From the NCBI GenBank assembly GCA_002723085.1, contig PBNK01000004.1:10578-74577 (forward strand): a DNA stretch of 64,000 bases. Reading direction: 5' to 3'. Position numbers and translations under genes: made by a program. The notes below the pieces were generated by a model. The model made no database searches. It was not told where the DNA came from and saw only the letters and a program-made list of their open reading frames with translations. Positions 1-64,000 of this stretch are shown here, one piece after another; positions within the stretch are counted from its first letter, which is position 1; each line of letters starts with the position of its first letter. This stretch comes from Crocinitomicaceae bacterium (GTDB taxonomy: Bacteria; Bacteroidota; Bacteroidia; Flavobacteriales_D; Parvicellaceae).

Positions 1-92
1 CCGCTACACCAAATCATTCCAGCTTGAACAATAGGTAGTTTAATTTGAAAAAGATCGCAAATTTTATTCCCAGTATTAATTGATTCACTCAT
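1..92 (-). CDS. Nitronate monooxygenase-like protein, N-terminal fragment
   Basis: Reading the minus strand from an ATG at 92-90 gives about 30 residues before the window ends, including KLPIVQAGMIWCSG. This matches the start of the nitronate monooxygenase / FabK-like flavin oxidoreductase family, whose N-terminus typically reads PIIQGGM followed by a tryptophan-rich stretch. Those enzymes are FMN-dependent TIM barrels that oxidise nitronates or act as enoyl reductases. Only the first strand of the barrel is visible, so the family call rests on this short motif. A perfect TAnnTTTG promoter element lies 4 nt before the ATG. Confidence 0.6.
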   Translation of the reverse strand, partial: MSESINTGNKICDLFQIKLPIVQAGMIWCS

Positions 93-96
93 TCTT

Positions 97-104
97 CAAA
101 TTTA
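97..104 (-). promoter_or_regulatory. Candidate -7 promoter element for the left-end gene
   Basis: The minus strand reads TAAATTTG, an exact match to the Bacteroidota -7 consensus TAnnTTTG. It ends only 4 nt before the start codon at 92, so the transcript would have almost no leader. I see no clear TTG at the -33 position. Confidence 0.35.
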
Positions 105-132
105 TTGATTATATTTATTTAAACTTTTATTT

Positions 133-807
133 ATGAAAAATATATACTCTTCTTTATTAGTATTTGCGTTTTCTTTTTTGTTTGCTAACGTGAATAGTCA
201 AACGACTAACCCTGCAGTTGATTTTTCGGATGGAAATGCTGTTAAATCTGATAATTCTCTTAATGCCGTCAAAAAAGGCACCGTTATTATTGAACCTTGG
301 TATGGAGGGCCTCTTTTTGGAAGAGCTATTTATACTGCTGGTAATGATTCGCTTTTAAATTTTTCATATACAGGGTTAGGTCCTATGGGTGGTGCTGTTG
401 AGTTTTTATTAGCCGACAACGTTGGGATAGGTATTGATTTTATTTACACTAGTCATTCATGGAATTATTCTGATGCTTCTGTTGACGCAAATGGGAACTC
501 AGTAATTTACGATTACAACTATCAGTCTGCAAGACAAAGAATACACTTAAGATTTAATTACCATTTTTCACAAGATGAAAATGTAGATGCTTATTTTGGT
601 ATAGGAGTTGGCACCAATACCAGAACTTATACTTTTGACACCAATCATCCGGGGTTTGATTCTCAAGATGCTGGGGGCCAACTTATTCCTGTTTCAATGA
701 GAATTTGTGTTGGAACCAGATACTATTTTAGCCCTAATTTAGGTTTAGTTGCTGAAGCAGGAATTGGAGGTGCTCTAGTAAGGGCAGGGTTAAGCATTAA
801 ACTCTAA
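133..807 (+). CDS. Outer-membrane beta-barrel protein
   Basis: This is a predicted secreted 224-residue protein. Residues 1-22 form a signal peptide (short positive start, hydrophobic core, cleavage near VNSQ). The rest alternates short hydrophobic strands and Gly/Asn/Asp-rich turns, for example the strands around VGIGIDFIY and the last strands ending in LVRAGLSIKL. That pattern fits a small porin-like barrel of the OmpA/OprF-barrel or PorT type. No catalytic motif is visible and the precise function is unknown. It is transcribed away from the left-end gene and is followed 59 bp later by another outer-membrane protein. Confidence 0.7.
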   Translation: MKNIYSSLLVFAFSFLFANVNSQTTNPAVDFSDGNAVKSDNSLNAVKKGTVIIEPWYGGPLFGRAIYTAGNDSLLNFSYTGLGPMGGAVEFLLADNVGIGIDFIYTSHSWNYSDASVDANGNSVIYDYNYQSARQRIHLRFNYHFSQDENVDAYFGIGVGTNTRTYTFDTNHPGFDSQDAGGQLIPVSMRICVGTRYYFSPNLGLVAEAGIGGALVRAGLSIKL

Positions 808-831
808 TTTCTTAAATTTACAATATAAATT

Positions 832-861
832 TTGTTGCTTTTCTTTCTTAGATTAACTTTG
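832..861 (+). promoter_or_regulatory. Candidate promoter (TTG-N19-TAACTTTG)
   Basis: TTG at 832-834 is followed after 19 nt by TAACTTTG at 854-861, a good match to the Bacteroidota -33/-7 consensus. The GTG start of the next gene is at 867, just 5 nt beyond the -7 element, so the mRNA would be leaderless or nearly so. Confidence 0.45.
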
Positions 862-866
862 CAAAA

Positions 867-1799
867 GTGAAAAATAAAGTTTTCATATTTATAAGTTTTT
901 GGTTTTCCATTTTCTCTTCTGTTGGTTACAGTCAATTTAATAACGATTTTGGCTTTTCTATTGGCCCATCAAATTATTTAGGTGAAATTGGCGGAATTGG
1001 TCATAAACCTTCCAGAGGGTTTATTGGAGATTTAAAGCTTAAGCAAACAGCTCTTTCTGGAGGTGTTTTTTTAAGAAATAAAATTACTCCCAATTTATCC
1101 TTAAATACAAGTCTAAACTATACTAGAATTGGTGGAGACGATATATATACTGAATCTGGACCAAGATTTTGGAGAAATTTAAGATTTAGAAATGACATCA
1201 TTGAAATATCTCCAAGGTTTGAATTAACCTTGAAAGATATTGCTGATGTTGGGAGAACTGGTAGATACCGAACAAAATTAAAACTTTATGCACATTTGGG
1301 AATAACTGCATTTTATCATAACCCTAAAGGAAGACTTACAAACAGCACAAATTGGATCCCATTAAGAGGTCTTCAAACAGAAGGAGTGAATTACAATAGA
1401 TTGGGAATAGGTATTCCGATGGGCGGCGGTTTAATTTTAACTCACAATCACTATTACAGATTTGGATTAGTTGTTAATTACACTAAAACCTTTACTGATT
1501 ATTTAGATGATGTTTCCACTTTTTACTATGGCCACTCAAATGGAAGTCAATCTGCATTATACGCAAACCAAACTCTAGGAGTATCTTCCGGAGGGTCTGC
1601 CCCTGATGATCAATTAGCAAATTTCATCCCTGGATCTATTCGTGGGAATCCTGAAGATAAAGACTCCTATATAACTGTATGTTTAACATACAGCAAATAT
1701 TTTCTTTCAAGAAATAAATATTACAGAGGACGTACTAAAAGATACAATAGGAACAGTTTCAAAAAACCTAAATACCGTGTAAATAGAGCTAAATTCTAA
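867..1799 (+). CDS. DUF6089-type outer-membrane barrel protein
   Basis: This 310-residue protein has a signal peptide (residues 1-22, ending GYSQ) and then GFSIGPSNYLGEIGG, the typical start of the Bacteroidota DUF6089 family of outer-membrane beta-barrels. Later parts contain repeated barrel strands (residues 60-200) and a basic Arg/Lys/Tyr-rich C-terminal tail. The start is a GTG: no ATG precedes the signal peptide, and a promoter-like element lies directly upstream. The last 11 bp overlap the convergent glycosyltransferase gene. The function of the family is not established, though a structural or gliding/secretion-related envelope role is sometimes suggested. Confidence 0.75.
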   Translation: MKNKVFIFISFWFSIFSSVGYSQFNNDFGFSIGPSNYLGEIGGIGHKPSRGFIGDLKLKQTALSGGVFLRNKITPNLSLNTSLNYTRIGGDDIYTESGPRFWRNLRFRNDIIEISPRFELTLKDIADVGRTGRYRTKLKLYAHLGITAFYHNPKGRLTNSTNWIPLRGLQTEGVNYNRLGIGIPMGGGLILTHNHYYRFGLVVNYTKTFTDYLDDVSTFYYGHSNGSQSALYANQTLGVSSGGSAPDDQLANFIPGSIRGNPEDKDSYITVCLTYSKYFLSRNKYYRGRTKRYNRNSFKKPKYRVNRAKF

Positions 1800-2541
1800 T
1801 AAATTGACCAATTTTTCTAACAGGTTTTAGCCATAAAGTAAACCAAAAAGGCTTTAAATTATTTACTTTCCAAGCCAACCTATCGTTTTTATTAGCCTCT
1901 ATCCTGTTGTTAAAACTTTTATTGCTTACACCCCCCATCCTCATCTTAGTAATAATTACTGGTAAATACCTTATTTTAATTTTATGCTTGACAATCATTC
2001 TAAGCATTAACTCATAATCAGCTGAAGATCCTAATCCAAGTAAATAGGATCCGAATTCAATATATTTTGACTTTTTAATGAAAAAAGCTGGATGTGGAGG
2101 CATCCAGCCCCATTTAAAAGAGTTTGGTTTATATGCTCCAGCATTCCACAATCTTAACCTTTTAGATAAATTAAGTCTATCTACATATTCTATATCTCCA
2201 TATACAGCATCAATTTGATCAGAGTTTGAAAAAGCATCAATCACTAAGGACAAAATATTGGTATTTTCATAAATATCATCAGAGTTTAATATACCTATAA
2301 CATCCCCTTTTGCTACTTGAATACCTTTATTCATAGCATCATATATTCCTTTATCTTTCTCAGAAATAATAGTTTGAATATTATCTTTATATCTATTAAT
2401 TATATCTAAAGTTCCGTCATTTGAACCTCCATCTACAATGATATATTCTACATTGTTACAATCTTGAGAGATAACTGATTTCAGCGTATCTTCTATTGTA
2501 TCCACACTATTATATGAAATTGTAACAATTGAAATCTTCAT
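1789..2541 (-). CDS. Family 2 glycosyltransferase (WcaE-like)
   Basis: This is a 250-residue GT-A fold glycosyltransferase. The N-terminus ISIVTISYNS, the nucleotide-binding VDGGSNDGT (around residues 36-44) and the metal-binding NSDD (around 86-89) are classic for GT2. The second half has WGWMPPHPAFF and a SADYELMLR segment, as in the colanic-acid WcaE-like subgroup. It probably adds one sugar to the lipid-linked repeat at the inner membrane, with donor unknown. It is the last gene of the locus, its start overlaps the stop of the acetyltransferase gene by one base, and its 3' end overlaps the convergent outer-membrane gene. Confidence 0.88.
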   Translation of the reverse strand: MKISIVTISYNSVDTIEDTLKSVISQDCNNVEYIIVDGGSNDGTLDIINRYKDNIQTIISEKDKGIYDAMNKGIQVAKGDVIGILNSDDIYENTNILSLVIDAFSNSDQIDAVYGDIEYVDRLNLSKRLRLWNAGAYKPNSFKWGWMPPHPAFFIKKSKYIEFGSYLLGLGSSADYELMLRMIVKHKIKIRYLPVIITKMRMGGVSNKSFNNRIEANKNDRLAWKVNNLKPFWFTLWLKPVRKIGQFIRI

Positions 2542-3092
2542 TAATCAATAATACGTTGTTTTTGAAAAACAGCAGGAGTTCCAGTATAAATTGAAAAAGA
2601 TTTTAAATCCTTATTGGCAACTGAATTAACTGTAAGAACAGCATGAGTGGCACATTTAACTCCAGGACAAACAACAGACCTTGCTCCTATCCAAACTCCG
2701 TTTTCTAAAGTTATTTTACCCACCATTAAATCAAAAGAACTTTTCTTATAATTGTGATTACCAGAAAGTAATAACGCTCCTTGTGAAATACAAACATGAT
2801 CATTAATAATCACATCATCCAAGTTATCAATCCATACATCCTCTCCTATCCAAACATGATTTCCAATAGATAATTTCCATGGATATTTAATATTAACTCC
2901 AGGTTTTAAAACAACCTTAGCCCCTACTTTAGCACCAAACAACTTCAGTATTAGAACCTTAATAAAATTTATGCTAAACCAACGATTCTTTATGAAAATT
3001 AAATTACACGGATACCAAAAAATCCTTCTAAAAATAGACCCTGGCTTATACCAATCATTATTAAATGTATTTAAATCTACCTTTTTTGACAT
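2541..3092 (-). CDS. WcaF-like hexapeptide acetyltransferase
   Basis: This 183-residue left-handed beta-helix acyltransferase has repeated hexapeptide units between residues 55 and 165 (for example IGNHVWIGEDVWI and LENGVWIGARSVVCPG). A GNHNY segment carries the probable catalytic His113. Length and motif order fit the WcaF family of colanic-acid O-acetyltransferases, which use acetyl-CoA. It sits between two glycosyltransferases and likely O-acetylates one sugar of the repeat unit. The acceptor sugar cannot be read from the sequence. Confidence 0.88.
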   Translation of the reverse strand: MSKKVDLNTFNNDWYKPGSIFRRIFWYPCNLIFIKNRWFSINFIKVLILKLFGAKVGAKVVLKPGVNIKYPWKLSIGNHVWIGEDVWIDNLDDVIINDHVCISQGALLLSGNHNYKKSSFDLMVGKITLENGVWIGARSVVCPGVKCATHAVLTVNSVANKDLKSFSIYTGTPAVFQKQRIID

Positions 3093-3098
3093 AAAAAC

Positions 3099-4235
3099 TT
3101 AATTCGTTAACAAATCTATATAACGATCTTTAAATAAATTAGGATTCATAAATTGGTCAAAATATGATTTAGCTCCTTTAGAATAAGATTGATATTCCTC
3201 ATTACTCATATTAGCAAATTTATTCAAATGAAATAAAAAATCTTCTTCAACCAATGAAACATCAGCTCCAGCTTTATAATTCAATAAATTTTTCCAAGGT
3301 GTTTGATCAGAAATCAAAACAGGCTTAGAAAAACCTAATGCTTCTACAATACTGTGGCCAAAGTTTTCATTTAATGATGTACTTACAAAAAGATCTGCTT
3401 CATTTAAATTTTGTAATATATTTTCAGGTTTAACTTGATTTGAAAAATGAACATGAACATTATTAGGTAAATGATTTATCAAATCTAAACAAGATTGATA
3501 ATACATTTTATCCTCAATTGGACCAATAATATTGTATTGACACTGGAATTGAACATTCTTCAAAACTTTAATTAGAAAATGTATATTTTTTATAGGTAAA
3601 ACTCTGCAAATAGAAATCAAATTAAGTTTTTTTTCTTTTTTAGAATGTCCTTTTGGAAGATCAACCGGCAATAATGAAAGGTTAGGTAAAATTGTATTTT
3701 CTTTTATTTCTTTAATCTTACTTTTTAATTCTATCAACTCTTTATTTGAATTTAAATGCCATAAAACATTAGAATATTTGCCCATAGCATTCATTAGAAA
3801 TAAAAATATTTTCTTTTTTAAAGGTTTAAATTTCAATGAATTTAAGCCAAACATCCCTCTGGGTGACACAATTAATTTAGCATTAGTTTTATTAAAAGTT
3901 AATAAAGGTTTTATAGAAAAATAATAAGAAAACACTCCGTTTACATACACACAATTTGGCTGAACATCATTATATAATTTTTTATAGTTTGATTTTCTTC
4001 TGCTTTTTTTATCTAAATAAATAATTGAATAATTCTCTTTTTTTATCCAAGAATTAAATGTTATGTTTTTAAATGGATTAGCATCTAAAAGGTCTCTATC
4101 ACCTGTAACAATAAAAAAATGGATATCCTTAGATAGTAATGCAATCATATTTGAAACAGACCTAATTGGACCTCCAGCCTTAAATGCAGGATAATACCAA
4201 TCAATAAAAACCAAAACATTAAAATTTTTAGACAT
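3099..4235 (-). CDS. Family 4 glycosyltransferase
   Basis: This 378-residue GT-B enzyme has the N-terminal Rossmann half FIDWYYPAFKAGGPIRSV, where the GGPIRS loop is common in one Bacteroidota GT4 subgroup. The C-terminal half has LISICRVLPIKN and the donor-binding E(x7)E region in SLNENFGHSIVEALGFSKPV. It is retaining by family. It overlaps the asparagine synthase gene upstream by 8 bp, implying translational coupling. Donor and acceptor are unknown. Confidence 0.87.
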   Translation of the reverse strand: MSKNFNVLVFIDWYYPAFKAGGPIRSVSNMIALLSKDIHFFIVTGDRDLLDANPFKNITFNSWIKKENYSIIYLDKKSRRKSNYKKLYNDVQPNCVYVNGVFSYYFSIKPLLTFNKTNAKLIVSPRGMFGLNSLKFKPLKKKIFLFLMNAMGKYSNVLWHLNSNKELIELKSKIKEIKENTILPNLSLLPVDLPKGHSKKEKKLNLISICRVLPIKNIHFLIKVLKNVQFQCQYNIIGPIEDKMYYQSCLDLINHLPNNVHVHFSNQVKPENILQNLNEADLFVSTSLNENFGHSIVEALGFSKPVLISDQTPWKNLLNYKAGADVSLVEEDFLFHLNKFANMSNEEYQSYSKGAKSYFDQFMNPNLFKDRYIDLLTN

Positions 4236-6108
4236 GTTGATTATTAATTGATATCCATTTACCTAAGACTACTAAGCTCCAAATCTTATGCCATGGACAT
4301 AATTTATTTCCAGACAAAAAACCATTCCATAAACTGTATACTTCATCTATATTAAAAATATTTAATTGTTCTAAGTCCGTTAATCCAGAATAAGAAAATT
4401 CTTTCAACTCTTTTTTCATCCATTTTTCCCAAGGAAAAACAAAACCCATTTTTTTTCGATTAATTATTTCATTAGGTAACTCATCACTAAAAGCATCAAC
4501 TAATATTTGTTTTGGATAATCAGAATACTTAAACTCGTCATTTAAAGATAAAACATAACTCACCAAATTATGATCTAGAAACGGAACTCTGATTTCCATA
4601 GAACTAGCCATACTCATTTGATCTACATCTCTTAAAAGAACATTTTGTAAGTAGGTTTCCATTTCTAAAACTGAAATTTTACTCAAAAAAGGCAAATTAT
4701 AACCCTCATTACTAGGCTCTAAATGATTAATACCCCATTCCATTGGAAAATTAATTGCCGATGGTTTTTTAAGTAACTTATATAATTCTTGATCAGAAAA
4801 TATTTGTCTGAAAAAAGGATAATAATAAGGCAATTCAAATAATTTTTGATTTAAAATGCCTGCAATTTTTTGACTTTGAATAGAAGGTTTAAATGTTTTT
4901 AACAAAGAAGAGAAAACTCTTCTTGTTACAGGAGGAAATGAATATAACCATTTTTTTGACTCAAGGGAAATACTCTGCTTAAATACCGGATATCCAGCAA
5001 ATAACTCATCAGCACCTAATCCAGAAAGAGCTACAGTTAACCCTTGTTTTTTAGCAGCTTTACAAATGACATAAGTATTTAACCCATCAATGCTTGGGTG
5101 ATCCATAATGCTCAAACAAGACTCCATTTCATTTAATAAATCATTAGCAGTAAGTTTAATTTCTTGATGATTGGTATTATATTTTTCGGCAACTAATCTT
5201 GAATATTTTGCTTCACTAAACTCTTCTTCTTCAAAAACAACCGAGAATGTATTAAGTGGTTTATCAGATTCATTAGATGCTGCCGCAACCAATATGCTAG
5301 AGTCAATACCTCCACTTAAAAAAACTCCAAAAGGAACATCTGAAGTCAATCTTTTGTTAACTGATTCACATAATATTTTTTTAACATTATTCTTGATTTC
5401 TTTATACTTATAATGAACAGGTAGTTTTTTTGTTTCTTCAATTAAATCAAAATAATTATGAACTTTCCAATCGTCTTCACTGACCATTAACAAACTAGAT
5501 TTAGAAAGCATTTTAATTGGCTTTATTAATGTTTCTGGTGAATGAACAGTTCCATACTTTAAATAATCTGTAATGTTTTTTTCATTAATGGAAAATGATA
5601 AATCCTTGTTACTTAATAGACTTTTAATAGATGAAGAAAAGTAAATTGATTGATTATGCTCTAAATAATAAAGTGGCTTGATCCCTAATCTATCTCTTCC
5701 TAAGATAAATTGATCTTTTCTTTTATCCCAAATAGCAAATGCAAACATTCCATTTAGACGAGACACAAAAGAACTTCCCCATTTTAAATATGATGCAATT
5801 AAAACTTCTGTATCCGACTTTGTAATAAAATTATAATCAGATTTTAGTTCTTCTTTTAGTTCAAAAAAATTATATATTTCTCCATTATATACTAAAACAA
5901 TATTTTTATCTGAACTAACAAAAGGTTGATTGGCTTTTGGATCTAAATCTATAATTGAAAGCCTATTGTGACCTAAAACAACTTTATTATCATGATAAAT
6001 TCCTGTGAAATCTGGGCCTCTGTGATGAGATACTTTATTCATTAACTCTACGGCCTCAAGAGAACTTGAAAAGTCCGAATAATTAAAAACACCGTTTATT
6101 CCACACAT
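4228..6108 (-). CDS. asnB: Asparagine synthase (glutamine-hydrolysing), copy 1
   Basis: This 626-residue class II glutamine amidotransferase begins MCGINGVFNYS, so Cys2 would become the N-terminal nucleophile. HRGPDFTG, VYNGEIYNF and SDTEVLI are the glutaminase-domain signatures (residues 1-200). The synthetase half has the pyrophosphate loop FLSGGIDSS (around 263) and LSGLGADELFAGY. By family it transfers ammonia from glutamine to an adenylated carboxylate. In glycan loci such homologues amidate uronic acids or amino-acid substituents, and this is the likelier job here because a second homologue lies at 25569-27458. It overlaps both neighbours by a few bases. Confidence 0.85.
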   Translation of the reverse strand: MCGINGVFNYSDFSSSLEAVELMNKVSHHRGPDFTGIYHDNKVVLGHNRLSIIDLDPKANQPFVSSDKNIVLVYNGEIYNFFELKEELKSDYNFITKSDTEVLIASYLKWGSSFVSRLNGMFAFAIWDKRKDQFILGRDRLGIKPLYYLEHNQSIYFSSSIKSLLSNKDLSFSINEKNITDYLKYGTVHSPETLIKPIKMLSKSSLLMVSEDDWKVHNYFDLIEETKKLPVHYKYKEIKNNVKKILCESVNKRLTSDVPFGVFLSGGIDSSILVAAASNESDKPLNTFSVVFEEEEFSEAKYSRLVAEKYNTNHQEIKLTANDLLNEMESCLSIMDHPSIDGLNTYVICKAAKKQGLTVALSGLGADELFAGYPVFKQSISLESKKWLYSFPPVTRRVFSSLLKTFKPSIQSQKIAGILNQKLFELPYYYPFFRQIFSDQELYKLLKKPSAINFPMEWGINHLEPSNEGYNLPFLSKISVLEMETYLQNVLLRDVDQMSMASSMEIRVPFLDHNLVSYVLSLNDEFKYSDYPKQILVDAFSDELPNEIINRKKMGFVFPWEKWMKKELKEFSYSGLTDLEQLNIFNIDEVYSLWNGFLSGNKLCPWHKIWSLVVLGKWISINNQHV

Positions 6109-7043
6109 TAATACTTAAAATCAGAATGCGACAGCATTAAATCTATTCCTTTTTCAATAGATATTAAATCACTATCTAAAATTTGCTTCATTTTAGAGTT
6201 ATCAGGCATTCTTCTTGTCATATCTCCTTCTTCAAGAGCAGGAAGATAAACAAGCTTAGATTTAGAATTTGTTTTTTCAATAATCAATTGAGCCAATTGT
6301 TTGATCTCATATTCCTGTGCTCCACCAATATTAATAACATCATTAAGCATTAAATTATTCTCAAAAATTTTAATACAAGTATTTACATTATCATCAACAT
6401 AACAAAAAGTTCTAGTTTGCTTGCCATCTCCATAAATAGTGATGTCTTTATTATTCAATGCTGCCTTTAAAAATTTAGAAACCACAAAATCTTCACTTTG
6501 GTTTGGTCCATATGTATTAAAAAATCTAAAAATAGTAAACGGAAGACCAAATGACTTATAGTAAGATCTAAAATAAGATTCACCAACATTTTTAACCACA
6601 GCATAAGGGACTCTTGAATTTAGAGGAGTTGTTTCTTCATTTTGTGGCAATTCAACTGGTTCGCCATATACTTCTGATGATGAAGAAAAGAAGGTTCTTT
6701 TTACAGAAGTGTTTTTTGAGAGCTGAAGAATATTTTTAATCCCCTGAATATCATTCAAAACCATTATTGGATTGTCTTGAGTTCGCTTAACGCCAACAAC
6801 TGCAGCATAATGGAAAACATAGTCAAATTGATGAACTAACATAATCTGAGATATTTCCTCATATTTGTTAACATCACAATAAACAAAAGTCCAGTTCTTG
6901 AAATTTTTCGATGGTAACTTTTGTTTTGAACCAGTAGATAAATCATCAGCAATAACAATAAAATATTTTTGATTCTCAACTAATTTTCTAGCAAGAGCAC
7001 CACCTACATTTCCTGCACCACCTGTTATTAAAATTTTATACAT
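6108..7043 (-). CDS. NAD-dependent epimerase/dehydratase (extended SDR)
   Basis: This 311-residue extended short-chain dehydrogenase/reductase has the glycine-rich NAD site GGAGNVGG near residues 8-15. It also has the SSSSEVYG catalytic-Ser region, the YAVVK (YxxxK) catalytic pair near 150, and FFNTYGPNQ of nucleotide-sugar enzymes. It likely epimerises, dehydrates or decarboxylates a UDP-, GDP- or dTDP-sugar. The exact reaction is not decidable from these motifs. It overlaps the upstream GT4 gene by 8 bp and the asparagine synthase downstream by one base. Confidence 0.87.
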   Translation of the reverse strand: MYKILITGGAGNVGGALARKLVENQKYFIVIADDLSTGSKQKLPSKNFKNWTFVYCDVNKYEEISQIMLVHQFDYVFHYAAVVGVKRTQDNPIMVLNDIQGIKNILQLSKNTSVKRTFFSSSSEVYGEPVELPQNEETTPLNSRVPYAVVKNVGESYFRSYYKSFGLPFTIFRFFNTYGPNQSEDFVVSKFLKAALNNKDITIYGDGKQTRTFCYVDDNVNTCIKIFENNLMLNDVINIGGAQEYEIKQLAQLIIEKTNSKSKLVYLPALEEGDMTRRMPDNSKMKQILDSDLISIEKGIDLMLSHSDFKY

Positions 7044-8073
7044 CTATAAATGTTTTTACCCATTTTTCTGGAGTGATTTTTGATGCTAATTTAGTACTTA
7101 TTTCACCCATTTTTAAAAGATTTTCATTATTAATTTCAATTATCTTTTTCATTGAAGATTTCAAACTATTTATACTTTTAGATTCAAAAACAAACCCATT
7201 AATTTCATCTTTTAAAAAAACAGAACTTGAAGAAATTTTATCAGATAATATCATTGGAAAACCAGCAGAAGCAAATTCATGAACAACAACACCCCAAGGC
7301 TCAAAATGACTGGGAAGTATTAATACTGAAGTTTCTCCAATTAAAGAACTCATTTCTGAAAATTGAAGAAAACCAAAATGCTTAATCTTAGGATGATCGG
7401 GCTTATTTTCATATAGAGGCCCTATTCCAACACACCAAAGCTCCCAGTCATTTGGAAATTCAATATGTAATTGAATAAAACTTTCCCATAAGTCTAAAAC
7501 ACCCTTTCTTTCAATATATCTTCCAACATATAAAAATCTCTTTGGAAACTGTTTACGTTTAATTATGTTAAATTTATCACCAATATTTTTAAAGTAATTA
7601 AAATCACATGAATATGCTCCCATTTTAATTTCATCTTTCTTAAAACCCATTTTAGCAGCTAATTTATATTGAGCTTTTCCAGGTATAAATGCATAATTAA
7701 ATACATTAATATATTTTAATCTATAAAATAGAACACTCACCCATTGCTTCAAACTACCATTCCATGGAGTGTCAAAGCCCAAAATTGTAATTTTATCATT
7801 ATTACTCACACATAATTTTAAATAATCTTTATTTTTCCATCCAGCACAAAAGATAATATCAGGGTTTATTTCCAATAAAAGATTTGAAAGATCATTGTAA
7901 GACAAAGACTTTGCATTATAAATATTAATTGGAAAATCAAAATCAAATTCAAAAGGGGCCTCAGATATGTTAATATCATATTTAACAAGAAAAATGTCAT
8001 TGTTTTTTGATAATTCTTTAAAGCATGGAATATTATAGTGAGCAATTTCGTAATACAGAATAAGAATTTTCAT
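7036..8073 (-). CDS. Family 4 glycosyltransferase
   Basis: This is a GT-B glycosyltransferase of about 345 residues. I prefer the ATG at 8073 (MKILILYYEIAHYN) over one 27 bp upstream, because the core Rossmann strand begins there and the divergent gene starts at about 8104. The C-terminal half has FLYVGRYIERKGVLDL and the donor-site segment LPSHFEPWGVVVHEFASAG, where the conserved acid is present. It is the first gene of the minus-strand group 8073-1789 and faces a divergent gene only 30 bp away. Donor sugar unknown. Confidence 0.85.
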   Translation of the reverse strand: MKILILYYEIAHYNIPCFKELSKNNDIFLVKYDINISEAPFEFDFDFPINIYNAKSLSYNDLSNLLLEINPDIIFCAGWKNKDYLKLCVSNNDKITILGFDTPWNGSLKQWVSVLFYRLKYINVFNYAFIPGKAQYKLAAKMGFKKDEIKMGAYSCDFNYFKNIGDKFNIIKRKQFPKRFLYVGRYIERKGVLDLWESFIQLHIEFPNDWELWCVGIGPLYENKPDHPKIKHFGFLQFSEMSSLIGETSVLILPSHFEPWGVVVHEFASAGFPMILSDKISSSSVFLKDEINGFVFESKSINSLKSSMKKIIEINNENLLKMGEISTKLASKITPEKWVKTFIDV

Positions 8074-8103
8074 TACTTTAAATCTAAAATAATTTTTCAA
8101 GTT

Positions 8104-9039
8104 TTGAGTAATATAAAAATAATTGAATATGAACCATGGATGAAAAATGAAGTAATTATATTATTCAATGATGAATATAAATTAGAAAACAATCAATTTA
8201 AAAAGAAGTTTGAAAAACTTTATGAAGATCCTTTTCAAAAACAAAAATGTATAAGAATTGTTGCCTCAATTAATGATAAAATAATTGGTTTTCAATCATA
8301 TTTCTATTGGCCATATAAATATGATGGAAATACATATAATTCATTCCAGTCAGGAAACTCAATTGTCAGCAAAAATCATAGAGGCAAAGGAATATTTGGT
8401 TTAATGTTAGAAAAAATTGATGAAATTGTAATTGAAAAAAAAGTAGATTTTTTAATTGGATTTCCTGTTGCAGAATCAATTGGAAGCTTCAAAAGAAAAA
8501 AATGGTTAAATAAATTTAATCTATCATGGTATATCAAACCTATTTCTTATAATCCATTTATTTTTTTAAAAAAAACAAATTCTAACTTAAAAAAGGAAAA
8601 GCTACATTTCAACTTAAAAATGAAAAATTATTTAGTTTTAGAAAATACTTCATCATTTAATCAATATAGAAGTAAATTTAGTGGTGAAAAACTATATTTT
8701 CAGTATAAAAAAAATGACACCATTATTGAATTATGCTATAAAATATCCATTAGAAAAAAAATAATAAAAGAACTTACAATTGGTAATGTGGAATTTAATC
8801 ATTTCAATGAGGATATTATTAATAATGCATTTAGTGTTTTTATAAAAAGCATTAAAAAAAATAAAATTGCTAATTTCATTAGTTTTGCAATTTCAGACAA
8901 TTCAAATATTTTTAATGAAATTTTATTAAAACAAGGCTTTAAATCAATAAATAAAAAAATTTTTTTCATTCATAAATGCAATAAAAAAATTGATTTAAAT
9001 AATATATTATTATTTAGATCTGATATTGACACATGGTAA
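8104..9039 (+). CDS. GNAT-family N-acetyltransferase
   Basis: This protein of about 311 residues has an N-terminal GNAT domain. The acetyl-CoA loop is VSKNHRGKGIFGLML (around 98-112 from this start), preceded by strands at IVASINDKIIGFQ. The C-terminal half is Lys/Asn/Ile-rich and less diagnostic. A TTG at 8104 is the best start: it removes overlap with the divergent GT4 gene and begins directly at SNIKIIEYEPW. It forms a two-gene plus-strand unit with the deacetylase that follows (7-bp overlap). It probably acylates an amino sugar or amino-acid substituent, which is inference from context. Confidence 0.75.
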   Translation: MSNIKIIEYEPWMKNEVIILFNDEYKLENNQFKKKFEKLYEDPFQKQKCIRIVASINDKIIGFQSYFYWPYKYDGNTYNSFQSGNSIVSKNHRGKGIFGLMLEKIDEIVIEKKVDFLIGFPVAESIGSFKRKKWLNKFNLSWYIKPISYNPFIFLKKTNSNLKKEKLHFNLKMKNYLVLENTSSFNQYRSKFSGEKLYFQYKKNDTIIELCYKISIRKKIIKELTIGNVEFNHFNEDIINNAFSVFIKSIKKNKIANFISFAISDNSNIFNEILLKQGFKSINKKIFFIHKCNKKIDLNNILLFRSDIDTW

Positions 9040-9893
9040 AATTCTCAACTAAAATTCACAAAAAAAGAGACTTGTTAAAAGTATTTCTTGGATATTTAGA
9101 ACATAATTTTATTAAAAGAAACAAAATTAAAAACGAATTGCTTGTTTTAAATTATCATGGAGTTCCTGAAAATTTCTTAAATAATTTTAATTGGCAAATT
9201 AATTACTTAATTAAAAACTTTTCAATAATAAGTCCATCAAATGCTTTTAACATTTTTAATGGCCAAGAACCTAAACATTATCAACCTAAAATACTAATCA
9301 CTTTTGATGATGGAACAAAAAACATATTAAAAGCTATTGAGATTCTAGATGAAAAAAATATAAAATCTATAATTTTTATTATCCCAGATTTTATTGACTC
9401 AATTGACCAAAAAAAATATTATAAAAAAAATATTAGGCCAGAAATAAATCCAAATATTGAAAACAGTGATGAAGATTTTTCTGCAATAAGCTGGGATTCA
9501 TTAATTAATTTATTAAAAAACAATCATCATATAGGAAGTCATTCATTAACTCATAAGATGAATAACAACAACCCTAAAAAAGTTATTGAAAATGAAATTA
9601 TAAAATCAAAGAAAGTAATTCAAAATAAGCTAAATATAGATGTTGAAAGTTTTTGCTCAATCAATAATAGTTTGCTTTCTATTAATAAATATGCAATTAA
9701 AAAGATTAAAGAAAATTACTCATTTCATTTCACAACTATTGCTGGAAATAATATTGAAAAAAAACCATATTCTATTAAAAGAATTAATGTAGAAGCATTT
9801 TGGACAAAATACCAATTTCTTTTTGCAATAGGGAAAATTGAAAACTTTAGATGGAAAAGAAAAAGAAAAAAAATAGATTTTCTTATGGATTAA
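9033..9893 (+). CDS. Polysaccharide deacetylase (NodB domain, CE4)
   Basis: This 286-residue protein has CE4 motifs in order: LLVLNYHGV, ILITFDDGTKN (motif 1, metal- and base-carrying Asp pair, around residues 88-98) and HIGSHSLTHKM (motif 2, metal-binding His residues, around 169-179). Family members remove N- or O-acetyl groups from glycans. No signal peptide is evident, which suggests action on a cytoplasmic-face or lipid-linked substrate. The stop overlaps the convergent ligase gene by 11 bp. The gene is very A+T/Lys/Asn-rich, like its partner. Confidence 0.85.
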   Translation: MVKFSTKIHKKRDLLKVFLGYLEHNFIKRNKIKNELLVLNYHGVPENFLNNFNWQINYLIKNFSIISPSNAFNIFNGQEPKHYQPKILITFDDGTKNILKAIEILDEKNIKSIIFIIPDFIDSIDQKKYYKKNIRPEINPNIENSDEDFSAISWDSLINLLKNNHHIGSHSLTHKMNNNNPKKVIENEIIKSKKVIQNKLNIDVESFCSINNSLLSINKYAIKKIKENYSFHFTTIAGNNIEKKPYSIKRINVEAFWTKYQFLFAIGKIENFRWKRKRKKIDFLMD

Positions 9894-11166
9894 TTAATAA
9901 GTATTTTTTTTCTACTGTAGTTTTATATTCTATAAAATTATAATAATAAATTAAAAAAAGCATGGGCAAACCGTTAAGCATATAATTCCCTTGTCTAACT
10001 AAAACTAAAATAAATAGAACAAATAATGATTGACTAATCATTGAATTTAAACGAAGATCTTCATCATCATATTTCACCTTATAAATGAAACCTTTAAAGA
10101 TTAAAAGAAAAACAAAAAACAAACCTACCAAACCAGTTTCAGTACACAACCTAACAAACAATGAGTTACCATCTTTTATATTAAATTCAAAATCATATTG
10201 AATTATTGTTTTTGTTAATGTATGCTTTTTAAAAGCCGTCTCATGAGAGCCTAATCCTGTTCCAAATAATGGGTAATCAATTATATTTTCTTTAGCAATA
10301 TGTAAATTATTATAGAGAACAAAACTTGAATTATTAGTATTTGAAAGACTAAAATTCTTATCAATCCATAAACCCTTGGCTGCATCAACTCTGTTTCTAA
10401 AATCTGGGACATACCAATAAGCTATATTAAAACTAAAAACAGATATTAATAAACCTATTAATATATACCTAATTCTTATGGTATTAGATGCTAAAAGTAA
10501 TGAAGCTATAATTCCAAGATAACCAATTGACGAAGTGGTTAAAATAGATGTTAAAATTATTATTATTGATTCTAATTTATTGAAAATAAAGTTTTGTTTT
10601 GACAGTAAATTTTTAACGCTTATAAATACAGATGGAGCGAGTACTGTAGCTAAATAAGTTGGTTCAGAAAGTAATGAATTAACTCTGAAACCAACAATAC
10701 CTCCTTCAACAAAACTCCATTTATTCAAAAACCATGAAAAGTCATATCCAGACTTAATTCCCAATAAAAATGAAATAATTTGAATTCCAGCAATTAAACA
10801 CAATAAGTATGTTGCTTTACAATACCATTTAAAAACTAATCTAATATTAAAATTGTTATGATGAATTGCATAATAAAAAAATAAAGTAACTGAAACCAAA
10901 CCTCCAAAAACCTTCCAAAAAGTAAATGATAGATTATTACTTAATAAAATATGAACTATCCCAACAATTAATGGAGCTATAAACAATTGAATTACCAACT
11001 TAGGAAACCCATATTTGAAGAAATATAAAGGAGTTAAAAAAATTATTATTATATAATGAAAATAGAATTCAAAAGGAACCTTAAAAAACACAAATCCACT
11101 AGAAAAAAAAACAACAAATAAAACCCAGAACCAGCTATTTTTGTAAGAAAAATTCAGGTCTTTCAT
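9883..11166 (-). CDS. O-antigen ligase/polymerase-like membrane protein
   Basis: This polytopic protein of about 427 residues has ten to twelve hydrophobic helices. A periplasmic loop region (around 280-335) contains PLFGTGLGSHETAF, the glycine/histidine motif of the Wzy_C (O-antigen ligase/polymerase) family. It would join lipid-linked glycan to lipid A core or polymerise repeat units on the periplasmic face. I place the start at ATG 11166 (MKDLNFSYK) because the longer form would overlap the upstream gene and adds only five residues. Ligase and polymerase cannot be separated by sequence alone. Confidence 0.83.
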   Translation of the reverse strand: MKDLNFSYKNSWFWVLFVVFFSSGFVFFKVPFEFYFHYIIIIFLTPLYFFKYGFPKLVIQLFIAPLIVGIVHILLSNNLSFTFWKVFGGLVSVTLFFYYAIHHNNFNIRLVFKWYCKATYLLCLIAGIQIISFLLGIKSGYDFSWFLNKWSFVEGGIVGFRVNSLLSEPTYLATVLAPSVFISVKNLLSKQNFIFNKLESIIIILTSILTTSSIGYLGIIASLLLASNTIRIRYILIGLLISVFSFNIAYWYVPDFRNRVDAAKGLWIDKNFSLSNTNNSSFVLYNNLHIAKENIIDYPLFGTGLGSHETAFKKHTLTKTIIQYDFEFNIKDGNSLFVRLCTETGLVGLFFVFLLIFKGFIYKVKYDDEDLRLNSMISQSLFVLFILVLVRQGNYMLNGLPMLFLIYYYNFIEYKTTVEKKYLLINP

Positions 11167-11167
11167 C

Positions 11168-12322
11168 TTACAGGTTTTCAATTTTTGAATTAACTAATTT
11201 TGAAACTTTTTCCCATGTAAATTTATCTTCAACTTTATTTCTAGAATATTGTTTTAATAAAGATAATTTATTGATATCCTTTGAAATTTCTATAATTGCT
11301 TGAATTATATTGATAGAATTTATTTTATCAATAATAATACCATTTTTTTTACAAACCATTAAAGAAATAGCCCCAACATCTGAAGTAATTATTGCTAAAC
11401 CTCTAGACATTCCCTCTAAAATTACATTAGGCATTCCCTCAGAATAACTTGGACAAAGAAGCACATCACAAGAATCATATATACTTTTCTTTACCAAACT
11501 GTCTTTAACCAAGCCGTAATAAACAATTTTAATATTTTTAATTTTTAATTGCTTCTGTTTAGGTATAGGTCCTAAAAAATGAAATTCTAAATTATTATAT
11601 TTTTTAGATAATTCTAATATTGATTCATTGATCTCCTGAATTCCTTTCCTTCTTTCATATCTGCCAACAAATAAGAATTTAATTATATTACTAGTTGGTG
11701 GAACCTTTTCTTTTAACCAATTAGAATGTATAGCAGATGGTATTTCAATTATTTTTCTTTTAGGAACTCCTAAACAGTTAATAATGTTAGTGATTTTTCC
11801 CCCATATGAAAAAATAAAGTCAGCTCTATTATTAATCATTCTAACAAATGGTCGCAGCATAAAGTGCTGAAGCTTTATTTTAAAATTTGGTGCATATTGA
11901 AACATTTCATAACCGTGAAACTTAATTCCTATTTTACTTTTTAAAGTTAGCTTATTCCTTTTTTTTAATGTTTCCCAAGCACTAAACCCTTTTGCGTAAA
12001 TGAAATCATATTCATCTTTTTGATAAGAAATTTTTTTAAAAACCCACTTTGAATACTTATGAGAATTAAATAAATAATGTCCTGGAAATTTGAAGGAAAC
12101 AGGAAAAAAACAACAAAAAACATTATTAAAACCTTCATTACTATTAAAATAAAAATTATTAATTTCTTTAATATCCGGTATTTTGTCCCCTTCATATACA
12201 AAATGAAATAAATCTACTATGTGTCCAGATTTAACAAGTTCAACTCCTAAAGAAGCAGAATGTTGCTGCATGCCACCAATGACATAAGGGGAAATTCCAT
12301 CTGTTACAAAAGCTATTTTCAT
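11168..12322 (-). CDS. Family 4 glycosyltransferase
   Basis: This 384-residue GT-B enzyme has an N-terminal acceptor half beginning IAFVTDGISPYVIGGMQQH. Its C-terminal donor half has FLFVGRYERRKGIQEI and PSYSEGMPNVILEGMSRG, containing the conserved ExxPxxxxE donor-binding pattern, followed by ATSDVG-like ITSDVGAIS. It is a typical GT4 retaining enzyme with donor unknown. It lies 7 bp downstream of the GT2 gene and abuts the ligase gene. Confidence 0.88.
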   Translation of the reverse strand: MKIAFVTDGISPYVIGGMQQHSASLGVELVKSGHIVDLFHFVYEGDKIPDIKEINNFYFNSNEGFNNVFCCFFPVSFKFPGHYLFNSHKYSKWVFKKISYQKDEYDFIYAKGFSAWETLKKRNKLTLKSKIGIKFHGYEMFQYAPNFKIKLQHFMLRPFVRMINNRADFIFSYGGKITNIINCLGVPKRKIIEIPSAIHSNWLKEKVPPTSNIIKFLFVGRYERRKGIQEINESILELSKKYNNLEFHFLGPIPKQKQLKIKNIKIVYYGLVKDSLVKKSIYDSCDVLLCPSYSEGMPNVILEGMSRGLAIITSDVGAISLMVCKKNGIIIDKINSINIIQAIIEISKDINKLSLLKQYSRNKVEDKFTWEKVSKLVNSKIENL

Positions 12323-12329
12323 ATTAAAC

Positions 12330-13286
12330 CTAACGAATAAATAAAAATTTAAAGCAACTATTCATACCCTTAAAATAAATCTTAAAAAATCTTATTTTAA
12401 AGTAAAAATCTAAAATCATTAAATCCAATTTATTTAAAGAAATTAAAGCTTTATTTTCAAAAACAAAAAGCTTTAATTCTAAAAGTTTTTGTTTATCAAT
12501 ATATCCTTTTTTATAAAAAACTAATGGATTATTCAAGCATTCAAAAAAAGTACCTTTTAAATATTTCTTATTTCTAATATTTATCTTATTAAAAGAAGAT
12601 ATATAATGCATTTTACCTTTAATATCATTAAATAAAAAATTATCATAATTATCAATTTTATTATTATTAATTCTATAATAACAATCAACATCACTATCAG
12701 GATTTACTTGATATTTTATATTTCGATATAAAAGCGCCCTTGTATGTAATTCTACATCTTGAAGTCTAATATATGACTCATCAAAACACCCTAATTTAAT
12801 CAGAGTTGATTTTTCCCAAACCACAGAACAAATGGCCCAAGGAAGGTCATGAGCTAAAAACCTATTTAAATGGTTACCTTTAAAACGGTTCCAAACATTA
12901 ACACTATCGCCAATTTTATTATAAAAAGTTCCCATAGGAAATACAGCAAAAGATAAATGACTATGTTTAGAAATAAATTTTAATCTACTTTTTATACATT
13001 GTTCATGCAATAAATCATCAGCATCTAAAAACATCACATATTCACCTTTTGATTCTAATATTCCTAAATTTCTACAATAATTTGCTCCTGAATTTTGATT
13101 ATTTAATAGCAAACTGAATCTATGATCATTAATTATCTTTTTTTTAATTATGGAATAAGATTGATCAGTAGATTTATCATCAATAATTATACACTCCCAA
13201 TTTTGCGTTGATTGTTTTTTCAGTGAATCAATGGTCTCTATGATATAATTAGACTTATTATAATTGGGTATAATAACAGAAATCAT
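12330..13286 (-). CDS. Family 2 glycosyltransferase
   Basis: This 318-residue inverting GT-A enzyme begins ISVIIPNYNKSNYI and has IIDDKSTDQS (around 34-43) and the metal-binding FLDADDL (around 90-96). The C-terminal 100 residues are basic and aromatic, likely membrane-proximal, with no clear transmembrane helix. It directly abuts the next upstream GT2 gene and resembles it in layout, so the two may be paralogues adding successive sugars. Confidence 0.87.
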   Translation of the reverse strand: MISVIIPNYNKSNYIIETIDSLKKQSTQNWECIIIDDKSTDQSYSIIKKKIINDHRFSLLLNNQNSGANYCRNLGILESKGEYVMFLDADDLLHEQCIKSRLKFISKHSHLSFAVFPMGTFYNKIGDSVNVWNRFKGNHLNRFLAHDLPWAICSVVWEKSTLIKLGCFDESYIRLQDVELHTRALLYRNIKYQVNPDSDVDCYYRINNNKIDNYDNFLFNDIKGKMHYISSFNKINIRNKKYLKGTFFECLNNPLVFYKKGYIDKQKLLELKLFVFENKALISLNKLDLMILDFYFKIRFFKIYFKGMNSCFKFLFIR

Positions 13287-14234
13287 CTAATTTAAGTTTA
13301 ATAAACGTTTAATTTTTTCTGTTCTTTTAAAACCTACAATATTAAATATTAATAGATATAAGAAACCAGTTGACAGTGATTTTTTAGGCTTGAAATCAAT
13401 TAGATATTTATTATAAATAAACAAAGCTCTTTTTTCGTCATATTTAAATAAAATTCTTACTACATCAAATAAAATTTGCTTGATAATTATCTCATTAGAT
13501 AAATAATAATTGGATTCTTCTTTTTTAAGATAATTGATTATTTCTAATCTAAGATTAACGTACTGATTCCATTTTAATTTAGGGTTTCTATAAGAAATTT
13601 GACCAAATCCCCTTTCTCTTATTAATGTTAAAGGTTTTAAATCTAAAATAAATTCACATTTGTTTTGTATCATTCTAAACATTAAATTATATTCTTGTGA
13701 ACTTTTAAGGTTCACATCCCATCCTTTTAATTTAATTAAAGATTTAGATTTAAATAAATTAGAACATGTATTTCCAAAATTAGATTCTAAAACTCCAATA
13801 AACTTATCTTCTGAGGGATTTATTTTTTTTATTTCACATTTTAAATCTTTATGAAAGCTAGAAGCAACTATAAAATCAACATCTATTTTAGAGTTATTAA
13901 TTAAATTAACTTGATGACTGATTTTAGATGGGTAAAGGATATCATCCGCATCTAGAAATTGAATCCATAAACCTGATGATTTTTCAATTCCTAAATTCCT
14001 GGCATTATTCGCTCCAGGCAAAGTACATTGAAAAAGTTTAAAACCATATTTGGACTTTAACTCAGTTAATTTTTGATATGTATTATCAGTTGAAGCATTA
14101 TCAATACAGATTAATTCTACAGATTCATAATCTTGGTTGACAACAGATTCTACACATTCATTAATGTAATTCTCAACATTATAACATGGGATTATAACTG
14201 AAACTATAAAATTATTTTTGATAGAAGAATTCAT
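13287..14234 (-). CDS. Family 2 glycosyltransferase
   Basis: This 315-residue GT2 has VSVIIPCYNVENYI at the N-terminus, then CIDNASTDNT and the DxD-like FLDADDILY (around 92-100). The first 23 bp overlap the end of the upstream gene, so translation is likely coupled. The C-terminal region is Lys/Ile/Leu-rich with a short hydrophobic stretch near FLYLLIFNIVGF. Donor unknown. Confidence 0.87.
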   Translation of the reverse strand: MNSSIKNNFIVSVIIPCYNVENYINECVESVVNQDYESVELICIDNASTDNTYQKLTELKSKYGFKLFQCTLPGANNARNLGIEKSSGLWIQFLDADDILYPSKISHQVNLINNSKIDVDFIVASSFHKDLKCEIKKINPSEDKFIGVLESNFGNTCSNLFKSKSLIKLKGWDVNLKSSQEYNLMFRMIQNKCEFILDLKPLTLIRERGFGQISYRNPKLKWNQYVNLRLEIINYLKKEESNYYLSNEIIIKQILFDVVRILFKYDEKRALFIYNKYLIDFKPKKSLSTGFLYLLIFNIVGFKRTEKIKRLLNLN

Positions 14235-15588
14235 CTAAATTAACTTTGATTTTATTTTCTATTTCCCAAGGTTTTGAATTAAAATCATAAATAATTTCTC
14301 CTCCAATAGCATTGTGAATTTCATTAATATAATCACTTTGATTTTCACTGTAAATATAATAAGATGAAAGGTCATATCTAAGAGCATCAAATGCTGTTGT
14401 ACTATACATTGTAATGTGTAAACTAGCATAAAGAAATAAGACTTCTGTTGGTAGATCAGTCAAAAAAACAGAATCATGTTCAATATATTTGTTATAAGAT
14501 TGAGTTTTTTCTTGAGGATGTGGCTTAATGACAACACAATAATCATCTTCTAATATTTCTAATAATGAATCAATATATTTAATGAATATATCAGTTAAAT
14601 ATGTTTGAGTAGTAATTAAAATAATTTTTCTTTTTTTTCGAAATAAATCTATTAAGTTTAATTCATTAGAATTTAATTTTAATCGTGAATACAAAAAATA
14701 CTCTGTTATTTTAACATTCTCTTCAGATATAAAATTGCCATTTATTAAAATGTTTTTCCAATAACTTCCATATGTTCTTATTTCATTTGGAAAAAGACAA
14801 TCTTTTTTAATTTCTTTAACTTCATGTGGAAAATTATAGAAAATATCACTTTTTGCAATTAAGCCATGTTGATATTCAATAATCTTAATATTTAATTTTT
14901 TTGCAGCAAAAATTAGCCCCTCCTTGTGGTAGTGACATATCATTAAAATATTTTCAGGTTTTAGAGATTCCAAAATATTAAGCCAAAAAATTGCTTCATT
15001 ATAAAATTTTTGGAAAGCACATTTTATGTTATTTAAATCTTTTGAATTAAAATTTGAATTGTTTTTAATGCTAGCAAAAACTTCTTTTATTTCTTCTCTT
15101 AAATCATAGGATAAAGAATGCTTGATTGAGTTTCCTAAAGAAATTAAATCAGAATATGTATCATTAAAACCATCATAATTATGTATACTTTTCTCTGAAA
15201 CATAAAAGACGGAATGATGTTTTTTTAATGATTCATAAATTTTTGAAAAATAAATAGGAATTAAATCTCCTTCAGAATTCTTAACAACTCTTCCGGGATC
15301 AATAATTAGATATTCTGGAAATTTATTTGTTTTTGAAATTTCTAAATGAGAATTAAATCTTGAAATTTCACCATTTATTATTTTTTTAAAACGATTTAAA
15401 AAATAATAAATATAATACTTGAAATTTGGATAGAAAATAGAAATTGAAAATTTTCCTTTCTGAAAATAATCAACTTTTAAACCTTCTAATGCAATTTTGA
15501 AATAATTAAATTCTTCCCCTTCAAATATTTTATAATCAGTAAATTTTGAATAAAACTCTTTTTTAAAATTCTTAAAAGAAAGACTCAT
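14212..15588 (-). CDS. Putative GT-B capsule-type transferase
   Basis: I do not recognise a named family with certainty. The 458-residue protein has EYQHGLI (around 240) in the middle, and in the C-terminal half VVIKPHPQE (around 355) followed by LFLYASLHITMYSTTAFDAL. The KPHP motif and the late Ser/Thr-rich turn recall the GT-B fold of CDP-glycerol glycerophosphotransferases, KpsS/LipB-like capsule proteins and polysialyltransferases. It could add glycerol/ribitol phosphate or a sugar to the glycan. Its start shares one base with the stop of the upstream gene. Confidence 0.6.
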   Translation of the reverse strand: MSLSFKNFKKEFYSKFTDYKIFEGEEFNYFKIALEGLKVDYFQKGKFSISIFYPNFKYYIYYFLNRFKKIINGEISRFNSHLEISKTNKFPEYLIIDPGRVVKNSEGDLIPIYFSKIYESLKKHHSVFYVSEKSIHNYDGFNDTYSDLISLGNSIKHSLSYDLREEIKEVFASIKNNSNFNSKDLNNIKCAFQKFYNEAIFWLNILESLKPENILMICHYHKEGLIFAAKKLNIKIIEYQHGLIAKSDIFYNFPHEVKEIKKDCLFPNEIRTYGSYWKNILINGNFISEENVKITEYFLYSRLKLNSNELNLIDLFRKKRKIILITTQTYLTDIFIKYIDSLLEILEDDYCVVIKPHPQEKTQSYNKYIEHDSVFLTDLPTEVLFLYASLHITMYSTTAFDALRYDLSSYYIYSENQSDYINEIHNAIGGEIIYDFNSKPWEIENKIKVNLDEFFYQK

Positions 15589-16871
15589 TAACTATTTACT
15601 TTAATCAATAATTCAGATTTTGTTAAATCCTTAACATCTTGCTCTAAATCAAAAATTGAGATATTATTTAAATCTGCAATTTTAATTAAATCATTTTTAC
15701 CATCACTATAAGAAAGCAAATGCATTCTATTATGAATTTTTTTTCTATTGGTATCTGGATTGACAGATGATGGATATAACCCCCTTTTTCCTAATTGTGG
15801 TTCACAAAAAGAATTAGAGTTTTTATATACATCATTTAACTCTAAAGCCTTAACAAAAGAAAAATACAATTCAATTGTTTCAGACATAGAATTAAAAGAA
15901 ATGAAATTCTTATTATCTAAAGAGGTATGATATTCTTTGTACTGTTGATAAGGAGTTCTCATTAATGAGCCAACAGAAAAATTGAAACCAGGAGAGCAAT
16001 ATTGTCTTTCATCGCTACCTCCAACTGAAAATGGAACTATTTTATGATTTAATTGACTAAATTTCAAAATATGTTTACTTACCCTATCAATAAGACTATC
16101 TTCATTTTTGGACATTTTATATGTAAAATCTCCTCTATCGCCACAGCATGTAAGAACATATCCCCCAACTAACTGAGTTAACAAATGAGTGCCATATTTA
16201 CTCAAGTATGAAATTACTCCTATTGTTTCTGGAGCAACCACAAATCTATAAGTGTATTTTCTATTTTTTAATGCTAGTATTTTTTTATATAAAAAAGCTA
16301 AACATATCGGCCCAGAAAGTTCATTATTGGCCATACTTGGGTGACATAAATAACTAGAAAGAAGAATTTCTTTTTTTGAACTCCCCTTTAAAACTAAGTC
16401 TCCGTAAGTTAAACTTCCATTTTCTAAAGTTGATTTTATAACAACACGATATTCACCTTCTTTTGGAAGTTGATCAAATTCATTTTTTGAAATACAAAAT
16501 CCCCAATTTTCTTCATAATAAGAGGTGACATAAGGTATTGCATCTGGCTGATCAATAAGAAATTTTAAATGCTGAATAAGTTCAACATATTCAACTGTTT
16601 TATCTACAGGTGAAGAGTAATTAACTACATGAAGATTATTTTTTTTAAAATCACATATCTTATTTCCTTGAGGTGTTATAATATAAGCATCTTTAATATT
16701 CCACTCTTTAGGAACTTCCCAATCGAACACTTTACTACCTGTTGGAACCTCAGATAATTCAAGAGGAATTATTTCTTGTAAAATTTCAAAAGACTTTCTT
16801 AGCCCATCACCTGAAATACTTCTACATATAGGCCAAAGCTTATCAAAACATAATTCTAATTCATTTTTCAT
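15588..16871 (-). CDS. DUF4910 aminopeptidase-like protein
   Basis: This 427-residue protein has three parts: a DUF2172-like N-terminus (LWPICRSISGDGLR), a central zinc-aminopeptidase-like core with SSYLCHPSMANNELSG (around 172-187), PETIG (around 218) and SDERQYCSPG, and a C-terminal winged-helix-like region. This matches the DUF4910 family, which is often found in polysaccharide loci. The core keeps candidate metal ligands (His, Asn/Glu, Asp), so hydrolase activity on an N-acyl or amino-acid substituent is plausible but unproven. It overlaps the methyltransferase gene by 4 bp. Confidence 0.8.
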   Translation of the reverse strand: MKNELELCFDKLWPICRSISGDGLRKSFEILQEIIPLELSEVPTGSKVFDWEVPKEWNIKDAYIITPQGNKICDFKKNNLHVVNYSSPVDKTVEYVELIQHLKFLIDQPDAIPYVTSYYEENWGFCISKNEFDQLPKEGEYRVVIKSTLENGSLTYGDLVLKGSSKKEILLSSYLCHPSMANNELSGPICLAFLYKKILALKNRKYTYRFVVAPETIGVISYLSKYGTHLLTQLVGGYVLTCCGDRGDFTYKMSKNEDSLIDRVSKHILKFSQLNHKIVPFSVGGSDERQYCSPGFNFSVGSLMRTPYQQYKEYHTSLDNKNFISFNSMSETIELYFSFVKALELNDVYKNSNSFCEPQLGKRGLYPSSVNPDTNRKKIHNRMHLLSYSDGKNDLIKIADLNNISIFDLEQDVKDLTKSELLIKVNS

Positions 16872-17551
16872 TTTTGACCAACTATTATAATTTCTTCACT
16901 TAGATGAGGCCAAAACTTACTCGCAATATTTTGTTTCCAGTGAGAAAAATTATTTCTATGAAATAGTTTAACAACTTTAAACCCAACATCTTCAAAAATT
17001 TTTTTGAGTTCATAATCTCTATATTCTTTTACATGCATCCAACTATCCCAAATCATATATTTTCCAGAGGGGTTACAATATTTAACATACTCCTCACCCA
17101 TGTCAACATATTCAACAACCTCTTCAGTTAATGCTTTTCCTCTAAATAATTTCATCACCCTATCCAATGAACCACCATTTACAGTGGATAAATAAAAATA
17201 TCCATTTTTTTCAAGTTTATTATATGCTTCTTTTAAAACAATATGTGGAGGGAATCTAAAATGAGCAATAGCATGTATTAAAGAAAAACATTGAACATTT
17301 TGCTCAATAACTTTTTGAAATGAAGAAGAAAAAAACTCCCCCTTAAACACATTAATTTCGTAGTCTTTACTCCAACTTGTTCGATTTTCAAAATCCCAAG
17401 GGGCTTCTAAACAACAAATATTTTTGCCTTTATTTTTAAGCTCTATAGCAATCTCTCCTCTTCCTGGTCCTAAATCACAATAATCATTTACTCCAAGATC
17501 TAAAAGATCATTAACAGTGTTTTTATATCTTAATACTTCAGATTCTCTCAT
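16868..17551 (-). CDS. Class I SAM-dependent methyltransferase
   Basis: This 227-residue Rossmann-fold methyltransferase has motif I at YCDLGPGRGEIAIEL (around 22-36), the acidic loop CCLEAPWDF, and motif IV-like CFSLIHAIAHFRFP, with LEKNGYFYLST as the post-motif strand. It likely methylates a sugar hydroxyl, carboxyl or amino group of the surface glycan. It sits between NeuB and the DUF4910 protein with one-base and 4-bp overlaps, so these three are probably co-translated. Confidence 0.85.
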   Translation of the reverse strand: MRESEVLRYKNTVNDLLDLGVNDYCDLGPGRGEIAIELKNKGKNICCLEAPWDFENRTSWSKDYEINVFKGEFFSSSFQKVIEQNVQCFSLIHAIAHFRFPPHIVLKEAYNKLEKNGYFYLSTVNGGSLDRVMKLFRGKALTEEVVEYVDMGEEYVKYCNPSGKYMIWDSWMHVKEYRDYELKKIFEDVGFKVVKLFHRNNFSHWKQNIASKFWPHLSEEIIIVGQK

Positions 17552-18624
17552 TAATCAATATTTTTCCATTTTAAAATATCATCTTCTTTAATGTCAAATA
17601 AAGCTTTTTTACCAATAACATTATTTATTTCTCTAGGACTAATTCCATGAGCAGGTCTTTTCCAAGTTAAATGATTATAATCGATTTTAGTTCCTGCAGA
17701 TATATCACAAGAGGCTACTAAACTTCTTCTTGCATTTTTTCTAGCAGGTTCTTCTGATGGTAGAGAAGTTATTTTTTCTTGTCCTAAAAGTACCTCCGCA
17801 TGTTTTACTTTTTTCCAAAAAAGTTTCAAATCTTCTTTATCCATTGCATGATAATGATCATTACCAGGCAGGCTCTTATCATGAGTGAAATGTTTTTCAA
17901 TAATTTTCGCACCCAATATCCAAGCATATAAGCAAGTATCCATACTTTCAGGTAATGTGTGATCAGAATATCCTGTTACTGCTTTTGGGAAATTATTTGA
18001 TATATCTTTTATCATTGCAATATTAGCATGTTCGTTTGGTGTAGGGTAATTTAACACACAGTGCATTAAGCATAATTCATTTCCTTTTTTTTCAATCAAT
18101 TCTACTGTTTGCTGTATTTCCCACAAATATGATGCACCAGTAGAAAGAATTATTGGTTTATTAAAATCACACATAAACTCAATAAATGGCAAATTTGTAA
18201 TATCAGAAGAGGATATTTTAAAAACAGGCATTAAATCATTTAAAAATTTAGCAGACTCAACATCAAAAGGGGTACTCATAAATTCAATATTTGCGGTCTC
18301 ACAATATTTAGCTAATTGCTCAAACTCCTTTTTCCAAAATTTATCATATTTCTTAAACAATTCATGTTGACTTCTAGTGGGTTCTTTGGATAAATCCCAA
18401 TAATAAGGACTGTCTTTTGATGCTATGGTGTCTGCCTTATAAGTTTGAAATTTAATTGCTTGAGCACCGCCTTCTGACGCTTCATCAATTAATCTTTTTG
18501 CTAAATCTATTGATCCTTCATGATTTACCCCTGCTTCAGCAATTACATAAGGTTTACTATTAAGAAGTATATTTTTGTTATTTATAACGTTATTAATTTT
18601 CACCACATTATTTTTAGAGATCAT
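17551..18624 (-). CDS. neuB: N-acetylneuraminate synthase family protein (NeuB)
   Basis: This 357-residue protein has the NeuB TIM barrel (residues 20-270) with IAEAGVNHEGSIDLAKRL, IKFQTYKAD, KISSSDITNLPFI, ILSTGASYLWEI and VTGYSDHTLP. A C-terminal SAF/antifreeze-like domain follows (290-355, RPAHGISPREINNVIGKKAL). The family condenses phosphoenolpyruvate with an amino-hexose to make nine-carbon nonulosonic acids (sialic, legionaminic, pseudaminic). Which acid cannot be told, because no recognisable NeuC, PseB or PseI partner is beside it. An SpsF-like nucleotidyltransferase at 33906 could be its CMP-activating partner. Confidence 0.88.
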   Translation of the reverse strand: MISKNNVVKINNVINNKNILLNSKPYVIAEAGVNHEGSIDLAKRLIDEASEGGAQAIKFQTYKADTIASKDSPYYWDLSKEPTRSQHELFKKYDKFWKKEFEQLAKYCETANIEFMSTPFDVESAKFLNDLMPVFKISSSDITNLPFIEFMCDFNKPIILSTGASYLWEIQQTVELIEKKGNELCLMHCVLNYPTPNEHANIAMIKDISNNFPKAVTGYSDHTLPESMDTCLYAWILGAKIIEKHFTHDKSLPGNDHYHAMDKEDLKLFWKKVKHAEVLLGQEKITSLPSEEPARKNARRSLVASCDISAGTKIDYNHLTWKRPAHGISPREINNVIGKKALFDIKEDDILKWKNID

Positions 18625-18665
18625 AATTAGATCTGTTAAAACTATTTAAATATATCCTAAGATAA

Positions 18666-19856
18666 CTAATCAAATCTATCAAGAAAATTACTCCAATTTT
18701 TATTATATATTTTTCTTGAATAAAAATTCCAATATTTTTCATGGGCTTTTTCAGATAGGTTTTTAATAAATTGACCATCATCTAAAAGTGCTTTCATACA
18801 ATTACTTAATTTATTAACATCTTCAGCATTAAAAACTAATCCTTGAATGTTATTTTCTATAAGTTCTGAAACTCCTCCAACATCACTAGCAATAATAGGT
18901 TTTTTTAAAGCCATTCCTTCTAATATAACTCTTGGTAAAGCCTCAGTTCTAGAAGGTAAAACAATGATATCTGCTGATGCTATATATTTCAAAGCCATAA
19001 AAGGTGAAACTGGTTTTTTATACTTTATAGGATAATCAATTTTTAACTGATTAATCATATTCATTATTTTAAGGCCAAAACTCTCATAAACATCTCCAAT
19101 TAAAACTAAATCAAAGTTATAATCTCCTGAATTCCATAGCTTTTTTGAAGCCTCTATTAAAAGATCCTGTCCCTTTAAATATTGAATAGATCCAATACAC
19201 AAAATAGTTTTTGATTCCATTGATAAAGAACATTCCTTTTTAAGATCAAAAATATTTTTAGTTAATAAATTTTTTGTGAGATCTTCCCTTATTGTATTAG
19301 GAATATAGTGTGTTTTATCTCTATCAAGATTAATAAAATTAATCCATTTATCTCTTACTATTTTTGAAACAAAAATATAATCTGAAAAAAAAGAAAATTG
19401 TTGAGAATAATATTCTTTATTTTTTTTTACTTCTTTAAACTTTGTGATATCTGGAGATTCATGTACAACTAAAGTTTTACGAAAATATTTTGCCCCTTTA
19501 AAAGAAATTTCATTTAATAAATCTAAACTTCCAGTGCTATTAACTATTAAATGCCTAATATTTAATTTATTAATCTTTCTTTTATTGAAATATCTAACTA
19601 TTGGAAATTTTAATTTCCAATACAACTTTTTTAAAAATGAAATATTATTATTAATTGTTGAAGATTTATAAAAAATGAACCATTTAAGTTTATTTAAAAG
19701 ATCATTCTGTTTTGTTTCAAAACTAAAACCATTATTTCCTTCAAGAGATATGACCGTTAAAGAATGATTATTATTTATTAAGTAACGTATACTATCTTGA
19801 GAACACTGAGCACTACCAGTAACTCCAAAAACAGATTTAGATATTAAAACTTTCAT
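18666..19856 (-). CDS. Family 4 glycosyltransferase
   Basis: This 396-residue GT-B protein has ISKSVFGVTGSAQCSQDSI at the start. Its donor half has ILCIGSIQYLKGQDLLIEA, LPSRTEALPRVILEGMALKKP (conserved ExxPxxxxE pattern) and ASDVGGVSELI. It starts immediately after the stop of the broken glycosyltransferase gene and has a 41-bp gap to neuB, the largest gap in the long minus-strand run. Donor unknown. Confidence 0.87.
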   Translation of the reverse strand: MKVLISKSVFGVTGSAQCSQDSIRYLINNNHSLTVISLEGNNGFSFETKQNDLLNKLKWFIFYKSSTINNNISFLKKLYWKLKFPIVRYFNKRKINKLNIRHLIVNSTGSLDLLNEISFKGAKYFRKTLVVHESPDITKFKEVKKNKEYYSQQFSFFSDYIFVSKIVRDKWINFINLDRDKTHYIPNTIREDLTKNLLTKNIFDLKKECSLSMESKTILCIGSIQYLKGQDLLIEASKKLWNSGDYNFDLVLIGDVYESFGLKIMNMINQLKIDYPIKYKKPVSPFMALKYIASADIIVLPSRTEALPRVILEGMALKKPIIASDVGGVSELIENNIQGLVFNAEDVNKLSNCMKALLDDGQFIKNLSEKAHEKYWNFYSRKIYNKNWSNFLDRFD

Positions 19857-21101
19857 CTATGATTCAATTTCATTAATGATAATTTCCATTGGAATTTGAA
19901 CAACATTTTTTAAAAACCATTTTTTTCCTATTTCACCACTATTAATAAAGAAATCCTTATTTTTAATATAACCTTCAATTGCACCACATATTTCTTCATC
20001 ATTATTTGCTGATATGTAAGGATAAATTGAGGAATCATTCTTCATGTTATCAGTATCACATTGTAAAAAAGGAATTCCCATTGATAAATACTCATATAAA
20101 ACTCCACCTGATGTCCATGGCATAGAAAAACTAACTGCACCCAAATCAGCTAATGGAATAATTGACATTATTTCTTTTCTGCACATTTTAGGTAACCACA
20201 TAACATAATCTTCAATATTTAATTCTTTTACTAATTTCTTACTTGCCAGAAAATCATTTCCGTATTCTAGAGTAACTAACTTTATCTTGAAAGTGGGATT
20301 TTTTTGTATAAACTTTGCAAATCCTTTAATCAACAAATCATTACCATTCTCAAAAAACTTACTTGGAGCATTTTTCCATTAATGTCTGGAATGATGGAAT
20401 AACAACATTGTTTTTTCATTTTTTAGTTCTGATAAAACGTTGAAGTATTTATTTGTTTTTTGGAATGAATAAAAACTTTTTGAAGAATATTGATCCGTAT
20501 AAATAATAGGCAATCTATTGGTTAATAGCTTGTTTTTAAAACCTATCTTTTGAATAGAACTTTTAAATATATGACCTGCATTATTTGAAATTATAACTTC
20601 TGTTGATTTCAAGCCCTTAGTTTGATTTTTTGATAATAAAAAACTGTCATATAAAGAAATAAATTTTTTTATACCCAGTTTCCAGAAAATTTTATGTATA
20701 AGTTTATCATTATTAATAAAACTTAAAATATTAAATAAAATTTTATGTCCTCCTTCATAAAAAGGGTAAGAAAAAACATCTTGCCCATGAGGAATAAACA
20801 TATTTAATTTTATTTTATTTTCACTTAATACTGCCGGGACTTTGCTTGTCCCAATAATATAATCATAACCTGAAAGTTGTTCTTTAACCTTACTAATTGT
20901 ATTGTTAAACGAATAACTATCATGAATAAGTTCAAAAGTAAACTCCTTGTAATCATCATTATAAGTATCTGAATCAGGAAGAAAATGATCTAATTCATCA
21001 ATTAAAAATAAATCTGCTTGATAACTTCTATCACGTAGATATCTAGCAATTGAAAAAAAATTGTTATTCATATTACCTATTAAGGCAATTTTCTTTTTCA
21101 T
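19857..21101 (-). pseudogene. Glycosyltransferase split by an in-frame TAA
   Basis: Two adjacent open frames (21101-20379 and 20336-19857) lie in the same reading frame, separated only by TAA at 20381-20379 and 14 sense codons that continue the protein (WKNAPSKFFENGNDLLIKG). Together they make a normal GT-B glycosyltransferase of about 414 residues. The N-terminal half has IALIGNMNNNFFSIARYL and FIPHGQDVFSYPF, and the C-terminal half has FSMPWTSGGVLYEYLSMG. The stop falls in the conserved H-S-R linker before the donor domain. One base change (from TAT, TTA or CAA, for example) would restore it. It is either a recent pseudogene, a consensus error or a read-through case. I start it at ATG 21101, which opens on the first Rossmann strand. 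Confidence 0.82.
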
Positions 21102-21129
21102 AAAATTAAATAAGAAATGAAATTTTAGT

Positions 21130-21891
21130 CTAAATTTTTTCAATTAAATATTCTGTAACACCTTCAAATCCAAAATATTCTTTCTGAAAAAATGGCTTGA
21201 TCTCATTATTATTATTTGTAATATTTATTAAACCATCTCCATCACATTCAATTAATTTAAACCCGATGTTTTCAATTAATTGAATAATATCTTTTTTATC
21301 GGATACCTGTTGGCCATTTTCTTTTTTATTTCCGTTTTCAATTAGTAAAGTATTTTTAAAGGATTTAACTACAGTTTCTCTCGGAATATAATCATCTGTT
21401 TTATTTGGTTCATTATGCCATAGATTTAATGCCCAACCCAATCCATTTGTATTAAAGTAAACCCTACCTCCTTTATTTAAAACCCTATGAAATTCAAGCA
21501 ATGCATCTTTAATATTAACTAAAAAAATCACTCCAAAAGAAAAAACTGCATCTACACTATTATCTTTTAATGGGATATTTGTTAAATCACTTTGTTTATA
21601 ATCAATGTTTTTTATGTTTTGAGATTTTGCAATGTCATCTGCTATTATCACCCTTGATGATGAAATATCTGTTGCCAAAACATGAGAATTTAGTTTTGAC
21701 AAACTAATACTCCACTGTCCATATCCACACCCTGCATCTAAAACAGAATTATAATTTTCAAAACCAATATTTTTTAACCTATTTAAATAAACTTTTGAAT
21801 TAGTTTGATAAACCCTATTAAGAAAACCAAAATCATTTTGTCCTAGTTTATCTTTGTATTTATTAATTGTTTCCTCAACATTCATATTCAT
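21130..21891 (-). CDS. Class I SAM-dependent methyltransferase
   Basis: This protein of about 253 residues has motif I VLDAGCGYGQWSISLSKL, then VLATDISSSRVIIA, NSVDAVFSFGVIFLV and GGRVYFNTNGLGWAL, a standard Methyltransf_11/25 layout. I start it at an ATG at 21891, since the longer frame to 21915 would overlap the upstream gene by 41 bp. It precedes the broken glycosyltransferase by about 28 bp. It is likely a sugar O- or N-methyltransferase, with substrate unknown. Confidence 0.84.
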   Translation of the reverse strand: MNMNVEETINKYKDKLGQNDFGFLNRVYQTNSKVYLNRLKNIGFENYNSVLDAGCGYGQWSISLSKLNSHVLATDISSSRVIIADDIAKSQNIKNIDYKQSDLTNIPLKDNSVDAVFSFGVIFLVNIKDALLEFHRVLNKGGRVYFNTNGLGWALNLWHNEPNKTDDYIPRETVVKSFKNTLLIENGNKKENGQQVSDKKDIIQLIENIGFKLIECDGDGLINITNNNNEIKPFFQKEYFGFEGVTEYLIEKI

Positions 21892-22591
21892 TATATATTT
21901 TAATAAGTTTCTCACTTTTTAATTTATTTTTCCCACATCTAAATATCAACTCCAAAAGGTAATCTTTTATTCCAAATTCATTTGAATGAGATATTTGATT
22001 AACTAGCTTTTCATTATTCTTTATTGAGTTATAACTTTCAATAGAACTAATATTGTGATAGATATGGATTGGGTGAAAATTAAATACTTTAAGCCCATTA
22101 AAATGAATTAAATCGAAATTAGATTTCAATTTATTAAAATTATTTAGAGCATAATTGTCCCCCCAGTTATAGGGAATCCTAAATAAAGAACTTTTTGCAA
22201 AATGAAAAAAATGAGGTTCAATATTTTCACAAAAAGGCATAAACAATGAAGAATCAATTTTAAGATTATATTTTTCAGAAAATGACTCAAGCATATTTGA
22301 AGATTGCAACAAACCATGAGTTCTTATTATACTACAATCACTAACGATTTTAAATAGAGAATTAATAATGTCTTCTTCGCTATCACCTTGAGTACTGTTT
22401 TTCATAAAATTGGGATGTATCCCAAGGTCGAACAATAATGGATAACCTTTTAAAAAATCTATTCCTTTATTACTATCAGTAACAAACCAAGTAGCTTTAA
22501 TATTATTTTCAATTAAAAGCTTAGCACTTTCAATTATCATTTCAGCACTTGCCCAATCACAATCAATTGTTATAAAAAAACTATTTCTCAT
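21875..22591 (-). CDS. NodB-fold polysaccharide deacetylase-like protein
   Basis: This 238-residue protein begins FFITIDCDWASAEMI, where the D-x-D pair matches motif 1 of the glycoside hydrolase/deacetylase superfamily. ATWFVT and LGIHPNF supply the following strands and a metal-binding His, and IIRTHGLL supplies a later His. It lacks the usual H-S-H-T-H motif of classic CE4 enzymes, so it is a divergent member (WbmS-like). It may act on the same glycan as the upstream sulfotransferase, and the genes overlap by 11 bp. Confidence 0.75.
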   Translation of the reverse strand: MRNSFFITIDCDWASAEMIIESAKLLIENNIKATWFVTDSNKGIDFLKGYPLLFDLGIHPNFMKNSTQGDSEEDIINSLFKIVSDCSIIRTHGLLQSSNMLESFSEKYNLKIDSSLFMPFCENIEPHFFHFAKSSLFRIPYNWGDNYALNNFNKLKSNFDLIHFNGLKVFNFHPIHIYHNISSIESYNSIKNNEKLVNQISHSNEFGIKDYLLELIFRCGKNKLKSEKLIKIYNEYEC

Positions 22592-23513
22592 TAGTGTTAA
22601 TATTTAATCCAGTATATATCAAATATTGTTTTGCAATCGAATTTAACTCATCTAATGGACTTTTAACTAAATCTTCATAATTACAATTATACACTCTATT
22701 AAGATATTTATTTTTATCATAATCATTAAGTGATTTATAAATTTGATCGTACTGCCATTGAACTTGAATTACAGGTTTTTCTTTTTGCATAGACTCAAAA
22801 CCTAAAGGCCTAATGCTCCACCAAGTATCATAATTACCAAACCTTTCTTTTCTTGTCTTTAAAATAGAACTTACAGTATCCTTTTTATTTCGATTTAAGA
22901 CAATTACAAACACATTAGTTTCATATAATATTTGTTTAAATAAAAATGGGGCTATTGAACATTTATATAAAACAGGGGTTTCAAAAACTTTGGAAATATT
23001 TTCAAGCTCTTTGTTTAACTTTTTAAAATTAATTTTTTTTAAGTCCTCTTCTTCAGGTTCATGATGATTTTGTCCAAAATTAAAATGTCTAGCCCAAAAG
23101 TAACCAAATTCACTAGGTTCATAAATGTTAGCAGTATTTCCATGAAGACTTTGAAAAACATTTGTTTTTTTCATGTCTTCAATATTGATCATCTTTTTTT
23201 GAAGAAATGCACCTATTGATGGTACATTATAAAATTTAGACATTAAGTTGGAAACATATGAAATATTAAATTTTGAAGCCAATAATTGTGTCAAATATGT
23301 TGAGCCAGTTCTTGGAGATGATATAACTAAAATTGATGGATATGAATTATTAGCTTCAAATTGCTTTTCTATTAGTTTTTCTGACTCTAATAAGTTTGAA
23401 TTAATATTATCTAATATTTCATCAAAAAATAAATCTTTGCTGAATAATTTTAAGCGTTTATTAGACTCAAAAGATGAAAAGTCTTTAAAATCATCCATTT
23501 TAATAATTTTCAT
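22581..23513 (-). CDS. Sulfotransferase family protein
   Basis: This 310-residue protein has the 5'-phosphosulfate-binding loop LVISSPRTGSTYLTQLL (around 61-77) and the 3'-phosphate segment VFVIVLNRNKKDTVSSIL (around 200-217). Both are hallmarks of PAPS-dependent sulfotransferases. It would transfer sulfate to a hydroxyl or amine of the surface glycan, on the cytoplasmic side. Sulfated glycans are common in marine bacteria. It overlaps the FemAB-like gene by 14 bp and the NodB-like gene by 11 bp. Confidence 0.85.
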   Translation of the reverse strand: MKIIKMDDFKDFSSFESNKRLKLFSKDLFFDEILDNINSNLLESEKLIEKQFEANNSYPSILVISSPRTGSTYLTQLLASKFNISYVSNLMSKFYNVPSIGAFLQKKMINIEDMKKTNVFQSLHGNTANIYEPSEFGYFWARHFNFGQNHHEPEEEDLKKINFKKLNKELENISKVFETPVLYKCSIAPFLFKQILYETNVFVIVLNRNKKDTVSSILKTRKERFGNYDTWWSIRPLGFESMQKEKPVIQVQWQYDQIYKSLNDYDKNKYLNRVYNCNYEDLVKSPLDELNSIAKQYLIYTGLNINTNEK

Positions 23514-24564
23514 TTAATTCATTGAAAGATATCACATAAAAATAAGGGAATTTTGACAATATTTCCTCCTTAGATAAATTTAGCACTTCTTTATTTTTCA
23601 ATGTCGTATAATAATAATATGGGAAATCTTTTGTCCCCCAGCGAGACTTGAACCTATATACACCATCTTGATTTAACCAGGTCCCTCCCCAGTTCCAAAA
23701 TTTAAAACCTTTTTCAGACGCATTTTTCATAGCATTAAAAATAAGGCCAGAAAGTGGTTGTTCATTTCTATATTTAAGGTCGATTACAGGAGTAAAATAT
23801 TCAATAGTTTTATTGAATTTGAAAATTAACATTGATGCACAAAACTCCTCATTTTTTTTTGCAACCCAAATATCATAATCAATTGTAGGTGTAAATATTT
23901 CTTTTATTAAAGAGAAAAAATTATCAGGTTTGGGAATTCCATTAATATTTAAAATATTTTCATTATGAGTCTTTTTTAAAAAATTCCAAGATTTATCAGA
24001 ATTATCAACAATAAAATCAAATCCATATTTCATAGACTTTCTAATCATATTTCTAGTCTTGTAATGACACATTTGAAAAATTTCATCCTCTAATTTTTCA
24101 GCAGATATATTTTTAGGTAAATCTACAATCTGACCAATTCTTTGATCGATATAATCATATGATAAGTTATCTTTAAGAAAAAAGTTTCCTTTATCAAAAG
24201 GGTTAGAAATTAAAGTAGCTGATATAATATTTTCATTATCAATTATTTCTATGTACTTAGAAAGAATTGCTTTTTTATATTTTTCATTCCCATCAAATTC
24301 TAAAACTCCACCATGACTTCCATAAAAAGGAAGTGAATTGATTATCATACCTTCAGGGGAATTAAAACAAAACAAGGGAATAGCTGATTTTATATTATCA
24401 TTTTTATCAAAAAGACATAAGTATCTAGATTTTAAATTTAAAAATCGTTCTAATAATAATTTGTACTTCCAAGAATGATACAATAATGTTTTATCAGATT
24501 TAAAAATAAATAAATCCCATTTTTCATTATCCTCATTAGAAAGTTCTCTAATGCTATAGCCCAT
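23500..24564 (-). CDS. FemAB-like GNAT acyltransferase
   Basis: This 354-residue protein has two GNAT-like halves. The C-terminal half has EFCASMLIFKFNKTIEYF, QPLSGLIFNAMKNASEKGF and FWNWGGTWLNQDGVYRFKSRWG. This is the pattern of the FemAB/CelD-like family, which transfers amino acids from aminoacyl-tRNA or acyl groups from CoA to peptidoglycan or sugars. Next to a DegT aminotransferase, the simplest idea is N-acylation or aminoacylation of the amino sugar made there. The overlap with that gene is 11 bp. Confidence 0.78.
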   Translation of the reverse strand: MGYSIRELSNEDNEKWDLFIFKSDKTLLYHSWKYKLLLERFLNLKSRYLCLFDKNDNIKSAIPLFCFNSPEGMIINSLPFYGSHGGVLEFDGNEKYKKAILSKYIEIIDNENIISATLISNPFDKGNFFLKDNLSYDYIDQRIGQIVDLPKNISAEKLEDEIFQMCHYKTRNMIRKSMKYGFDFIVDNSDKSWNFLKKTHNENILNINGIPKPDNFFSLIKEIFTPTIDYDIWVAKKNEEFCASMLIFKFNKTIEYFTPVIDLKYRNEQPLSGLIFNAMKNASEKGFKFWNWGGTWLNQDGVYRFKSRWGTKDFPYYYYTTLKNKEVLNLSKEEILSKFPYFYVISFNELNENY

Positions 24565-25576
24565 ATGTAGATATATATTGATTCAATGTTTTACATATTA
24601 AGTTTATTTCTTCAAACTTTAATGCTGGATATATGGGAAGTGAAATAGTATGATCAAAAATATATTCTGTCCTATTTAGTTCAACTTTAAAACTATATTC
24701 TTTATGTAAAAGTTTATCAACCCCTTTTCGAACTGCAATGCCTCTTTCATTAAAAAATTCTATAAATAAATTACTATCTGTGACTAATAAAGGAAATCTA
24801 AACCAAATAGAATTATTAATTTCATAATTAATATTATGTTTTTTAAGAATATCAATATATCTATTAGCAATATTTTTTCTTTTCATTAAAAAATCATCAT
24901 AATCTAATAATTGACTACACCCAATAGATGAATTAAGATTACTCATTTTAAAAGTGAAACGATTCATTTTTAAAAAATATTTTTTTTCATCATTATATTT
25001 TTCATTGTTAACACAAAAAGCACCCCCTTCGCCTGTTGTGAGACACTTTGTAGGATGAAATGAAAAAAAAGAAAAATCTCCAATAGATCCAGTAGTTTGA
25101 TTATTAATTTTAAGTCCAAAAGATTGACAACAATCTTCAATTATAGGAATACCTAAGGCATTTAACTGTTCAAAAGCACATTCTATTCCAAATAAATGAA
25201 CAACGACAATTGCTTTTGTTTTTGAATTAACTTTTTCTAGAATAAAATTTTCATTACTTACCCAATAATCTATTTCACAAAAAATAGGAACAGCTTCTCG
25301 CTTTAAAATTTCTATCAAAACAGATTCACAAACATATGATGGTAAAATAACCTCATCATCTTTTTTCAAATCAATTATTTCAAAAATTGCTGATAATGCA
25401 TGAGTTCCGGATGAAGTAAAAGTTAAATCTTTTATTCCAATATAATTTTTAATCAAAGTTCTAAATTCATCAGTTTTGTTAGCGTCAGCTAAATAACCAG
25501 ACTCAATAACCTCATTTAATACTTGAAGTTCCTTTTCTCTTAAATATGGTTTTGAATGTGAAATCACATCAATCAA
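24554..25576 (-). CDS. DegT/DnrJ/EryC1 sugar aminotransferase
   Basis: This 340-residue PLP enzyme of the DegT family has TSSGTHALSAIFEI at the phosphate-binding site, VVVHLFGIECAFEQL, IIEDCCQSFG with the PLP-contacting Asp, and FSFFSFHPTKCLTTGEGG with the Schiff-base Lys around residue 180. It transaminates a keto-sugar nucleotide, usually from glutamate. It is shorter than the second DegT protein at 27465. It overlaps both neighbours by 8-11 bp, which argues for coupled translation with the FemAB-like acyltransferase. Confidence 0.88.
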   Translation of the reverse strand: MIDVISHSKPYLREKELQVLNEVIESGYLADANKTDEFRTLIKNYIGIKDLTFTSSGTHALSAIFEIIDLKKDDEVILPSYVCESVLIEILKREAVPIFCEIDYWVSNENFILEKVNSKTKAIVVVHLFGIECAFEQLNALGIPIIEDCCQSFGLKINNQTTGSIGDFSFFSFHPTKCLTTGEGGAFCVNNEKYNDEKKYFLKMNRFTFKMSNLNSSIGCSQLLDYDDFLMKRKNIANRYIDILKKHNINYEINNSIWFRFPLLVTDSNLFIEFFNERGIAVRKGVDKLLHKEYSFKVELNRTEYIFDHTISLPIYPALKFEEINLICKTLNQYISTYGL

Positions 25577-27458
25577 TTTTATAGTTATTTAAAAATATCT
25601 TACACCACCATTCAAAATTCATAAAAGACCAAATAAGTAATCGATGATTAATATTTTTGTTCATGTGTTCATCAACAACCTTCTTTATAAAATCTTGTCT
25701 AATAAAATCTCTACAAGCTAAATCTTTTCCTAATAAAAGTTCTTTTATATAATCTGCATTCTCTCCTCTATACCAACTTTCATCAGGCGCTGAAAACCCT
25801 TGTTTTTTTCTGTTGATTATTTTTTTAGGAATAAAATCTTCCATGGCCTTTCTTAAAACATTTTTTCCATCTCTATAATCCCTATATAATTTCTTTTTAC
25901 TACCAAAAAGATTTTCATCAATCTTTTTCATTTTTTCTAAGTTGGCTAATTTATGCCTAACAGGTATTTTTTGCGCAAAATCAACTAAATCATTATCTAG
26001 AAAAGGAAATCTTTCTTCTAATCCATTAGCCATAGAAAGTTTATCCCCGACAATTAATAATCCTGGAAGAAATGTCTTGATTTCAAAATATAAAGAATTA
26101 TTTATATGCTCTTCTGGTTTATCATATTTTAACTTATTATTAAAGAGAAATACATTTTCAAAAACCTTTCTTGGCTCATATTTTGACTGGGTTTTAACTT
26201 TGTTTGTAAACAATTGATTTTTATCATCATCTGCTACTAACCTTTGCCAAAATCCATAATACTGATTAAAAAATTCTTTTTGATTTAAAGAATCAAAAAC
26301 CCTATAATATCTCCAAGGGTAACCCCCATATAATTCATCTCCACCAGTTCCCTGTAAGCATACTTTTACAAATTTTGAAGCAAGACGTGAAATATAATAA
26401 TTTGGATAACTCATCCCAACTCTTAAATCTTCTAAATGATTAACTACTCTTGGTAAAGACCATCTTAAATCACCAGCATTAATTATCTGTTCATAATGTT
26501 CCGTTTTAAAATGATTTGCCATTAATTCCGCATCTCTTCTTTCATCAAAATTTGATTCAATTCCTGTCACTTCACTCATATCAAAGCCACATGTGAAAGT
26601 TGTCAATCTGTTTATTTGTTTTGAGGCAATCCCAGTTATAGATCCAGAATCCATTCCTCCTGAAAGATAAGCACCAACTGGAACATCAGACACCATTTGT
26701 CTTTCAACAGCTTGTTTAAATAATCTTTCTGTTTCTTCTTTAGCATCCTGAAAAGAAATATTTTCATCACTACAACTAAAATCATAATCCCACCAGGATT
26801 CATGTTTAACATATTTACTTTCTCTATTTATTTTTACAGTATTTGCTGGAGGCAACATTATAACCCCTTTAAATAAAGTTTGATAAGTAAATAAATTTTG
26901 AAAAGTAAAATATTCATTTAATGCATCGTGATTAACATCAATAGAGTAATCTGGATGTGATAATATAGCTTTAATTTCGGAGGCAAAAACTAAAGATTTT
27001 CCATTAAACCAATAGTATAAGGGTTTAATACCATATCTGTCTCTGGCTAAATAAATCGTTTTTTGAATATTGTTCCAAGCGCCAATAGCAAACATTCCAT
27101 TTAATCTTTTTAAAAAAGAAATTCCGTATAGTGCTAATCCTTCAACAATAACTTCAGTATCAGAACTTGAAATAAATTGACAACCTTTTTTTTTAAGTTC
27201 CTTTTTAAGATTTTTAAAATTATAAATACAACCATTAAAAACAATTGTCCATTTGCCATCTTTAGAGGTCATTGGTTGTTTAGCATTTTCAGATAAATCT
27301 AGAATAGCAAGTCTTTTGTGAGCCAAGGCAATATCATCATTAATATAATAACCTTCACCATCAGGACCTCGATGAGCAATTGTTGATGCCATTTTTTTCA
27401 ACTTTTCAGAGGAAAAAACAACACCATTTAAGTTATATACTCCGGCTATACCACACAT
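25569..27458 (-). CDS. asnB: Asparagine synthase (glutamine-hydrolysing), copy 2
   Basis: This 629-residue AsnB-type enzyme starts MCGIAGVYNLNG (Cys2 nucleophile), followed by HRGPDGEGYY, IVFNGCIYNF and SSDTEVIVEG. The synthetase part has YLSGGMDSGS (around 268) and QGTGGDELYGGYPW. In the glutaminase motif N-G-E-I-Y the usual Glu is Cys (NGCIYNF), a small departure. It is more distant from copy 1 than expected for a duplicate. Flanking sugar aminotransferases suggest it amidates a sugar acid or an amino-acid substituent on the glycan rather than feeding bulk asparagine. Confidence 0.85.
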   Translation of the reverse strand: MCGIAGVYNLNGVVFSSEKLKKMASTIAHRGPDGEGYYINDDIALAHKRLAILDLSENAKQPMTSKDGKWTIVFNGCIYNFKNLKKELKKKGCQFISSSDTEVIVEGLALYGISFLKRLNGMFAIGAWNNIQKTIYLARDRYGIKPLYYWFNGKSLVFASEIKAILSHPDYSIDVNHDALNEYFTFQNLFTYQTLFKGVIMLPPANTVKINRESKYVKHESWWDYDFSCSDENISFQDAKEETERLFKQAVERQMVSDVPVGAYLSGGMDSGSITGIASKQINRLTTFTCGFDMSEVTGIESNFDERRDAELMANHFKTEHYEQIINAGDLRWSLPRVVNHLEDLRVGMSYPNYYISRLASKFVKVCLQGTGGDELYGGYPWRYYRVFDSLNQKEFFNQYYGFWQRLVADDDKNQLFTNKVKTQSKYEPRKVFENVFLFNNKLKYDKPEEHINNSLYFEIKTFLPGLLIVGDKLSMANGLEERFPFLDNDLVDFAQKIPVRHKLANLEKMKKIDENLFGSKKKLYRDYRDGKNVLRKAMEDFIPKKIINRKKQGFSAPDESWYRGENADYIKELLLGKDLACRDFIRQDFIKKVVDEHMNKNINHRLLIWSFMNFEWWCKIFLNNYKID

Positions 27459-27464
27459 AATAAA

Positions 27465-28610
27465 TTATAATGATTTTATAACTTTAACTACATATTTAAA
27501 ATCATCTTTATTCATTCGATTATGTAATGGAATTGACATAGAAAAATCATTAGCTGCTTTAGCATTAGGAAATTCAAAGTCATTTATGCCCATCAAATTT
27601 TTATAATAACTTAACATATGAACAGCATGAGTACCTGGCCTTGTTGAAATTCCAGCATTTTGTAATTTTTCCATGATTTGACTTCTAGAGCCTGGAGATT
27701 TAGACTCATCAATCAAAGTCACAAAAGATTGCCAACCATGTTTATAACCTTCTCTTATAACAGGCAATTTTAACCAATTTATATTATTAAACTCATCTAA
27801 ATAAAATTGAGCCCACTTAGACCTTTCTTTAATAAACTGATCTAGTTTATTAATTTGAGCTACTCCCATTGCCCCCTGCAAATCCGTCATTCTATAATTA
27901 TATCCTAGCAAATTGAATTCTGGAAGAATATATGGTTTAGGACCATTATGTCTTTGTTCTTCTGAAATAGAAGCCCCATGATTTCTAAGCATAGATACTT
28001 TTTCAGCTAAATCTTTATTATTAGTAGTTATCATACCCCCCTCACCTGTTGTTATTGATTTTCGTGGATGAAATGAAAAGCAACCTATATCACCTAAAGA
28101 ACCAGCATATTGATTTTTATACATTGCTCCAGCTGCACATGCTGCATCTTCAATAATGAAAATTTTATCACCAACAATTTCTCTTATTCTGAAAACATCA
28201 GCACATAATCCAAATAAATGTACAGGAATAATAGCTTTGGTTTTTGAAGTAATTTTTCTTTTTAGGTCCTTCAAGTCAATATTAAAAGTATTAGTATCAA
28301 TATCAACAAATACTAATTTAGCATTGCAGTACAAAACAACATTTGCTGTTGAAACCCATGTAAATGCTGGTACAATAACTTCATCACCATCTCCTATTTC
28401 AAGAGACAATAAAGCTAAATGCAAAGCAGTAGTTGCACTTGTTACAGCTATAGCATGATTAACATCATGTTTTTCTGCAAATAACTTTTCAAACTGATTA
28501 ACTTTTGGTCCAGAAGTAATCCAGCCAGACATAATTGGCTCTTTAACTGCCTGCCATTCATCTTCTCCAGTTACTGGAAGAGAAATAGCTATATTTCTTT
28601 TTTCTTTCAT
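27465..28610 (-). CDS. DegT/DnrJ/EryC1 sugar aminotransferase
   Basis: This 381-residue PLP enzyme has GEDEWQAVKEPIMSGWITSGP, VTSATTALHLALLSL, FTWVSTANVVLYC, IIEDAACAAGAMY and CFSFHPRKSITTGEGG, with Lys as the Schiff-base residue. This is the standard full-length ArnB/PseC/WbpE-like layout. The product is an amino sugar nucleotide, of unknown position and stereochemistry. It is followed by asparagine synthase copy 2 and preceded by an epimerase, so the three may act in sequence. Confidence 0.9.
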   Translation of the reverse strand: MKEKRNIAISLPVTGEDEWQAVKEPIMSGWITSGPKVNQFEKLFAEKHDVNHAIAVTSATTALHLALLSLEIGDGDEVIVPAFTWVSTANVVLYCNAKLVFVDIDTNTFNIDLKDLKRKITSKTKAIIPVHLFGLCADVFRIREIVGDKIFIIEDAACAAGAMYKNQYAGSLGDIGCFSFHPRKSITTGEGGMITTNNKDLAEKVSMLRNHGASISEEQRHNGPKPYILPEFNLLGYNYRMTDLQGAMGVAQINKLDQFIKERSKWAQFYLDEFNNINWLKLPVIREGYKHGWQSFVTLIDESKSPGSRSQIMEKLQNAGISTRPGTHAVHMLSYYKNLMGINDFEFPNAKAANDFSMSIPLHNRMNKDDFKYVVKVIKSL

Positions 28611-28613
28611 TTA

Positions 28614-29606
28614 TTATGAAATAACTTTTGCTTTATCTAAACCAGTTTTAATTCTCCATTCAATCAACTTTTTTAGACCCTGTTCTAATGAGTATTTATA
28701 TAAAAATTTGAGCTCATTCTCAGCTTTTTTTCTTGACCCTATTCTATTTTGAACCAAAGCTCGTGCATCATCTTTTGAATATGGATTATACTTTACTTGT
28801 AATTCTGATTCTTTTAGATTTAATATTAAATTACATAATTCTTTAATACTAGTTTGCACTTCAGTTCCAACATTGTAAAACCCATGATTTACATCTGATT
28901 TTAATGCTTTAACATTACATCTTGCTACATCTTCAACATAAATAAAATCATATGCTTGAGAACCATCGCCATTAATAAGCGGAGATTCATTAGCTTCTAT
29001 TTTATTTAACATAATTGGAACAACTCCAGTGTAAGCAGCTGTTTGATCTTGATTGGGCCCATAAACATTCATATATCTTAACCCAATCACAGATAATCCA
29101 TAACGATCATTAAACGCTGTACACATTGATTCCCCAGCAATTTTAGATGCACCATAAAAATTTTTATTATTAAATGGGTGATTTTCAGTCATCGGAAGTT
29201 CAACAGCATCCCCGTAAACAGAGGCTGAAGATGACCAAATTAATTTTTTAATATTGTTTTTAACACAAGCCTCAAGTACATTAAATGTTCCAGAAATGTT
29301 TACCTCAAATGCAGTTCTAGGATAATCTTTACAATGTAATAACCACATAGCAGCTAAACACACAACATAGTCCTTACCCTCCATTGCTTTATTAAGTATA
29401 TCAACTTCTCTAATATCACCTCCAAAAGGGAAAATTGAACACCTTTCATCTTTAAGTGATTCATTCAAATATTCTTTTTTTCCTCTGGCAAAATTATCAT
29501 AAATCACAAGCTGATTTATATTTTCTTTTAGCAATTCAGCTACAACATAACTACCTATAAATCCCGCACCTCCAATTACTAATATTTTGGAATTATTTAA
29601 ATCCAT
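28614..29606 (-). CDS. NAD-dependent epimerase/dehydratase (extended SDR)
   Basis: This 330-residue extended SDR has the cofactor loop VIGGAGFIGSYVVAELL (around 10-26), IWSSSASVYGDAVELP with the catalytic Ser, YGASKIAGES (YxxxK) and YMNVYGPNQDQTAAY. It resembles UDP-glucose 4-epimerase/4,6-dehydratase-type enzymes. Adjacent to a DegT aminotransferase, it may supply the keto-sugar or its epimer. Only 3 bp separates it from the aminotransferase and 1 bp from the ABC ATPase. Confidence 0.87.
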   Translation of the reverse strand: MDLNNSKILVIGGAGFIGSYVVAELLKENINQLVIYDNFARGKKEYLNESLKDERCSIFPFGGDIREVDILNKAMEGKDYVVCLAAMWLLHCKDYPRTAFEVNISGTFNVLEACVKNNIKKLIWSSSASVYGDAVELPMTENHPFNNKNFYGASKIAGESMCTAFNDRYGLSVIGLRYMNVYGPNQDQTAAYTGVVPIMLNKIEANESPLINGDGSQAYDFIYVEDVARCNVKALKSDVNHGFYNVGTEVQTSIKELCNLILNLKESELQVKYNPYSKDDARALVQNRIGSRKKAENELKFLYKYSLEQGLKKLIEWRIKTGLDKAKVIS

Positions 29607-29607
29607 T

Positions 29608-30906
29608 CTATTTATTTTTATTTATAATCCAATCCTCATCCATTTCCACATAGCCTTTAACTGTTTCCCAAGGATATTCTTTATCTCCATTTAAAGATTC
29701 TTTTAAAACTCTAAATGGGTTAAAATACTCAATTAAATCAATACTTTCTCCAGTGTAAAAATGAAAAATAGAAAAAGACAAAGCATATTTTCCTGGTAAT
29801 AAAAATAATGGGGACTTAAAAGTGATTGTATAACTACCAACATCAAAACTTAATAATTCTTTTCTATTATATGAATATGAGTTTGTTATCACTTCACCAT
29901 ATTCATTGACAATCTTATATGAAACACATACATTACTTAATTTTTTAGCTATTAATAGATTAGTGTGTATAAAAAATGGCTCTTGATAATGCAAAATATT
30001 TAATGGGGTTTGACTTTTAAAGTCGTTTGATATATATGCATTTTTAAATTTTGCATCACCTGTTGAATATGTACTTAATGAAGAATCAATTGATGTTTTT
30101 ATATCTTTTTCATTTAGATTGTCATCTTTTAAATAATTTGAAATGGTTTTATCTACATCTCCTATAAAGTCAATTTTACCATTCTTAATTAATACTCCTT
30201 TAGAACACAAATTCCTAATTGATGTCATATTATGACTAACAAAAATAACTGTTCTTCCCTCATTAGACACATCTTTCATCTTTCCTAAACATTTTTTCTG
30301 AAAATCTGCATCTCCAACAGCCAAAACTTCATCAACTACTAGAATTTCTGGTTCTAAATGTGCCGCAACAGCAAATCCTAAACGTACCATCATTCCAGAA
30401 GAATATCTTTTTACAGGTGTATCTATATATTTACCAATTCCTGAAAATGAAACGATTTCATTGAATTTAGAATCTATTTCTTTTTTTGTCATGCCTAAAA
30501 TTGCGCCATTTAAAAAAACATTTTCTCTTCCAGTTAATTCTGGATGAAACCCAGTACCTACCTCCAATAAAGAAGCTATTCTCCCTTTTATCTTAATTGT
30601 ACCACTTGTAGGGCTAGTTACTTGAGATAATAATTTTAACAAAGTAGATTTACCTGCTCCATTTTTCCCAATAATCCCAATAACCTCACCTTTTTTAATT
30701 TCTAAGTTTATATCTTTTAATGCCCATACATAATCACCACTAATTTCTTCATGCTTATTATCGGAACCCAATTTAATATATGGATCTTCTAACCCTCTAA
30801 TTGAATACCACCAACGCTTTAAATCATGAGAAATAGTACCTGTGCCCACCATACCAAGTCTGTATTGTTTTGCTACATTTTCTATTTTCAAAACTATTTT
30901 GCTCAC
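29608..30906 (-). CDS. wzt: Polysaccharide ABC exporter ATP-binding protein (Wzt)
   Basis: The 432-residue protein has an ABC ATPase domain in residues 1-245: Walker A IGKNGAGKSTLLKLL, signature YSSGMMVRLGFAVAAH and Walker B EILVVDEVLAVGD. A C-terminal beta-rich domain (around 285-430) is like the Wzt carbohydrate-binding domain that recognises the glycan's terminal modification. This suggests that the exported chain is completed and end-capped in the cytoplasm. It is directly followed by its permease gene in the operon order (30907-31773), with no gap. Confidence 0.9.
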   Translation of the reverse strand: MSKIVLKIENVAKQYRLGMVGTGTISHDLKRWWYSIRGLEDPYIKLGSDNKHEEISGDYVWALKDINLEIKKGEVIGIIGKNGAGKSTLLKLLSQVTSPTSGTIKIKGRIASLLEVGTGFHPELTGRENVFLNGAILGMTKKEIDSKFNEIVSFSGIGKYIDTPVKRYSSGMMVRLGFAVAAHLEPEILVVDEVLAVGDADFQKKCLGKMKDVSNEGRTVIFVSHNMTSIRNLCSKGVLIKNGKIDFIGDVDKTISNYLKDDNLNEKDIKTSIDSSLSTYSTGDAKFKNAYISNDFKSQTPLNILHYQEPFFIHTNLLIAKKLSNVCVSYKIVNEYGEVITNSYSYNRKELLSFDVGSYTITFKSPLFLLPGKYALSFSIFHFYTGESIDLIEYFNPFRVLKESLNGDKEYPWETVKGYVEMDEDWIINKNK

Positions 30907-31773
30907 TTACACTGTATCAATAAAAGATTTTTCAACCTTATTAAAAATTTTAACTCCAATAAAAAATAATAAAACGCTAACAACAAACGAATAAATTAAC
31001 CAAAAAGGTTCAAAAACTCCCACTCCAATAAAACCATGTTTAAACGTTTCAATTATGCTTGTCATAGGATTTAACAAAACAATCCATTTATATTTAATTG
31101 GGACAATTGACAAAGGATATACTATAGGCGAAGCATACATTAAAAGTTGAACACCAAAAGTGACTAGAAAAGAAAGATCTCTATATTTTGTAGTTAATGA
31201 AGATATAATTATACCTAGCCCTAATCCAAGTAAAGCCATAGCAAGAACAAGCAATGGAAAAAAAAGAATTGTATTCTGAATAAAAAATCCTTGACTAATT
31301 GTAAAATAATAAATCCAAAAAAGCAATAATAAAAAGAACTGTAAAGAAAATTTCAACAAATTAGTTATCACAATAGAAAGTGGCACGATTAGTCTAGGAA
31401 AATAAACCTTGCCAAATAAACCTTGATTTAATAAAAATGTATTTGATGTTTTATTTATACAATCTGCAAAATAATTCCAAAATGTTATCCCTGTCATATA
31501 AAATAAAACTTGAGGTATTCCATCAGTTGAAATATTTGCAAGGTTTCCAAAAATTATTGTAAATGTAATAGTTGTTAGAATGGGTTGAATAAAAAACCAT
31601 AAAGGCCCCAACAGAGTTTGTTTATATTGTGCAATAAAATCACGTTTAACAAATAAAAATAATAAGTCTTTATAGCTAAAAATAGATTTTAATATTTGAA
31701 GAATACTTTTATTGCTTTTTTTATTAATAATTAATGTCCAATTTTCTTCCTCATTACTTACCATACTGTCCAC
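30907..31773 (-). CDS. wzm: Polysaccharide ABC exporter permease (Wzm)
   Basis: This 288-residue ABC-2-type permease has an N-terminal amphipathic start (SYKDLLFLFVKRDFIAQYKQ), six hydrophobic helices (around 55-270) and the family segment LGPLWFFIQPILTTITF. With the adjacent Wzt it would move undecaprenyl-linked polysaccharide across the inner membrane. It overlaps the upstream SDR gene by 16 bp. Confidence 0.9.
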   Translation of the reverse strand: MDSMVSNEEENWTLIINKKSNKSILQILKSIFSYKDLLFLFVKRDFIAQYKQTLLGPLWFFIQPILTTITFTIIFGNLANISTDGIPQVLFYMTGITFWNYFADCINKTSNTFLLNQGLFGKVYFPRLIVPLSIVITNLLKFSLQFFLLLLFWIYYFTISQGFFIQNTILFFPLLVLAMALLGLGLGIIISSLTTKYRDLSFLVTFGVQLLMYASPIVYPLSIVPIKYKWIVLLNPMTSIIETFKHGFIGVGVFEPFWLIYSFVVSVLLFFIGVKIFNKVEKSFIDTV

Positions 31774-32579
31774 CCTCCCTCAACTAATAAATTATCTCCA
31801 GTAACATATGATGAAGCATCGGAAAGTAAATAAATTAAAGAACTAGCTACTTCATGATTATAACTCATTCTCTCCATTGGAGAAAATTTAGCAAAATTTT
31901 CTTCAAATTGTTTCTCATGATGATTCCAAACTCCGTGTGGAGTAATCATATTAACTTGAATATTTTTTGATGCCCAATAACTTGACAAATATTTACTCAA
32001 TGCCTCTACACCTCCTTTTGAAGCAGAATAAGCGGCAGGACACCCCATATTGGTTCCTTTATATAAATTTTGATTAGGTGCTACAACTGAGTATGTTGAT
32101 GGTAAATTTACTATTTTGCCCCCCCCATTTTCAGCCATATGTGTCCCAATGATTTGACACATTAAAAATGTTCCTTTCAAATTTACGTCAACCACTTTAT
32201 CCCAATTATCTTCATTTAATTCTTCAAATTTTTCAAAAATTAAATGCGATTTGTTTTGATGTGCATTGACTAGCCCATTAATTTTTTTAGTTTTTTTTAA
32301 AATTTTATTTTTTAATAATGTGACCGATTTTTTGTTTGAAACATCAACGCTAAATCCGAACATTTCTTTATTATGTTTTTTAGATAGCTTTTTTGCAAAT
32401 TTTTTAGGTTCAGATGATTCAATATCTACAACTACTACATTAGCTCCAAATTGACAGACAGCTTCACAAAAAGCTTTTCCAATTAAACCACATGCCCCTG
32501 TTATAACAATTACTTTATCATTAAGATCAAACTTATCTTTAAAATTTATTTCATTAGGATTTGTTGTTTTTTTCATCAT
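31758..32579 (-). CDS. Short-chain dehydrogenase/reductase (PtmA-like)
   Basis: This 273-residue classical SDR has the TGACGLIGKAF cofactor loop near residue 28, NAH in the NAG position (LVNAHQNKSHLI), and a catalytic YSASKGG (YxxxK). The C-terminus ends DASSYVTGDNLLVEGGWTVW, as in fatty-acid/sugar SDRs. In nonulosonate loci PtmA-type SDRs act near SpsF/CMP-transferase genes, as here. The substrate is not known. It sits between the class III aminotransferase and Wzm genes. Confidence 0.82.
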   Translation of the reverse strand: MMKKTTNPNEINFKDKFDLNDKVIVITGACGLIGKAFCEAVCQFGANVVVVDIESSEPKKFAKKLSKKHNKEMFGFSVDVSNKKSVTLLKNKILKKTKKINGLVNAHQNKSHLIFEKFEELNEDNWDKVVDVNLKGTFLMCQIIGTHMAENGGGKIVNLPSTYSVVAPNQNLYKGTNMGCPAAYSASKGGVEALSKYLSSYWASKNIQVNMITPHGVWNHHEKQFEENFAKFSPMERMSYNHEVASSLIYLLSDASSYVTGDNLLVEGGWTVW

Positions 32580-32581
32580 TT

Positions 32582-33928
32582 CTAATTGTATTTTCTAAAA
32601 ACTGGTTTTATCTCACTTCCAATTAAAAAATTATCGTACCCTTTTTCTAGAGCTTTCTTGAAAACAATTACAGAATCATTAAAAGCTTCAAGCATTAAAT
32701 CTATATCTTTTTTAGTCATTGAAAAACAAGGGGATAATATACCTTGATACAAAACTCCTCTTTTTATCATTTCTTGCATAAATAATGTTCTGTAGAACAT
32801 ACAAGGTTCTTTTTTTTGGTTTTTTACAATTAAACCAACACTCCAATTAAAACCAGTTAATGAAAAATATTCCTCAACTTTATGATTATAAAAAATCTTA
32901 GTTGCTCCATCAATAAAATATTGACCTATAGTTTTATTGTATTCAACTACACTGTTTTTTTCGAAAAACTCCATTGTAGCCAATGCAGCTCCAATAGATG
33001 CTGTTTCACCTCCATGAGTAGTTGAAACAAGAAATAACTTTTTACTGTTTTCATCTTTAATGCCTCCCAAATTCATCACTTCTTTTTTACCAGTTAAAGC
33101 ACAGAAAGAAAACCCATTTGCAATTCCCTTACCCCATGTTGCCAAATCTGGTTTAGCATTAAACTTTTTTATAGACCCTGGATAATCTGTTTTAAAACCA
33201 GTAATCATTTCATCCATCACCCATAAAGCTCCATTTTCATGTGCTAATTCAATTGCCTTATCATAAAAATTTGGTTCAATTATATTAAATTTTTCTGGTT
33301 CAGAAATAATACATGCTATTTGATTAGGATACTTTTGAAATAACATTTCCAGGGAACTTAAATCGTCTGCTTTGTACATGACAGTCATATCTTTAATTTC
33401 TGAAGGAACACCAAAATCACAATCAGTAGAACCTATAAACCAATCATCATAGGAATAAAAAGGATGATCATAGGGTCTAGCGACAATTTTTCTCCCCGTG
33501 TAGGCCCTTGAAAGTTTCACAGCAGCTGTTGTAGCAACTGATCCATTTTTTGCAAACTTTATCATGTCATGTTGCGGCAAAAGAGATAAAAACTTTTCAG
33601 CCATTTCTCTTTCGATTATTGAAGGTCTAGAGAAATTTGAGCCTTTAATCAACTCTTCTCTTACTCTATTTAAAACTGGTTCAAAAGCATGACCTAATGA
33701 AACAGAAGTTAAACCCATTAAAGCGTCTAAATATTTATTTCCATCTGGATCCCAAACATAAGCTCCCTTACCATGAGAAATAGCGGCAGGAGAATTGATT
33801 GGAAATTGATCATCGCCTTTTGAATAAGTATGGGCTCCTCCAGGAATTAAACCGTGTATAACTCTACGATATTCATTAGATTTTTCAAAGTTTGATATGA
33901 AATTATTATTTTCCAATTTCTTTATCAT
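32582..33928 (-). CDS. Class III aminotransferase (glutamate-1-semialdehyde mutase-like)
   Basis: This 448-residue PLP enzyme has LIPGGAHTYSKGDDQFP, the metal-free VMDEMITGFKTDYP (Asp contacting PLP) and LATWGKGIANGFSFCALTG with the Schiff-base Lys around residue 268. The fold and length fit glutamate-1-semialdehyde aminomutase, but the gene is in a glycan locus. Here such homologues usually transaminate a sugar- or keto-acid-derived intermediate. It overlaps the SpsF-like gene by 23 bp. A housekeeping haem role is unlikely given this context. Confidence 0.82.
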   Translation of the reverse strand: MIKKLENNNFISNFEKSNEYRRVIHGLIPGGAHTYSKGDDQFPINSPAAISHGKGAYVWDPDGNKYLDALMGLTSVSLGHAFEPVLNRVREELIKGSNFSRPSIIEREMAEKFLSLLPQHDMIKFAKNGSVATTAAVKLSRAYTGRKIVARPYDHPFYSYDDWFIGSTDCDFGVPSEIKDMTVMYKADDLSSLEMLFQKYPNQIACIISEPEKFNIIEPNFYDKAIELAHENGALWVMDEMITGFKTDYPGSIKKFNAKPDLATWGKGIANGFSFCALTGKKEVMNLGGIKDENSKKLFLVSTTHGGETASIGAALATMEFFEKNSVVEYNKTIGQYFIDGATKIFYNHKVEEYFSLTGFNWSVGLIVKNQKKEPCMFYRTLFMQEMIKRGVLYQGILSPCFSMTKKDIDLMLEAFNDSVIVFKKALEKGYDNFLIGSEIKPVFRKYN

Positions 33929-34664
33929 TTTTTAAAGATTTCAAATATCCTGAATTAATTCTACTTTCTTTATTTATATCCAATAAATATGGTTTTTCTT
34001 TTAATAAATAAACTACTTCATCTATGCTAAAATCTTTAACTTGATTTAACTCATTAAAAATTTGAGTTACTAAATTATAATCATTTTCAGTATCTACTGA
34101 AAGCTTATAATTATAATGCTTATTTACTTTTTTCCACCCACATGAAAAATTCTTTTTAATGTATGGACAAACATGCTCCCTTTCAGAAAGTAATTTAGCA
34201 TTTTTCCATGCAGCTTCTAAAGCTATAAAAGAAAAAACCTCAACATCAAATCCATCTTCTAAATAATCGGGATCTTGATTTGAGTTTGAAAAATAATCTT
34301 TTCCACTTTTTATGTAATTTTTAAAAACTTCATCAATTACTTTTGAAGATAAAAGTGGATTATCGGAACAAATACGAATAATATTTTTTGGTTTTTTATT
34401 AAACGATATTGCTGCTCTATAAAATCTATCTAGAACATCCCAATCAGACCCTCTGTATATATCAATTTTGTTTTCTAAACAAAAGGAATGAATAACATCA
34501 TCTTCTTTATTTTTTGTAGTAGCTATAATTGTATTATTTATGTAAGAAGATCCCGAAATTCTATTAACTAAAACTTGTAATAATGGTGAATGATTAATTT
34601 CTTTCATCACTTTACCTGGAAGTCTTGTAGAACCCATTCTAGCTTGAATAATTAATAAATTCAT
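33906..34664 (-). CDS. SpsF-like cytidylyltransferase
   Basis: This 252-residue protein has LLIIQARMGSTRLPGKVMKE (the nucleotide-binding signature), RGSDWDVLDRFYRAA and RICSDNPLLS, matching the SpsF / acylneuraminate-cytidylyltransferase-like family. The family activates sugars (often nonulosonic acids or glycerol-like units) as CMP derivatives. It is a candidate partner for NeuB at 17551. Its neighbours (class III aminotransferase, SDR, GNAT) are the group usually seen with it, so these four may make one activated precursor. It overlaps the GNAT gene by 4 bp. Confidence 0.83.
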   Translation of the reverse strand: MNLLIIQARMGSTRLPGKVMKEINHSPLLQVLVNRISGSSYINNTIIATTKNKEDDVIHSFCLENKIDIYRGSDWDVLDRFYRAAISFNKKPKNIIRICSDNPLLSSKVIDEVFKNYIKSGKDYFSNSNQDPDYLEDGFDVEVFSFIALEAAWKNAKLLSEREHVCPYIKKNFSCGWKKVNKHYNYKLSVDTENDYNLVTQIFNELNQVKDFSIDEVVYLLKEKPYLLDINKESRINSGYLKSLKNDKEIGK

Positions 34665-35206
34665 TTTTTCAAATAATCATTACAAAAAATTCCCATTAAA
34701 TACTTATCGTATAAAACACCATCAACAGAAACATGCTTAATTAATTTTCCTTCTGTTTTAAAGCCTAAAGATTTATAAAGTTTAATTGCTGGGATGTTAT
34801 TTTCAAATACAGCTAAAAAAATTTTTCTAAGATTTAATTTTCTAAATCCATAGTCCATAACTAAATTACATGCTTCTTTAGCAATGCCTTTTCCCCAATA
34901 ATTTTTATTACCAATCAAAATGCCTAACTCAGAAAGATTAGATTTTGAATCGTGAAAATCTAATTTAATATTACCTATATGAATGTTGTTAGATTTTGTA
35001 ATAATGGCAAAAAAATGAGTGTTCTTGTTAGTAATTTTATCTTTGACATAAGATTTTAAATTTTTTAAATCATATCCAGAACTAATAATTCCTTTCATGA
35101 CCTTATCATCATTTAGCCAACTTAAATAAACATCATTAACATCACTTAATTGAATGTATCTTAAAAAAACAACCTCTCCTTCTAATACACAATGACTATT
35201 TGCCAT
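34661..35206 (-). CDS. GNAT acetyltransferase (RimJ/RimL-like)
   Basis: This 181-residue protein has YIQLSDVNDVYLSWLND, a GNIKLDF strand, ELGILIGNKNYWGKGIAKEAC (acetyl-CoA loop) and VFENNIPAIKLYKSLGFKTEG. That is the RimJ/RimL-type GNAT fold, which in glycan loci is typically a PseH/WbbJ-like N-acetyltransferase for amino sugars. Start and stop overlap its two neighbours by 4 and 11 bp. It likely acylates the amine added by the class III or DegT aminotransferase. Confidence 0.85.
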   Translation of the reverse strand: MANSHCVLEGEVVFLRYIQLSDVNDVYLSWLNDDKVMKGIISSGYDLKNLKSYVKDKITNKNTHFFAIITKSNNIHIGNIKLDFHDSKSNLSELGILIGNKNYWGKGIAKEACNLVMDYGFRKLNLRKIFLAVFENNIPAIKLYKSLGFKTEGKLIKHVSVDGVLYDKYLMGIFCNDYLKK

Positions 35207-35837
35207 GCTTTTTGATTAATTTTTCTTGATAATGATCCATTTTAGCGTTATTTTTTGTCAAATTATCATCATGAATCCAATACCTATATAAAGGAATAGA
35301 TAAATTATGAATTTTATACTTTTTCTCAAATCTAACCCTTAATTCCTGCTCTTCTCGTGCCCTAAATTTTTCATCATATAAACCAACATCATACAATAAG
35401 TCTTTTCTAAACATAATTCCACAAGCAATAGGGTTAATTTCAGCATTAAAATGCCTTTTGTGAGACCCTCTTTCATCAACTTGATAATAATCAACTGAAA
35501 CTGCATCTAATGAATTATTTTCCTCTAAAAATAATTTTTCAACATTTAATATTTCACTATGTAAATAATCATCTGCATCTAAAAACAAAATAAACTGACC
35601 TTTTGACTGTTTGATTCCAAAATTCCTAGCTGCTGAGAGGCCTATATTTTTAGTTAAATTAAAAACCTTAACATCTGACGAATAATTTTCTAAAATTTTT
35701 TCTGTAAAATCAGTACTACAATCGTTAACTACAATAATTTCATACTCAGAATTATCAAGAGATTGATCCATACAACTTCTGATAGCTCTCTCTATATATT
35801 TACCATAATTGTATGTTGTAATAATTACACTTATCAT
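35196..35837 (-). CDS. Family 2 glycosyltransferase
   Basis: This 213-residue GT2 begins ISVIITTYNYGKYIERAI, with VVNDCSTDFTEKIL and the DxD-like LFLDADDYLHSE (around 88-99). It is shorter than the other GT2s and ends after EEQELRVRFEKKY, so it is a minimal GT-A domain. It is the first transferase gene after the T9SS cargo gene. Donor unknown. Confidence 0.85.
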   Translation of the reverse strand: MISVIITTYNYGKYIERAIRSCMDQSLDNSEYEIIVVNDCSTDFTEKILENYSSDVKVFNLTKNIGLSAARNFGIKQSKGQFILFLDADDYLHSEILNVEKLFLEENNSLDAVSVDYYQVDERGSHKRHFNAEINPIACGIMFRKDLLYDVGLYDEKFRAREEQELRVRFEKKYKIHNLSIPLYRYWIHDDNLTKNNAKMDHYQEKLIKKHGK

Positions 35838-35856
35838 AAAGCAATTTGAAAATGAA

Positions 35857-38790
35857 TTAATCTAAATAGAATTTATTAAAAAACTTAATTTCACCACAAG
35901 TGTTATCAGATATTCTAATAAAATAGATTCCAGATTTAATAGCATTTAAGTCAATTTGCTGTACAAAACTATTTAAATAGGAATGATGAATTTCTTTTCC
36001 ATCTAAACTATAAATTGACAGACTTAAATCATTTTTTAAAATACTAAGGATATTTATGTTAAGAATTCCATTTAAAATATTAATACTTATGTCATTGTTG
36101 TTAACTAAAGATGGCACAAAAGAAAAAGGATCGATGACAGTTATTGTTTTTTGAATTGTATTGGAACAAGTTCCAACACTATCACTGAAAGCTGATAATT
36201 GAATAACATAAGATCCTGAAGTGCTATAATTATGTGTAGGATTATATAAATCTGATGAAACTCCATCACCAAAACTCCAATTATAATGAGTTGCTCCCGT
36301 TGAAATGTTTTTAAAATCAACTGTAGCTAAACCATTTGTATCTAATAAAAATGTATCCGAAAAAATTAAAAAGTCAGGTATTACTTCTTGAGGTTCAACA
36401 ATAATTATTTCCTGATTTGTCAAAGCGCATGAACCAATATGATTAGTAGAAATATTATATATACCTGCATTTAATCCAGTAAATGAAATAGAATCTTGAT
36501 TTGCTGTAATTGAGCTAATAATTATTCCACTAGAATCTACTAAATTAAAATAATTCCCCTGTAAAGATGGGCCAGTAAGAGTAACTAACGAACTACTATC
36601 TTGAAAACATGTTGAATTTGTTACATTAATGTCATAATCGACATTAATTTGTAATTTAAACCTTGGAGAAGGGGCTAAAGAATCTGAAGTGAAAGAATAA
36701 GAGCTATCAGTTCTTAAATCTGTAATTATACCATTATGTAAGTCTTCAAGTGTAAGACAAGATCCAATCATAAACTGAGGAAGACTTTCAAAACTAAGAG
36801 TATAATCTCCATGAACATATTGTCCAGTCTTAACATCAAAATTCAAATCAACACTTTGATTATTATTTATACAAATTCTATCAATCAAATTGCTATCATT
36901 ATCAACAAAATATAAATTAGAAACATAATCAGGATAAGGAGATAATATTTTTGGCATTTCAAAAAGTGTATCATAATCCATTGAAAAGTTTGCATCTGCA
37001 TATACATATGCAAAATCATATGGAGCTACACTGTCATGTGAATGAATTCTTAATTTCAAAGGGTTATTAACTCCATTAGTTGATTTAACGAAGGTAGGAT
37101 TACTAAAGATTGTTTGATCAACCTTAAATAAAATGCTTGTACCAGTAGTCTCTATAAGAAAACCCTGATTTTGGGAAATATGATCTGAATTTCCTTTAGA
37201 AATCCAACTTCCGCAACCAGAAGGACAACCGCCAACTCCAGAAAAAATCCAATAACCAGTTTGATTAACGGATGCATTATCATTATTTAATTCATCATAA
37301 TCCAAGGAAGCAGGATAAGGATTAGATATAACATTATATCCATTGCCAGCATTAGAAGTTGATATAGTAAAATCATCAAATTCAGGGGCCCTAGATCCTC
37401 CATTTGACATAACAAGAGTTTTATTATCATCCCCATCATAAATAAGTGTTCCTGAACCACCTGAAATAGACTGATTAATTGAACTAACATTATTAAATCC
37501 ATCAGTACTAGTATTATATGTTTTTACACTGTGGAACCCTCCACAGCCAGACAAAGTGTGATTATTTCCAGCTAATCCTCCTGTTATTCCACAAAAAACA
37601 AATTCATCATCAACATCATTTAATGTTGAACTTTTAATTGGTGAGCTTATCATTCTCCAACCATTTGATAAACCGCTTAAAAACCTATTTGAAGTAAATA
37701 CACCTGAAGAATAAGAATAATCAGCACTTGCACTACTTACATCGACCATTCCTGCTTTATCATCAGTATTACTTTGCAAATTAACTGTTGATCCATTTTG
37801 AGTAACGGTTCCATTAGTTGATTGCATAACATCAGAAATATTTAAAATCACATTAGACCCTAATGTCAAACCACTAGAGTTGTTTAAAATTAATTGACTG
37901 ATGTTCATTATATTTGATCCTGTTCCAGAAATTGCTTGTGGAGAACTACCATTAAAGTTCAAAGTAATAGATGTGGTATTTAATTCACTATTATTTGATA
38001 AAACTAAATTACCTTTTATATCAATGTCTCTTGTAAAAGTATTATTAGCAGAAATTGATAAATTTCCATTAATAATAACATTAGTCCCACCTCCATAACC
38101 ACCAGATCCAAATGTATTGGCAGCATTTAATGCTACATTTTTATAAGAATCATCTGGAATGGGTAACTCTCCAGAAACATTTACTTCAATATCACCATTT
38201 ACAGATTCTAATGAATTAGTAAACTCAAGATCATTTAAAATAATTTTGCCACTATTTAAAACATAACAATCAGAACTATTGCTTTGTACCTTATTGTTAA
38301 ATGTTATGGTCTTACCCACTCTTATGTAAAGATCAGCTCCAGCACTTAATAAAACTGGTTTATCAAACGTAAAGTTCCCATCTAAATAGAAATAAGATCC
38401 ATATTTAACTATACCAACATTAGAAAATGTCCCTGTTCCATCAATATCATTTGTATTCCCAGGTTCAATCCAGCCATTTTGAATTAGCCCATTGTTTTCA
38501 AAGGTTTTTCCTGTAGATATTCTAAGTTCATATCCATTATTATCTAACTCCAATGTCCCACCAACATTAACAATAAAATTGGCACACCTAGCGTATTGTG
38601 TTTCAGAATTATCATGAGTAATTATATCTCCAGCTAATATAGTTACGTCATCAGAAGAAGTTGGAATGCCAACAGGGTTCCATGAATTAGCATTAAACCA
38701 ATTGCCTCCACCAGTACCATTTGATTGATAAGAAATCCCCCAAAAAGAATTAACAAATAATAAAAAAATTAGTGTATGTGTGATTCTCAT
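35857..38790 (-). CDS. Secreted PKD-domain protein with T9SS type A sorting tail
   Basis: This 977-residue protein has a signal peptide (residues 1-18) and a beta-helix-like stretch rich in G-T-N/N-G-T repeats (residues 50-350). A PKD domain lies around 820-885 (YNWSFGDGVSSDLYNPTHNY), and the C-terminal ~80 residues have LSIYSLDGKEIHH and KSGIYFIRISDN, a type A sorting domain of the type IX system. Such cargo crosses the outer membrane and is anchored on the surface, in Porphyromonas via A-LPS. Being embedded between wzc and the transferases of a polysaccharide operon suggests coupled surface assembly, which is inference. Confidence 0.85.
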   Translation of the reverse strand: MRITHTLIFLLFVNSFWGISYQSNGTGGGNWFNANSWNPVGIPTSSDDVTILAGDIITHDNSETQYARCANFIVNVGGTLELDNNGYELRISTGKTFENNGLIQNGWIEPGNTNDIDGTGTFSNVGIVKYGSYFYLDGNFTFDKPVLLSAGADLYIRVGKTITFNNKVQSNSSDCYVLNSGKIILNDLEFTNSLESVNGDIEVNVSGELPIPDDSYKNVALNAANTFGSGGYGGGTNVIINGNLSISANNTFTRDIDIKGNLVLSNNSELNTTSITLNFNGSSPQAISGTGSNIMNISQLILNNSSGLTLGSNVILNISDVMQSTNGTVTQNGSTVNLQSNTDDKAGMVDVSSASADYSYSSGVFTSNRFLSGLSNGWRMISSPIKSSTLNDVDDEFVFCGITGGLAGNNHTLSGCGGFHSVKTYNTSTDGFNNVSSINQSISGGSGTLIYDGDDNKTLVMSNGGSRAPEFDDFTISTSNAGNGYNVISNPYPASLDYDELNNDNASVNQTGYWIFSGVGGCPSGCGSWISKGNSDHISQNQGFLIETTGTSILFKVDQTIFSNPTFVKSTNGVNNPLKLRIHSHDSVAPYDFAYVYADANFSMDYDTLFEMPKILSPYPDYVSNLYFVDNDSNLIDRICINNNQSVDLNFDVKTGQYVHGDYTLSFESLPQFMIGSCLTLEDLHNGIITDLRTDSSYSFTSDSLAPSPRFKLQINVDYDINVTNSTCFQDSSSLVTLTGPSLQGNYFNLVDSSGIIISSITANQDSISFTGLNAGIYNISTNHIGSCALTNQEIIIVEPQEVIPDFLIFSDTFLLDTNGLATVDFKNISTGATHYNWSFGDGVSSDLYNPTHNYSTSGSYVIQLSAFSDSVGTCSNTIQKTITVIDPFSFVPSLVNNNDISINILNGILNINILSILKNDLSLSIYSLDGKEIHHSYLNSFVQQIDLNAIKSGIYFIRISDNTCGEIKFFNKFYLD

Positions 38791-38801
38791 ATTAATTTAA
38801 T

Positions 38802-41186
38802 TTAGTTATTTTTAACTTTTTCTCCATATCCATATCCATATCCATATCCATATCCATATCCATATCCATATCCGTATCCATATCCATATTTTCCATAATA
38901 ATATTTCCATCTGCTATTTTTGATAGAATTTAAAATTAAGCCACTGCTATTAATTTTAGATTTCTGAATAATCTCTTCTAAAAACTTTAATCCTTTTTTG
39001 TTTGCGAATTTTGTATTCATAACAAACAAAGAATGATCAACTAGAGAAGACAAAACCAGAGCATCCGTTATATAACCAATTGGTGGAGTATCAATAAAAA
39101 GCAAATCATATTTTTTTTCTGCATAATTAATTAATTCAATTACCCTATTTGACATAACCAATTCTGAAGGATTTGGGGGAACTGGACCACTAGTAATTAC
39201 ATCTAAATTCTCTTCAATATTCACATTAGATGAATCAAAAGAAGATTTTAGAGATAAATTTGTTGAGTTTCCTTTTTCATTTGATAAGTCTAAAACCTTA
39301 TGAACTTTGGGTTTGTGCATATCAAAATCAACAACTAAAACTTTTTTACCTGATGACGCAAAAATTCTAGCAAGGTTTAAAGTTGTAAATGTTTTACCTT
39401 CTCCTGGGTGAATTGAAGTAATCAAAAATGATTTTAAATTAACATTATCCTTTTTTTCTTTTGAAAGAAGAAAATTAATGGCCGTTCTAATAGACCTTAA
39501 TGATTCAACAAAATGGTCTTTCGATCTAATTTTAATGTCCATTAAATTTTTTTCATCTTTTAATAAAGAAACTCCTCCCAAAACTGGAACAATAGTGTTT
39601 TCTGCTAATTCTCTAACATTTTGATATTTTTCAAAAAATATTTTTTTTATTATTGAAATCAAAATTGAAAATAAAAAACCTAAGCTTATAAAAATATAAA
39701 CATTAGAATTTGACTTCCCTCCTACAAGACCAATTGTTCTTGCTTTTTCAATAATTTTAGTTTGAGGAACAATACCAGATTTAGCTATATAAGTATTGGC
39801 TCTTTTTTCTAACAAAAACTCATATAATTTTTCATTTACCTCTAATTTACGTTGAATAGTAACTAAATCTCTTTCAGAAATTGGTATTTTTTTCACCAGA
39901 GATTTGAAATGATTTATTTCAAGTTCTTCAGATATAATTTCATCTTTAATTGCGTTAATTAAATTTTCAATATAATCTAAAAGTTCTTTTCTATTATTTA
40001 TTATTGATTCTTGAGATCTGTTTAATTCTTGATGACCCTGTTTATAATCGTGCTTTAATTCAGCATATTTTAATTGTAATTTATAAAATTCAGAAATTTT
40101 ATCAGATAAAATTTTATCATTTCCATTTATATATAATGATGGAGGTATAATCTTTTCGTCTTTAGTATTGAGAATAGATACTTTCAAACTTTCATAAGAC
40201 TTTAACCTTATATTTAACTCACGTTTTTTTGACTCATGTAACATTAAAGACTGAAAATACTTTTCTGATTCTTTATCAACATCAAGAATGCCTTTTTTAT
40301 TCCTCAAGTTTTGAAGATCATCTCCAATGGAGTCAATTACTCTTACTACATCCTCCAATTGATAATTAATATAAGTAAGCGTATTTTCATTAATATGAAA
40401 CTGATTTTCAAGAGTGTAATTTATGTATTCATTAGCTAAAGTATCTAAAATAATTCTTGACCTATTTGGAATCTCATCAATCAAGTTAACAGTTAGTAAG
40501 GATGTATAATCAACATTTTCAACCGTTAAATTTGATATAATTTTATTTACCCAAAAATCATCATTATGAAAAATTACTTGATAATTAATTGAAGATAGTT
40601 CTGATTTGTCATTATCTGAATAGTTTAAAAGAGATGTATTTATTGAATAGTGAATATTTGTTTCCAAAGAATCAAATGAGTGGACAAAAACTTGTTCTTT
40701 ACCATCTAAAATAAAATTAAGTTCATATTTCTTATTGTCTAGTATTCTAAAACCAATAGGAAGTTCAAAAATATTGGAATTAAAAATATCAACATCAATT
40801 TTAAATGGAAGACCTTCAAAAAACTCTTTGGTATTTAATCTTCCAACAATGTAATATGAACACTGTAAATCAAGCTTGTTTAAAACGTTTTTAATCATAT
40901 CATAAGAACTAATTATTCTAATTTGATTAGCTACATCCCCATAATAATTATAAAAACCAAGATTAGAGTATAACCCTTCTTGATAATCATATACATCATT
41001 TGATTTTAATAAAATTTCAATTTTAGTTTGGTGTTTTGCAATTTGTTTATGATTAAATAGTAATCCAAAAAATAAAAAAATTGGGACTATGATAACAAAA
41101 ACATACCAATTTTTTTTGATTGCTTGAAATAACCAAACGATGTCATTTGTACTTATAATATTTCCAGGTTTTTTCAAATCTGACAT
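38802..41186 (-). CDS. wzc: Wzc-like tyrosine autokinase / polysaccharide co-polymerase
   Basis: This 794-residue inner-membrane protein has an N-terminal Wzz domain with one helix near residues 28-46 and a second near 485-505. The BY-kinase domain lies between about 555 and 765: Walker A SIHPGEGKTFTTLNLAR, Walker A' VLVVDFDMHKPKVHK and Walker B LLFIDTPPIGY. The C-terminus has a Tyr-rich tail with about ten Gly-Tyr repeats after WKYYYGKYG, the phosphorylation cluster. It controls chain length and export. It is the first gene of the long minus-strand run and shares an 89-bp intergenic region with the exosortase module. Confidence 0.9.
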   Translation of the reverse strand: MSDLKKPGNIISTNDIVWLFQAIKKNWYVFVIIVPIFLFFGLLFNHKQIAKHQTKIEILLKSNDVYDYQEGLYSNLGFYNYYGDVANQIRIISSYDMIKNVLNKLDLQCSYYIVGRLNTKEFFEGLPFKIDVDIFNSNIFELPIGFRILDNKKYELNFILDGKEQVFVHSFDSLETNIHYSINTSLLNYSDNDKSELSSINYQVIFHNDDFWVNKIISNLTVENVDYTSLLTVNLIDEIPNRSRIILDTLANEYINYTLENQFHINENTLTYINYQLEDVVRVIDSIGDDLQNLRNKKGILDVDKESEKYFQSLMLHESKKRELNIRLKSYESLKVSILNTKDEKIIPPSLYINGNDKILSDKISEFYKLQLKYAELKHDYKQGHQELNRSQESIINNRKELLDYIENLINAIKDEIISEELEINHFKSLVKKIPISERDLVTIQRKLEVNEKLYEFLLEKRANTYIAKSGIVPQTKIIEKARTIGLVGGKSNSNVYIFISLGFLFSILISIIKKIFFEKYQNVRELAENTIVPVLGGVSLLKDEKNLMDIKIRSKDHFVESLRSIRTAINFLLSKEKKDNVNLKSFLITSIHPGEGKTFTTLNLARIFASSGKKVLVVDFDMHKPKVHKVLDLSNEKGNSTNLSLKSSFDSSNVNIEENLDVITSGPVPPNPSELVMSNRVIELINYAEKKYDLLFIDTPPIGYITDALVLSSLVDHSLFVMNTKFANKKGLKFLEEIIQKSKINSSGLILNSIKNSRWKYYYGKYGYGYGYGYGYGYGYGYGYGYGEKVKNN
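38827..38886. repeat. Hexanucleotide tandem repeat (tatcca) in wzc 3' end
   Basis: Ten consecutive 6-bp units run on the plus strand, all tatcca except one tatccg at 38869-38874. A related tctcca unit precedes the array. On the coding strand each unit encodes Gly-Tyr, so gain or loss of units changes the number of tyrosines in the kinase tail without shifting frame. Near-perfect identity of units indicates recent slippage. Confidence 0.95.
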
Positions 41187-41208
41187 TTGATTTTCAACTT
41201 TTTACATG

Positions 41209-41243
41209 CAAATATCGAATTTTAAGTAAATATTATACTCAAA
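41209..41243 (-). promoter_or_regulatory. Candidate promoter of the polysaccharide operon
   Basis: On the minus strand, TTTG (41243-41240) is followed after 23 nt by GATATTTG (41216-41209), one mismatch from TAnnTTTG. Transcription would begin near 41203, giving a leader of roughly 17 nt before the wzc ATG at 41186. It lies in the 89-bp divergent gap to the exosortase module. Confidence 0.3.
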
Positions 41244-41257
41244 ATAAATTAAAAACA

Positions 41258-41265
41258 TATTTTTG
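41258..41265 (+). promoter_or_regulatory. Candidate -7 element of the exosortase module
   Basis: TATTTTTG is an exact match to TAnnTTTG and ends 10 nt before the ATG of the PIDGG peptide at 41276. There is no clear TTG at the expected -33 distance, so the site is weakly supported. Confidence 0.3.
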
Positions 41266-41275
41266 AGATGTTTTT

Positions 41276-41461
41276 ATGGCAAATAAATTAATATTAATTT
41301 TTGTTTTTACAGCAATTTCTCTTTGCGTATTCGGTCAAGGTATACCTCCAGGTGCTCCATGTTGGCCTCCGCCATGTGTGCCAATTGATGGTGGTTTGTC
41401 AATTTTTATTGTACTAGCTGCTTTCTTTGGTTATAAATTATCATTTAAACCAAAAAATTAA
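41276..41461 (+). CDS. Short secreted peptide with PIDGG-TM-basic sorting tail
   Basis: This 61-residue protein has three parts. Residues 1-21 are a signal peptide (LILIFVFTAISLCVFGQ). About 15 residues follow, rich in Pro with two Cys (GIPPGAPCWPPPCV). The tail has PIDGG, a single hydrophobic helix (LSIFIVLAAFFGYKL) and a basic end SFKPKN. Motif-helix-basic is the tripartite layout of exosortase substrates, and PIDGG-type tails are known on small Bacteroidota proteins (sometimes called PID-CTERM; recalled, not checked). The next gene, 1 nt away, encodes an exosortase-like enzyme, supporting a substrate role. What the tiny mature peptide does is unknown. Confidence 0.82.
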   Translation: MANKLILIFVFTAISLCVFGQGIPPGAPCWPPPCVPIDGGLSIFIVLAAFFGYKLSFKPKN

Positions 41462-41462
41462 T

Positions 41463-42026
41463 TTGAGAAAATTAATTATATCATCCATTCATCCTGCAGC
41501 AAAGTTTATTCTATTATTTCTAATAGGTTTAATTATTTGGTTTACATTTTACCACTTTCTATATAAGATTGATTTGTTTTATGGAGATTCACAAAATACT
41601 CTATTGGGCTTTTCTAAATTATTAGGTCATCAATCAAATTTCATTTTGGAAATATTAGGCATCAACACAATTTTAGAAATTAATGGAGAAATGGTTGTAA
41701 CAAAATTAGTTGATTATCCATATAATCATGGTGTTTGGATAGGAGAACCCTGCAATGGAATCAAAATTTTTGGAGTGTTTTCTATTTTCATTATTTGTTT
41801 TCAAGGGAAAATTTTAAATAAAGTTTGGTTTATATTATTTGGCATTTTAATACTACATATTCTTAATGTAATTAGGATTGCTACCTTAACCTACATTGCT
41901 GCTGTTCAACCTTTATGGCTAAATTTTAACCACAATATTACATTTCAAGTCATTATATATGGAGCAATGGGTGCTCTATGGTTAATATGGATTAAAAAAC
42001 TATCTAAAACTGAAAAATCAAACTAA
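41463..42026 (+). CDS. Small exosortase-like membrane peptidase/transpeptidase
   Basis: This 187-residue polytopic protein has about five hydrophobic helices. GVWIGEPCNGIKIFG carries Cys97, HILNVIRIATL carries Arg138, and WLNFNHNITF carries His157. This Cys/Arg/His order and spacing, with the Cys in E-P-C-N-G and the Arg in N-x-x-R-I, is that of the exosortase/archaeosortase family, which cleaves C-terminal sorting tails at the outer face of the inner membrane. The enzyme is shorter than classical XrtA (about 280 residues or more). I choose a TTG start at 41463 (RKLIISSIHPAAK), 1 nt after the peptide stop; an ATG at 41427 would overlap the peptide gene. Confidence 0.83.
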   Translation: MRKLIISSIHPAAKFILLFLIGLIIWFTFYHFLYKIDLFYGDSQNTLLGFSKLLGHQSNFILEILGINTILEINGEMVVTKLVDYPYNHGVWIGEPCNGIKIFGVFSIFIICFQGKILNKVWFILFGILILHILNVIRIATLTYIAAVQPLWLNFNHNITFQVIIYGAMGALWLIWIKKLSKTEKSN

Positions 42027-42522
42027 ATATATTATTCCATGCTTAATTATCTTATGCTCGGTATCTTTTGATTTTTTGAGAGATTATTTTTTTGTAAATG
42101 CAAATTTTAAATTAAATTATCTAAACCATTTAAGCAAAGGAAATTTAAATGTTGTTAATTATACAGACTCTGGTTTTGAATATTTATTTAATTCTCTAAA
42201 TAAGGAGGCATTAATAAATTTAAAGTGGGGAATGTCTTTATTTTATTGCCTAATCTTTTATTTCATCGGGCTATTATTCGCTTATATTTATTTGGCTAAA
42301 CATAATTTTAAGCTTTTTTTTAAATTAAAATCATCTGGATTAATATTATTAATTTTTATAGCTATTATTTTTCACTTATTGAGCTATTATTCTATTGGAG
42401 ATTACAAATATAATTTATACTATATTTCTCTAGAATTTAGTCATTTTGCTCAGTCTTCATTGTTTCCACTAGTTTTTTTGATTGTTTTTTATGCTTATAC
42501 AAGTTTAAATTCTTCATCCTAA
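42010..42522 (+). CDS. Exosortase-associated four-helix membrane protein
   Basis: The reading frame encodes one N-terminal helix (YIIPCLIILCSVSFDFL), a hydrophilic loop of about 55 residues, then three helices and a short Ser-rich end. No ATG exists in the first part. A TTG at 42076 would cut off the first helix, so I favour CTG at 42010 (KNQTKYIIPC), overlapping the exosortase gene by 17 bp. It has no catalytic motif. Small membrane proteins of this kind often follow exosortase genes in Bacteroidota, and its role may be to assemble or target the enzyme. The start is uncertain and the 42076-42522 core is firm. Confidence 0.65.
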   Translation: MKNQTKYIIPCLIILCSVSFDFLRDYFFVNANFKLNYLNHLSKGNLNVVNYTDSGFEYLFNSLNKEALINLKWGMSLFYCLIFYFIGLLFAYIYLAKHNFKLFFKLKSSGLILLIFIAIIFHLLSYYSIGDYKYNLYYISLEFSHFAQSSLFPLVFLIVFYAYTSLNSSS

Positions 42523-42559
42523 ATACTAAATTTGTTTTTTTAACTTTTATACGTAATAA

Positions 42560-43840
42560 ATGTACAACGACAATGAACTTTTTGATTTAATTAAAAAAGA
42601 ACACCATAGACAAACAAATGGCATCGAATTAATAGCTTCTGAAAATTACGCTAGTGAAAGAGTTATGAGTGCTTCAGGATCTATTTTAACTAATAAATAT
42701 GCAGAAGGTCTTCCGAACAAAAGATATTATGGTGGTTGTGAAGTAGTGGATAAAATTGAACTATTAGCTATAGATCGATTAAAAACGCTTTTTGGGGCAG
42801 AATGGGCAAATGTTCAACCTCACTCTGGTTCTCAAGCTAATGCTGCGGTAATGCTTGCCTGTTTAAAACCGGGTGACAAAATACTTGGATTTGATTTATC
42901 TCATGGAGGTCATTTAACTCACGGTTCTCCTGTTAATTTTTCTGGCAAACTTTACGAATCACATTTTTATGGAGTTGAAAAAAACTCAGGTGAAATTGAC
43001 TATGATAAGGTTAAAAAGCAAGCGCTTGAAGTCAAACCAAAATTATTAATTTGTGGGGCTTCTGCTTACTCAAGAGATTGGGATTATAAATTACTTAGAG
43101 AAATTGCTAATGAAGTAAACGCATTGCTTTTGGCTGACATTTCACATCCAGCAGGACTTATAGCATCTGGAATTTTGAACAATCCTATTCCTTATTGTCA
43201 CATTGTAACCACAACTACTCACAAAACATTAAGAGGTCCTAGAGGTGGAGTAATTATGATTGGTAAAGATTTTGACAATCCATGGAATTTAAAATTTAAA
43301 TCTGGTAAATTAAAAAGCTTTTCTTCTTTAATTGATGGAGCAGTTTTTCCAGGAACTCAAGGTGGCCCATTAGAACATACAATTGCTGCAAAAGCAATTG
43401 CTTTTAAAGAAGCACAACAACCTGAATTTAAAAACTATTGTAAAAACGTATTAGATAATTCTCAATTAATGGCCAAAGAATTGATAAACAAAGGATATCA
43501 AATAATTTCTGGAGGAACAGACAATCATTGTATTTTAATAGATTTAAGAAATAAAAACATTTCCGGTAAAGATGCAGAAATCACTCTTGGGAAATCTGAT
43601 ATTACAGTAAATAAAAACATGGTTCCATTTGACACAGAATCACCGTTTGTCACTAGCGGAATCCGAATAGGCACTGCAGCAATAACAACAAGAGGAGTTT
43701 CAGAAAACGATATATTAACTATAGCCAATCTAATTGACCAAAGCATTTCAAACTTTGATAATGAATCAGAACTAAATAAAATTAAAAATCAGGTAAATGA
43801 ACTAATGAGTTCAAAACCTTTATTTCATTGGAATCAGTAA
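42560..43840 (+). CDS. glyA: Serine hydroxymethyltransferase
   Basis: This 426-residue PLP enzyme interconverts serine and glycine with tetrahydrofolate. [10 protein letters not shown] at the start, [28 protein letters not shown] and [15 protein letters not shown], with the Schiff-base Lys around residue 226, are exact family signatures, and the length is normal. It is cytoplasmic and supplies one-carbon units. The ATG start at 42560 precedes [11 protein letters not shown]. It begins 37 bp after the exosortase module and is followed 2 bp later by the fumarylacetoacetase gene. Confidence 0.97.
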
Positions 43841-43842
43841 TT

Positions 43843-45117
43843 ATGACAAATAAAACTAACGACCCTGCATTAAAATCATGGATTGATGTACCACCTAACT
43901 GTGATTTCCCCATTCAAAACCTTCCTTTTGGAATCTATTCAACTAATTCAAAAGATAGAAGAGTTGGAGTTGCAATTGGAGAAAAAATTCTTGATTTATA
44001 TTTTCTAAACAAGAATGGATATTTAAATGATTTACCATTCACTGAAAAGGACTTTAATTGTGATTTTCTCAATAATATGATGCTCCATGGAAAACAAAAT
44101 GTTTCCAATTTAAGAGCTAGAGTTTCAACTTTGTTATCTAATGATAATAATGAAATAAAAAACAATGAAAATCAACTAAATCAACTATTTGACAATCAAG
44201 ACAAAGCTCAAATGCACTTACCAGTAAAAATTGGAGATTATACAGATTTTTACTCAAGTGAACAGCATGCATACAACGTAGGTTGTATGTTCAGAGACCC
44301 TAACAATGCTTTATTACCTAATTGGAAACATATTCCGGTTGGATATCACGGAAGATCTTCTTCAATAATAGTTTCTGGAGAACCTGTTATTCGTCCAAAA
44401 GGACAACAAAAATTAGATAACCAAGAAAATCCAGTTTTTGGACCATGTAAACTATTAGATTTTGAATTAGAAATGGGATTTATAACATTTGAAGGCAAAC
44501 CTTTGGGTGAAACCATATCAACGGATGAAGCTGATGATTATATTTTTGGAATGTGTCTATTTAATGATTGGTCTGCAAGAGATATTCAAAAATGGGAATA
44601 TGTGCCATTGGGGCCATTTTTAGCTAAAAATTTTGCCAGCTCAATGTCTCCTTGGATTGTTACAATTGATGCCTTGGAACCCTTTAGAATTCCAGGACCA
44701 AATCAGGAGCCTGCAGTATTACCTTATCTTGAATATAATGGAGATAAACATCTAGATATTAATTTAGAAGTAGCTATTAAAGCTCCAAATCAAAAAGAAA
44801 AGATAGTTTCAAACAGCAATTACAAGCATATGTATTGGAATATGAATCAACAATTGGCTCATCATTCTATAAATGGGTGTGACATTCACTGTGGAGACTT
44901 ATTGGCTTCTGGCACTATTTCAGGACCTAATGAAGGTTCATATGGATCAATGCTTGAAATATCTTGGAAAGGAACAAAACCTGTTGATATGCCTGACGGA
45001 ACTCAAAGAAGATTTATTAATGATGGGGATACTGTTACTATGAGAGGCTACTCTGAAAAAAATGGAGTAAGAATTGGTTTTGGTGAAGTAAAAAGCGAAA
45101 TTTTACCTTCAAAATAA
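43843..45117 (+). CDS. fahA: Fumarylacetoacetase
   Basis: This 424-residue enzyme of tyrosine/phenylalanine breakdown splits fumarylacetoacetate into fumarate and acetoacetate. YSSEQHAYNVGCMFR, VGYHGRSSSI, LDFELEMGF (metal-binding Glu) and FNDWSARDIQKWEYVPLGPF are diagnostic. The ATG at 43843 (MTNKTNDPALKSW) is preferred over an upstream TTG that would overlap glyA. No hmgA or maiA is beside it in this window, so the rest of the pathway must be elsewhere. Confidence 0.95.
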   Translation: MTNKTNDPALKSWIDVPPNCDFPIQNLPFGIYSTNSKDRRVGVAIGEKILDLYFLNKNGYLNDLPFTEKDFNCDFLNNMMLHGKQNVSNLRARVSTLLSNDNNEIKNNENQLNQLFDNQDKAQMHLPVKIGDYTDFYSSEQHAYNVGCMFRDPNNALLPNWKHIPVGYHGRSSSIIVSGEPVIRPKGQQKLDNQENPVFGPCKLLDFELEMGFITFEGKPLGETISTDEADDYIFGMCLFNDWSARDIQKWEYVPLGPFLAKNFASSMSPWIVTIDALEPFRIPGPNQEPAVLPYLEYNGDKHLDINLEVAIKAPNQKEKIVSNSNYKHMYWNMNQQLAHHSINGCDIHCGDLLASGTISGPNEGSYGSMLEISWKGTKPVDMPDGTQRRFINDGDTVTMRGYSEKNGVRIGFGEVKSEILPSK

Positions 45118-45129
45118 ATTTATAAATTA

Positions 45130-47328
45130 ATGATTAGCGAAGAACAAGAAAAAAAAACTATTCTTAATGCCTATAGAGGTGTTCTTCGTTCAATGAAAAT
45201 TGAAAGATCAAAAGAAGAAACTAAACTCATAAGAAAATCCTTTAACGTAGCTTTAAACGCACACAAGGATATGCGAAGAAAGTCAGGAGAACCTTACATT
45301 CTTCATCCACTTGCTGTAGCCAGAATTTGTGCAGAAGAAATAGGATTAGGACCGACATCAATTGTTTGTGCATTTTTACATGACACTGTTGAAGATACTT
45401 CAATAACTTTAGATGATATTGAGAAATTATTTGGTATTAAAGTTCAAAAAATCATTAATGGACTAACAAAAATGTCAGGTACATTTGATTTTACTAGTTC
45501 ATCTCAAGCAGAGAATTTTAGAAAAATGTTTTTAACAATCCCTGAAGATGTAAGAGTTATCTTAATTAAACTTGCTGATCGTTTACATAACATGAGAACT
45601 CTTGATTCAATGCGAGAGGACAAAAGGCTAAAAATCGCATCTGAAACTTCTTATCTATACGCTCCTTTAGCTCATAGACTTGGACTATATTCAATAAAAA
45701 CTGAACTTGAAGATCTTTCTTTCAAATTTATGAATCGAGACGTTTACAGTGAGATAACATCTAAACTAAAAAAGACAAAAGCTGTCAGAGAAAGATTTAT
45801 TCAAAAATTTTGTAACCCAATAAAAAAAGAACTAGATAATCAAGGTTTTAAATACATAATGAAAGGGCGTACAAAAGCTGTACCTTCAATTCAACGAAAA
45901 ATAAAAAATAAAGGTGTAGATTTTGAAGAAATTTTTGATGTTTTTGCTATCAGAATAATCATAGATTCACCACCAGAAAATGAAAAATCAGACTGTTGGA
46001 AAGCATATTCATTAGTTACAGATTTTTACATTCCAAATCCAGAAAGATTAAGAGATTGGATTTCATACCCTAAACAAAATGGATATGAATCATTGCATAC
46101 TACTGTAATGAGTCCCACTGGAAAATGGGTAGAAGTTCAAATACGTTCGAAAAGAATGGATGATGTTGCTGAAAAAGGACTTGCTGCTCATTGGAAATAT
46201 AAACAGGGAGGAAGTAACCTAAAAGAATCCGGATTTGACAAATGGATTTCTGAAATTAGAGAGTTAATTGAAAATAAAGAAACCAACACATTTGATTTTC
46301 TTGATGATTTTAAATCAAATTTATATAGTGATGAAATATATTTATTCACTCCAAAAGGTGATTTATTTACTTTACCTGTAAAAGCAACAGCTTTAGACTT
46401 TGCTTTCTCAGTACATACTGATGTTGGTGCAAGTTGTATAGGTGCTAAAGTAAACAGCAAGTTAGTTCCTATAAGTCATGTGCTAAAAAGTGGTGATCAA
46501 ATAGAAATACTAACCTCATCAAAACAAATTCCGAAAGAAGCTTGGCTAGATTTTGTAATTACTTCAAAAGCTAAGTCAAAAATAAAGCAAACCATAAAGG
46601 AGCAAAAAAATAAAATCACATTAGACGGAAAAGAAATTTTACAACGAAAACTAGCCAACTTAAAAGTAGACTACAATGAACAAAACCTGAAAGAAATTCT
46701 TAAATTATATGATTTTAAAGAACATACTGAATTATACTTTCAAATAGCTAAAGGAAAAATTGATTTATCAAAAATTAAAGAAATTATTATTAAAGGTGGT
46801 AGATTATATTCTGGATCTATATCTAAAACAATTAAAAATTCATTTGAATCTTTAATTAAGAAAGTAACAAAAACTGATCATGATATTTTCATTGGAGAAG
46901 GAGCAGACCCTAATCTTGATTACAAGTTAGCTCCTTGTTGTAACCCTTTACCAGGTGATTCAGTCTTCGGATTCATAACAATAAATGATGGAATTAAAAT
47001 CCATAGAAACAATTGCCCTAATGCTAAACAGTTAAGGGCTAATTACTCTTACAGAATTCTTTCTGCAAAATGGAAGTCCAATCAAGCAGATGCTTTTATA
47101 ACTGGAATTAAATTTACAGGAATAGATAATGTTGGTCTTCTTAAAGAGGTAACCATTATAATTTCTGAATTAGAAAAAATTAATATGAAATCAATTAATT
47201 TTGATTCCAAACACGGTGTTTTTGAAGGAACAATTATGTGTTATGTTTATGACAAGATTCAATTAGAAAACCTAATTCAAAAATTAAAGAGCATAGAAGG
47301 TATTGAAAAAGTAGTAAGATTGGAGTAA
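45130..47328 (+). CDS. rsh: Bifunctional (p)ppGpp synthetase/hydrolase (Rel/SpoT)
   Basis: This 732-residue stringent-response enzyme has an HD hydrolase domain (around 40-200) with HPLAVARI and FLHDTVEDT, and a RelA/SpoT synthetase domain (around 240-370) with GYESLHTTV. A TGS domain starting IYLFTPKGDLFTLP lies around 395-460, and a C-terminal ACT domain has FTGIDNVGLLKEV. Both catalytic domains keep their key residues, so it should make and degrade (p)ppGpp. It lies 12 bp after fahA and 51 bp before the Fur-like gene, whose candidate promoter overlaps its end. Confidence 0.95.
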   Translation: MISEEQEKKTILNAYRGVLRSMKIERSKEETKLIRKSFNVALNAHKDMRRKSGEPYILHPLAVARICAEEIGLGPTSIVCAFLHDTVEDTSITLDDIEKLFGIKVQKIINGLTKMSGTFDFTSSSQAENFRKMFLTIPEDVRVILIKLADRLHNMRTLDSMREDKRLKIASETSYLYAPLAHRLGLYSIKTELEDLSFKFMNRDVYSEITSKLKKTKAVRERFIQKFCNPIKKELDNQGFKYIMKGRTKAVPSIQRKIKNKGVDFEEIFDVFAIRIIIDSPPENEKSDCWKAYSLVTDFYIPNPERLRDWISYPKQNGYESLHTTVMSPTGKWVEVQIRSKRMDDVAEKGLAAHWKYKQGGSNLKESGFDKWISEIRELIENKETNTFDFLDDFKSNLYSDEIYLFTPKGDLFTLPVKATALDFAFSVHTDVGASCIGAKVNSKLVPISHVLKSGDQIEILTSSKQIPKEAWLDFVITSKAKSKIKQTIKEQKNKITLDGKEILQRKLANLKVDYNEQNLKEILKLYDFKEHTELYFQIAKGKIDLSKIKEIIIKGGRLYSGSISKTIKNSFESLIKKVTKTDHDIFIGEGADPNLDYKLAPCCNPLPGDSVFGFITINDGIKIHRNNCPNAKQLRANYSYRILSAKWKSNQADAFITGIKFTGIDNVGLLKEVTIIISELEKINMKSINFDSKHGVFEGTIMCYVYDKIQLENLIQKLKSIEGIEKVVRLE

Positions 47329-47352
47329 CTAATCGTTAAAATTCTATTTTTG
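47320..47352 (+). promoter_or_regulatory. Candidate promoter for the Fur-like gene
   Basis: TTG (47320-47322) is followed after 22 nt by TATTTTTG (47345-47352), an exact -7 match. Transcription would start near 47358, about 20 nt before the ATG at 47380, giving an independent start for the fur-STAS-purA group. Confidence 0.45.
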
Positions 47353-47379
47353 TAAAATTAAAAAATTTCAGAGTTAATT

Positions 47380-47814
47380 ATGGACATAATGAACGATACT
47401 CAATCAAGAGTTAGAGAGGTTTTTTCAGAATATCTTTCTGAAAAAGGACACAGAAAAACTCCTGAAAGGTTTGCAATTCTTGTTGAAATATATGAAATAA
47501 TTGGACATTTTGATATTGAAGAGTTATATGTCAAAATGAAAAACAAAAACTATAGAGTTAGTAGAGCAACGTTATACAACACAATTGAATTATTACTTGA
47601 TTGCGATTTGATAAAAAAACATCAGTTTAACAATAGCTCTCATTTTGAAAAATCATTTCAATTTAAACAGCATGATCATCTAATTTTAGATAGTGGTGAG
47701 GTTCTAGAATTTTGTGATCCAAGGATTCTAAACATAAGAAAAACTATTGAAGAAATATATAATGTAGAAATAAGTGATCATAAATTATATTTCTACGGAA
47801 AGAAAAAAGAATAA
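47380..47814 (+). CDS. Fur-family transcriptional regulator
   Basis: This 144-residue protein has the winged-helix DNA-binding half KTPERFAILVEIYEIIGHFD and VSRATLYNTIELLLDCDLI of Fur. The dimerisation/metal half is reduced: HDHLILDSGEVLEFCDPRI keeps the H-x-H site and one Cys but lacks the paired CxxC motifs of the structural zinc site. It may therefore sense a single metal or rely on a different stabilising site. It is followed by a STAS protein (2-bp gap) and purA, an order I recall from other flavobacteria. Confidence 0.85.
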   Translation: MDIMNDTQSRVREVFSEYLSEKGHRKTPERFAILVEIYEIIGHFDIEELYVKMKNKNYRVSRATLYNTIELLLDCDLIKKHQFNNSSHFEKSFQFKQHDHLILDSGEVLEFCDPRILNIRKTIEEIYNVEISDHKLYFYGKKKE

Positions 47815-47816
47815 TA

Positions 47817-48164
47817 ATGTTTGAATTAACAATTGAAAAAAAAGCCGATATAATATGGGTAAATTTATTCGGTAAATTGGTCAATCCTGATGATGCTATA
47901 CAATTGGAAGAAAAGATAGCTATAAATTTAACTGAAGAAAAAAATAATTTAATTTTCAACTTAAAAGAACTTAATTACATAAACAGTTCAGGTCTAAATT
48001 GCCTGATTAAACTTTTTACTAGATCAAGAAATTTAGGTGGAGATGCAATAATTTGCAACATGAACGAAAGCGTTAAAAACCTAGTATTAATTACTAAACT
48101 AAATACTGTTTTTTCAATAGCTGAAAAAATTAGCGATATTGATGAATATATAAAAAACAAATAA
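47817..48164 (+). CDS. STAS-domain anti-sigma factor antagonist-like protein
   Basis: This 115-residue single STAS domain has the phosphorylatable-serine region NYINSSGLNCLIKLF (around 57-71), as in SpoIIAA/RsbV. Such proteins are toggled by Ser phosphorylation by an HPK-like kinase. No kinase or anti-sigma gene is nearby. It overlaps purA by one base and follows the Fur-like gene closely, so the three are probably one transcription unit. Its target cannot be inferred here. Confidence 0.85.
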   Translation: MFELTIEKKADIIWVNLFGKLVNPDDAIQLEEKIAINLTEEKNNLIFNLKELNYINSSGLNCLIKLFTRSRNLGGDAIICNMNESVKNLVLITKLNTVFSIAEKISDIDEYIKNK

Positions 48165-49426
48165 TGGGAGTAGACGTATTATTAGGACTTCAATGGGGTG
48201 ATGAAGGGAAAGGAAAAATAGTTGATGTTTTAACGCCTCAATATAACATCATTGCAAGGTTTCAAGGTGGACCAAATGCAGGACATACCTTAGAATTTGA
48301 AGGCATAAAACATGTTTTACATACAATTCCTTCAGGAATTTTTAGAGATAATGTAATTAATGTTATTGGTAACGGAGTTGTTATAGACCCTATCATTCTT
48401 CAACATGAAATTGAAAAGTTAGAAGAGATGAATGTTGATGTAGTATCAAAACTTTTAATTTCTAAAAAAGCTCACTTAATTCTTCCTACGCATAAGTTAC
48501 TTGATAAGGCATCTGAAATATCTAAAGGAAAAGAAAAAATAGGATCAACACTAAAGGGGATAGGACCAACTTACATGGACAAAACAGGCAGAAACGGCTT
48601 AAGAGTTGGCGATTTAAACGATTCTAGTTTTGATGTTAAATACAATAGATTAAGAGACAAACACTTAGCACTTTTAAAAGGTTTTGAATTTGAAAAAGAT
48701 CTTTCTGAAATGGAGACTACTTTTATGGAAAGTATTCAATTTTTAAAACGATTTAAACATATTGACAGCGAGCATTACATTAATAATGCTATGAAAGAAA
48801 ATAAAAAAATACTTGCTGAAGGAGCACAAGGAACACTTTTAGATATTGATTTTGGCACATACCCTTTTGTTACTTCAAGCAATACAATTACAGCTGGGAC
48901 TTGTACAGGACTTGGAGTAGCTCCTGGAAAAATAGCTAAAGTTATTGGTATATTTAAAGCCTATTGTACTAGAGTAGGTAGCGGACCATTTCCATCTGAA
49001 GAAAAAAATGAAACTGGTGAAAAAATCAGAAAAATTGGGAATGAATTTGGGGCAACAACAGGAAGGGAAAGAAGATGTGGATGGATAGACTTACCCGCTT
49101 TAAAATATGCAATAATGATTAATGGAGTAACTGAGTTAGCAATGATGAAATCTGACGTACTTGATCATTTTGATGAAATTAAAGTCTGTACTCATTACAT
49201 TCAAAACGGAAATAAAATCGATTATTTTCCATTTGAATTAGATGATACAACTAAACCTGTTTATCATTCAGTAAAAGGTTGGAATGAAGATTTGCCTTCA
49301 ATTAGGTCAGAAGAAGATTTTCCAAATGCATTAAAAGAATATATTTCTTACTTAGAAAAGGAATTAGAGACTCCTATAACTATTGTTTCAGTAGGTCCTA
49401 AAAGATCAGAAACTATAATAAGGTAA
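48164..49426 (+). CDS. purA: Adenylosuccinate synthetase
   Basis: This 420-residue enzyme makes adenylosuccinate from IMP and aspartate with GTP, the first committed AMP step. The N-terminal LQWGDEGKGKIVDVL, QGGPNAGHTLEF, STLKGIGPTYMDK and the late TTGRERRCGWIDLPALK are exact family motifs, and the length is normal. It is cytoplasmic. The overlap with the STAS gene argues for co-translation. Confidence 0.97.
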   Translation: MGVDVLLGLQWGDEGKGKIVDVLTPQYNIIARFQGGPNAGHTLEFEGIKHVLHTIPSGIFRDNVINVIGNGVVIDPIILQHEIEKLEEMNVDVVSKLLISKKAHLILPTHKLLDKASEISKGKEKIGSTLKGIGPTYMDKTGRNGLRVGDLNDSSFDVKYNRLRDKHLALLKGFEFEKDLSEMETTFMESIQFLKRFKHIDSEHYINNAMKENKKILAEGAQGTLLDIDFGTYPFVTSSNTITAGTCTGLGVAPGKIAKVIGIFKAYCTRVGSGPFPSEEKNETGEKIRKIGNEFGATTGRERRCGWIDLPALKYAIMINGVTELAMMKSDVLDHFDEIKVCTHYIQNGNKIDYFPFELDDTTKPVYHSVKGWNEDLPSIRSEEDFPNALKEYISYLEKELETPITIVSVGPKRSETIIR

Positions 49427-49470
49427 AATATTTTCATACAATGATTCCCCATAATAATCGTTTATTAATA

Positions 49471-50940
49471 ATGATGAAAATTTTTGGGACAATTCTTTTT
49501 TTAGTTAATATTTCTATATGTGCTCAAACACAAAAAATTAATATTCTTAAAGCGGGAAATAATGAAGTTTATCCCCAAAAAAAACTTGTCATATTATGGG
49601 ACAATGTTATTCTTGAACATAATGGAAACGTTATGTACTGCGATAGTGCTGTAGTTTATAAATCAGATAATTCATTTTTAGCATTTAAAAAAATCTTAAT
49701 TGACGATAAAGAATCCATTAAGTTAAGTGGAGACAGTTTAAAATACTATGGGGACTCACAAAAAGCTAATATAAGAGGAAATGTAACCTTATACTCAAAA
49801 GAAATAGACTTAAAAGCTCCATCTTTGGACTATGACCTGAAAAACAAAATAGCTTTTTATAATCAAACAGCAGACATAAAAAACAAAAATACCGGAAATA
49901 GAATTAAAAGTATAAAAGGAAATTTTAATACCATTAACAATACTTTTTTCTTTAAAGACAGTGTTGAATTAATCAATATAGACTACACGCTAAAATCTGA
50001 TACTCTTGTTTACAATACAGTAAGTGAAATTTCAGAAATTAACGGGAAAACAAGGATAATAACTAAAGCTAGTGAAATAAATTGCCATAAAGGATGGTTT
50101 GATAGCAAAAAAAATATTTCTTCATTAATAGACAGTGTATTTATTAAGAGTAAAACACATACTTTATCAGCCGATAGTTTATTTTATGATGAAAACACAG
50201 GGCAAGCAGAAGCATATGGAAATGTTGTTCTAATAGATGATACCAGCCATTGGGAAATAATTGGAAATCAAGGGTTTTATGATGAAAAAATAGATTCTGC
50301 TTCAATATATGGAAACAGCACTCTCACTCAAATTGAAAAAGAAGATACGTTAAAGATTGTTGCTGAAAAATTTATTACGAAAAGAGAAGAAAATTATTAT
50401 GAATTGTTTTGTTTTAATAAGGTAAACTTATTCGGAAATCAAATTAAAGGAAAATGTGATTCATTATACTACAATGAAATTGACTCATTAATGCATCTGT
50501 TTAAAGAACCCATTTTATGGATTGATGAAAGCCAGATAACTGGAAACTTAATTAATTTTAAAATCAAAAATGGAAAGGTTTTTAATATGGAAATCATGGA
50601 TAATTCTTTCATTATAACTCAAAAAGACAGCATACATTTTGATCAAATTAAAGGAGATTATGTGAAGGGATTTTTTATAAAAAACCACATCAAAACCATG
50701 AATATTATTGGGAATGGAAAAGTGATTTATTTTTCAGAAAATGAAAAAAACAAAAACATTACAGATGTTAATAATGTTGAATGTGAAAAAATGAAAATAA
50801 AATTCACAGAAAAAAACATTAAAGAAGTCATTTTTCAAAGTGAAACATCTGGAAATTCTGCAGCTATTTTAGCAGAAAAAAAATACAAACTAGAAGGATT
50901 TAAAATTCATGAAAAAATTAGCTTTCCAAAAGGAGAATGA
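49471..50940 (+). CDS. OstA-like protein (LptA-type repeats)
   Basis: This envelope protein of about 489 residues has a signal peptide (KIFGTILFLVNISICAQ) followed by repeated beta-taco units. Examples are SAVVYKSDNSFLAF, DSLKYYGDSQKANIRGNVTLY and DSLFYDENTGQAEAYGNVVLI, the OstA/LptA repeat pattern of proteins that bridge lipopolysaccharide across the periplasm. I start it at ATG 49471 instead of 49441, as the first ten residues precede the signal peptide. The frame ends by overlapping the convergent gene at 50907 by 34 bp. It complements the LptD at 55919. Confidence 0.82.
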   Translation: MMKIFGTILFLVNISICAQTQKINILKAGNNEVYPQKKLVILWDNVILEHNGNVMYCDSAVVYKSDNSFLAFKKILIDDKESIKLSGDSLKYYGDSQKANIRGNVTLYSKEIDLKAPSLDYDLKNKIAFYNQTADIKNKNTGNRIKSIKGNFNTINNTFFFKDSVELINIDYTLKSDTLVYNTVSEISEINGKTRIITKASEINCHKGWFDSKKNISSLIDSVFIKSKTHTLSADSLFYDENTGQAEAYGNVVLIDDTSHWEIIGNQGFYDEKIDSASIYGNSTLTQIEKEDTLKIVAEKFITKREENYYELFCFNKVNLFGNQIKGKCDSLYYNEIDSLMHLFKEPILWIDESQITGNLINFKIKNGKVFNMEIMDNSFIITQKDSIHFDQIKGDYVKGFFIKNHIKTMNIIGNGKVIYFSENEKNKNITDVNNVECEKMKIKFTEKNIKEVIFQSETSGNSAAILAEKKYKLEGFKIHEKISFPKGE

Positions 50941-51380
50941 CTAATTGGTAAAACAATATTTTCATTATTTAATTGAATCATAGAATTATAAACTAAAGTG
51001 TTTTTATCTAATTGCCCCTTATCAAAAAGAGATTTTAAATTAGAAAATGGAACAACATTAATTTCATTACTATGCTTTAAACAAATATTCTGCCTGTTCA
51101 TAAAAGAAAAACCTGTTTTTTCTTCCATTTCCTTTATAAATCTAACTTGAGAATCAACAGCTCTTCCGCACATAGAATCATCCAAAACATTAGCTCCAAT
51201 TACAAGAACATAATTATCCATAAATAACAAATCTCCATTTACTTTATCTCCATGAGATTTCCAAGTATCTTTAAATACTGAAAAAGCATCAAAAATGATT
51301 TGCTGTGCATTATCATCTAAAAATTTAGAAGAAATGTAAAGCCAAACTTTGGCTTTAGTATTAAATTCTGGAAAAATCAT
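50907..51380 (-). CDS. Conserved Bacteroidota protein (misnamed ABC transporter ATPase family)
   Basis: This 157-residue protein resembles a small family common in flavobacteria and often labelled ABC transporter ATPase. However, no Walker A, signature or Walker B motif is present. Visible conserved parts are VWLYISSKFL, TWKSHGDKV, CGRAVDSQVRFIKEMEE and the C-terminal NTLVYNSMIQLN. It is cytoplasmic, with no signal peptide or helix. It overlaps the Fe-S protein gene by 4 bp, suggesting a role linked to that redox complex. Function unknown. Confidence 0.8.
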   Translation of the reverse strand: MIFPEFNTKAKVWLYISSKFLDDNAQQIIFDAFSVFKDTWKSHGDKVNGDLLFMDNYVLVIGANVLDDSMCGRAVDSQVRFIKEMEEKTGFSFMNRQNICLKHSNEINVVPFSNLKSLFDKGQLDKNTLVYNSMIQLNNENIVLPISHSPFGKLIFS

Positions 51381-52171
51381 AAATCTGCAGCATTAGAAAT
51401 TAATTCAGCAATATCCATTACTTTTATTTCAGATTCTTTTTCAAAGTATTTTACTCCATCAGTCATCATAGTATTACAAAAAGGGCAACCAGTAGCAATA
51501 AAATCAGGTTTAAGCTCAATTGCATCCTCTGTTCTTTCTATATTGATTTCTTTATCTCCCTTTTCAGCTTCTTTAAACATTTGAGCTCCTCCAGCTCCAC
51601 AACATAAACCATTGCTCTTTGATCGTTTCATTTCAGCAAGCTCAGAATCGAGTTTTTCTAATACTTCTCTAGGTGCTTCATAAATATCATTTGCTCTTCC
51701 CAAATAACAAGGATCATGAAAAGTAATTTTTTTACCCTTAAATGCCCCACCACCTTTCATTTGAATTTTCCCCTTTCTAATCAATTGATTAATTAATTGA
51801 GTATGGTGTATAACTTCAAAAGTTCCACCTAGTTCAGGATATTCATTTTTTAAAGTATTAAAACAATGAGGACAACCAGTAATAATTTTTTTAACCTTAT
51901 ATTCATTAAGCAACTGTATATTTTGAATGGCTTGCATCATAAATGCAAATTCATTTCCTGCTCTTTTTGCTGGATCGCCAGTACAAGACTCTTCAGTACC
52001 TAAAACCGCAAATTTAATATTACAATGATGTAAAATTTTAACAATTGCTTTTGTAATCTTCTTAGCACGATCATCAAAACTTCCAGAACAGCCAACCCAA
52101 AATAAAAAATCTGGAGATTCATTATTTGCAACTAATTCTGCAACAGTAGGTATTTTGATTTTTTCACTCAT
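51377..52171 (-). CDS. CCG-domain Fe-S protein (HdrB/GlpC-like)
   Basis: This 264-residue protein has two cysteine-rich CCG-type units. The first has ESCTGDPAKRAGNEF and ITGCPHCFNTL. The second has HDPCYLGRAND, SNGLCCGAGGAQMF and ATGCPFCNTMM. These coordinate a noncubane or 4Fe-4S cluster in HdrB, GlpC and LutA-like proteins. With the membrane Fe-S protein directly upstream (8-bp gap) it forms a two-gene quinone-linked oxidoreductase module whose donor is unknown. Confidence 0.87.
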   Translation of the reverse strand: MSEKIKIPTVAELVANNESPDFLFWVGCSGSFDDRAKKITKAIVKILHHCNIKFAVLGTEESCTGDPAKRAGNEFAFMMQAIQNIQLLNEYKVKKIITGCPHCFNTLKNEYPELGGTFEVIHHTQLINQLIRKGKIQMKGGGAFKGKKITFHDPCYLGRANDIYEAPREVLEKLDSELAEMKRSKSNGLCCGAGGAQMFKEAEKGDKEINIERTEDAIELKPDFIATGCPFCNTMMTDGVKYFEKESEIKVMDIAELISNAADL

Positions 52172-52179
52172 GTTTAAGT

Positions 52180-53517
52180 TTAATCTTCATTAGCCCAATT
52201 TAATCTATCAGTTGGTGAAAATTGCCAAGGGGCACCATTATTTTCAATATTTGTTAACATTCCAGCCAATTCTGATGGCACTTTTGATTCTTCCATAACA
52301 AGATATCTTCTTAAATCAACAATTATAGAAAGTGGATCAATATTTACTGGACATTGCTGAACACAAGCATTACATGATGTGCAAGCCCATAATTCTTCTT
52401 CAGAAATATAATCACCGAGTAATGATTTTCCATCATCAAAATCTTTTCCTTTTTTCCTTTTGTTTTCACCAACTTCTACCATTCTATCTCTTGTATCCAT
52501 CATAATTTTTCTTGGACTAAGTTTTTTTCCTGTTTGATTAGCGGGGCATGCAGAAGAACATCGTCCACATTCCGTACATGTATAGGCATCCATTAAATTT
52601 TTCCAAGTTAAATCTTGAATATCTTTTGCGCCAAAACGTTCAGGTTCTGCAAGAGTTTCTCCTTCAGGTGGAGCAGCATAAGGATCAAAATTAGGATCAA
52701 ACATGTTTTCAACTTCTGTTTTAACATTACTTAAATTAGTCAACTGACCTTTATTATTTAGATTACTATAATAAGTGTTTGGAAATGCTAAAAGAATATG
52801 AAAATGTTTTGAATAGGGAAGATAATTTAAAAATCCAAATACCATTATCAAATGCCCCCACCACCCTATTCGTTCAAGAATTTCTAATGTTGATTGATCA
52901 AGACCTTCAAAAAGCAATGGTCCTAAATAACTTGAAACAGCAAAACCAAATGAATTGCCATCAACATGAGCATGAGACCATCCATGATTTAACATAACTT
53001 CATCAGTTCCATTCATGGTGAAAATGCAAAAAATTAGAAGTATTTCAAGATACAATATAATATTTCCATCTAATTTTGGCCAACCAGTCATCTCATCCAT
53101 ATGAAATCTTGGTACTTTTAATAAATTTCTTCTAGCAAGAAAAATAATAGTAGCAATAAATGCCAAAACAGAAAGCAATTCAATAGTGCTTACAACAACA
53201 ACATAAAAAAAGCCTAAAGGTTTAGCAAAAAAACGATGGTTCCCAGTTAATCCATCAATAATAATTTCTATTAACTCGGTGGACGTTATTACAAATGCAG
53301 CATATATAAAGAAATGAAGAACTGCAGGAAGTAAATTTTGAAACATTTTTTTTTGACCAAAAGCTACCAACAGCATGGTTTTTAATCTTTCTGATTTTCT
53401 ATCAGATCTATCAACAGACTTGCCCATTGATATGTTACTTATAACTTTATAGATATTCCATCCAAAAAAGGAAAAAGTAAAGATTAATAATACGGCAAAA
53501 ACAATAATTTGAATCAT
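52180..53517 (-). CDS. Membrane 4Fe-4S dicluster protein (HdrD/NarI-like)
   Basis: This 445-residue protein has an N-terminal half with about five membrane helices, NarI-like, and His residues that could bind haem (around 65-235). A ferredoxin half follows with CTECGRCSSACPANQTG (around 318) and CTSCNACVQQCPVN (around 381), each giving one 4Fe-4S cluster. It likely passes electrons between the quinone pool and the CCG partner encoded downstream. It is preceded by a 158-bp intergenic stretch with a promoter match and a perfect 12-bp palindrome. Confidence 0.87.
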   Translation of the reverse strand: MIQIIVFAVLLIFTFSFFGWNIYKVISNISMGKSVDRSDRKSERLKTMLLVAFGQKKMFQNLLPAVLHFFIYAAFVITSTELIEIIIDGLTGNHRFFAKPLGFFYVVVVSTIELLSVLAFIATIIFLARRNLLKVPRFHMDEMTGWPKLDGNIILYLEILLIFCIFTMNGTDEVMLNHGWSHAHVDGNSFGFAVSSYLGPLLFEGLDQSTLEILERIGWWGHLIMVFGFLNYLPYSKHFHILLAFPNTYYSNLNNKGQLTNLSNVKTEVENMFDPNFDPYAAPPEGETLAEPERFGAKDIQDLTWKNLMDAYTCTECGRCSSACPANQTGKKLSPRKIMMDTRDRMVEVGENKRKKGKDFDDGKSLLGDYISEEELWACTSCNACVQQCPVNIDPLSIIVDLRRYLVMEESKVPSELAGMLTNIENNGAPWQFSPTDRLNWANED

Positions 53518-53545
53518 ATTTTAAAATAACTCATTAATTTATAAT

Positions 53546-53574
53546 CAAATATATAAAAAAGTTATGCATGCATA
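53546..53574 (-). promoter_or_regulatory. Candidate promoter with spacer palindrome
   Basis: On the minus strand TATATTTG (53553-53546) matches TAnnTTTG exactly, 28 nt before the ATG of the Fe-S membrane protein. TATGCATGCATA at 53563-53574 is a perfect 12-bp palindrome in what would be the -33/-7 spacer, a plausible operator. No clear -33 TTG is seen. The rest of the 158-bp gap is A/T-rich with no hairpin terminator. Confidence 0.35.
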
Positions 53575-53675
53575 CTATTTATTACAAAAAAATTATTAAT
53601 TAAAACATTTATCTAAAAGTTATCAATAAAATCAATAAAAAGCAAAAAAATTGATTTAATGTAATCTTGAAATAT

Positions 53676-54704
53676 TTAATCTTTTATTAGTGAATCTAAA
53701 GCAAATTTTTTCAGTACTTTTTCTTCAGTTGCATCTAAAACACTCTTATCTCTACTTCCAAAAACACTAAACTGTAGATACCTATTTGGATGAGTTTTAA
53801 TATTTTCAACCAATCTTGTTGCTTCACCTACCATAGCATCTACTCTATTGTATAAACTTGAATCTTGTAATAGATGGGTCAATGAACCATCTCCGTGTTT
53901 AATATCATATAATATAGCATTTACTTCATCAATAGAGCCCTTAGCGTTTTCAACAATTCCAATAAAATCAACTTGAGATAATGTATCTGAAATTTTTGAA
54001 ACATTTGATAAAAGCTTTGTTATCTCTTCATTGCTTTCACTTAAGTTTGAAGTAATAGATTCAATATTACTCAAAACACGACTTATTCTAAATTTTTCAG
54101 ATTTAATTAACGTATCTATTCTTAAGGAAACTCTTTCAAAATTTCTAATAGAATTGTTAATGCCTTCAAAAGATTGATCTAAATTATCAGTATTTCTACT
54201 AAAAATAGCTTCAATGGTTTTTATCGCAGAATCTGCAGTACTAATTAGTTCATTGGTTTTTTGTTCCAAAGGAAGTAATCTTTCATTAATTTGATCTTCT
54301 AATGCTTGAGAAACCTGAGCATTGATGGTGTCTTTATCCTGATAAAAAGTTACATTATCTTTCCAAACAAGCTCTAAATAGGCACCAGATAAAAGATCAG
54401 AATTTAATAATATTGTTGAACCCTGGGGGATCTTTTTCACATGTTCATCTGTTAATTCAAATTCAACAACAACACTATTTAAATTAGTTGGTTGAAATTT
54501 AATCTCAATGACAGTTCCTATTTTCAACCCATTAAGTTTAACGGGTCTACCAGTTGTTAACCCTTCAGCATTATCATATACAGCATAGTACAAAGCCCTA
54601 TCTTTCCAAAGCTCTTGGCCCTTTAAAAAGAAAAAACCAACAATTAAGCCTCCAATTCCAACAATTGAAATAATTCCAACTAATATTTCTTTTTTCAACT
54701 TCAT
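53676..54704 (-). CDS. MlaD-family MCE-domain protein
   Basis: This 342-residue protein has an N-terminal anchor helix (around 8-28, VGIISIVGIGGLIVGFFFL) and an MCE domain (around 38-120, with EGLTTGRPVKLNGLKIGTV). A long helical region (around 135-300) with repeated Ser/Leu/Ile heptads is probably a periplasmic coiled coil. MCE proteins bind and move phospholipids between membranes. It is the last gene after the amidase in the minus-strand pair. No MlaE/MlaF transporter is beside it. Confidence 0.87.
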   Translation of the reverse strand: MKLKKEILVGIISIVGIGGLIVGFFFLKGQELWKDRALYYAVYDNAEGLTTGRPVKLNGLKIGTVIEIKFQPTNLNSVVVEFELTDEHVKKIPQGSTILLNSDLLSGAYLELVWKDNVTFYQDKDTINAQVSQALEDQINERLLPLEQKTNELISTADSAIKTIEAIFSRNTDNLDQSFEGINNSIRNFERVSLRIDTLIKSEKFRISRVLSNIESITSNLSESNEEITKLLSNVSKISDTLSQVDFIGIVENAKGSIDEVNAILYDIKHGDGSLTHLLQDSSLYNRVDAMVGEATRLVENIKTHPNRYLQFSVFGSRDKSVLDATEEKVLKKFALDSLIKD

Positions 54705-54708
54705 TTAA

Positions 54709-55848
54709 TTATTTGTTAAGCTTATTTATAGCTTCATTTAAATTTATTTTCTTTCCATCATCAAAAGCAGTAATAAATGCAGATGGGTAACCAGATGATT
54801 TTGCTTTTGACAACATCTTCTTTGCGGTTTCCATATCCTTACATTTACCATAAGTATATTTATAAAATTTTCCACTAATATACACTTCTACTCCTTTTAA
54901 TCCATTAAAGTTTTCAGGAACTGTAGAAATTTTAGATGAAGAGGTGGCTATTTGAACCTTAATAAATGGGCCATCATCCTCCTTTTTATCAGATATATTT
55001 TGAGATTCAGGATTAAAATCATTTGATTTAAGGGATTGATCAACACTATCGTATTTTTCTTTATACCTTTTAAAACCTTCAAAAACATGTTTTGCCAACT
55101 TGAGTTGTCCACTTTCAGTAATTAAAAGTTTTTCATCTTTACTATTTGAAAGGAATCCTAATTCTAAAAGAACTGCAGGCATAGTAGCCCTATATAAAAC
55201 CATAAATCCAGCTTGCTTAACCCCCCTATTTCTTAATCCTAATTTTGTAGAACAATCTTTTTGAATAGAATTAGCTAAAATTAAACTTTGATCTAAAAAT
55301 GCATTTTGACGCATAGATAATGCTATGTAAGCATCAGGGTCATTAGGATTAAATTCTGAATATGTTTGTTGGTTGTTTTCTTCCATCAAAATAGCAGAAT
55401 TCTCAAATTTAGCGACTTCTAAAGCAGCCTTAGATTTATGCAACCCCAAGACCCAAGTTTCAAAACCATTAGCAGAAGGGTTGTCTACAGCATTTGCATG
55501 GACTGAAATAAACAAATCTGCTCCAATTTCATTAGCTATTTTTGCCCTTTTAGCTAATCCAATAAAACGATCATCTTTCCTTGTATACACAACTTTTACA
55601 TCAGGATATTTCTCTTTTATCATGTCTCCTAATAAAAGACTCACTTTAAGAACTACTGTTTTCTCATAATTTTTATTAGGACTAATTGCTCCAGGATCTT
55701 TTCCTCCGTGCCCAGGATCAATAACTATGGTATTTATTCCTAGTCCTGTTTGAGTAAAAATTGGCTCCAAAAAAAATAAAACTGAAACTGTAAGAAAAAA
55801 ATGTAATCTTAAGTTATGTAACGTTATCTTTGTATAATTAAATGTCAT
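54709..55848 (-). CDS. N-acetylmuramoyl-L-alanine amidase (Amidase_3)
   Basis: This 379-residue cell-wall hydrolase has a signal-like N-terminus (LRLHFFLTVSVLFFLEPIF) and the zinc amidase core (residues 38-255): IDPGHGGKDPGA, LFISVHANAVDN and VLLELGFLSN, with zinc-binding His/Glu/His and catalytic Glu. The C-terminal part (around 290-365, FIKVQIATSS then YKYTYGKCKDMETAKK) resembles a SPOR-type domain that binds denuded glycan strands. It trims stem peptides during division. It is transcribed divergently from lptD. Confidence 0.9.
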   Translation of the reverse strand: MTFNYTKITLHNLRLHFFLTVSVLFFLEPIFTQTGLGINTIVIDPGHGGKDPGAISPNKNYEKTVVLKVSLLLGDMIKEKYPDVKVVYTRKDDRFIGLAKRAKIANEIGADLFISVHANAVDNPSANGFETWVLGLHKSKAALEVAKFENSAILMEENNQQTYSEFNPNDPDAYIALSMRQNAFLDQSLILANSIQKDCSTKLGLRNRGVKQAGFMVLYRATMPAVLLELGFLSNSKDEKLLITESGQLKLAKHVFEGFKRYKEKYDSVDQSLKSNDFNPESQNISDKKEDDGPFIKVQIATSSSKISTVPENFNGLKGVEVYISGKFYKYTYGKCKDMETAKKMLSKAKSSGYPSAFITAFDDGKKINLNEAINKLNK

Positions 55849-55918
55849 TTTTTACGTTATTCAACAAATCAATTTATTTGATTTTAAACTTTAAATAGCT
55901 ATCATTTGTTTCAAATGT

Positions 55919-58480
55919 ATGAAGCCTTCAGATTTAAAACATAATCTACCCCAACTACTTATTCTCTTTATTCTGTTAATAAACAACTATGCTATTTATT
56001 CTCAAAACGAAAAAAACATCAATCAAGAATCAAGCCAATTAACTGATGTTTTAAATTATTTTGCTAAAGATTCCATGATTTTAGACATGGAAAACAATAA
56101 AAGTTTTCTTTACAATGAAGCTCATATTGATTATGGAGAAATAACATTAGATGCATGTTTTATAGAGTTTGATCTTAAAACAAAAGTTGTAACTGCTAAA
56201 TATTGTCTTGATTCAAACAACAATAAAAAAGGAATTCCAATTATAAATGACGGAAACACTTCAACTTCATCAGATTCATTAAAATATAATTTTGAAACTC
56301 AAAAAGGAATAACCTATCATGTCAAACTAAAAGAAGGAGAAAGTTATATTCATGGAGAAAAAGTTAAAAAACAATCTAATGGCGACATACATATAAAAAA
56401 TGCTTTGTACACAACATGTGATTTAGATCATCCTCATTTTTATTTTAAACTATCAAAAGCAATTATTAAACCTGATGATAAAATTGTTTCAGGTCCAGTA
56501 AACTTATTTATTGCAGACATTCCAACCCCCTTAGGATTGCCTTTTGCATTTTTACCTAACAAAAAAAATAAAAGTTCCAATGGATTAATTGTCCCTACAT
56601 ATGGAGAATCAACTGCACTTGGTTTTTATCTTCTTGGAGGAGGGTATTATCACCAATTTAAAAGTGGGAAACTTAGTACATCAATAACAGGAGACATCTA
56701 CAGTAAAGGTTCATGGGGAGTTTCTAACAGAACACAATATAAAACCAGATATAAATACAATGGGCAATTTTCATTAAACTATAGAAACACCATTCAAGGG
56801 GAAAAAGGATTTGAGGATTATAATAAGTCAAAAGATTTTTTTATTAAATGGAATCATCAAAACGATGCTAAACTTAACCCTGGCACAACATTTAGAGCTC
56901 TAATAAACGCTGGAACAACAACAAATTTTAGAAATGACTACAACAACATATCTGTAAACAATTACCTTACTAATACATTTAATTCAAACATATCTTGGAG
57001 CAAACAATTTAAAGGAAAAATAAGTTCTAACCTAAATGCGAACTTACGTCATAGTCAAAATAGCAACACTGGGATGATGACGTTTACTCTTCCTGAAATT
57101 GCTTATAATGTAAATAGGTTTTACCCCTTAAAAATGCTTCGAAAAACTACTATTAGCAAAAACTTTATACATGAATTCATTAATCAAACTAATGTGAATT
57201 ATCAGTTAAATACCAAAAACGAAATCAACGAACTTTCAGAAAACATTCAATTTGACAATTTAAGTAATATGCTAGTTAACTCAAGAAAAGGAATTAGACA
57301 TAATGTAAATGCTTCAAGCTCCATTAAACTATTAGGAAAAAACGTAACCATTAACCCTGCTTATCAACTTTCTTCTTTATGGTACTTTGATCAAATAAAC
57401 AAATTTTGGAATCCAATGAATCAAGAAGTGCAATCTGACACAATAAGAGGTTTTTCAAGCATATATTCACATAGTTTTAGCGCATCTGCCACTACTAAAA
57501 TCTATGGATTTTATCAACCTGCAAAATTCCTAAGAGGTAAACATGAAATAAAAATAAGACACACTATAACCCCAAATATTAACTTTTCATATAAACCTGT
57601 TACTTATAATTTATCTGAATACCAAAATGACTCAACTGGTAATAATTTCACAAGTTATTCTCCCTACTCCACAAACATTTATGGAACAGTAAGCTCTAAT
57701 GAGTCAGGAAGAATTGGTTTTAGCTTAATTAATTCCTTGGAACTTAAAAGAAAAAACTTTAGGGACACATCCATTAAAGAAGAATTTATTAAAGCAAAAA
57801 TTTTAGATAACTTTTCAATTAACACTGGTTATGACATCATGAAAGATTCTTTTAACTTGGATCGAATTTCTCTTGTTGGTAGAACTACCTTATGGAAAAA
57901 AGTAAACATAAGGTTTTCAGGTTCACTTGACCCATATTCTTATAAAAATGGACTTAGAGTTAATGAGTTTCAATTTAAAAACGGTAAAATTGGAACCCTA
58001 TCTAACGCAAACTTAGCGATTGGGATGAATTTAAAATCTAAAAAAGGATCTAGCAATGAATATAAAAGCAACAAAGGAAGTCAAGAAGAATTGGACTTTA
58101 TAAATTCAAACAGTGATTTGTATATTGATTTTAATATTCCATGGACACTTAATATTGATTATAAAATTGATTATGTTAGAAACATTTCTTCCAGCTTAGA
58201 CACCGCTTACATAACGCAAAGTGTAGGATTAAGAGGAGACTTAAGTTTAACTAAAAACTGGAAAATATCCTACATGACTAACTACGACTTTATTAATAAA
58301 GAGTTTAGTTTCACTTCAATTAATATAGCAAGAGATTTGCATTGTTGGCAAATGGCATTTAACTGGATTCCTTTTGGATTTATGAGAAGTTATAATATTC
58401 AAATCAATGTAAAGTCTTCATTACTTCAAGACTTAAAACTACAAAGAAGAAGAACATGGTATGACAATAATATTTATTAA
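55919..58480 (+). CDS. lptD: LPS assembly outer-membrane protein LptD
   Basis: This 853-residue protein has a signal anchor (around 10-28) and an N-terminal OstA-like domain (45-190) with ENNKSFLYNEAHIDYGEI and DALKYNF-type repeats. A large C-terminal barrel (around 230-850) contains DIPTPLGLPFAFLP at the domain junction, typical of LptD in Bacteroidota. It inserts lipopolysaccharide into the outer leaflet. Upstream, TTTG and TATCATTTG 19 nt apart form a near-consensus promoter. It lies 5 bp before ridA. Confidence 0.88.
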   Translation: MKPSDLKHNLPQLLILFILLINNYAIYSQNEKNINQESSQLTDVLNYFAKDSMILDMENNKSFLYNEAHIDYGEITLDACFIEFDLKTKVVTAKYCLDSNNNKKGIPIINDGNTSTSSDSLKYNFETQKGITYHVKLKEGESYIHGEKVKKQSNGDIHIKNALYTTCDLDHPHFYFKLSKAIIKPDDKIVSGPVNLFIADIPTPLGLPFAFLPNKKNKSSNGLIVPTYGESTALGFYLLGGGYYHQFKSGKLSTSITGDIYSKGSWGVSNRTQYKTRYKYNGQFSLNYRNTIQGEKGFEDYNKSKDFFIKWNHQNDAKLNPGTTFRALINAGTTTNFRNDYNNISVNNYLTNTFNSNISWSKQFKGKISSNLNANLRHSQNSNTGMMTFTLPEIAYNVNRFYPLKMLRKTTISKNFIHEFINQTNVNYQLNTKNEINELSENIQFDNLSNMLVNSRKGIRHNVNASSSIKLLGKNVTINPAYQLSSLWYFDQINKFWNPMNQEVQSDTIRGFSSIYSHSFSASATTKIYGFYQPAKFLRGKHEIKIRHTITPNINFSYKPVTYNLSEYQNDSTGNNFTSYSPYSTNIYGTVSSNESGRIGFSLINSLELKRKNFRDTSIKEEFIKAKILDNFSINTGYDIMKDSFNLDRISLVGRTTLWKKVNIRFSGSLDPYSYKNGLRVNEFQFKNGKIGTLSNANLAIGMNLKSKKGSSNEYKSNKGSQEELDFINSNSDLYIDFNIPWTLNIDYKIDYVRNISSSLDTAYITQSVGLRGDLSLTKNWKISYMTNYDFINKEFSFTSINIARDLHCWQMAFNWIPFGFMRSYNIQINVKSSLLQDLKLQRRRTWYDNNIY

Positions 58481-58485
58481 AAAAA

Positions 58486-58866
58486 ATGAAAAAATCAATT
58501 AGTATAAAAAACGCTCCAACACCAGTTGGACCTTATAGTCAGGCAATTTTACATAATGGCATTTTATATGCTAGTGGTCAAATTGCAATAAATCCTAAAA
58601 CTAATGACTTAATTCTTGACAACCTAAGTAATGAAGTTAATCAAGTTATGAAAAACTTTGCTTCACTTTTACAAGCAGCTGAAATGAATTGGGATGACGT
58701 AATTAAATGTAGCATTTTCCTTAAAGACATGAATAATTTTGAAATAGTTAATGAAATATACGCAAGTTATTTCACCCAAAGCTTTCCTGCAAGAGAAACA
58801 GTTGAGGTAGCAAAACTACCAAAAGATGTAAATGTAGAAATCAGTTTTATAGCAAGTAAAGGTTGA
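58486..58866 (+). CDS. ridA: RidA-family reactive imine deaminase
   Basis: This 126-residue RidA/YjgF protein has APTPVGPYSQAILHNG, LYASGQIAINP, CSIFLKDMNNF and FPARETVEVAKLPKD with the catalytic Arg, followed by VEISFIA. It hydrolyses 2-aminoacrylate-type imines to ketoacids, protecting PLP enzymes. It is probably co-transcribed with lptD. It ends 1 bp before the convergent pseudouridine synthase gene. Confidence 0.95.
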   Translation: MKKSISIKNAPTPVGPYSQAILHNGILYASGQIAINPKTNDLILDNLSNEVNQVMKNFASLLQAAEMNWDDVIKCSIFLKDMNNFEIVNEIYASYFTQSFPARETVEVAKLPKDVNVEISFIASKG

Positions 58867-58867
58867 G

Positions 58868-59551
58868 TTATTTAACGAGGTTTATAAACTCATTCCATAG
58901 GGGATCAATCGGAGGATTTGCTGTAACTGTAATAGGCTCTTTTTTAACTGGATGATTAAAAGTAATGCTTCTAGCAAACAAGTGAATAGACCCATCTTTA
59001 TTGGTTCTATTTGCTCCATATTTCACATCCCCCTTAATTCTACAACCTGCATGACTTAATTGAACTCTAATTTGATGATGCCTACCTGTTTTGGGATTAA
59101 TTTGCAGATAGTAATAATTTCTACTTCTACCAATTAAGGAATAAAACAACTCTGCTTTTTTACTTTCTTTAACTTCTTGGTTATATGCTCTTGATTTGTT
59201 CTTTTGTTGATTTTTCTTCATCCAATTCACAAGGTCTCCTTTTTCATTTGGAGGTCTTTCATCAACAACAGCCCAATAGGTTTTTTGAACCAACTTATCT
59301 TGAAATTGTTTATTCATTCTAACAAGAGCTTTTGATGTTCTCGCAAAAACAACAACACCACCTACTGGTCTATCAATTCTATGAATAATTCCCAAAAAAA
59401 CATCTCCAGGTTTATTATATTTAAGCTTTATGTATTCCTTGACTTGATCAGCTAATGTTTCATCTCCAGTTTTATCAGCCTGGATTATTTCACCAGGTAA
59501 TTTTTTAACTGCAATCAAGTGATTGTCTTCATATAAAACAACTATTGACAT
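58868..59551 (-). CDS. RluA-family pseudouridine synthase
   Basis: This 227-residue protein has the catalytic-Asp motif HRIDRPVGGVVVFARTSKA (around 57-75), KTYWAVVDERPP and the late GRHHQIRVQLSHAGC. There is no N-terminal S4 domain, so this is the short form (RluA/YqcB-like) that modifies tRNA or rRNA uridine. It lies 5 bp from panB, so the two may be co-transcribed. The target site cannot be told from sequence. Confidence 0.92.
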   Translation of the reverse strand: MSIVVLYEDNHLIAVKKLPGEIIQADKTGDETLADQVKEYIKLKYNKPGDVFLGIIHRIDRPVGGVVVFARTSKALVRMNKQFQDKLVQKTYWAVVDERPPNEKGDLVNWMKKNQQKNKSRAYNQEVKESKKAELFYSLIGRSRNYYYLQINPKTGRHHQIRVQLSHAGCRIKGDVKYGANRTNKDGSIHLFARSITFNHPVKKEPITVTANPPIDPLWNEFINLVK

Positions 59552-59556
59552 ATTAA

Positions 59557-60372
59557 CTAATATTGTTCGTCTTTATTAGGAAAATCCTTAGATTTTACAT
59601 CTTTGATGTAATTTTCAAACGCACTTAACATTTCATTATGAAGGTCATGATATCTTCTTAAAAAACGTGGAGAAAACTCTTGAGTAATTCCCAACATATC
59701 ATGCAAAACCAAAACTTGTCCATCAACTCCTCCTCCTGCTCCAATGCCTATAACAGGAATAGTTAATTTTTTAGCCACTTTTTCAGCTAGTGTAGCAGGA
59801 ACTTTTTCTAAAATAATAGCAAAACATCCTTTTTCTTGAAGTAACAAAGCATCTTCAAGTAATCTTTTAGCCTCTTCCTCTTCCTTTGCTCTAACAGTAT
59901 ACGTTCCAAATTTATAAATTGATTGAGGAGTTAACCCAAGGTGCCCCATAACAGGTATTCCGGCTGTTAAAATTCTTTCTACTGATTCAACAACTTCTCT
60001 TCCTCCTTCTAATTTCACAGCATGAGCCTCTGATTCTTTCATTATTCTTACAGCAGAATGCAAGGCTCCTTTAGAATCCCCTTGGTAATTTCCAAAAGGC
60101 AAATCCACAACAACCAATGAACGTTTAACAGCTCTAATTACTGATGAAGCATGGTAAATCATTTGATCAAGAGTAATGGGCAATGTAGTTTCATGACCAG
60201 CCATAACATTGGATGCTGAATCGCCAACCAATATAACATCAGTGCCAGCTTTATCAACAATAGTAGCCATTGAAAAATCGTACGCAGTTAGCATTGAAAT
60301 TTTTTCTCCAGTATTCTTCATTTCCTGAAGAACATGAGTAGTGATTCTTTTAATATCTTTATAATGTGACAT
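59557..60372 (-). CDS. panB: 3-methyl-2-oxobutanoate hydroxymethyltransferase
   Basis: This protein of about 271 residues performs the first step of pantothenate synthesis, adding a hydroxymethyl group from methylene-THF to alpha-ketoisovalerate. [48 protein letters not shown] and [13 protein letters not shown] are diagnostic and keep the Mg-binding Asp and catalytic Glu. I start at ATG 60372 (MSHYKDIKR), which matches the family's usual length; an upstream ATG adds eight hydrophobic residues. It is divergent from the DUF5686 gene. Confidence 0.95.
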
Positions 60373-60479
60373 AAAAATGTTTATTATATAATGCAAATTT
60401 TAACTTAATTTATGACATATTGACAAAACTTCTTAATAATATTCAATAAGTTAACTTAAATTCATAAGAAATATAAGTA

Positions 60480-63020
60480 ATGCACCCCTGTATCAAATAT
60501 TTAATTTCAACACTATTTATATTGGGGTTTTTGTCTTTTCATGGACAACACTTAAAGGGAATTATCACTAATTTAGAAGGTGAACCATTGCCTTTTGCAA
60601 CTGTTTACATAAAAAATTCAACTTACGGAGTTGCAGCCAATAGTTATGGAGAATATTTTATTGAACTAGATAATGGTGAACATAATCTTGTATTTAGTTA
60701 TGTTGGATATAAAACCATAGAAACTAAAATAAATATTACAAAACCAGCTCATTACTACAACATTCAACTTACTCCCTCATCTGAAGAATTAATGGAATTG
60801 GAAATAGTTTCAAATACTAAAAACAAAGCCAAAGAAATTATTAAAAATGTAAGGATTAACAAAAGTCAATTTAAAATTGGGGAGTTTAATTTTAGTTATA
60901 ACCAATACACTAAAAACTCAATAGAGAAAAGACAAATCAAAACTATTTACAATGATAAAGACAGCAATTCTAAATTATCGTTAGACACTTCAATAAATGT
61001 TAATTTCAACAACAACATTCTAAAGTTTATAGAAAGTTATTCAACAATATATTTTCAAAAACCAAATAATTATTATTGGGATTACTCTGGTTATCATGAT
61101 TTTGCTGACACTAAAAACAATCAATCATATACTGTAAGTTCAGATATGGGTTTTGGCGAATATAGTATTATTCCAGATTATGAAAACGAGGACGATAGAG
61201 AATTACTAAACGAATTAATGGACATTAACATTAATTTATATAATAACAATATAGATTTACCTAATGTAACTGAAAAACCGATTATTTCTCCTATTGCATT
61301 TAACGGTTTCATCTACTATAAATATGACTTAATAGGGTCTTTTTACGATAACAAAAATAAAATTTATAAAATAAAAATAACTCCACTCTTTAAAGGAGAA
61401 CCACTATTTGAAGGATTATTATTTATTGAAGATAAAAACTTTAGAATAGCTTCATATGAGTTAAAAGTTCAAGGTCCAAAACTAAATTATGATGAATTTC
61501 ATTTGATTGAAGACTTTCATATTGTAGAAAACAAATTTAATTTTTCCAAAAGAAAAGTTATTGACTATACTATAAAAGAGGGAAAGTATAAAGTTATTGG
61601 AAACATAAAAACAGAATTAAGTAAATACATAATAAATAATAATTTACCTGATTATTTTTCAAAAAATCAAATTAAAGTTTTTAGCGATAGTATTCAATTA
61701 AGAGACTCTAGTTTTTGGAACAATGTTCGTTCTATTGAGCTAAAAGAAAATGAACTCAACTACATTAACTACACTGATTCATTAAGAAATGAATATCAAA
61801 GTGAAAAATACTTGTTACAACAAGATAGCGCAATGAATGAAATAACACTAGGAAGATTAATATTTAGCGGCTTATTTCATAGAAACAGATACAAAGGAAA
61901 TACCTTTTATTTAGAACCCATTGTAAGTCAATTTAATCTTTTTGGAATAGGAGGATATAGACATAGAATAGGCTGGCATTATGATAAAATATTCAACAAT
62001 AAAAACAAACTTGAACTAAACAACGAAATAGATTATGGCTTTAGAAACAAAGATCCCAAAGGAAATTTAGAACTTGCTTTAAATTACTCAAAAAAAAGAT
62101 TTTTAAGAACATTTGTTAGTATAGGTGATCGTTATTCTTTAATAAATAGATATGCATCAGTATCATCTTCATTTAGTAGAGGAAATTACGTAAGATCTAG
62201 ACATTTAAAACTAGCTCAAAGAGCTGAATTGTTTAATGGTCTATATGGTGAAATAAAATTAGAATACGCTATTAAAAGCCCACTTGTTGGACTTGATTTT
62301 GCCAGTTGGTCTATGGAAGTATTTGGCGAATTGAATAACCCTGAAGAATTTACAGAATATACCAAGTCAGAAATTAGACTTCAACTTACATGGATCCCTT
62401 TTCAAAAGTACTATTTCAAAGGTCAACGAAAAATATCATTGGGATCAGATTTACCTACTGTTAATTTTATATATAGAAAAGGAATTCCTAACTTATTTAA
62501 CAGTGAAGTTGATTTTGACTTTATTGAACTTGGTGCCAATGATGAAATAAAAATACCTCAACTTGGCACATCAAAATGGAATGTTCAACTAGGTTCTTTT
62601 TTAAATAAAAAAAGTTTGCGTTTAATAGAGTGGAAATATTTTAGAGGTTCAGATCCTATCTTTTTTAGCAATCCATTAAGTTCATTTCAACTTCTTGGAC
62701 CTACTTTAAGTACTCCTAATGAATTTTTAAGGGCCAATTATCTACACCATTTTGAAGGAAATATTTTAAATAAAATTCCTTTATTGCATTTATTGAAACT
62801 TCAACTTTCTGCAGGATCTGGTATAATATTAGTACCAGAAGACGACCTAGCTCATGCTGAAATATATTTTGGAATTAGCCGAAAGTTTAAAATTAGAAAC
62901 CAAATTTTTAAACTTAATACCTTTGCGGTGACATCAGCCAATACTTTAGTTGGAGCTAATTATCAATTTAAATTTGGCATTAACATGTACGACCCATTTA
63001 ACCAAAAATGGGATTATTAA
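60480..63020 (+). CDS. DUF5686/carboxypeptidase-regulatory-like outer-membrane protein
   Basis: This 846-residue protein has a signal peptide (residues 1-23) and an N-terminal carboxypeptidase-regulatory/CNA-B-like domain (LKGIITNLEGEPLPFATVYI and FSYVGYKTIETKI, around 24-95). This is followed by the DUF5686 domain and a predicted beta-barrel C-terminus ending LVGANYQFKFGINMY. The layout is common in Bacteroidota and is thought to be outer-membrane-associated, but no function is established. It has no TonB-box or plug domain of a SusC-type receptor. Confidence 0.85.
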   Translation: MHPCIKYLISTLFILGFLSFHGQHLKGIITNLEGEPLPFATVYIKNSTYGVAANSYGEYFIELDNGEHNLVFSYVGYKTIETKINITKPAHYYNIQLTPSSEELMELEIVSNTKNKAKEIIKNVRINKSQFKIGEFNFSYNQYTKNSIEKRQIKTIYNDKDSNSKLSLDTSINVNFNNNILKFIESYSTIYFQKPNNYYWDYSGYHDFADTKNNQSYTVSSDMGFGEYSIIPDYENEDDRELLNELMDININLYNNNIDLPNVTEKPIISPIAFNGFIYYKYDLIGSFYDNKNKIYKIKITPLFKGEPLFEGLLFIEDKNFRIASYELKVQGPKLNYDEFHLIEDFHIVENKFNFSKRKVIDYTIKEGKYKVIGNIKTELSKYIINNNLPDYFSKNQIKVFSDSIQLRDSSFWNNVRSIELKENELNYINYTDSLRNEYQSEKYLLQQDSAMNEITLGRLIFSGLFHRNRYKGNTFYLEPIVSQFNLFGIGGYRHRIGWHYDKIFNNKNKLELNNEIDYGFRNKDPKGNLELALNYSKKRFLRTFVSIGDRYSLINRYASVSSSFSRGNYVRSRHLKLAQRAELFNGLYGEIKLEYAIKSPLVGLDFASWSMEVFGELNNPEEFTEYTKSEIRLQLTWIPFQKYYFKGQRKISLGSDLPTVNFIYRKGIPNLFNSEVDFDFIELGANDEIKIPQLGTSKWNVQLGSFLNKKSLRLIEWKYFRGSDPIFFSNPLSSFQLLGPTLSTPNEFLRANYLHHFEGNILNKIPLLHLLKLQLSAGSGIILVPEDDLAHAEIYFGISRKFKIRNQIFKLNTFAVTSANTLVGANYQFKFGINMYDPFNQKWDY

Positions 63021-64000
63021 TTATTTCTCAGGAATTCTAATTAAAACTTCTAATAAAAAATTCCAAAACTTATCTACTGAACCTATATGTACTTTTTCAT
63101 CTGGCGAATGAGGGTTTTTTATTGTTGGTCCAAAAGATATCATATCTAACCCTGGGTATCTTTCATTTAAAATACCACATTCTAATCCTGCATGACAAGC
63201 TTGAACCCTTGGTTTTTCATTATACATTTTTTCATACAATGGCACCATTATTTCAAGAATTGGAGAATTAGGATTGGGAGCCCATCCAGGATAAGAACCC
63301 GTATGCTCTATTGTAGCACCAATCGTTTTTAATGCTGCTCCAACTGAATAGGCAACATCATATTTTGATGAATCTACAGAACTTCGCTGTAAGCTTTGAG
63401 TTAAAAATTTCCCATCTTTTACTACTACTCTAGCTAATGAAGAAGAAGTTTCAACTAAACCATCAATAGACTGACTCATTTTATAAACTCCATTATAAAT
63501 AGATGAAATAGAATCTACTACACAAAGTGAATCCTTATGCAACAAAGCGTTTTTTGGTAAATCAACTTTATGAATAGCAATTTCAAGTAACGGCTCTGTA
63601 ATACTGTATTCGTTTTTAATATCAGTAATCATTTTTTTAGCTTCATCAAAGAATGAATCAGAATTTACAGCAATTACTGACATAGATTCTCTAGGAATTG
63701 CATTTCTTAAACTTCCGCCATCAATTTCAACTATTCGTAATCCATAAGAAAAAGCAACTCTATGAATTCTATTCATTATCTTATTTGCATTTCCTCTTTC
63801 CAAATGAATATCCATACCAGAATGTCCACCCTTAAGGCCTTTAACAGTTATTGAATATCCATTAAAAGATGAATCTAAAGATGATAAATCATAAATAATT
63901 TCTGAATTTGTATCAATTCCTCCTGCACAACCTATGCTAAATTCATCGTCATCTTCAGTGTCTAAGTTTAAAAGAATTTTACCATTAAGTATTCCTTTTT
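63021..64000 (-). CDS. pepD: PepD-like cytosolic aminoacyl-histidine dipeptidase, C-terminal part
   Basis: This is the C-terminal ~326 residues of an M20-family dipeptidase; the N-terminus lies beyond the right edge. The frame continues upstream of the internal ATG at 63815 with LLNLDTEDDDEFSIGCAGG and KGLKGGHSGMDIHLERGNA, which are PepD signatures (metal-binding Asp/Glu and the lid His). Later parts are AVNSDSFFDEAKK, HTGSYPGWAPNPNSP and CHAGLECGIL. It hydrolyses Xaa-His and other dipeptides. Its stop abuts the end of the DUF5686 gene (convergent). Confidence 0.92.
   Translation of the reverse strand, partial: KGILNGKILLNLDTEDDDEFSIGCAGGIDTNSEIIYDLSSLDSSFNGYSITVKGLKGGHSGMDIHLERGNANKIMNRIHRVAFSYGLRIVEIDGGSLRNAIPRESMSVIAVNSDSFFDEAKKMITDIKNEYSITEPLLEIAIHKVDLPKNALLHKDSLCVVDSISSIYNGVYKMSQSIDGLVETSSSLARVVVKDGKFLTQSLQRSSVDSSKYDVAYSVGAALKTIGATIEHTGSYPGWAPNPNSPILEIMVPLYEKMYNEKPRVQACHAGLECGILNERYPGLDMISFGPTIKNPHSPDEKVHIGSVDKFWNFLLEVLIRIPEK

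Follow-up and report, generated by a model that had tools for sequence, protein, structure and literature searches.

A predicted exosortase X peptide-sorting module beside wzc in a Crocinitomicaceae bacterium

Results

Gene content of the locus

The window, by which we mean the whole stretch of 64,000 nucleotides analysed (contig PBNK01000004.1, positions 10,578 to 74,577), carried a compact three-gene module next to polysaccharide genes (Table 1). An earlier note, made from the sequence alone, had described three open reading frames joined by a 1-nt gap and an overlap, divergent from wzc across 89 bp, and we found exactly this arrangement.

Table 1 Features of the module and its direct neighbours (window coordinates).
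Feature	Position	Strand	Remarks
Wzc-type polysaccharide co-polymerase/tyrosine kinase (wzc)	38802..41186	-	divergent, 89 bp from peptide ORF
PID-CTERM peptide precursor	41276..41461	+	61 aa, ATG start; NF046080 E 9.7e-6
CWPPPC two-cysteine motif	41360..41377	+	directly precedes PIDGG; Cys29 and Cys34 nearly invariant
PIDGG sorting motif, presumed cleavage region	41381..41395	+	P36, D38, G39 and G40 invariant
XrtX-type exosortase	41463..42026	+	187 aa, TTG start, 1-nt gap after peptide ORF
XrtX-associated membrane protein	42010..42522	+	~170 aa, overlaps exosortase gene, start uncertain (CTG 42010?)
glyA (serine hydroxymethyltransferase)	42560..43840	+	PF00464 E 3.8e-163; downstream neighbour

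The protein encoded directly behind wzc (35857–38790, minus strand) was 977 aa long and had G8, PKD and type IX secretion tail domains; similar proteins were found near the module in 20 loci. In the large polysaccharide cluster (1789–35837, minus strand), visual inspection of the translations suggested genes for glycosyltransferases, an ABC-transporter pair, two genes resembling asparagine synthase and one resembling nonulosonate synthase (17551–18624). The Wzc of the window had a long C-terminal Tyr/Gly repeat tail (KYGYGYGYG...EKVKNN), likely a tyrosine-phosphorylation cluster, and the Wzc of locus L146 had a similar one. No Rfam families were found in the region, promoter and terminator scans of it stayed at shuffle level, and the plasmid collection contained no relative.

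The peptide precursor

The first gene encoded a predicted signal peptide (~residues 1–20), a mature part (QGIPPGAPCWPPPCVPID), PIDGG, a transmembrane segment and a C-terminal basic tail, which is the layout that characterizes PID-CTERM substrates. Its score with NF046080 was 25.3 bits, against a cut-off of 26, and reached 26 together with the in-frame neighbours; the genome-wide search counted it as above the cut-off. It was the only PID-CTERM site in the genome, which also had a single XrtX match. The peptide is thus, from its sequence, the likely substrate of the exosortase, as had been proposed in the earlier note.

The conserved positions listed in Table 1 come from an alignment of 25 peptides, in which Gln21, located directly after the predicted signal peptide, was also nearly invariant. 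Among 61 distinct peptides of the order, all had a Cys 0–4 residues ahead of P[IVL]D, and 55 had exactly two cysteines. With a few longer ones set apart, the predicted mature part of the order's peptides, counted to the Asp, had a median of 24 residues (range 10–80; the extremes are unsure because a simple rule was used). The mature peptides had a median of one Ser/Thr, and that of the window had none. In another genus the open frames were 113–122 residues long, with a Cys before PIDSG in most of them, in one at a longer distance.

The exosortase

The second protein scored 47.2 bits with TIGR04178 (cut-off 23), which places it in the exosortase/archaeosortase superfamily and bears out its earlier identification. 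The best named subfamily was XrtX (NF046081, E 8e-34), with 116.9 bits, below the curated cut-off of 170, a value also not reached by any match in 64 of the order's 121 genomes with XrtX. The XrtF model (TIGR04128) gave E 8e-23. XrtF membership was rejected, since the 81.5 bits obtained were below the cut-off of 90 and, in a tree of 73 enzymes built by a quick method with a simple model, the window enzyme fell within the XrtX group of its order, outside the separate XrtF clade (SH-aLRT 100). With PF09721 (EpsH) the protein reached 16.8 bits, below the gathering cut-off of 25.7; the Pfam EpsH search of the whole genome gave no match; this exosortase family is too distant from PF09721.

Cys97, Arg138 and His157 (codons at 41751, 41874 and 41931) occurred in the order previously described. 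They were invariant in the 29 aligned homologues; the enzyme was present in 30 of the 40 genomes searched. The CNG and NxxR motifs were also kept in the 29 sequences. They resemble the Cys-Xaa-Gly and Asn-Xaa-Xaa-Arg motifs which, together with a HxxxG motif, were described in EpsH by Haft et al. (PMC1569441). The last of these was not kept, being His-Xaa-Xaa-Thr-Phe here, which we counted against an assignment to an XrtX module. The enzyme had been called unusually small. Its size is normal for the subfamily (model lengths of 168 positions for XrtX, 174 for XrtF and 158 for XrtH), and it is small only when compared with EpsH (254). The AlphaFold2 model was confident (pLDDT 90). No solved exosortase structure was matched by sequence, and fold searches in the PDB with the models of the exosortase and the third protein returned nothing under E 0.001.

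The third protein

The third protein had been taken for a four-helix protein; six helices were predicted, and its AlphaFold2 model was confident (pLDDT 94). The frame was open through to 42522. No ATG, GTG or TTG start was present in the overlap, and none preceded the first transmembrane helix (stretch considered, 42010–42076); the homologue alignment put the start at ~42010 (CTG) or at another near-cognate codon. The TTG listed as start, at 42076 and first in frame, would cost the protein its first transmembrane helix. This implies that translation begins at CTG or some other near-cognate codon, or that the assembly is wrong here.

The window's own protein matched no family, NF046082 included, which we also counted against the XrtX assignment, along with the scores of the enzyme and the peptide below their cut-offs. 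Of its 30 aligned homologues, 24 matched NF046082 (best E 5e-21). The XrtX-associated and XrtF-associated proteins were homologous (hhalign 95%, E 3.9e-8). Because the best subfamily match of the enzyme was XrtX, the homologues of the third protein matched NF046082 and the enzyme branched within the group of its order, we file the window genes, by sequence comparison, as a divergent XrtX system.

All three parts of such a system are named in NCBIfam, and the arrangement is therefore not new in kind. We found no mention of PID-CTERM in the literature searched, which covered few subscription papers. The system is named by NCBI and apparently unstudied.

One enzyme and one peptide across genomes

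PID-CTERM sites were found in 96 of the 249 genomes of the order (a single one in 92) and XrtX in 121, with both in 95. The sole genome with only a PID-CTERM site owed it to a weak match within a 1434-aa frame. The short PID-CTERM model misses some real peptides and hence undercounts them among the 26 genomes with only XrtX, at least five of which (G004, G009, G016, G019 and G095) had a peptide recognizable by eye. Linkage alone does not account for the association, because in one genus the two genes were far apart. Since nearly all PID-positive genomes have one enzyme and one peptide, with a mature part of ~24 residues, a tiny lone peptide is the rule and not an oddity.

Some families outside the class (L218–L222 and others) had one exosortase and up to nine similar PID peptides, e.g., QPGLPSAPSQAPIDGG. 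Some of these peptide genes were in adjacent pairs, and most were unlinked to the exosortase.

Linkage with wzc

The neighbourhood comparison recovered the module together with a wzc on the opposite strand, mostly directly upstream, in 63 of 76 loci, the window included, as the earlier note had expected; five of the 13 loci without such a wzc lay at contig ends. The gene order was the same in dozens of genomes, and the three-gene arrangement is therefore not due to chance. glyA adjoined the module in some loci only and was not counted as a member of the system.

The wzc link is not universal, because in one genus of the order (L125–L128, L161–L169) the exosortase gene lay at a distance from wzc as well as from the peptide gene, and five of the six loci read outside the order had no wzc near the enzyme. 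Where enzyme and peptide were adjacent in other families (three loci), wzc was nearby in one. Gene linkage with wzc does not show contact between peptide and glycan. The peptides of the genus with the separated genes were longer and Cys-rich, and ended in PIDSG.

The earlier note had named as refutation a missing exosortase profile match together with unconserved Cys, Arg and His, or else peptide homologues without the tripartite tail. We found a profile match, all three residues conserved, and the tripartite tail in the peptide homologues. Overall, its interpretation was partly supported, its core being mostly right.

XrtF and PID-type peptides in Flavobacteriaceae

Some of the PID-CTERM-positive genomes outside the order carried XrtF, and their peptides were tiny, proline-rich and free of Cys, e.g., PPPPMPPPPPGLPIDGG. 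A profile (A4) built from six such Cys-less, XrtF-associated peptides was searched in 149 Flavobacteriaceae genomes. It matched in 96 of them, XrtF was found in 94, and both occurred in 91. Three genomes had only XrtF and, once two weak matches in longer frames were removed, three had only the peptide, all of these being 84–88% complete. The co-occurrence gave a Fisher p of ~1e-32 (7e-32 without the profile-building genomes), in a test that ignores shared ancestry. The peptide gene was mostly single and unlinked to XrtF (L347, L231–L260). In Flavobacterium johnsoniae CI04 (L347) the match (E 3.2e-6) was a proline-rich peptide of ~71 residues, ending MPINEDLPYLIIAGLILGTAVIYRNKIKKASV / ...PPLDMPINEDLPYLIIAGLILGTAVIYRNKIKKASV. 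With its divergent motif, this peptide is a candidate XrtF substrate and serves as a lead.

Discussion

A probable peptide-sorting module

The gene identities, the conserved residues, the one-to-one pairing of enzyme and peptide, and the linkage to the partner gene and wzc are consistent with a peptide-sorting module. We consider it probable that XrtX cleaves the PID-CTERM peptide at PIDGG and moves the new C-terminus to an acceptor in the envelope, with a probable link to polysaccharide export. The 61-aa precursor would be exported by Sec and cut by signal peptidase near Gly20/Gln21, while its C-terminal helix and basic end would keep it in the inner membrane. Cys97 of XrtX, aided by Arg138 and His157, would then attack PIDGG and release the helix. 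The new C-terminus of the mature peptide of ~18 residues (QGIPPGAPCWPPPCVPID) may be transferred to an amine-bearing acceptor, a step modelled on the lipid transfer proposed for the archaeosortase ArtA. The third protein would be the partner of the enzyme. The peptide may serve the surface polysaccharide made and exported via the neighbouring Wzc system, and the joint anchoring of peptide and glycan, as suggested in the earlier note, is compatible with the data.

In the literature, exosortases and archaeosortases are regarded as enzymes that cleave their substrates and transfer them (PMC7157517, PMC11980579, PMC1569441), and the model for ArtA has a Cys thioester followed by transfer to ethanolamine (PMC7157517). 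The disruption of EpsH in Methylobacillus left the exopolysaccharide unaffected (PMC1569441), which we counted against the sorting module.

Since a shared Cys is lacking from the peptides across the phylum and their Ser/Thr are few, the simplest general link is one through the C-terminus. O-glycosylation was set aside as a general link, on account of the few Ser/Thr in the mature peptides and their lack in that of the window.

In the least probable of the alternatives, which we regard as very unlikely, the peptide would not be a substrate at all and would stay uncleaved, as a small regulatory membrane subunit of Wzc or of the exosortase complex. The precursor is indeed little beyond a signal peptide, a linker and one helix. 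However, PIDGG, helix and basic tail form a recognized sorting signal, other families pair one exosortase with up to nine mostly unlinked peptides, and the peptide gene of Flavobacteriaceae, though unlinked, co-occurs with the enzyme. Slightly less improbable, and still quite unlikely, is a lipidation of the Cys by PIDGG such as has been proposed for MYXO-CTERM; XrtX would then cut off the helix, and a mini-lipoprotein with a lipid anchor would remain. In the order, this Cys is present in every one of the 61 distinct peptides, and MYXO-CTERM has an invariant Cys as well, required for cleavage (PMC11980579). A disulfide fits two cysteines per peptide equally well, however, and the related PID peptides outside the order, the XrtF-paired ones included, have no cysteine. 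Cys lipidation therefore cannot be the common mechanism, and was set aside as such.

We also find it unlikely, if less so, that XrtX acts as a release protease only, freeing a short soluble signal or antimicrobial peptide with no covalent attachment. Such a peptide would be proline-rich, possibly with an N-terminal pyroglutamate and a disulfide loop, in keeping with the tiny mature part, the nearly invariant Gln21 and the two cysteines of most peptides; nor was a constant acceptor-making gene seen beside the module in the loci compared. Yet the peptide core is strongly conserved across genera, unlike in typical variable bacteriocins, the recurring neighbour is wzc and not an exporter or immunity gene, and the substrates of exosortases and archaeosortases are believed to stay anchored (PMC11980579).

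Relation to known systems

The sorting module has the same gene types as the NCBI-named system of PID-CTERM, exosortase X and XrtX-associated protein (NF046080, NF046081, NF046082), and its enzyme and peptide match the models. It differs in that its members are below the curated cut-offs and its third protein is unrecognized, and in the two cysteines that the peptides of the window's order have. The XrtF system (TIGR04128, TIGR04127; Fjoh_1448, Fjoh_1449) has a homologous enzyme and partner and a tiny proline-rich PID-type peptide, whereas its enzymes form a clade of their own and its peptide, without cysteines, is encoded elsewhere in the genome. With EpsH/PEP-CTERM the module shares two sequence motifs, the tripartite C-terminal signal and the polysaccharide neighbourhood. 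EpsH differs from the window enzyme in its greater size and eight or more helices, in its many diverse protein substrates and in carrying the His-Xaa-Xaa-Xaa-Gly motif. ArtA with PGF-CTERM belongs to the same superfamily, and a Cys thioester and transfer onto an ethanolamine lipid have been proposed for it, in parallel with the reaction considered here. It is archaeal, however, and the substrates known for it are large surface proteins, e.g., the S-layer glycoprotein.

A link between exosortase systems and exopolysaccharide has been recognized since 2006. In the present system the substrate is nearly all processed part, occurs once per genome and is encoded beside wzc. A substrate this small makes the reaction open to direct mass spectrometry of the peptide.

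In F. johnsoniae the deletion of xrtF or Fjoh_1449 abolished zorbs and much reduced biofilm, and the authors stated that the substrates of XrtF are still to be found (PMC10936215). We counted the need for both homologous genes in biofilm formation in favour of the sorting module. We tentatively extend the sorting reading to XrtX and XrtF across Bacteroidota, as a possibility that we hold to be doubtful. Both may share one substrate class, namely secreted mini-peptides that are rich in proline, a few tens of residues long and nearly devoid of anything else, and whose C-terminus would be attached to a surface glycan or to the lipid carrier of that glycan. Such a peptide may be the missing substrate behind the xrtF biofilm phenotype of F. 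johnsoniae. If true, the product would be a cell-made peptide–glycan conjugate. Through the co-occurrence in Flavobacteriaceae, the tiny PID-type peptides emerge as a concrete family of candidate substrates of XrtF.
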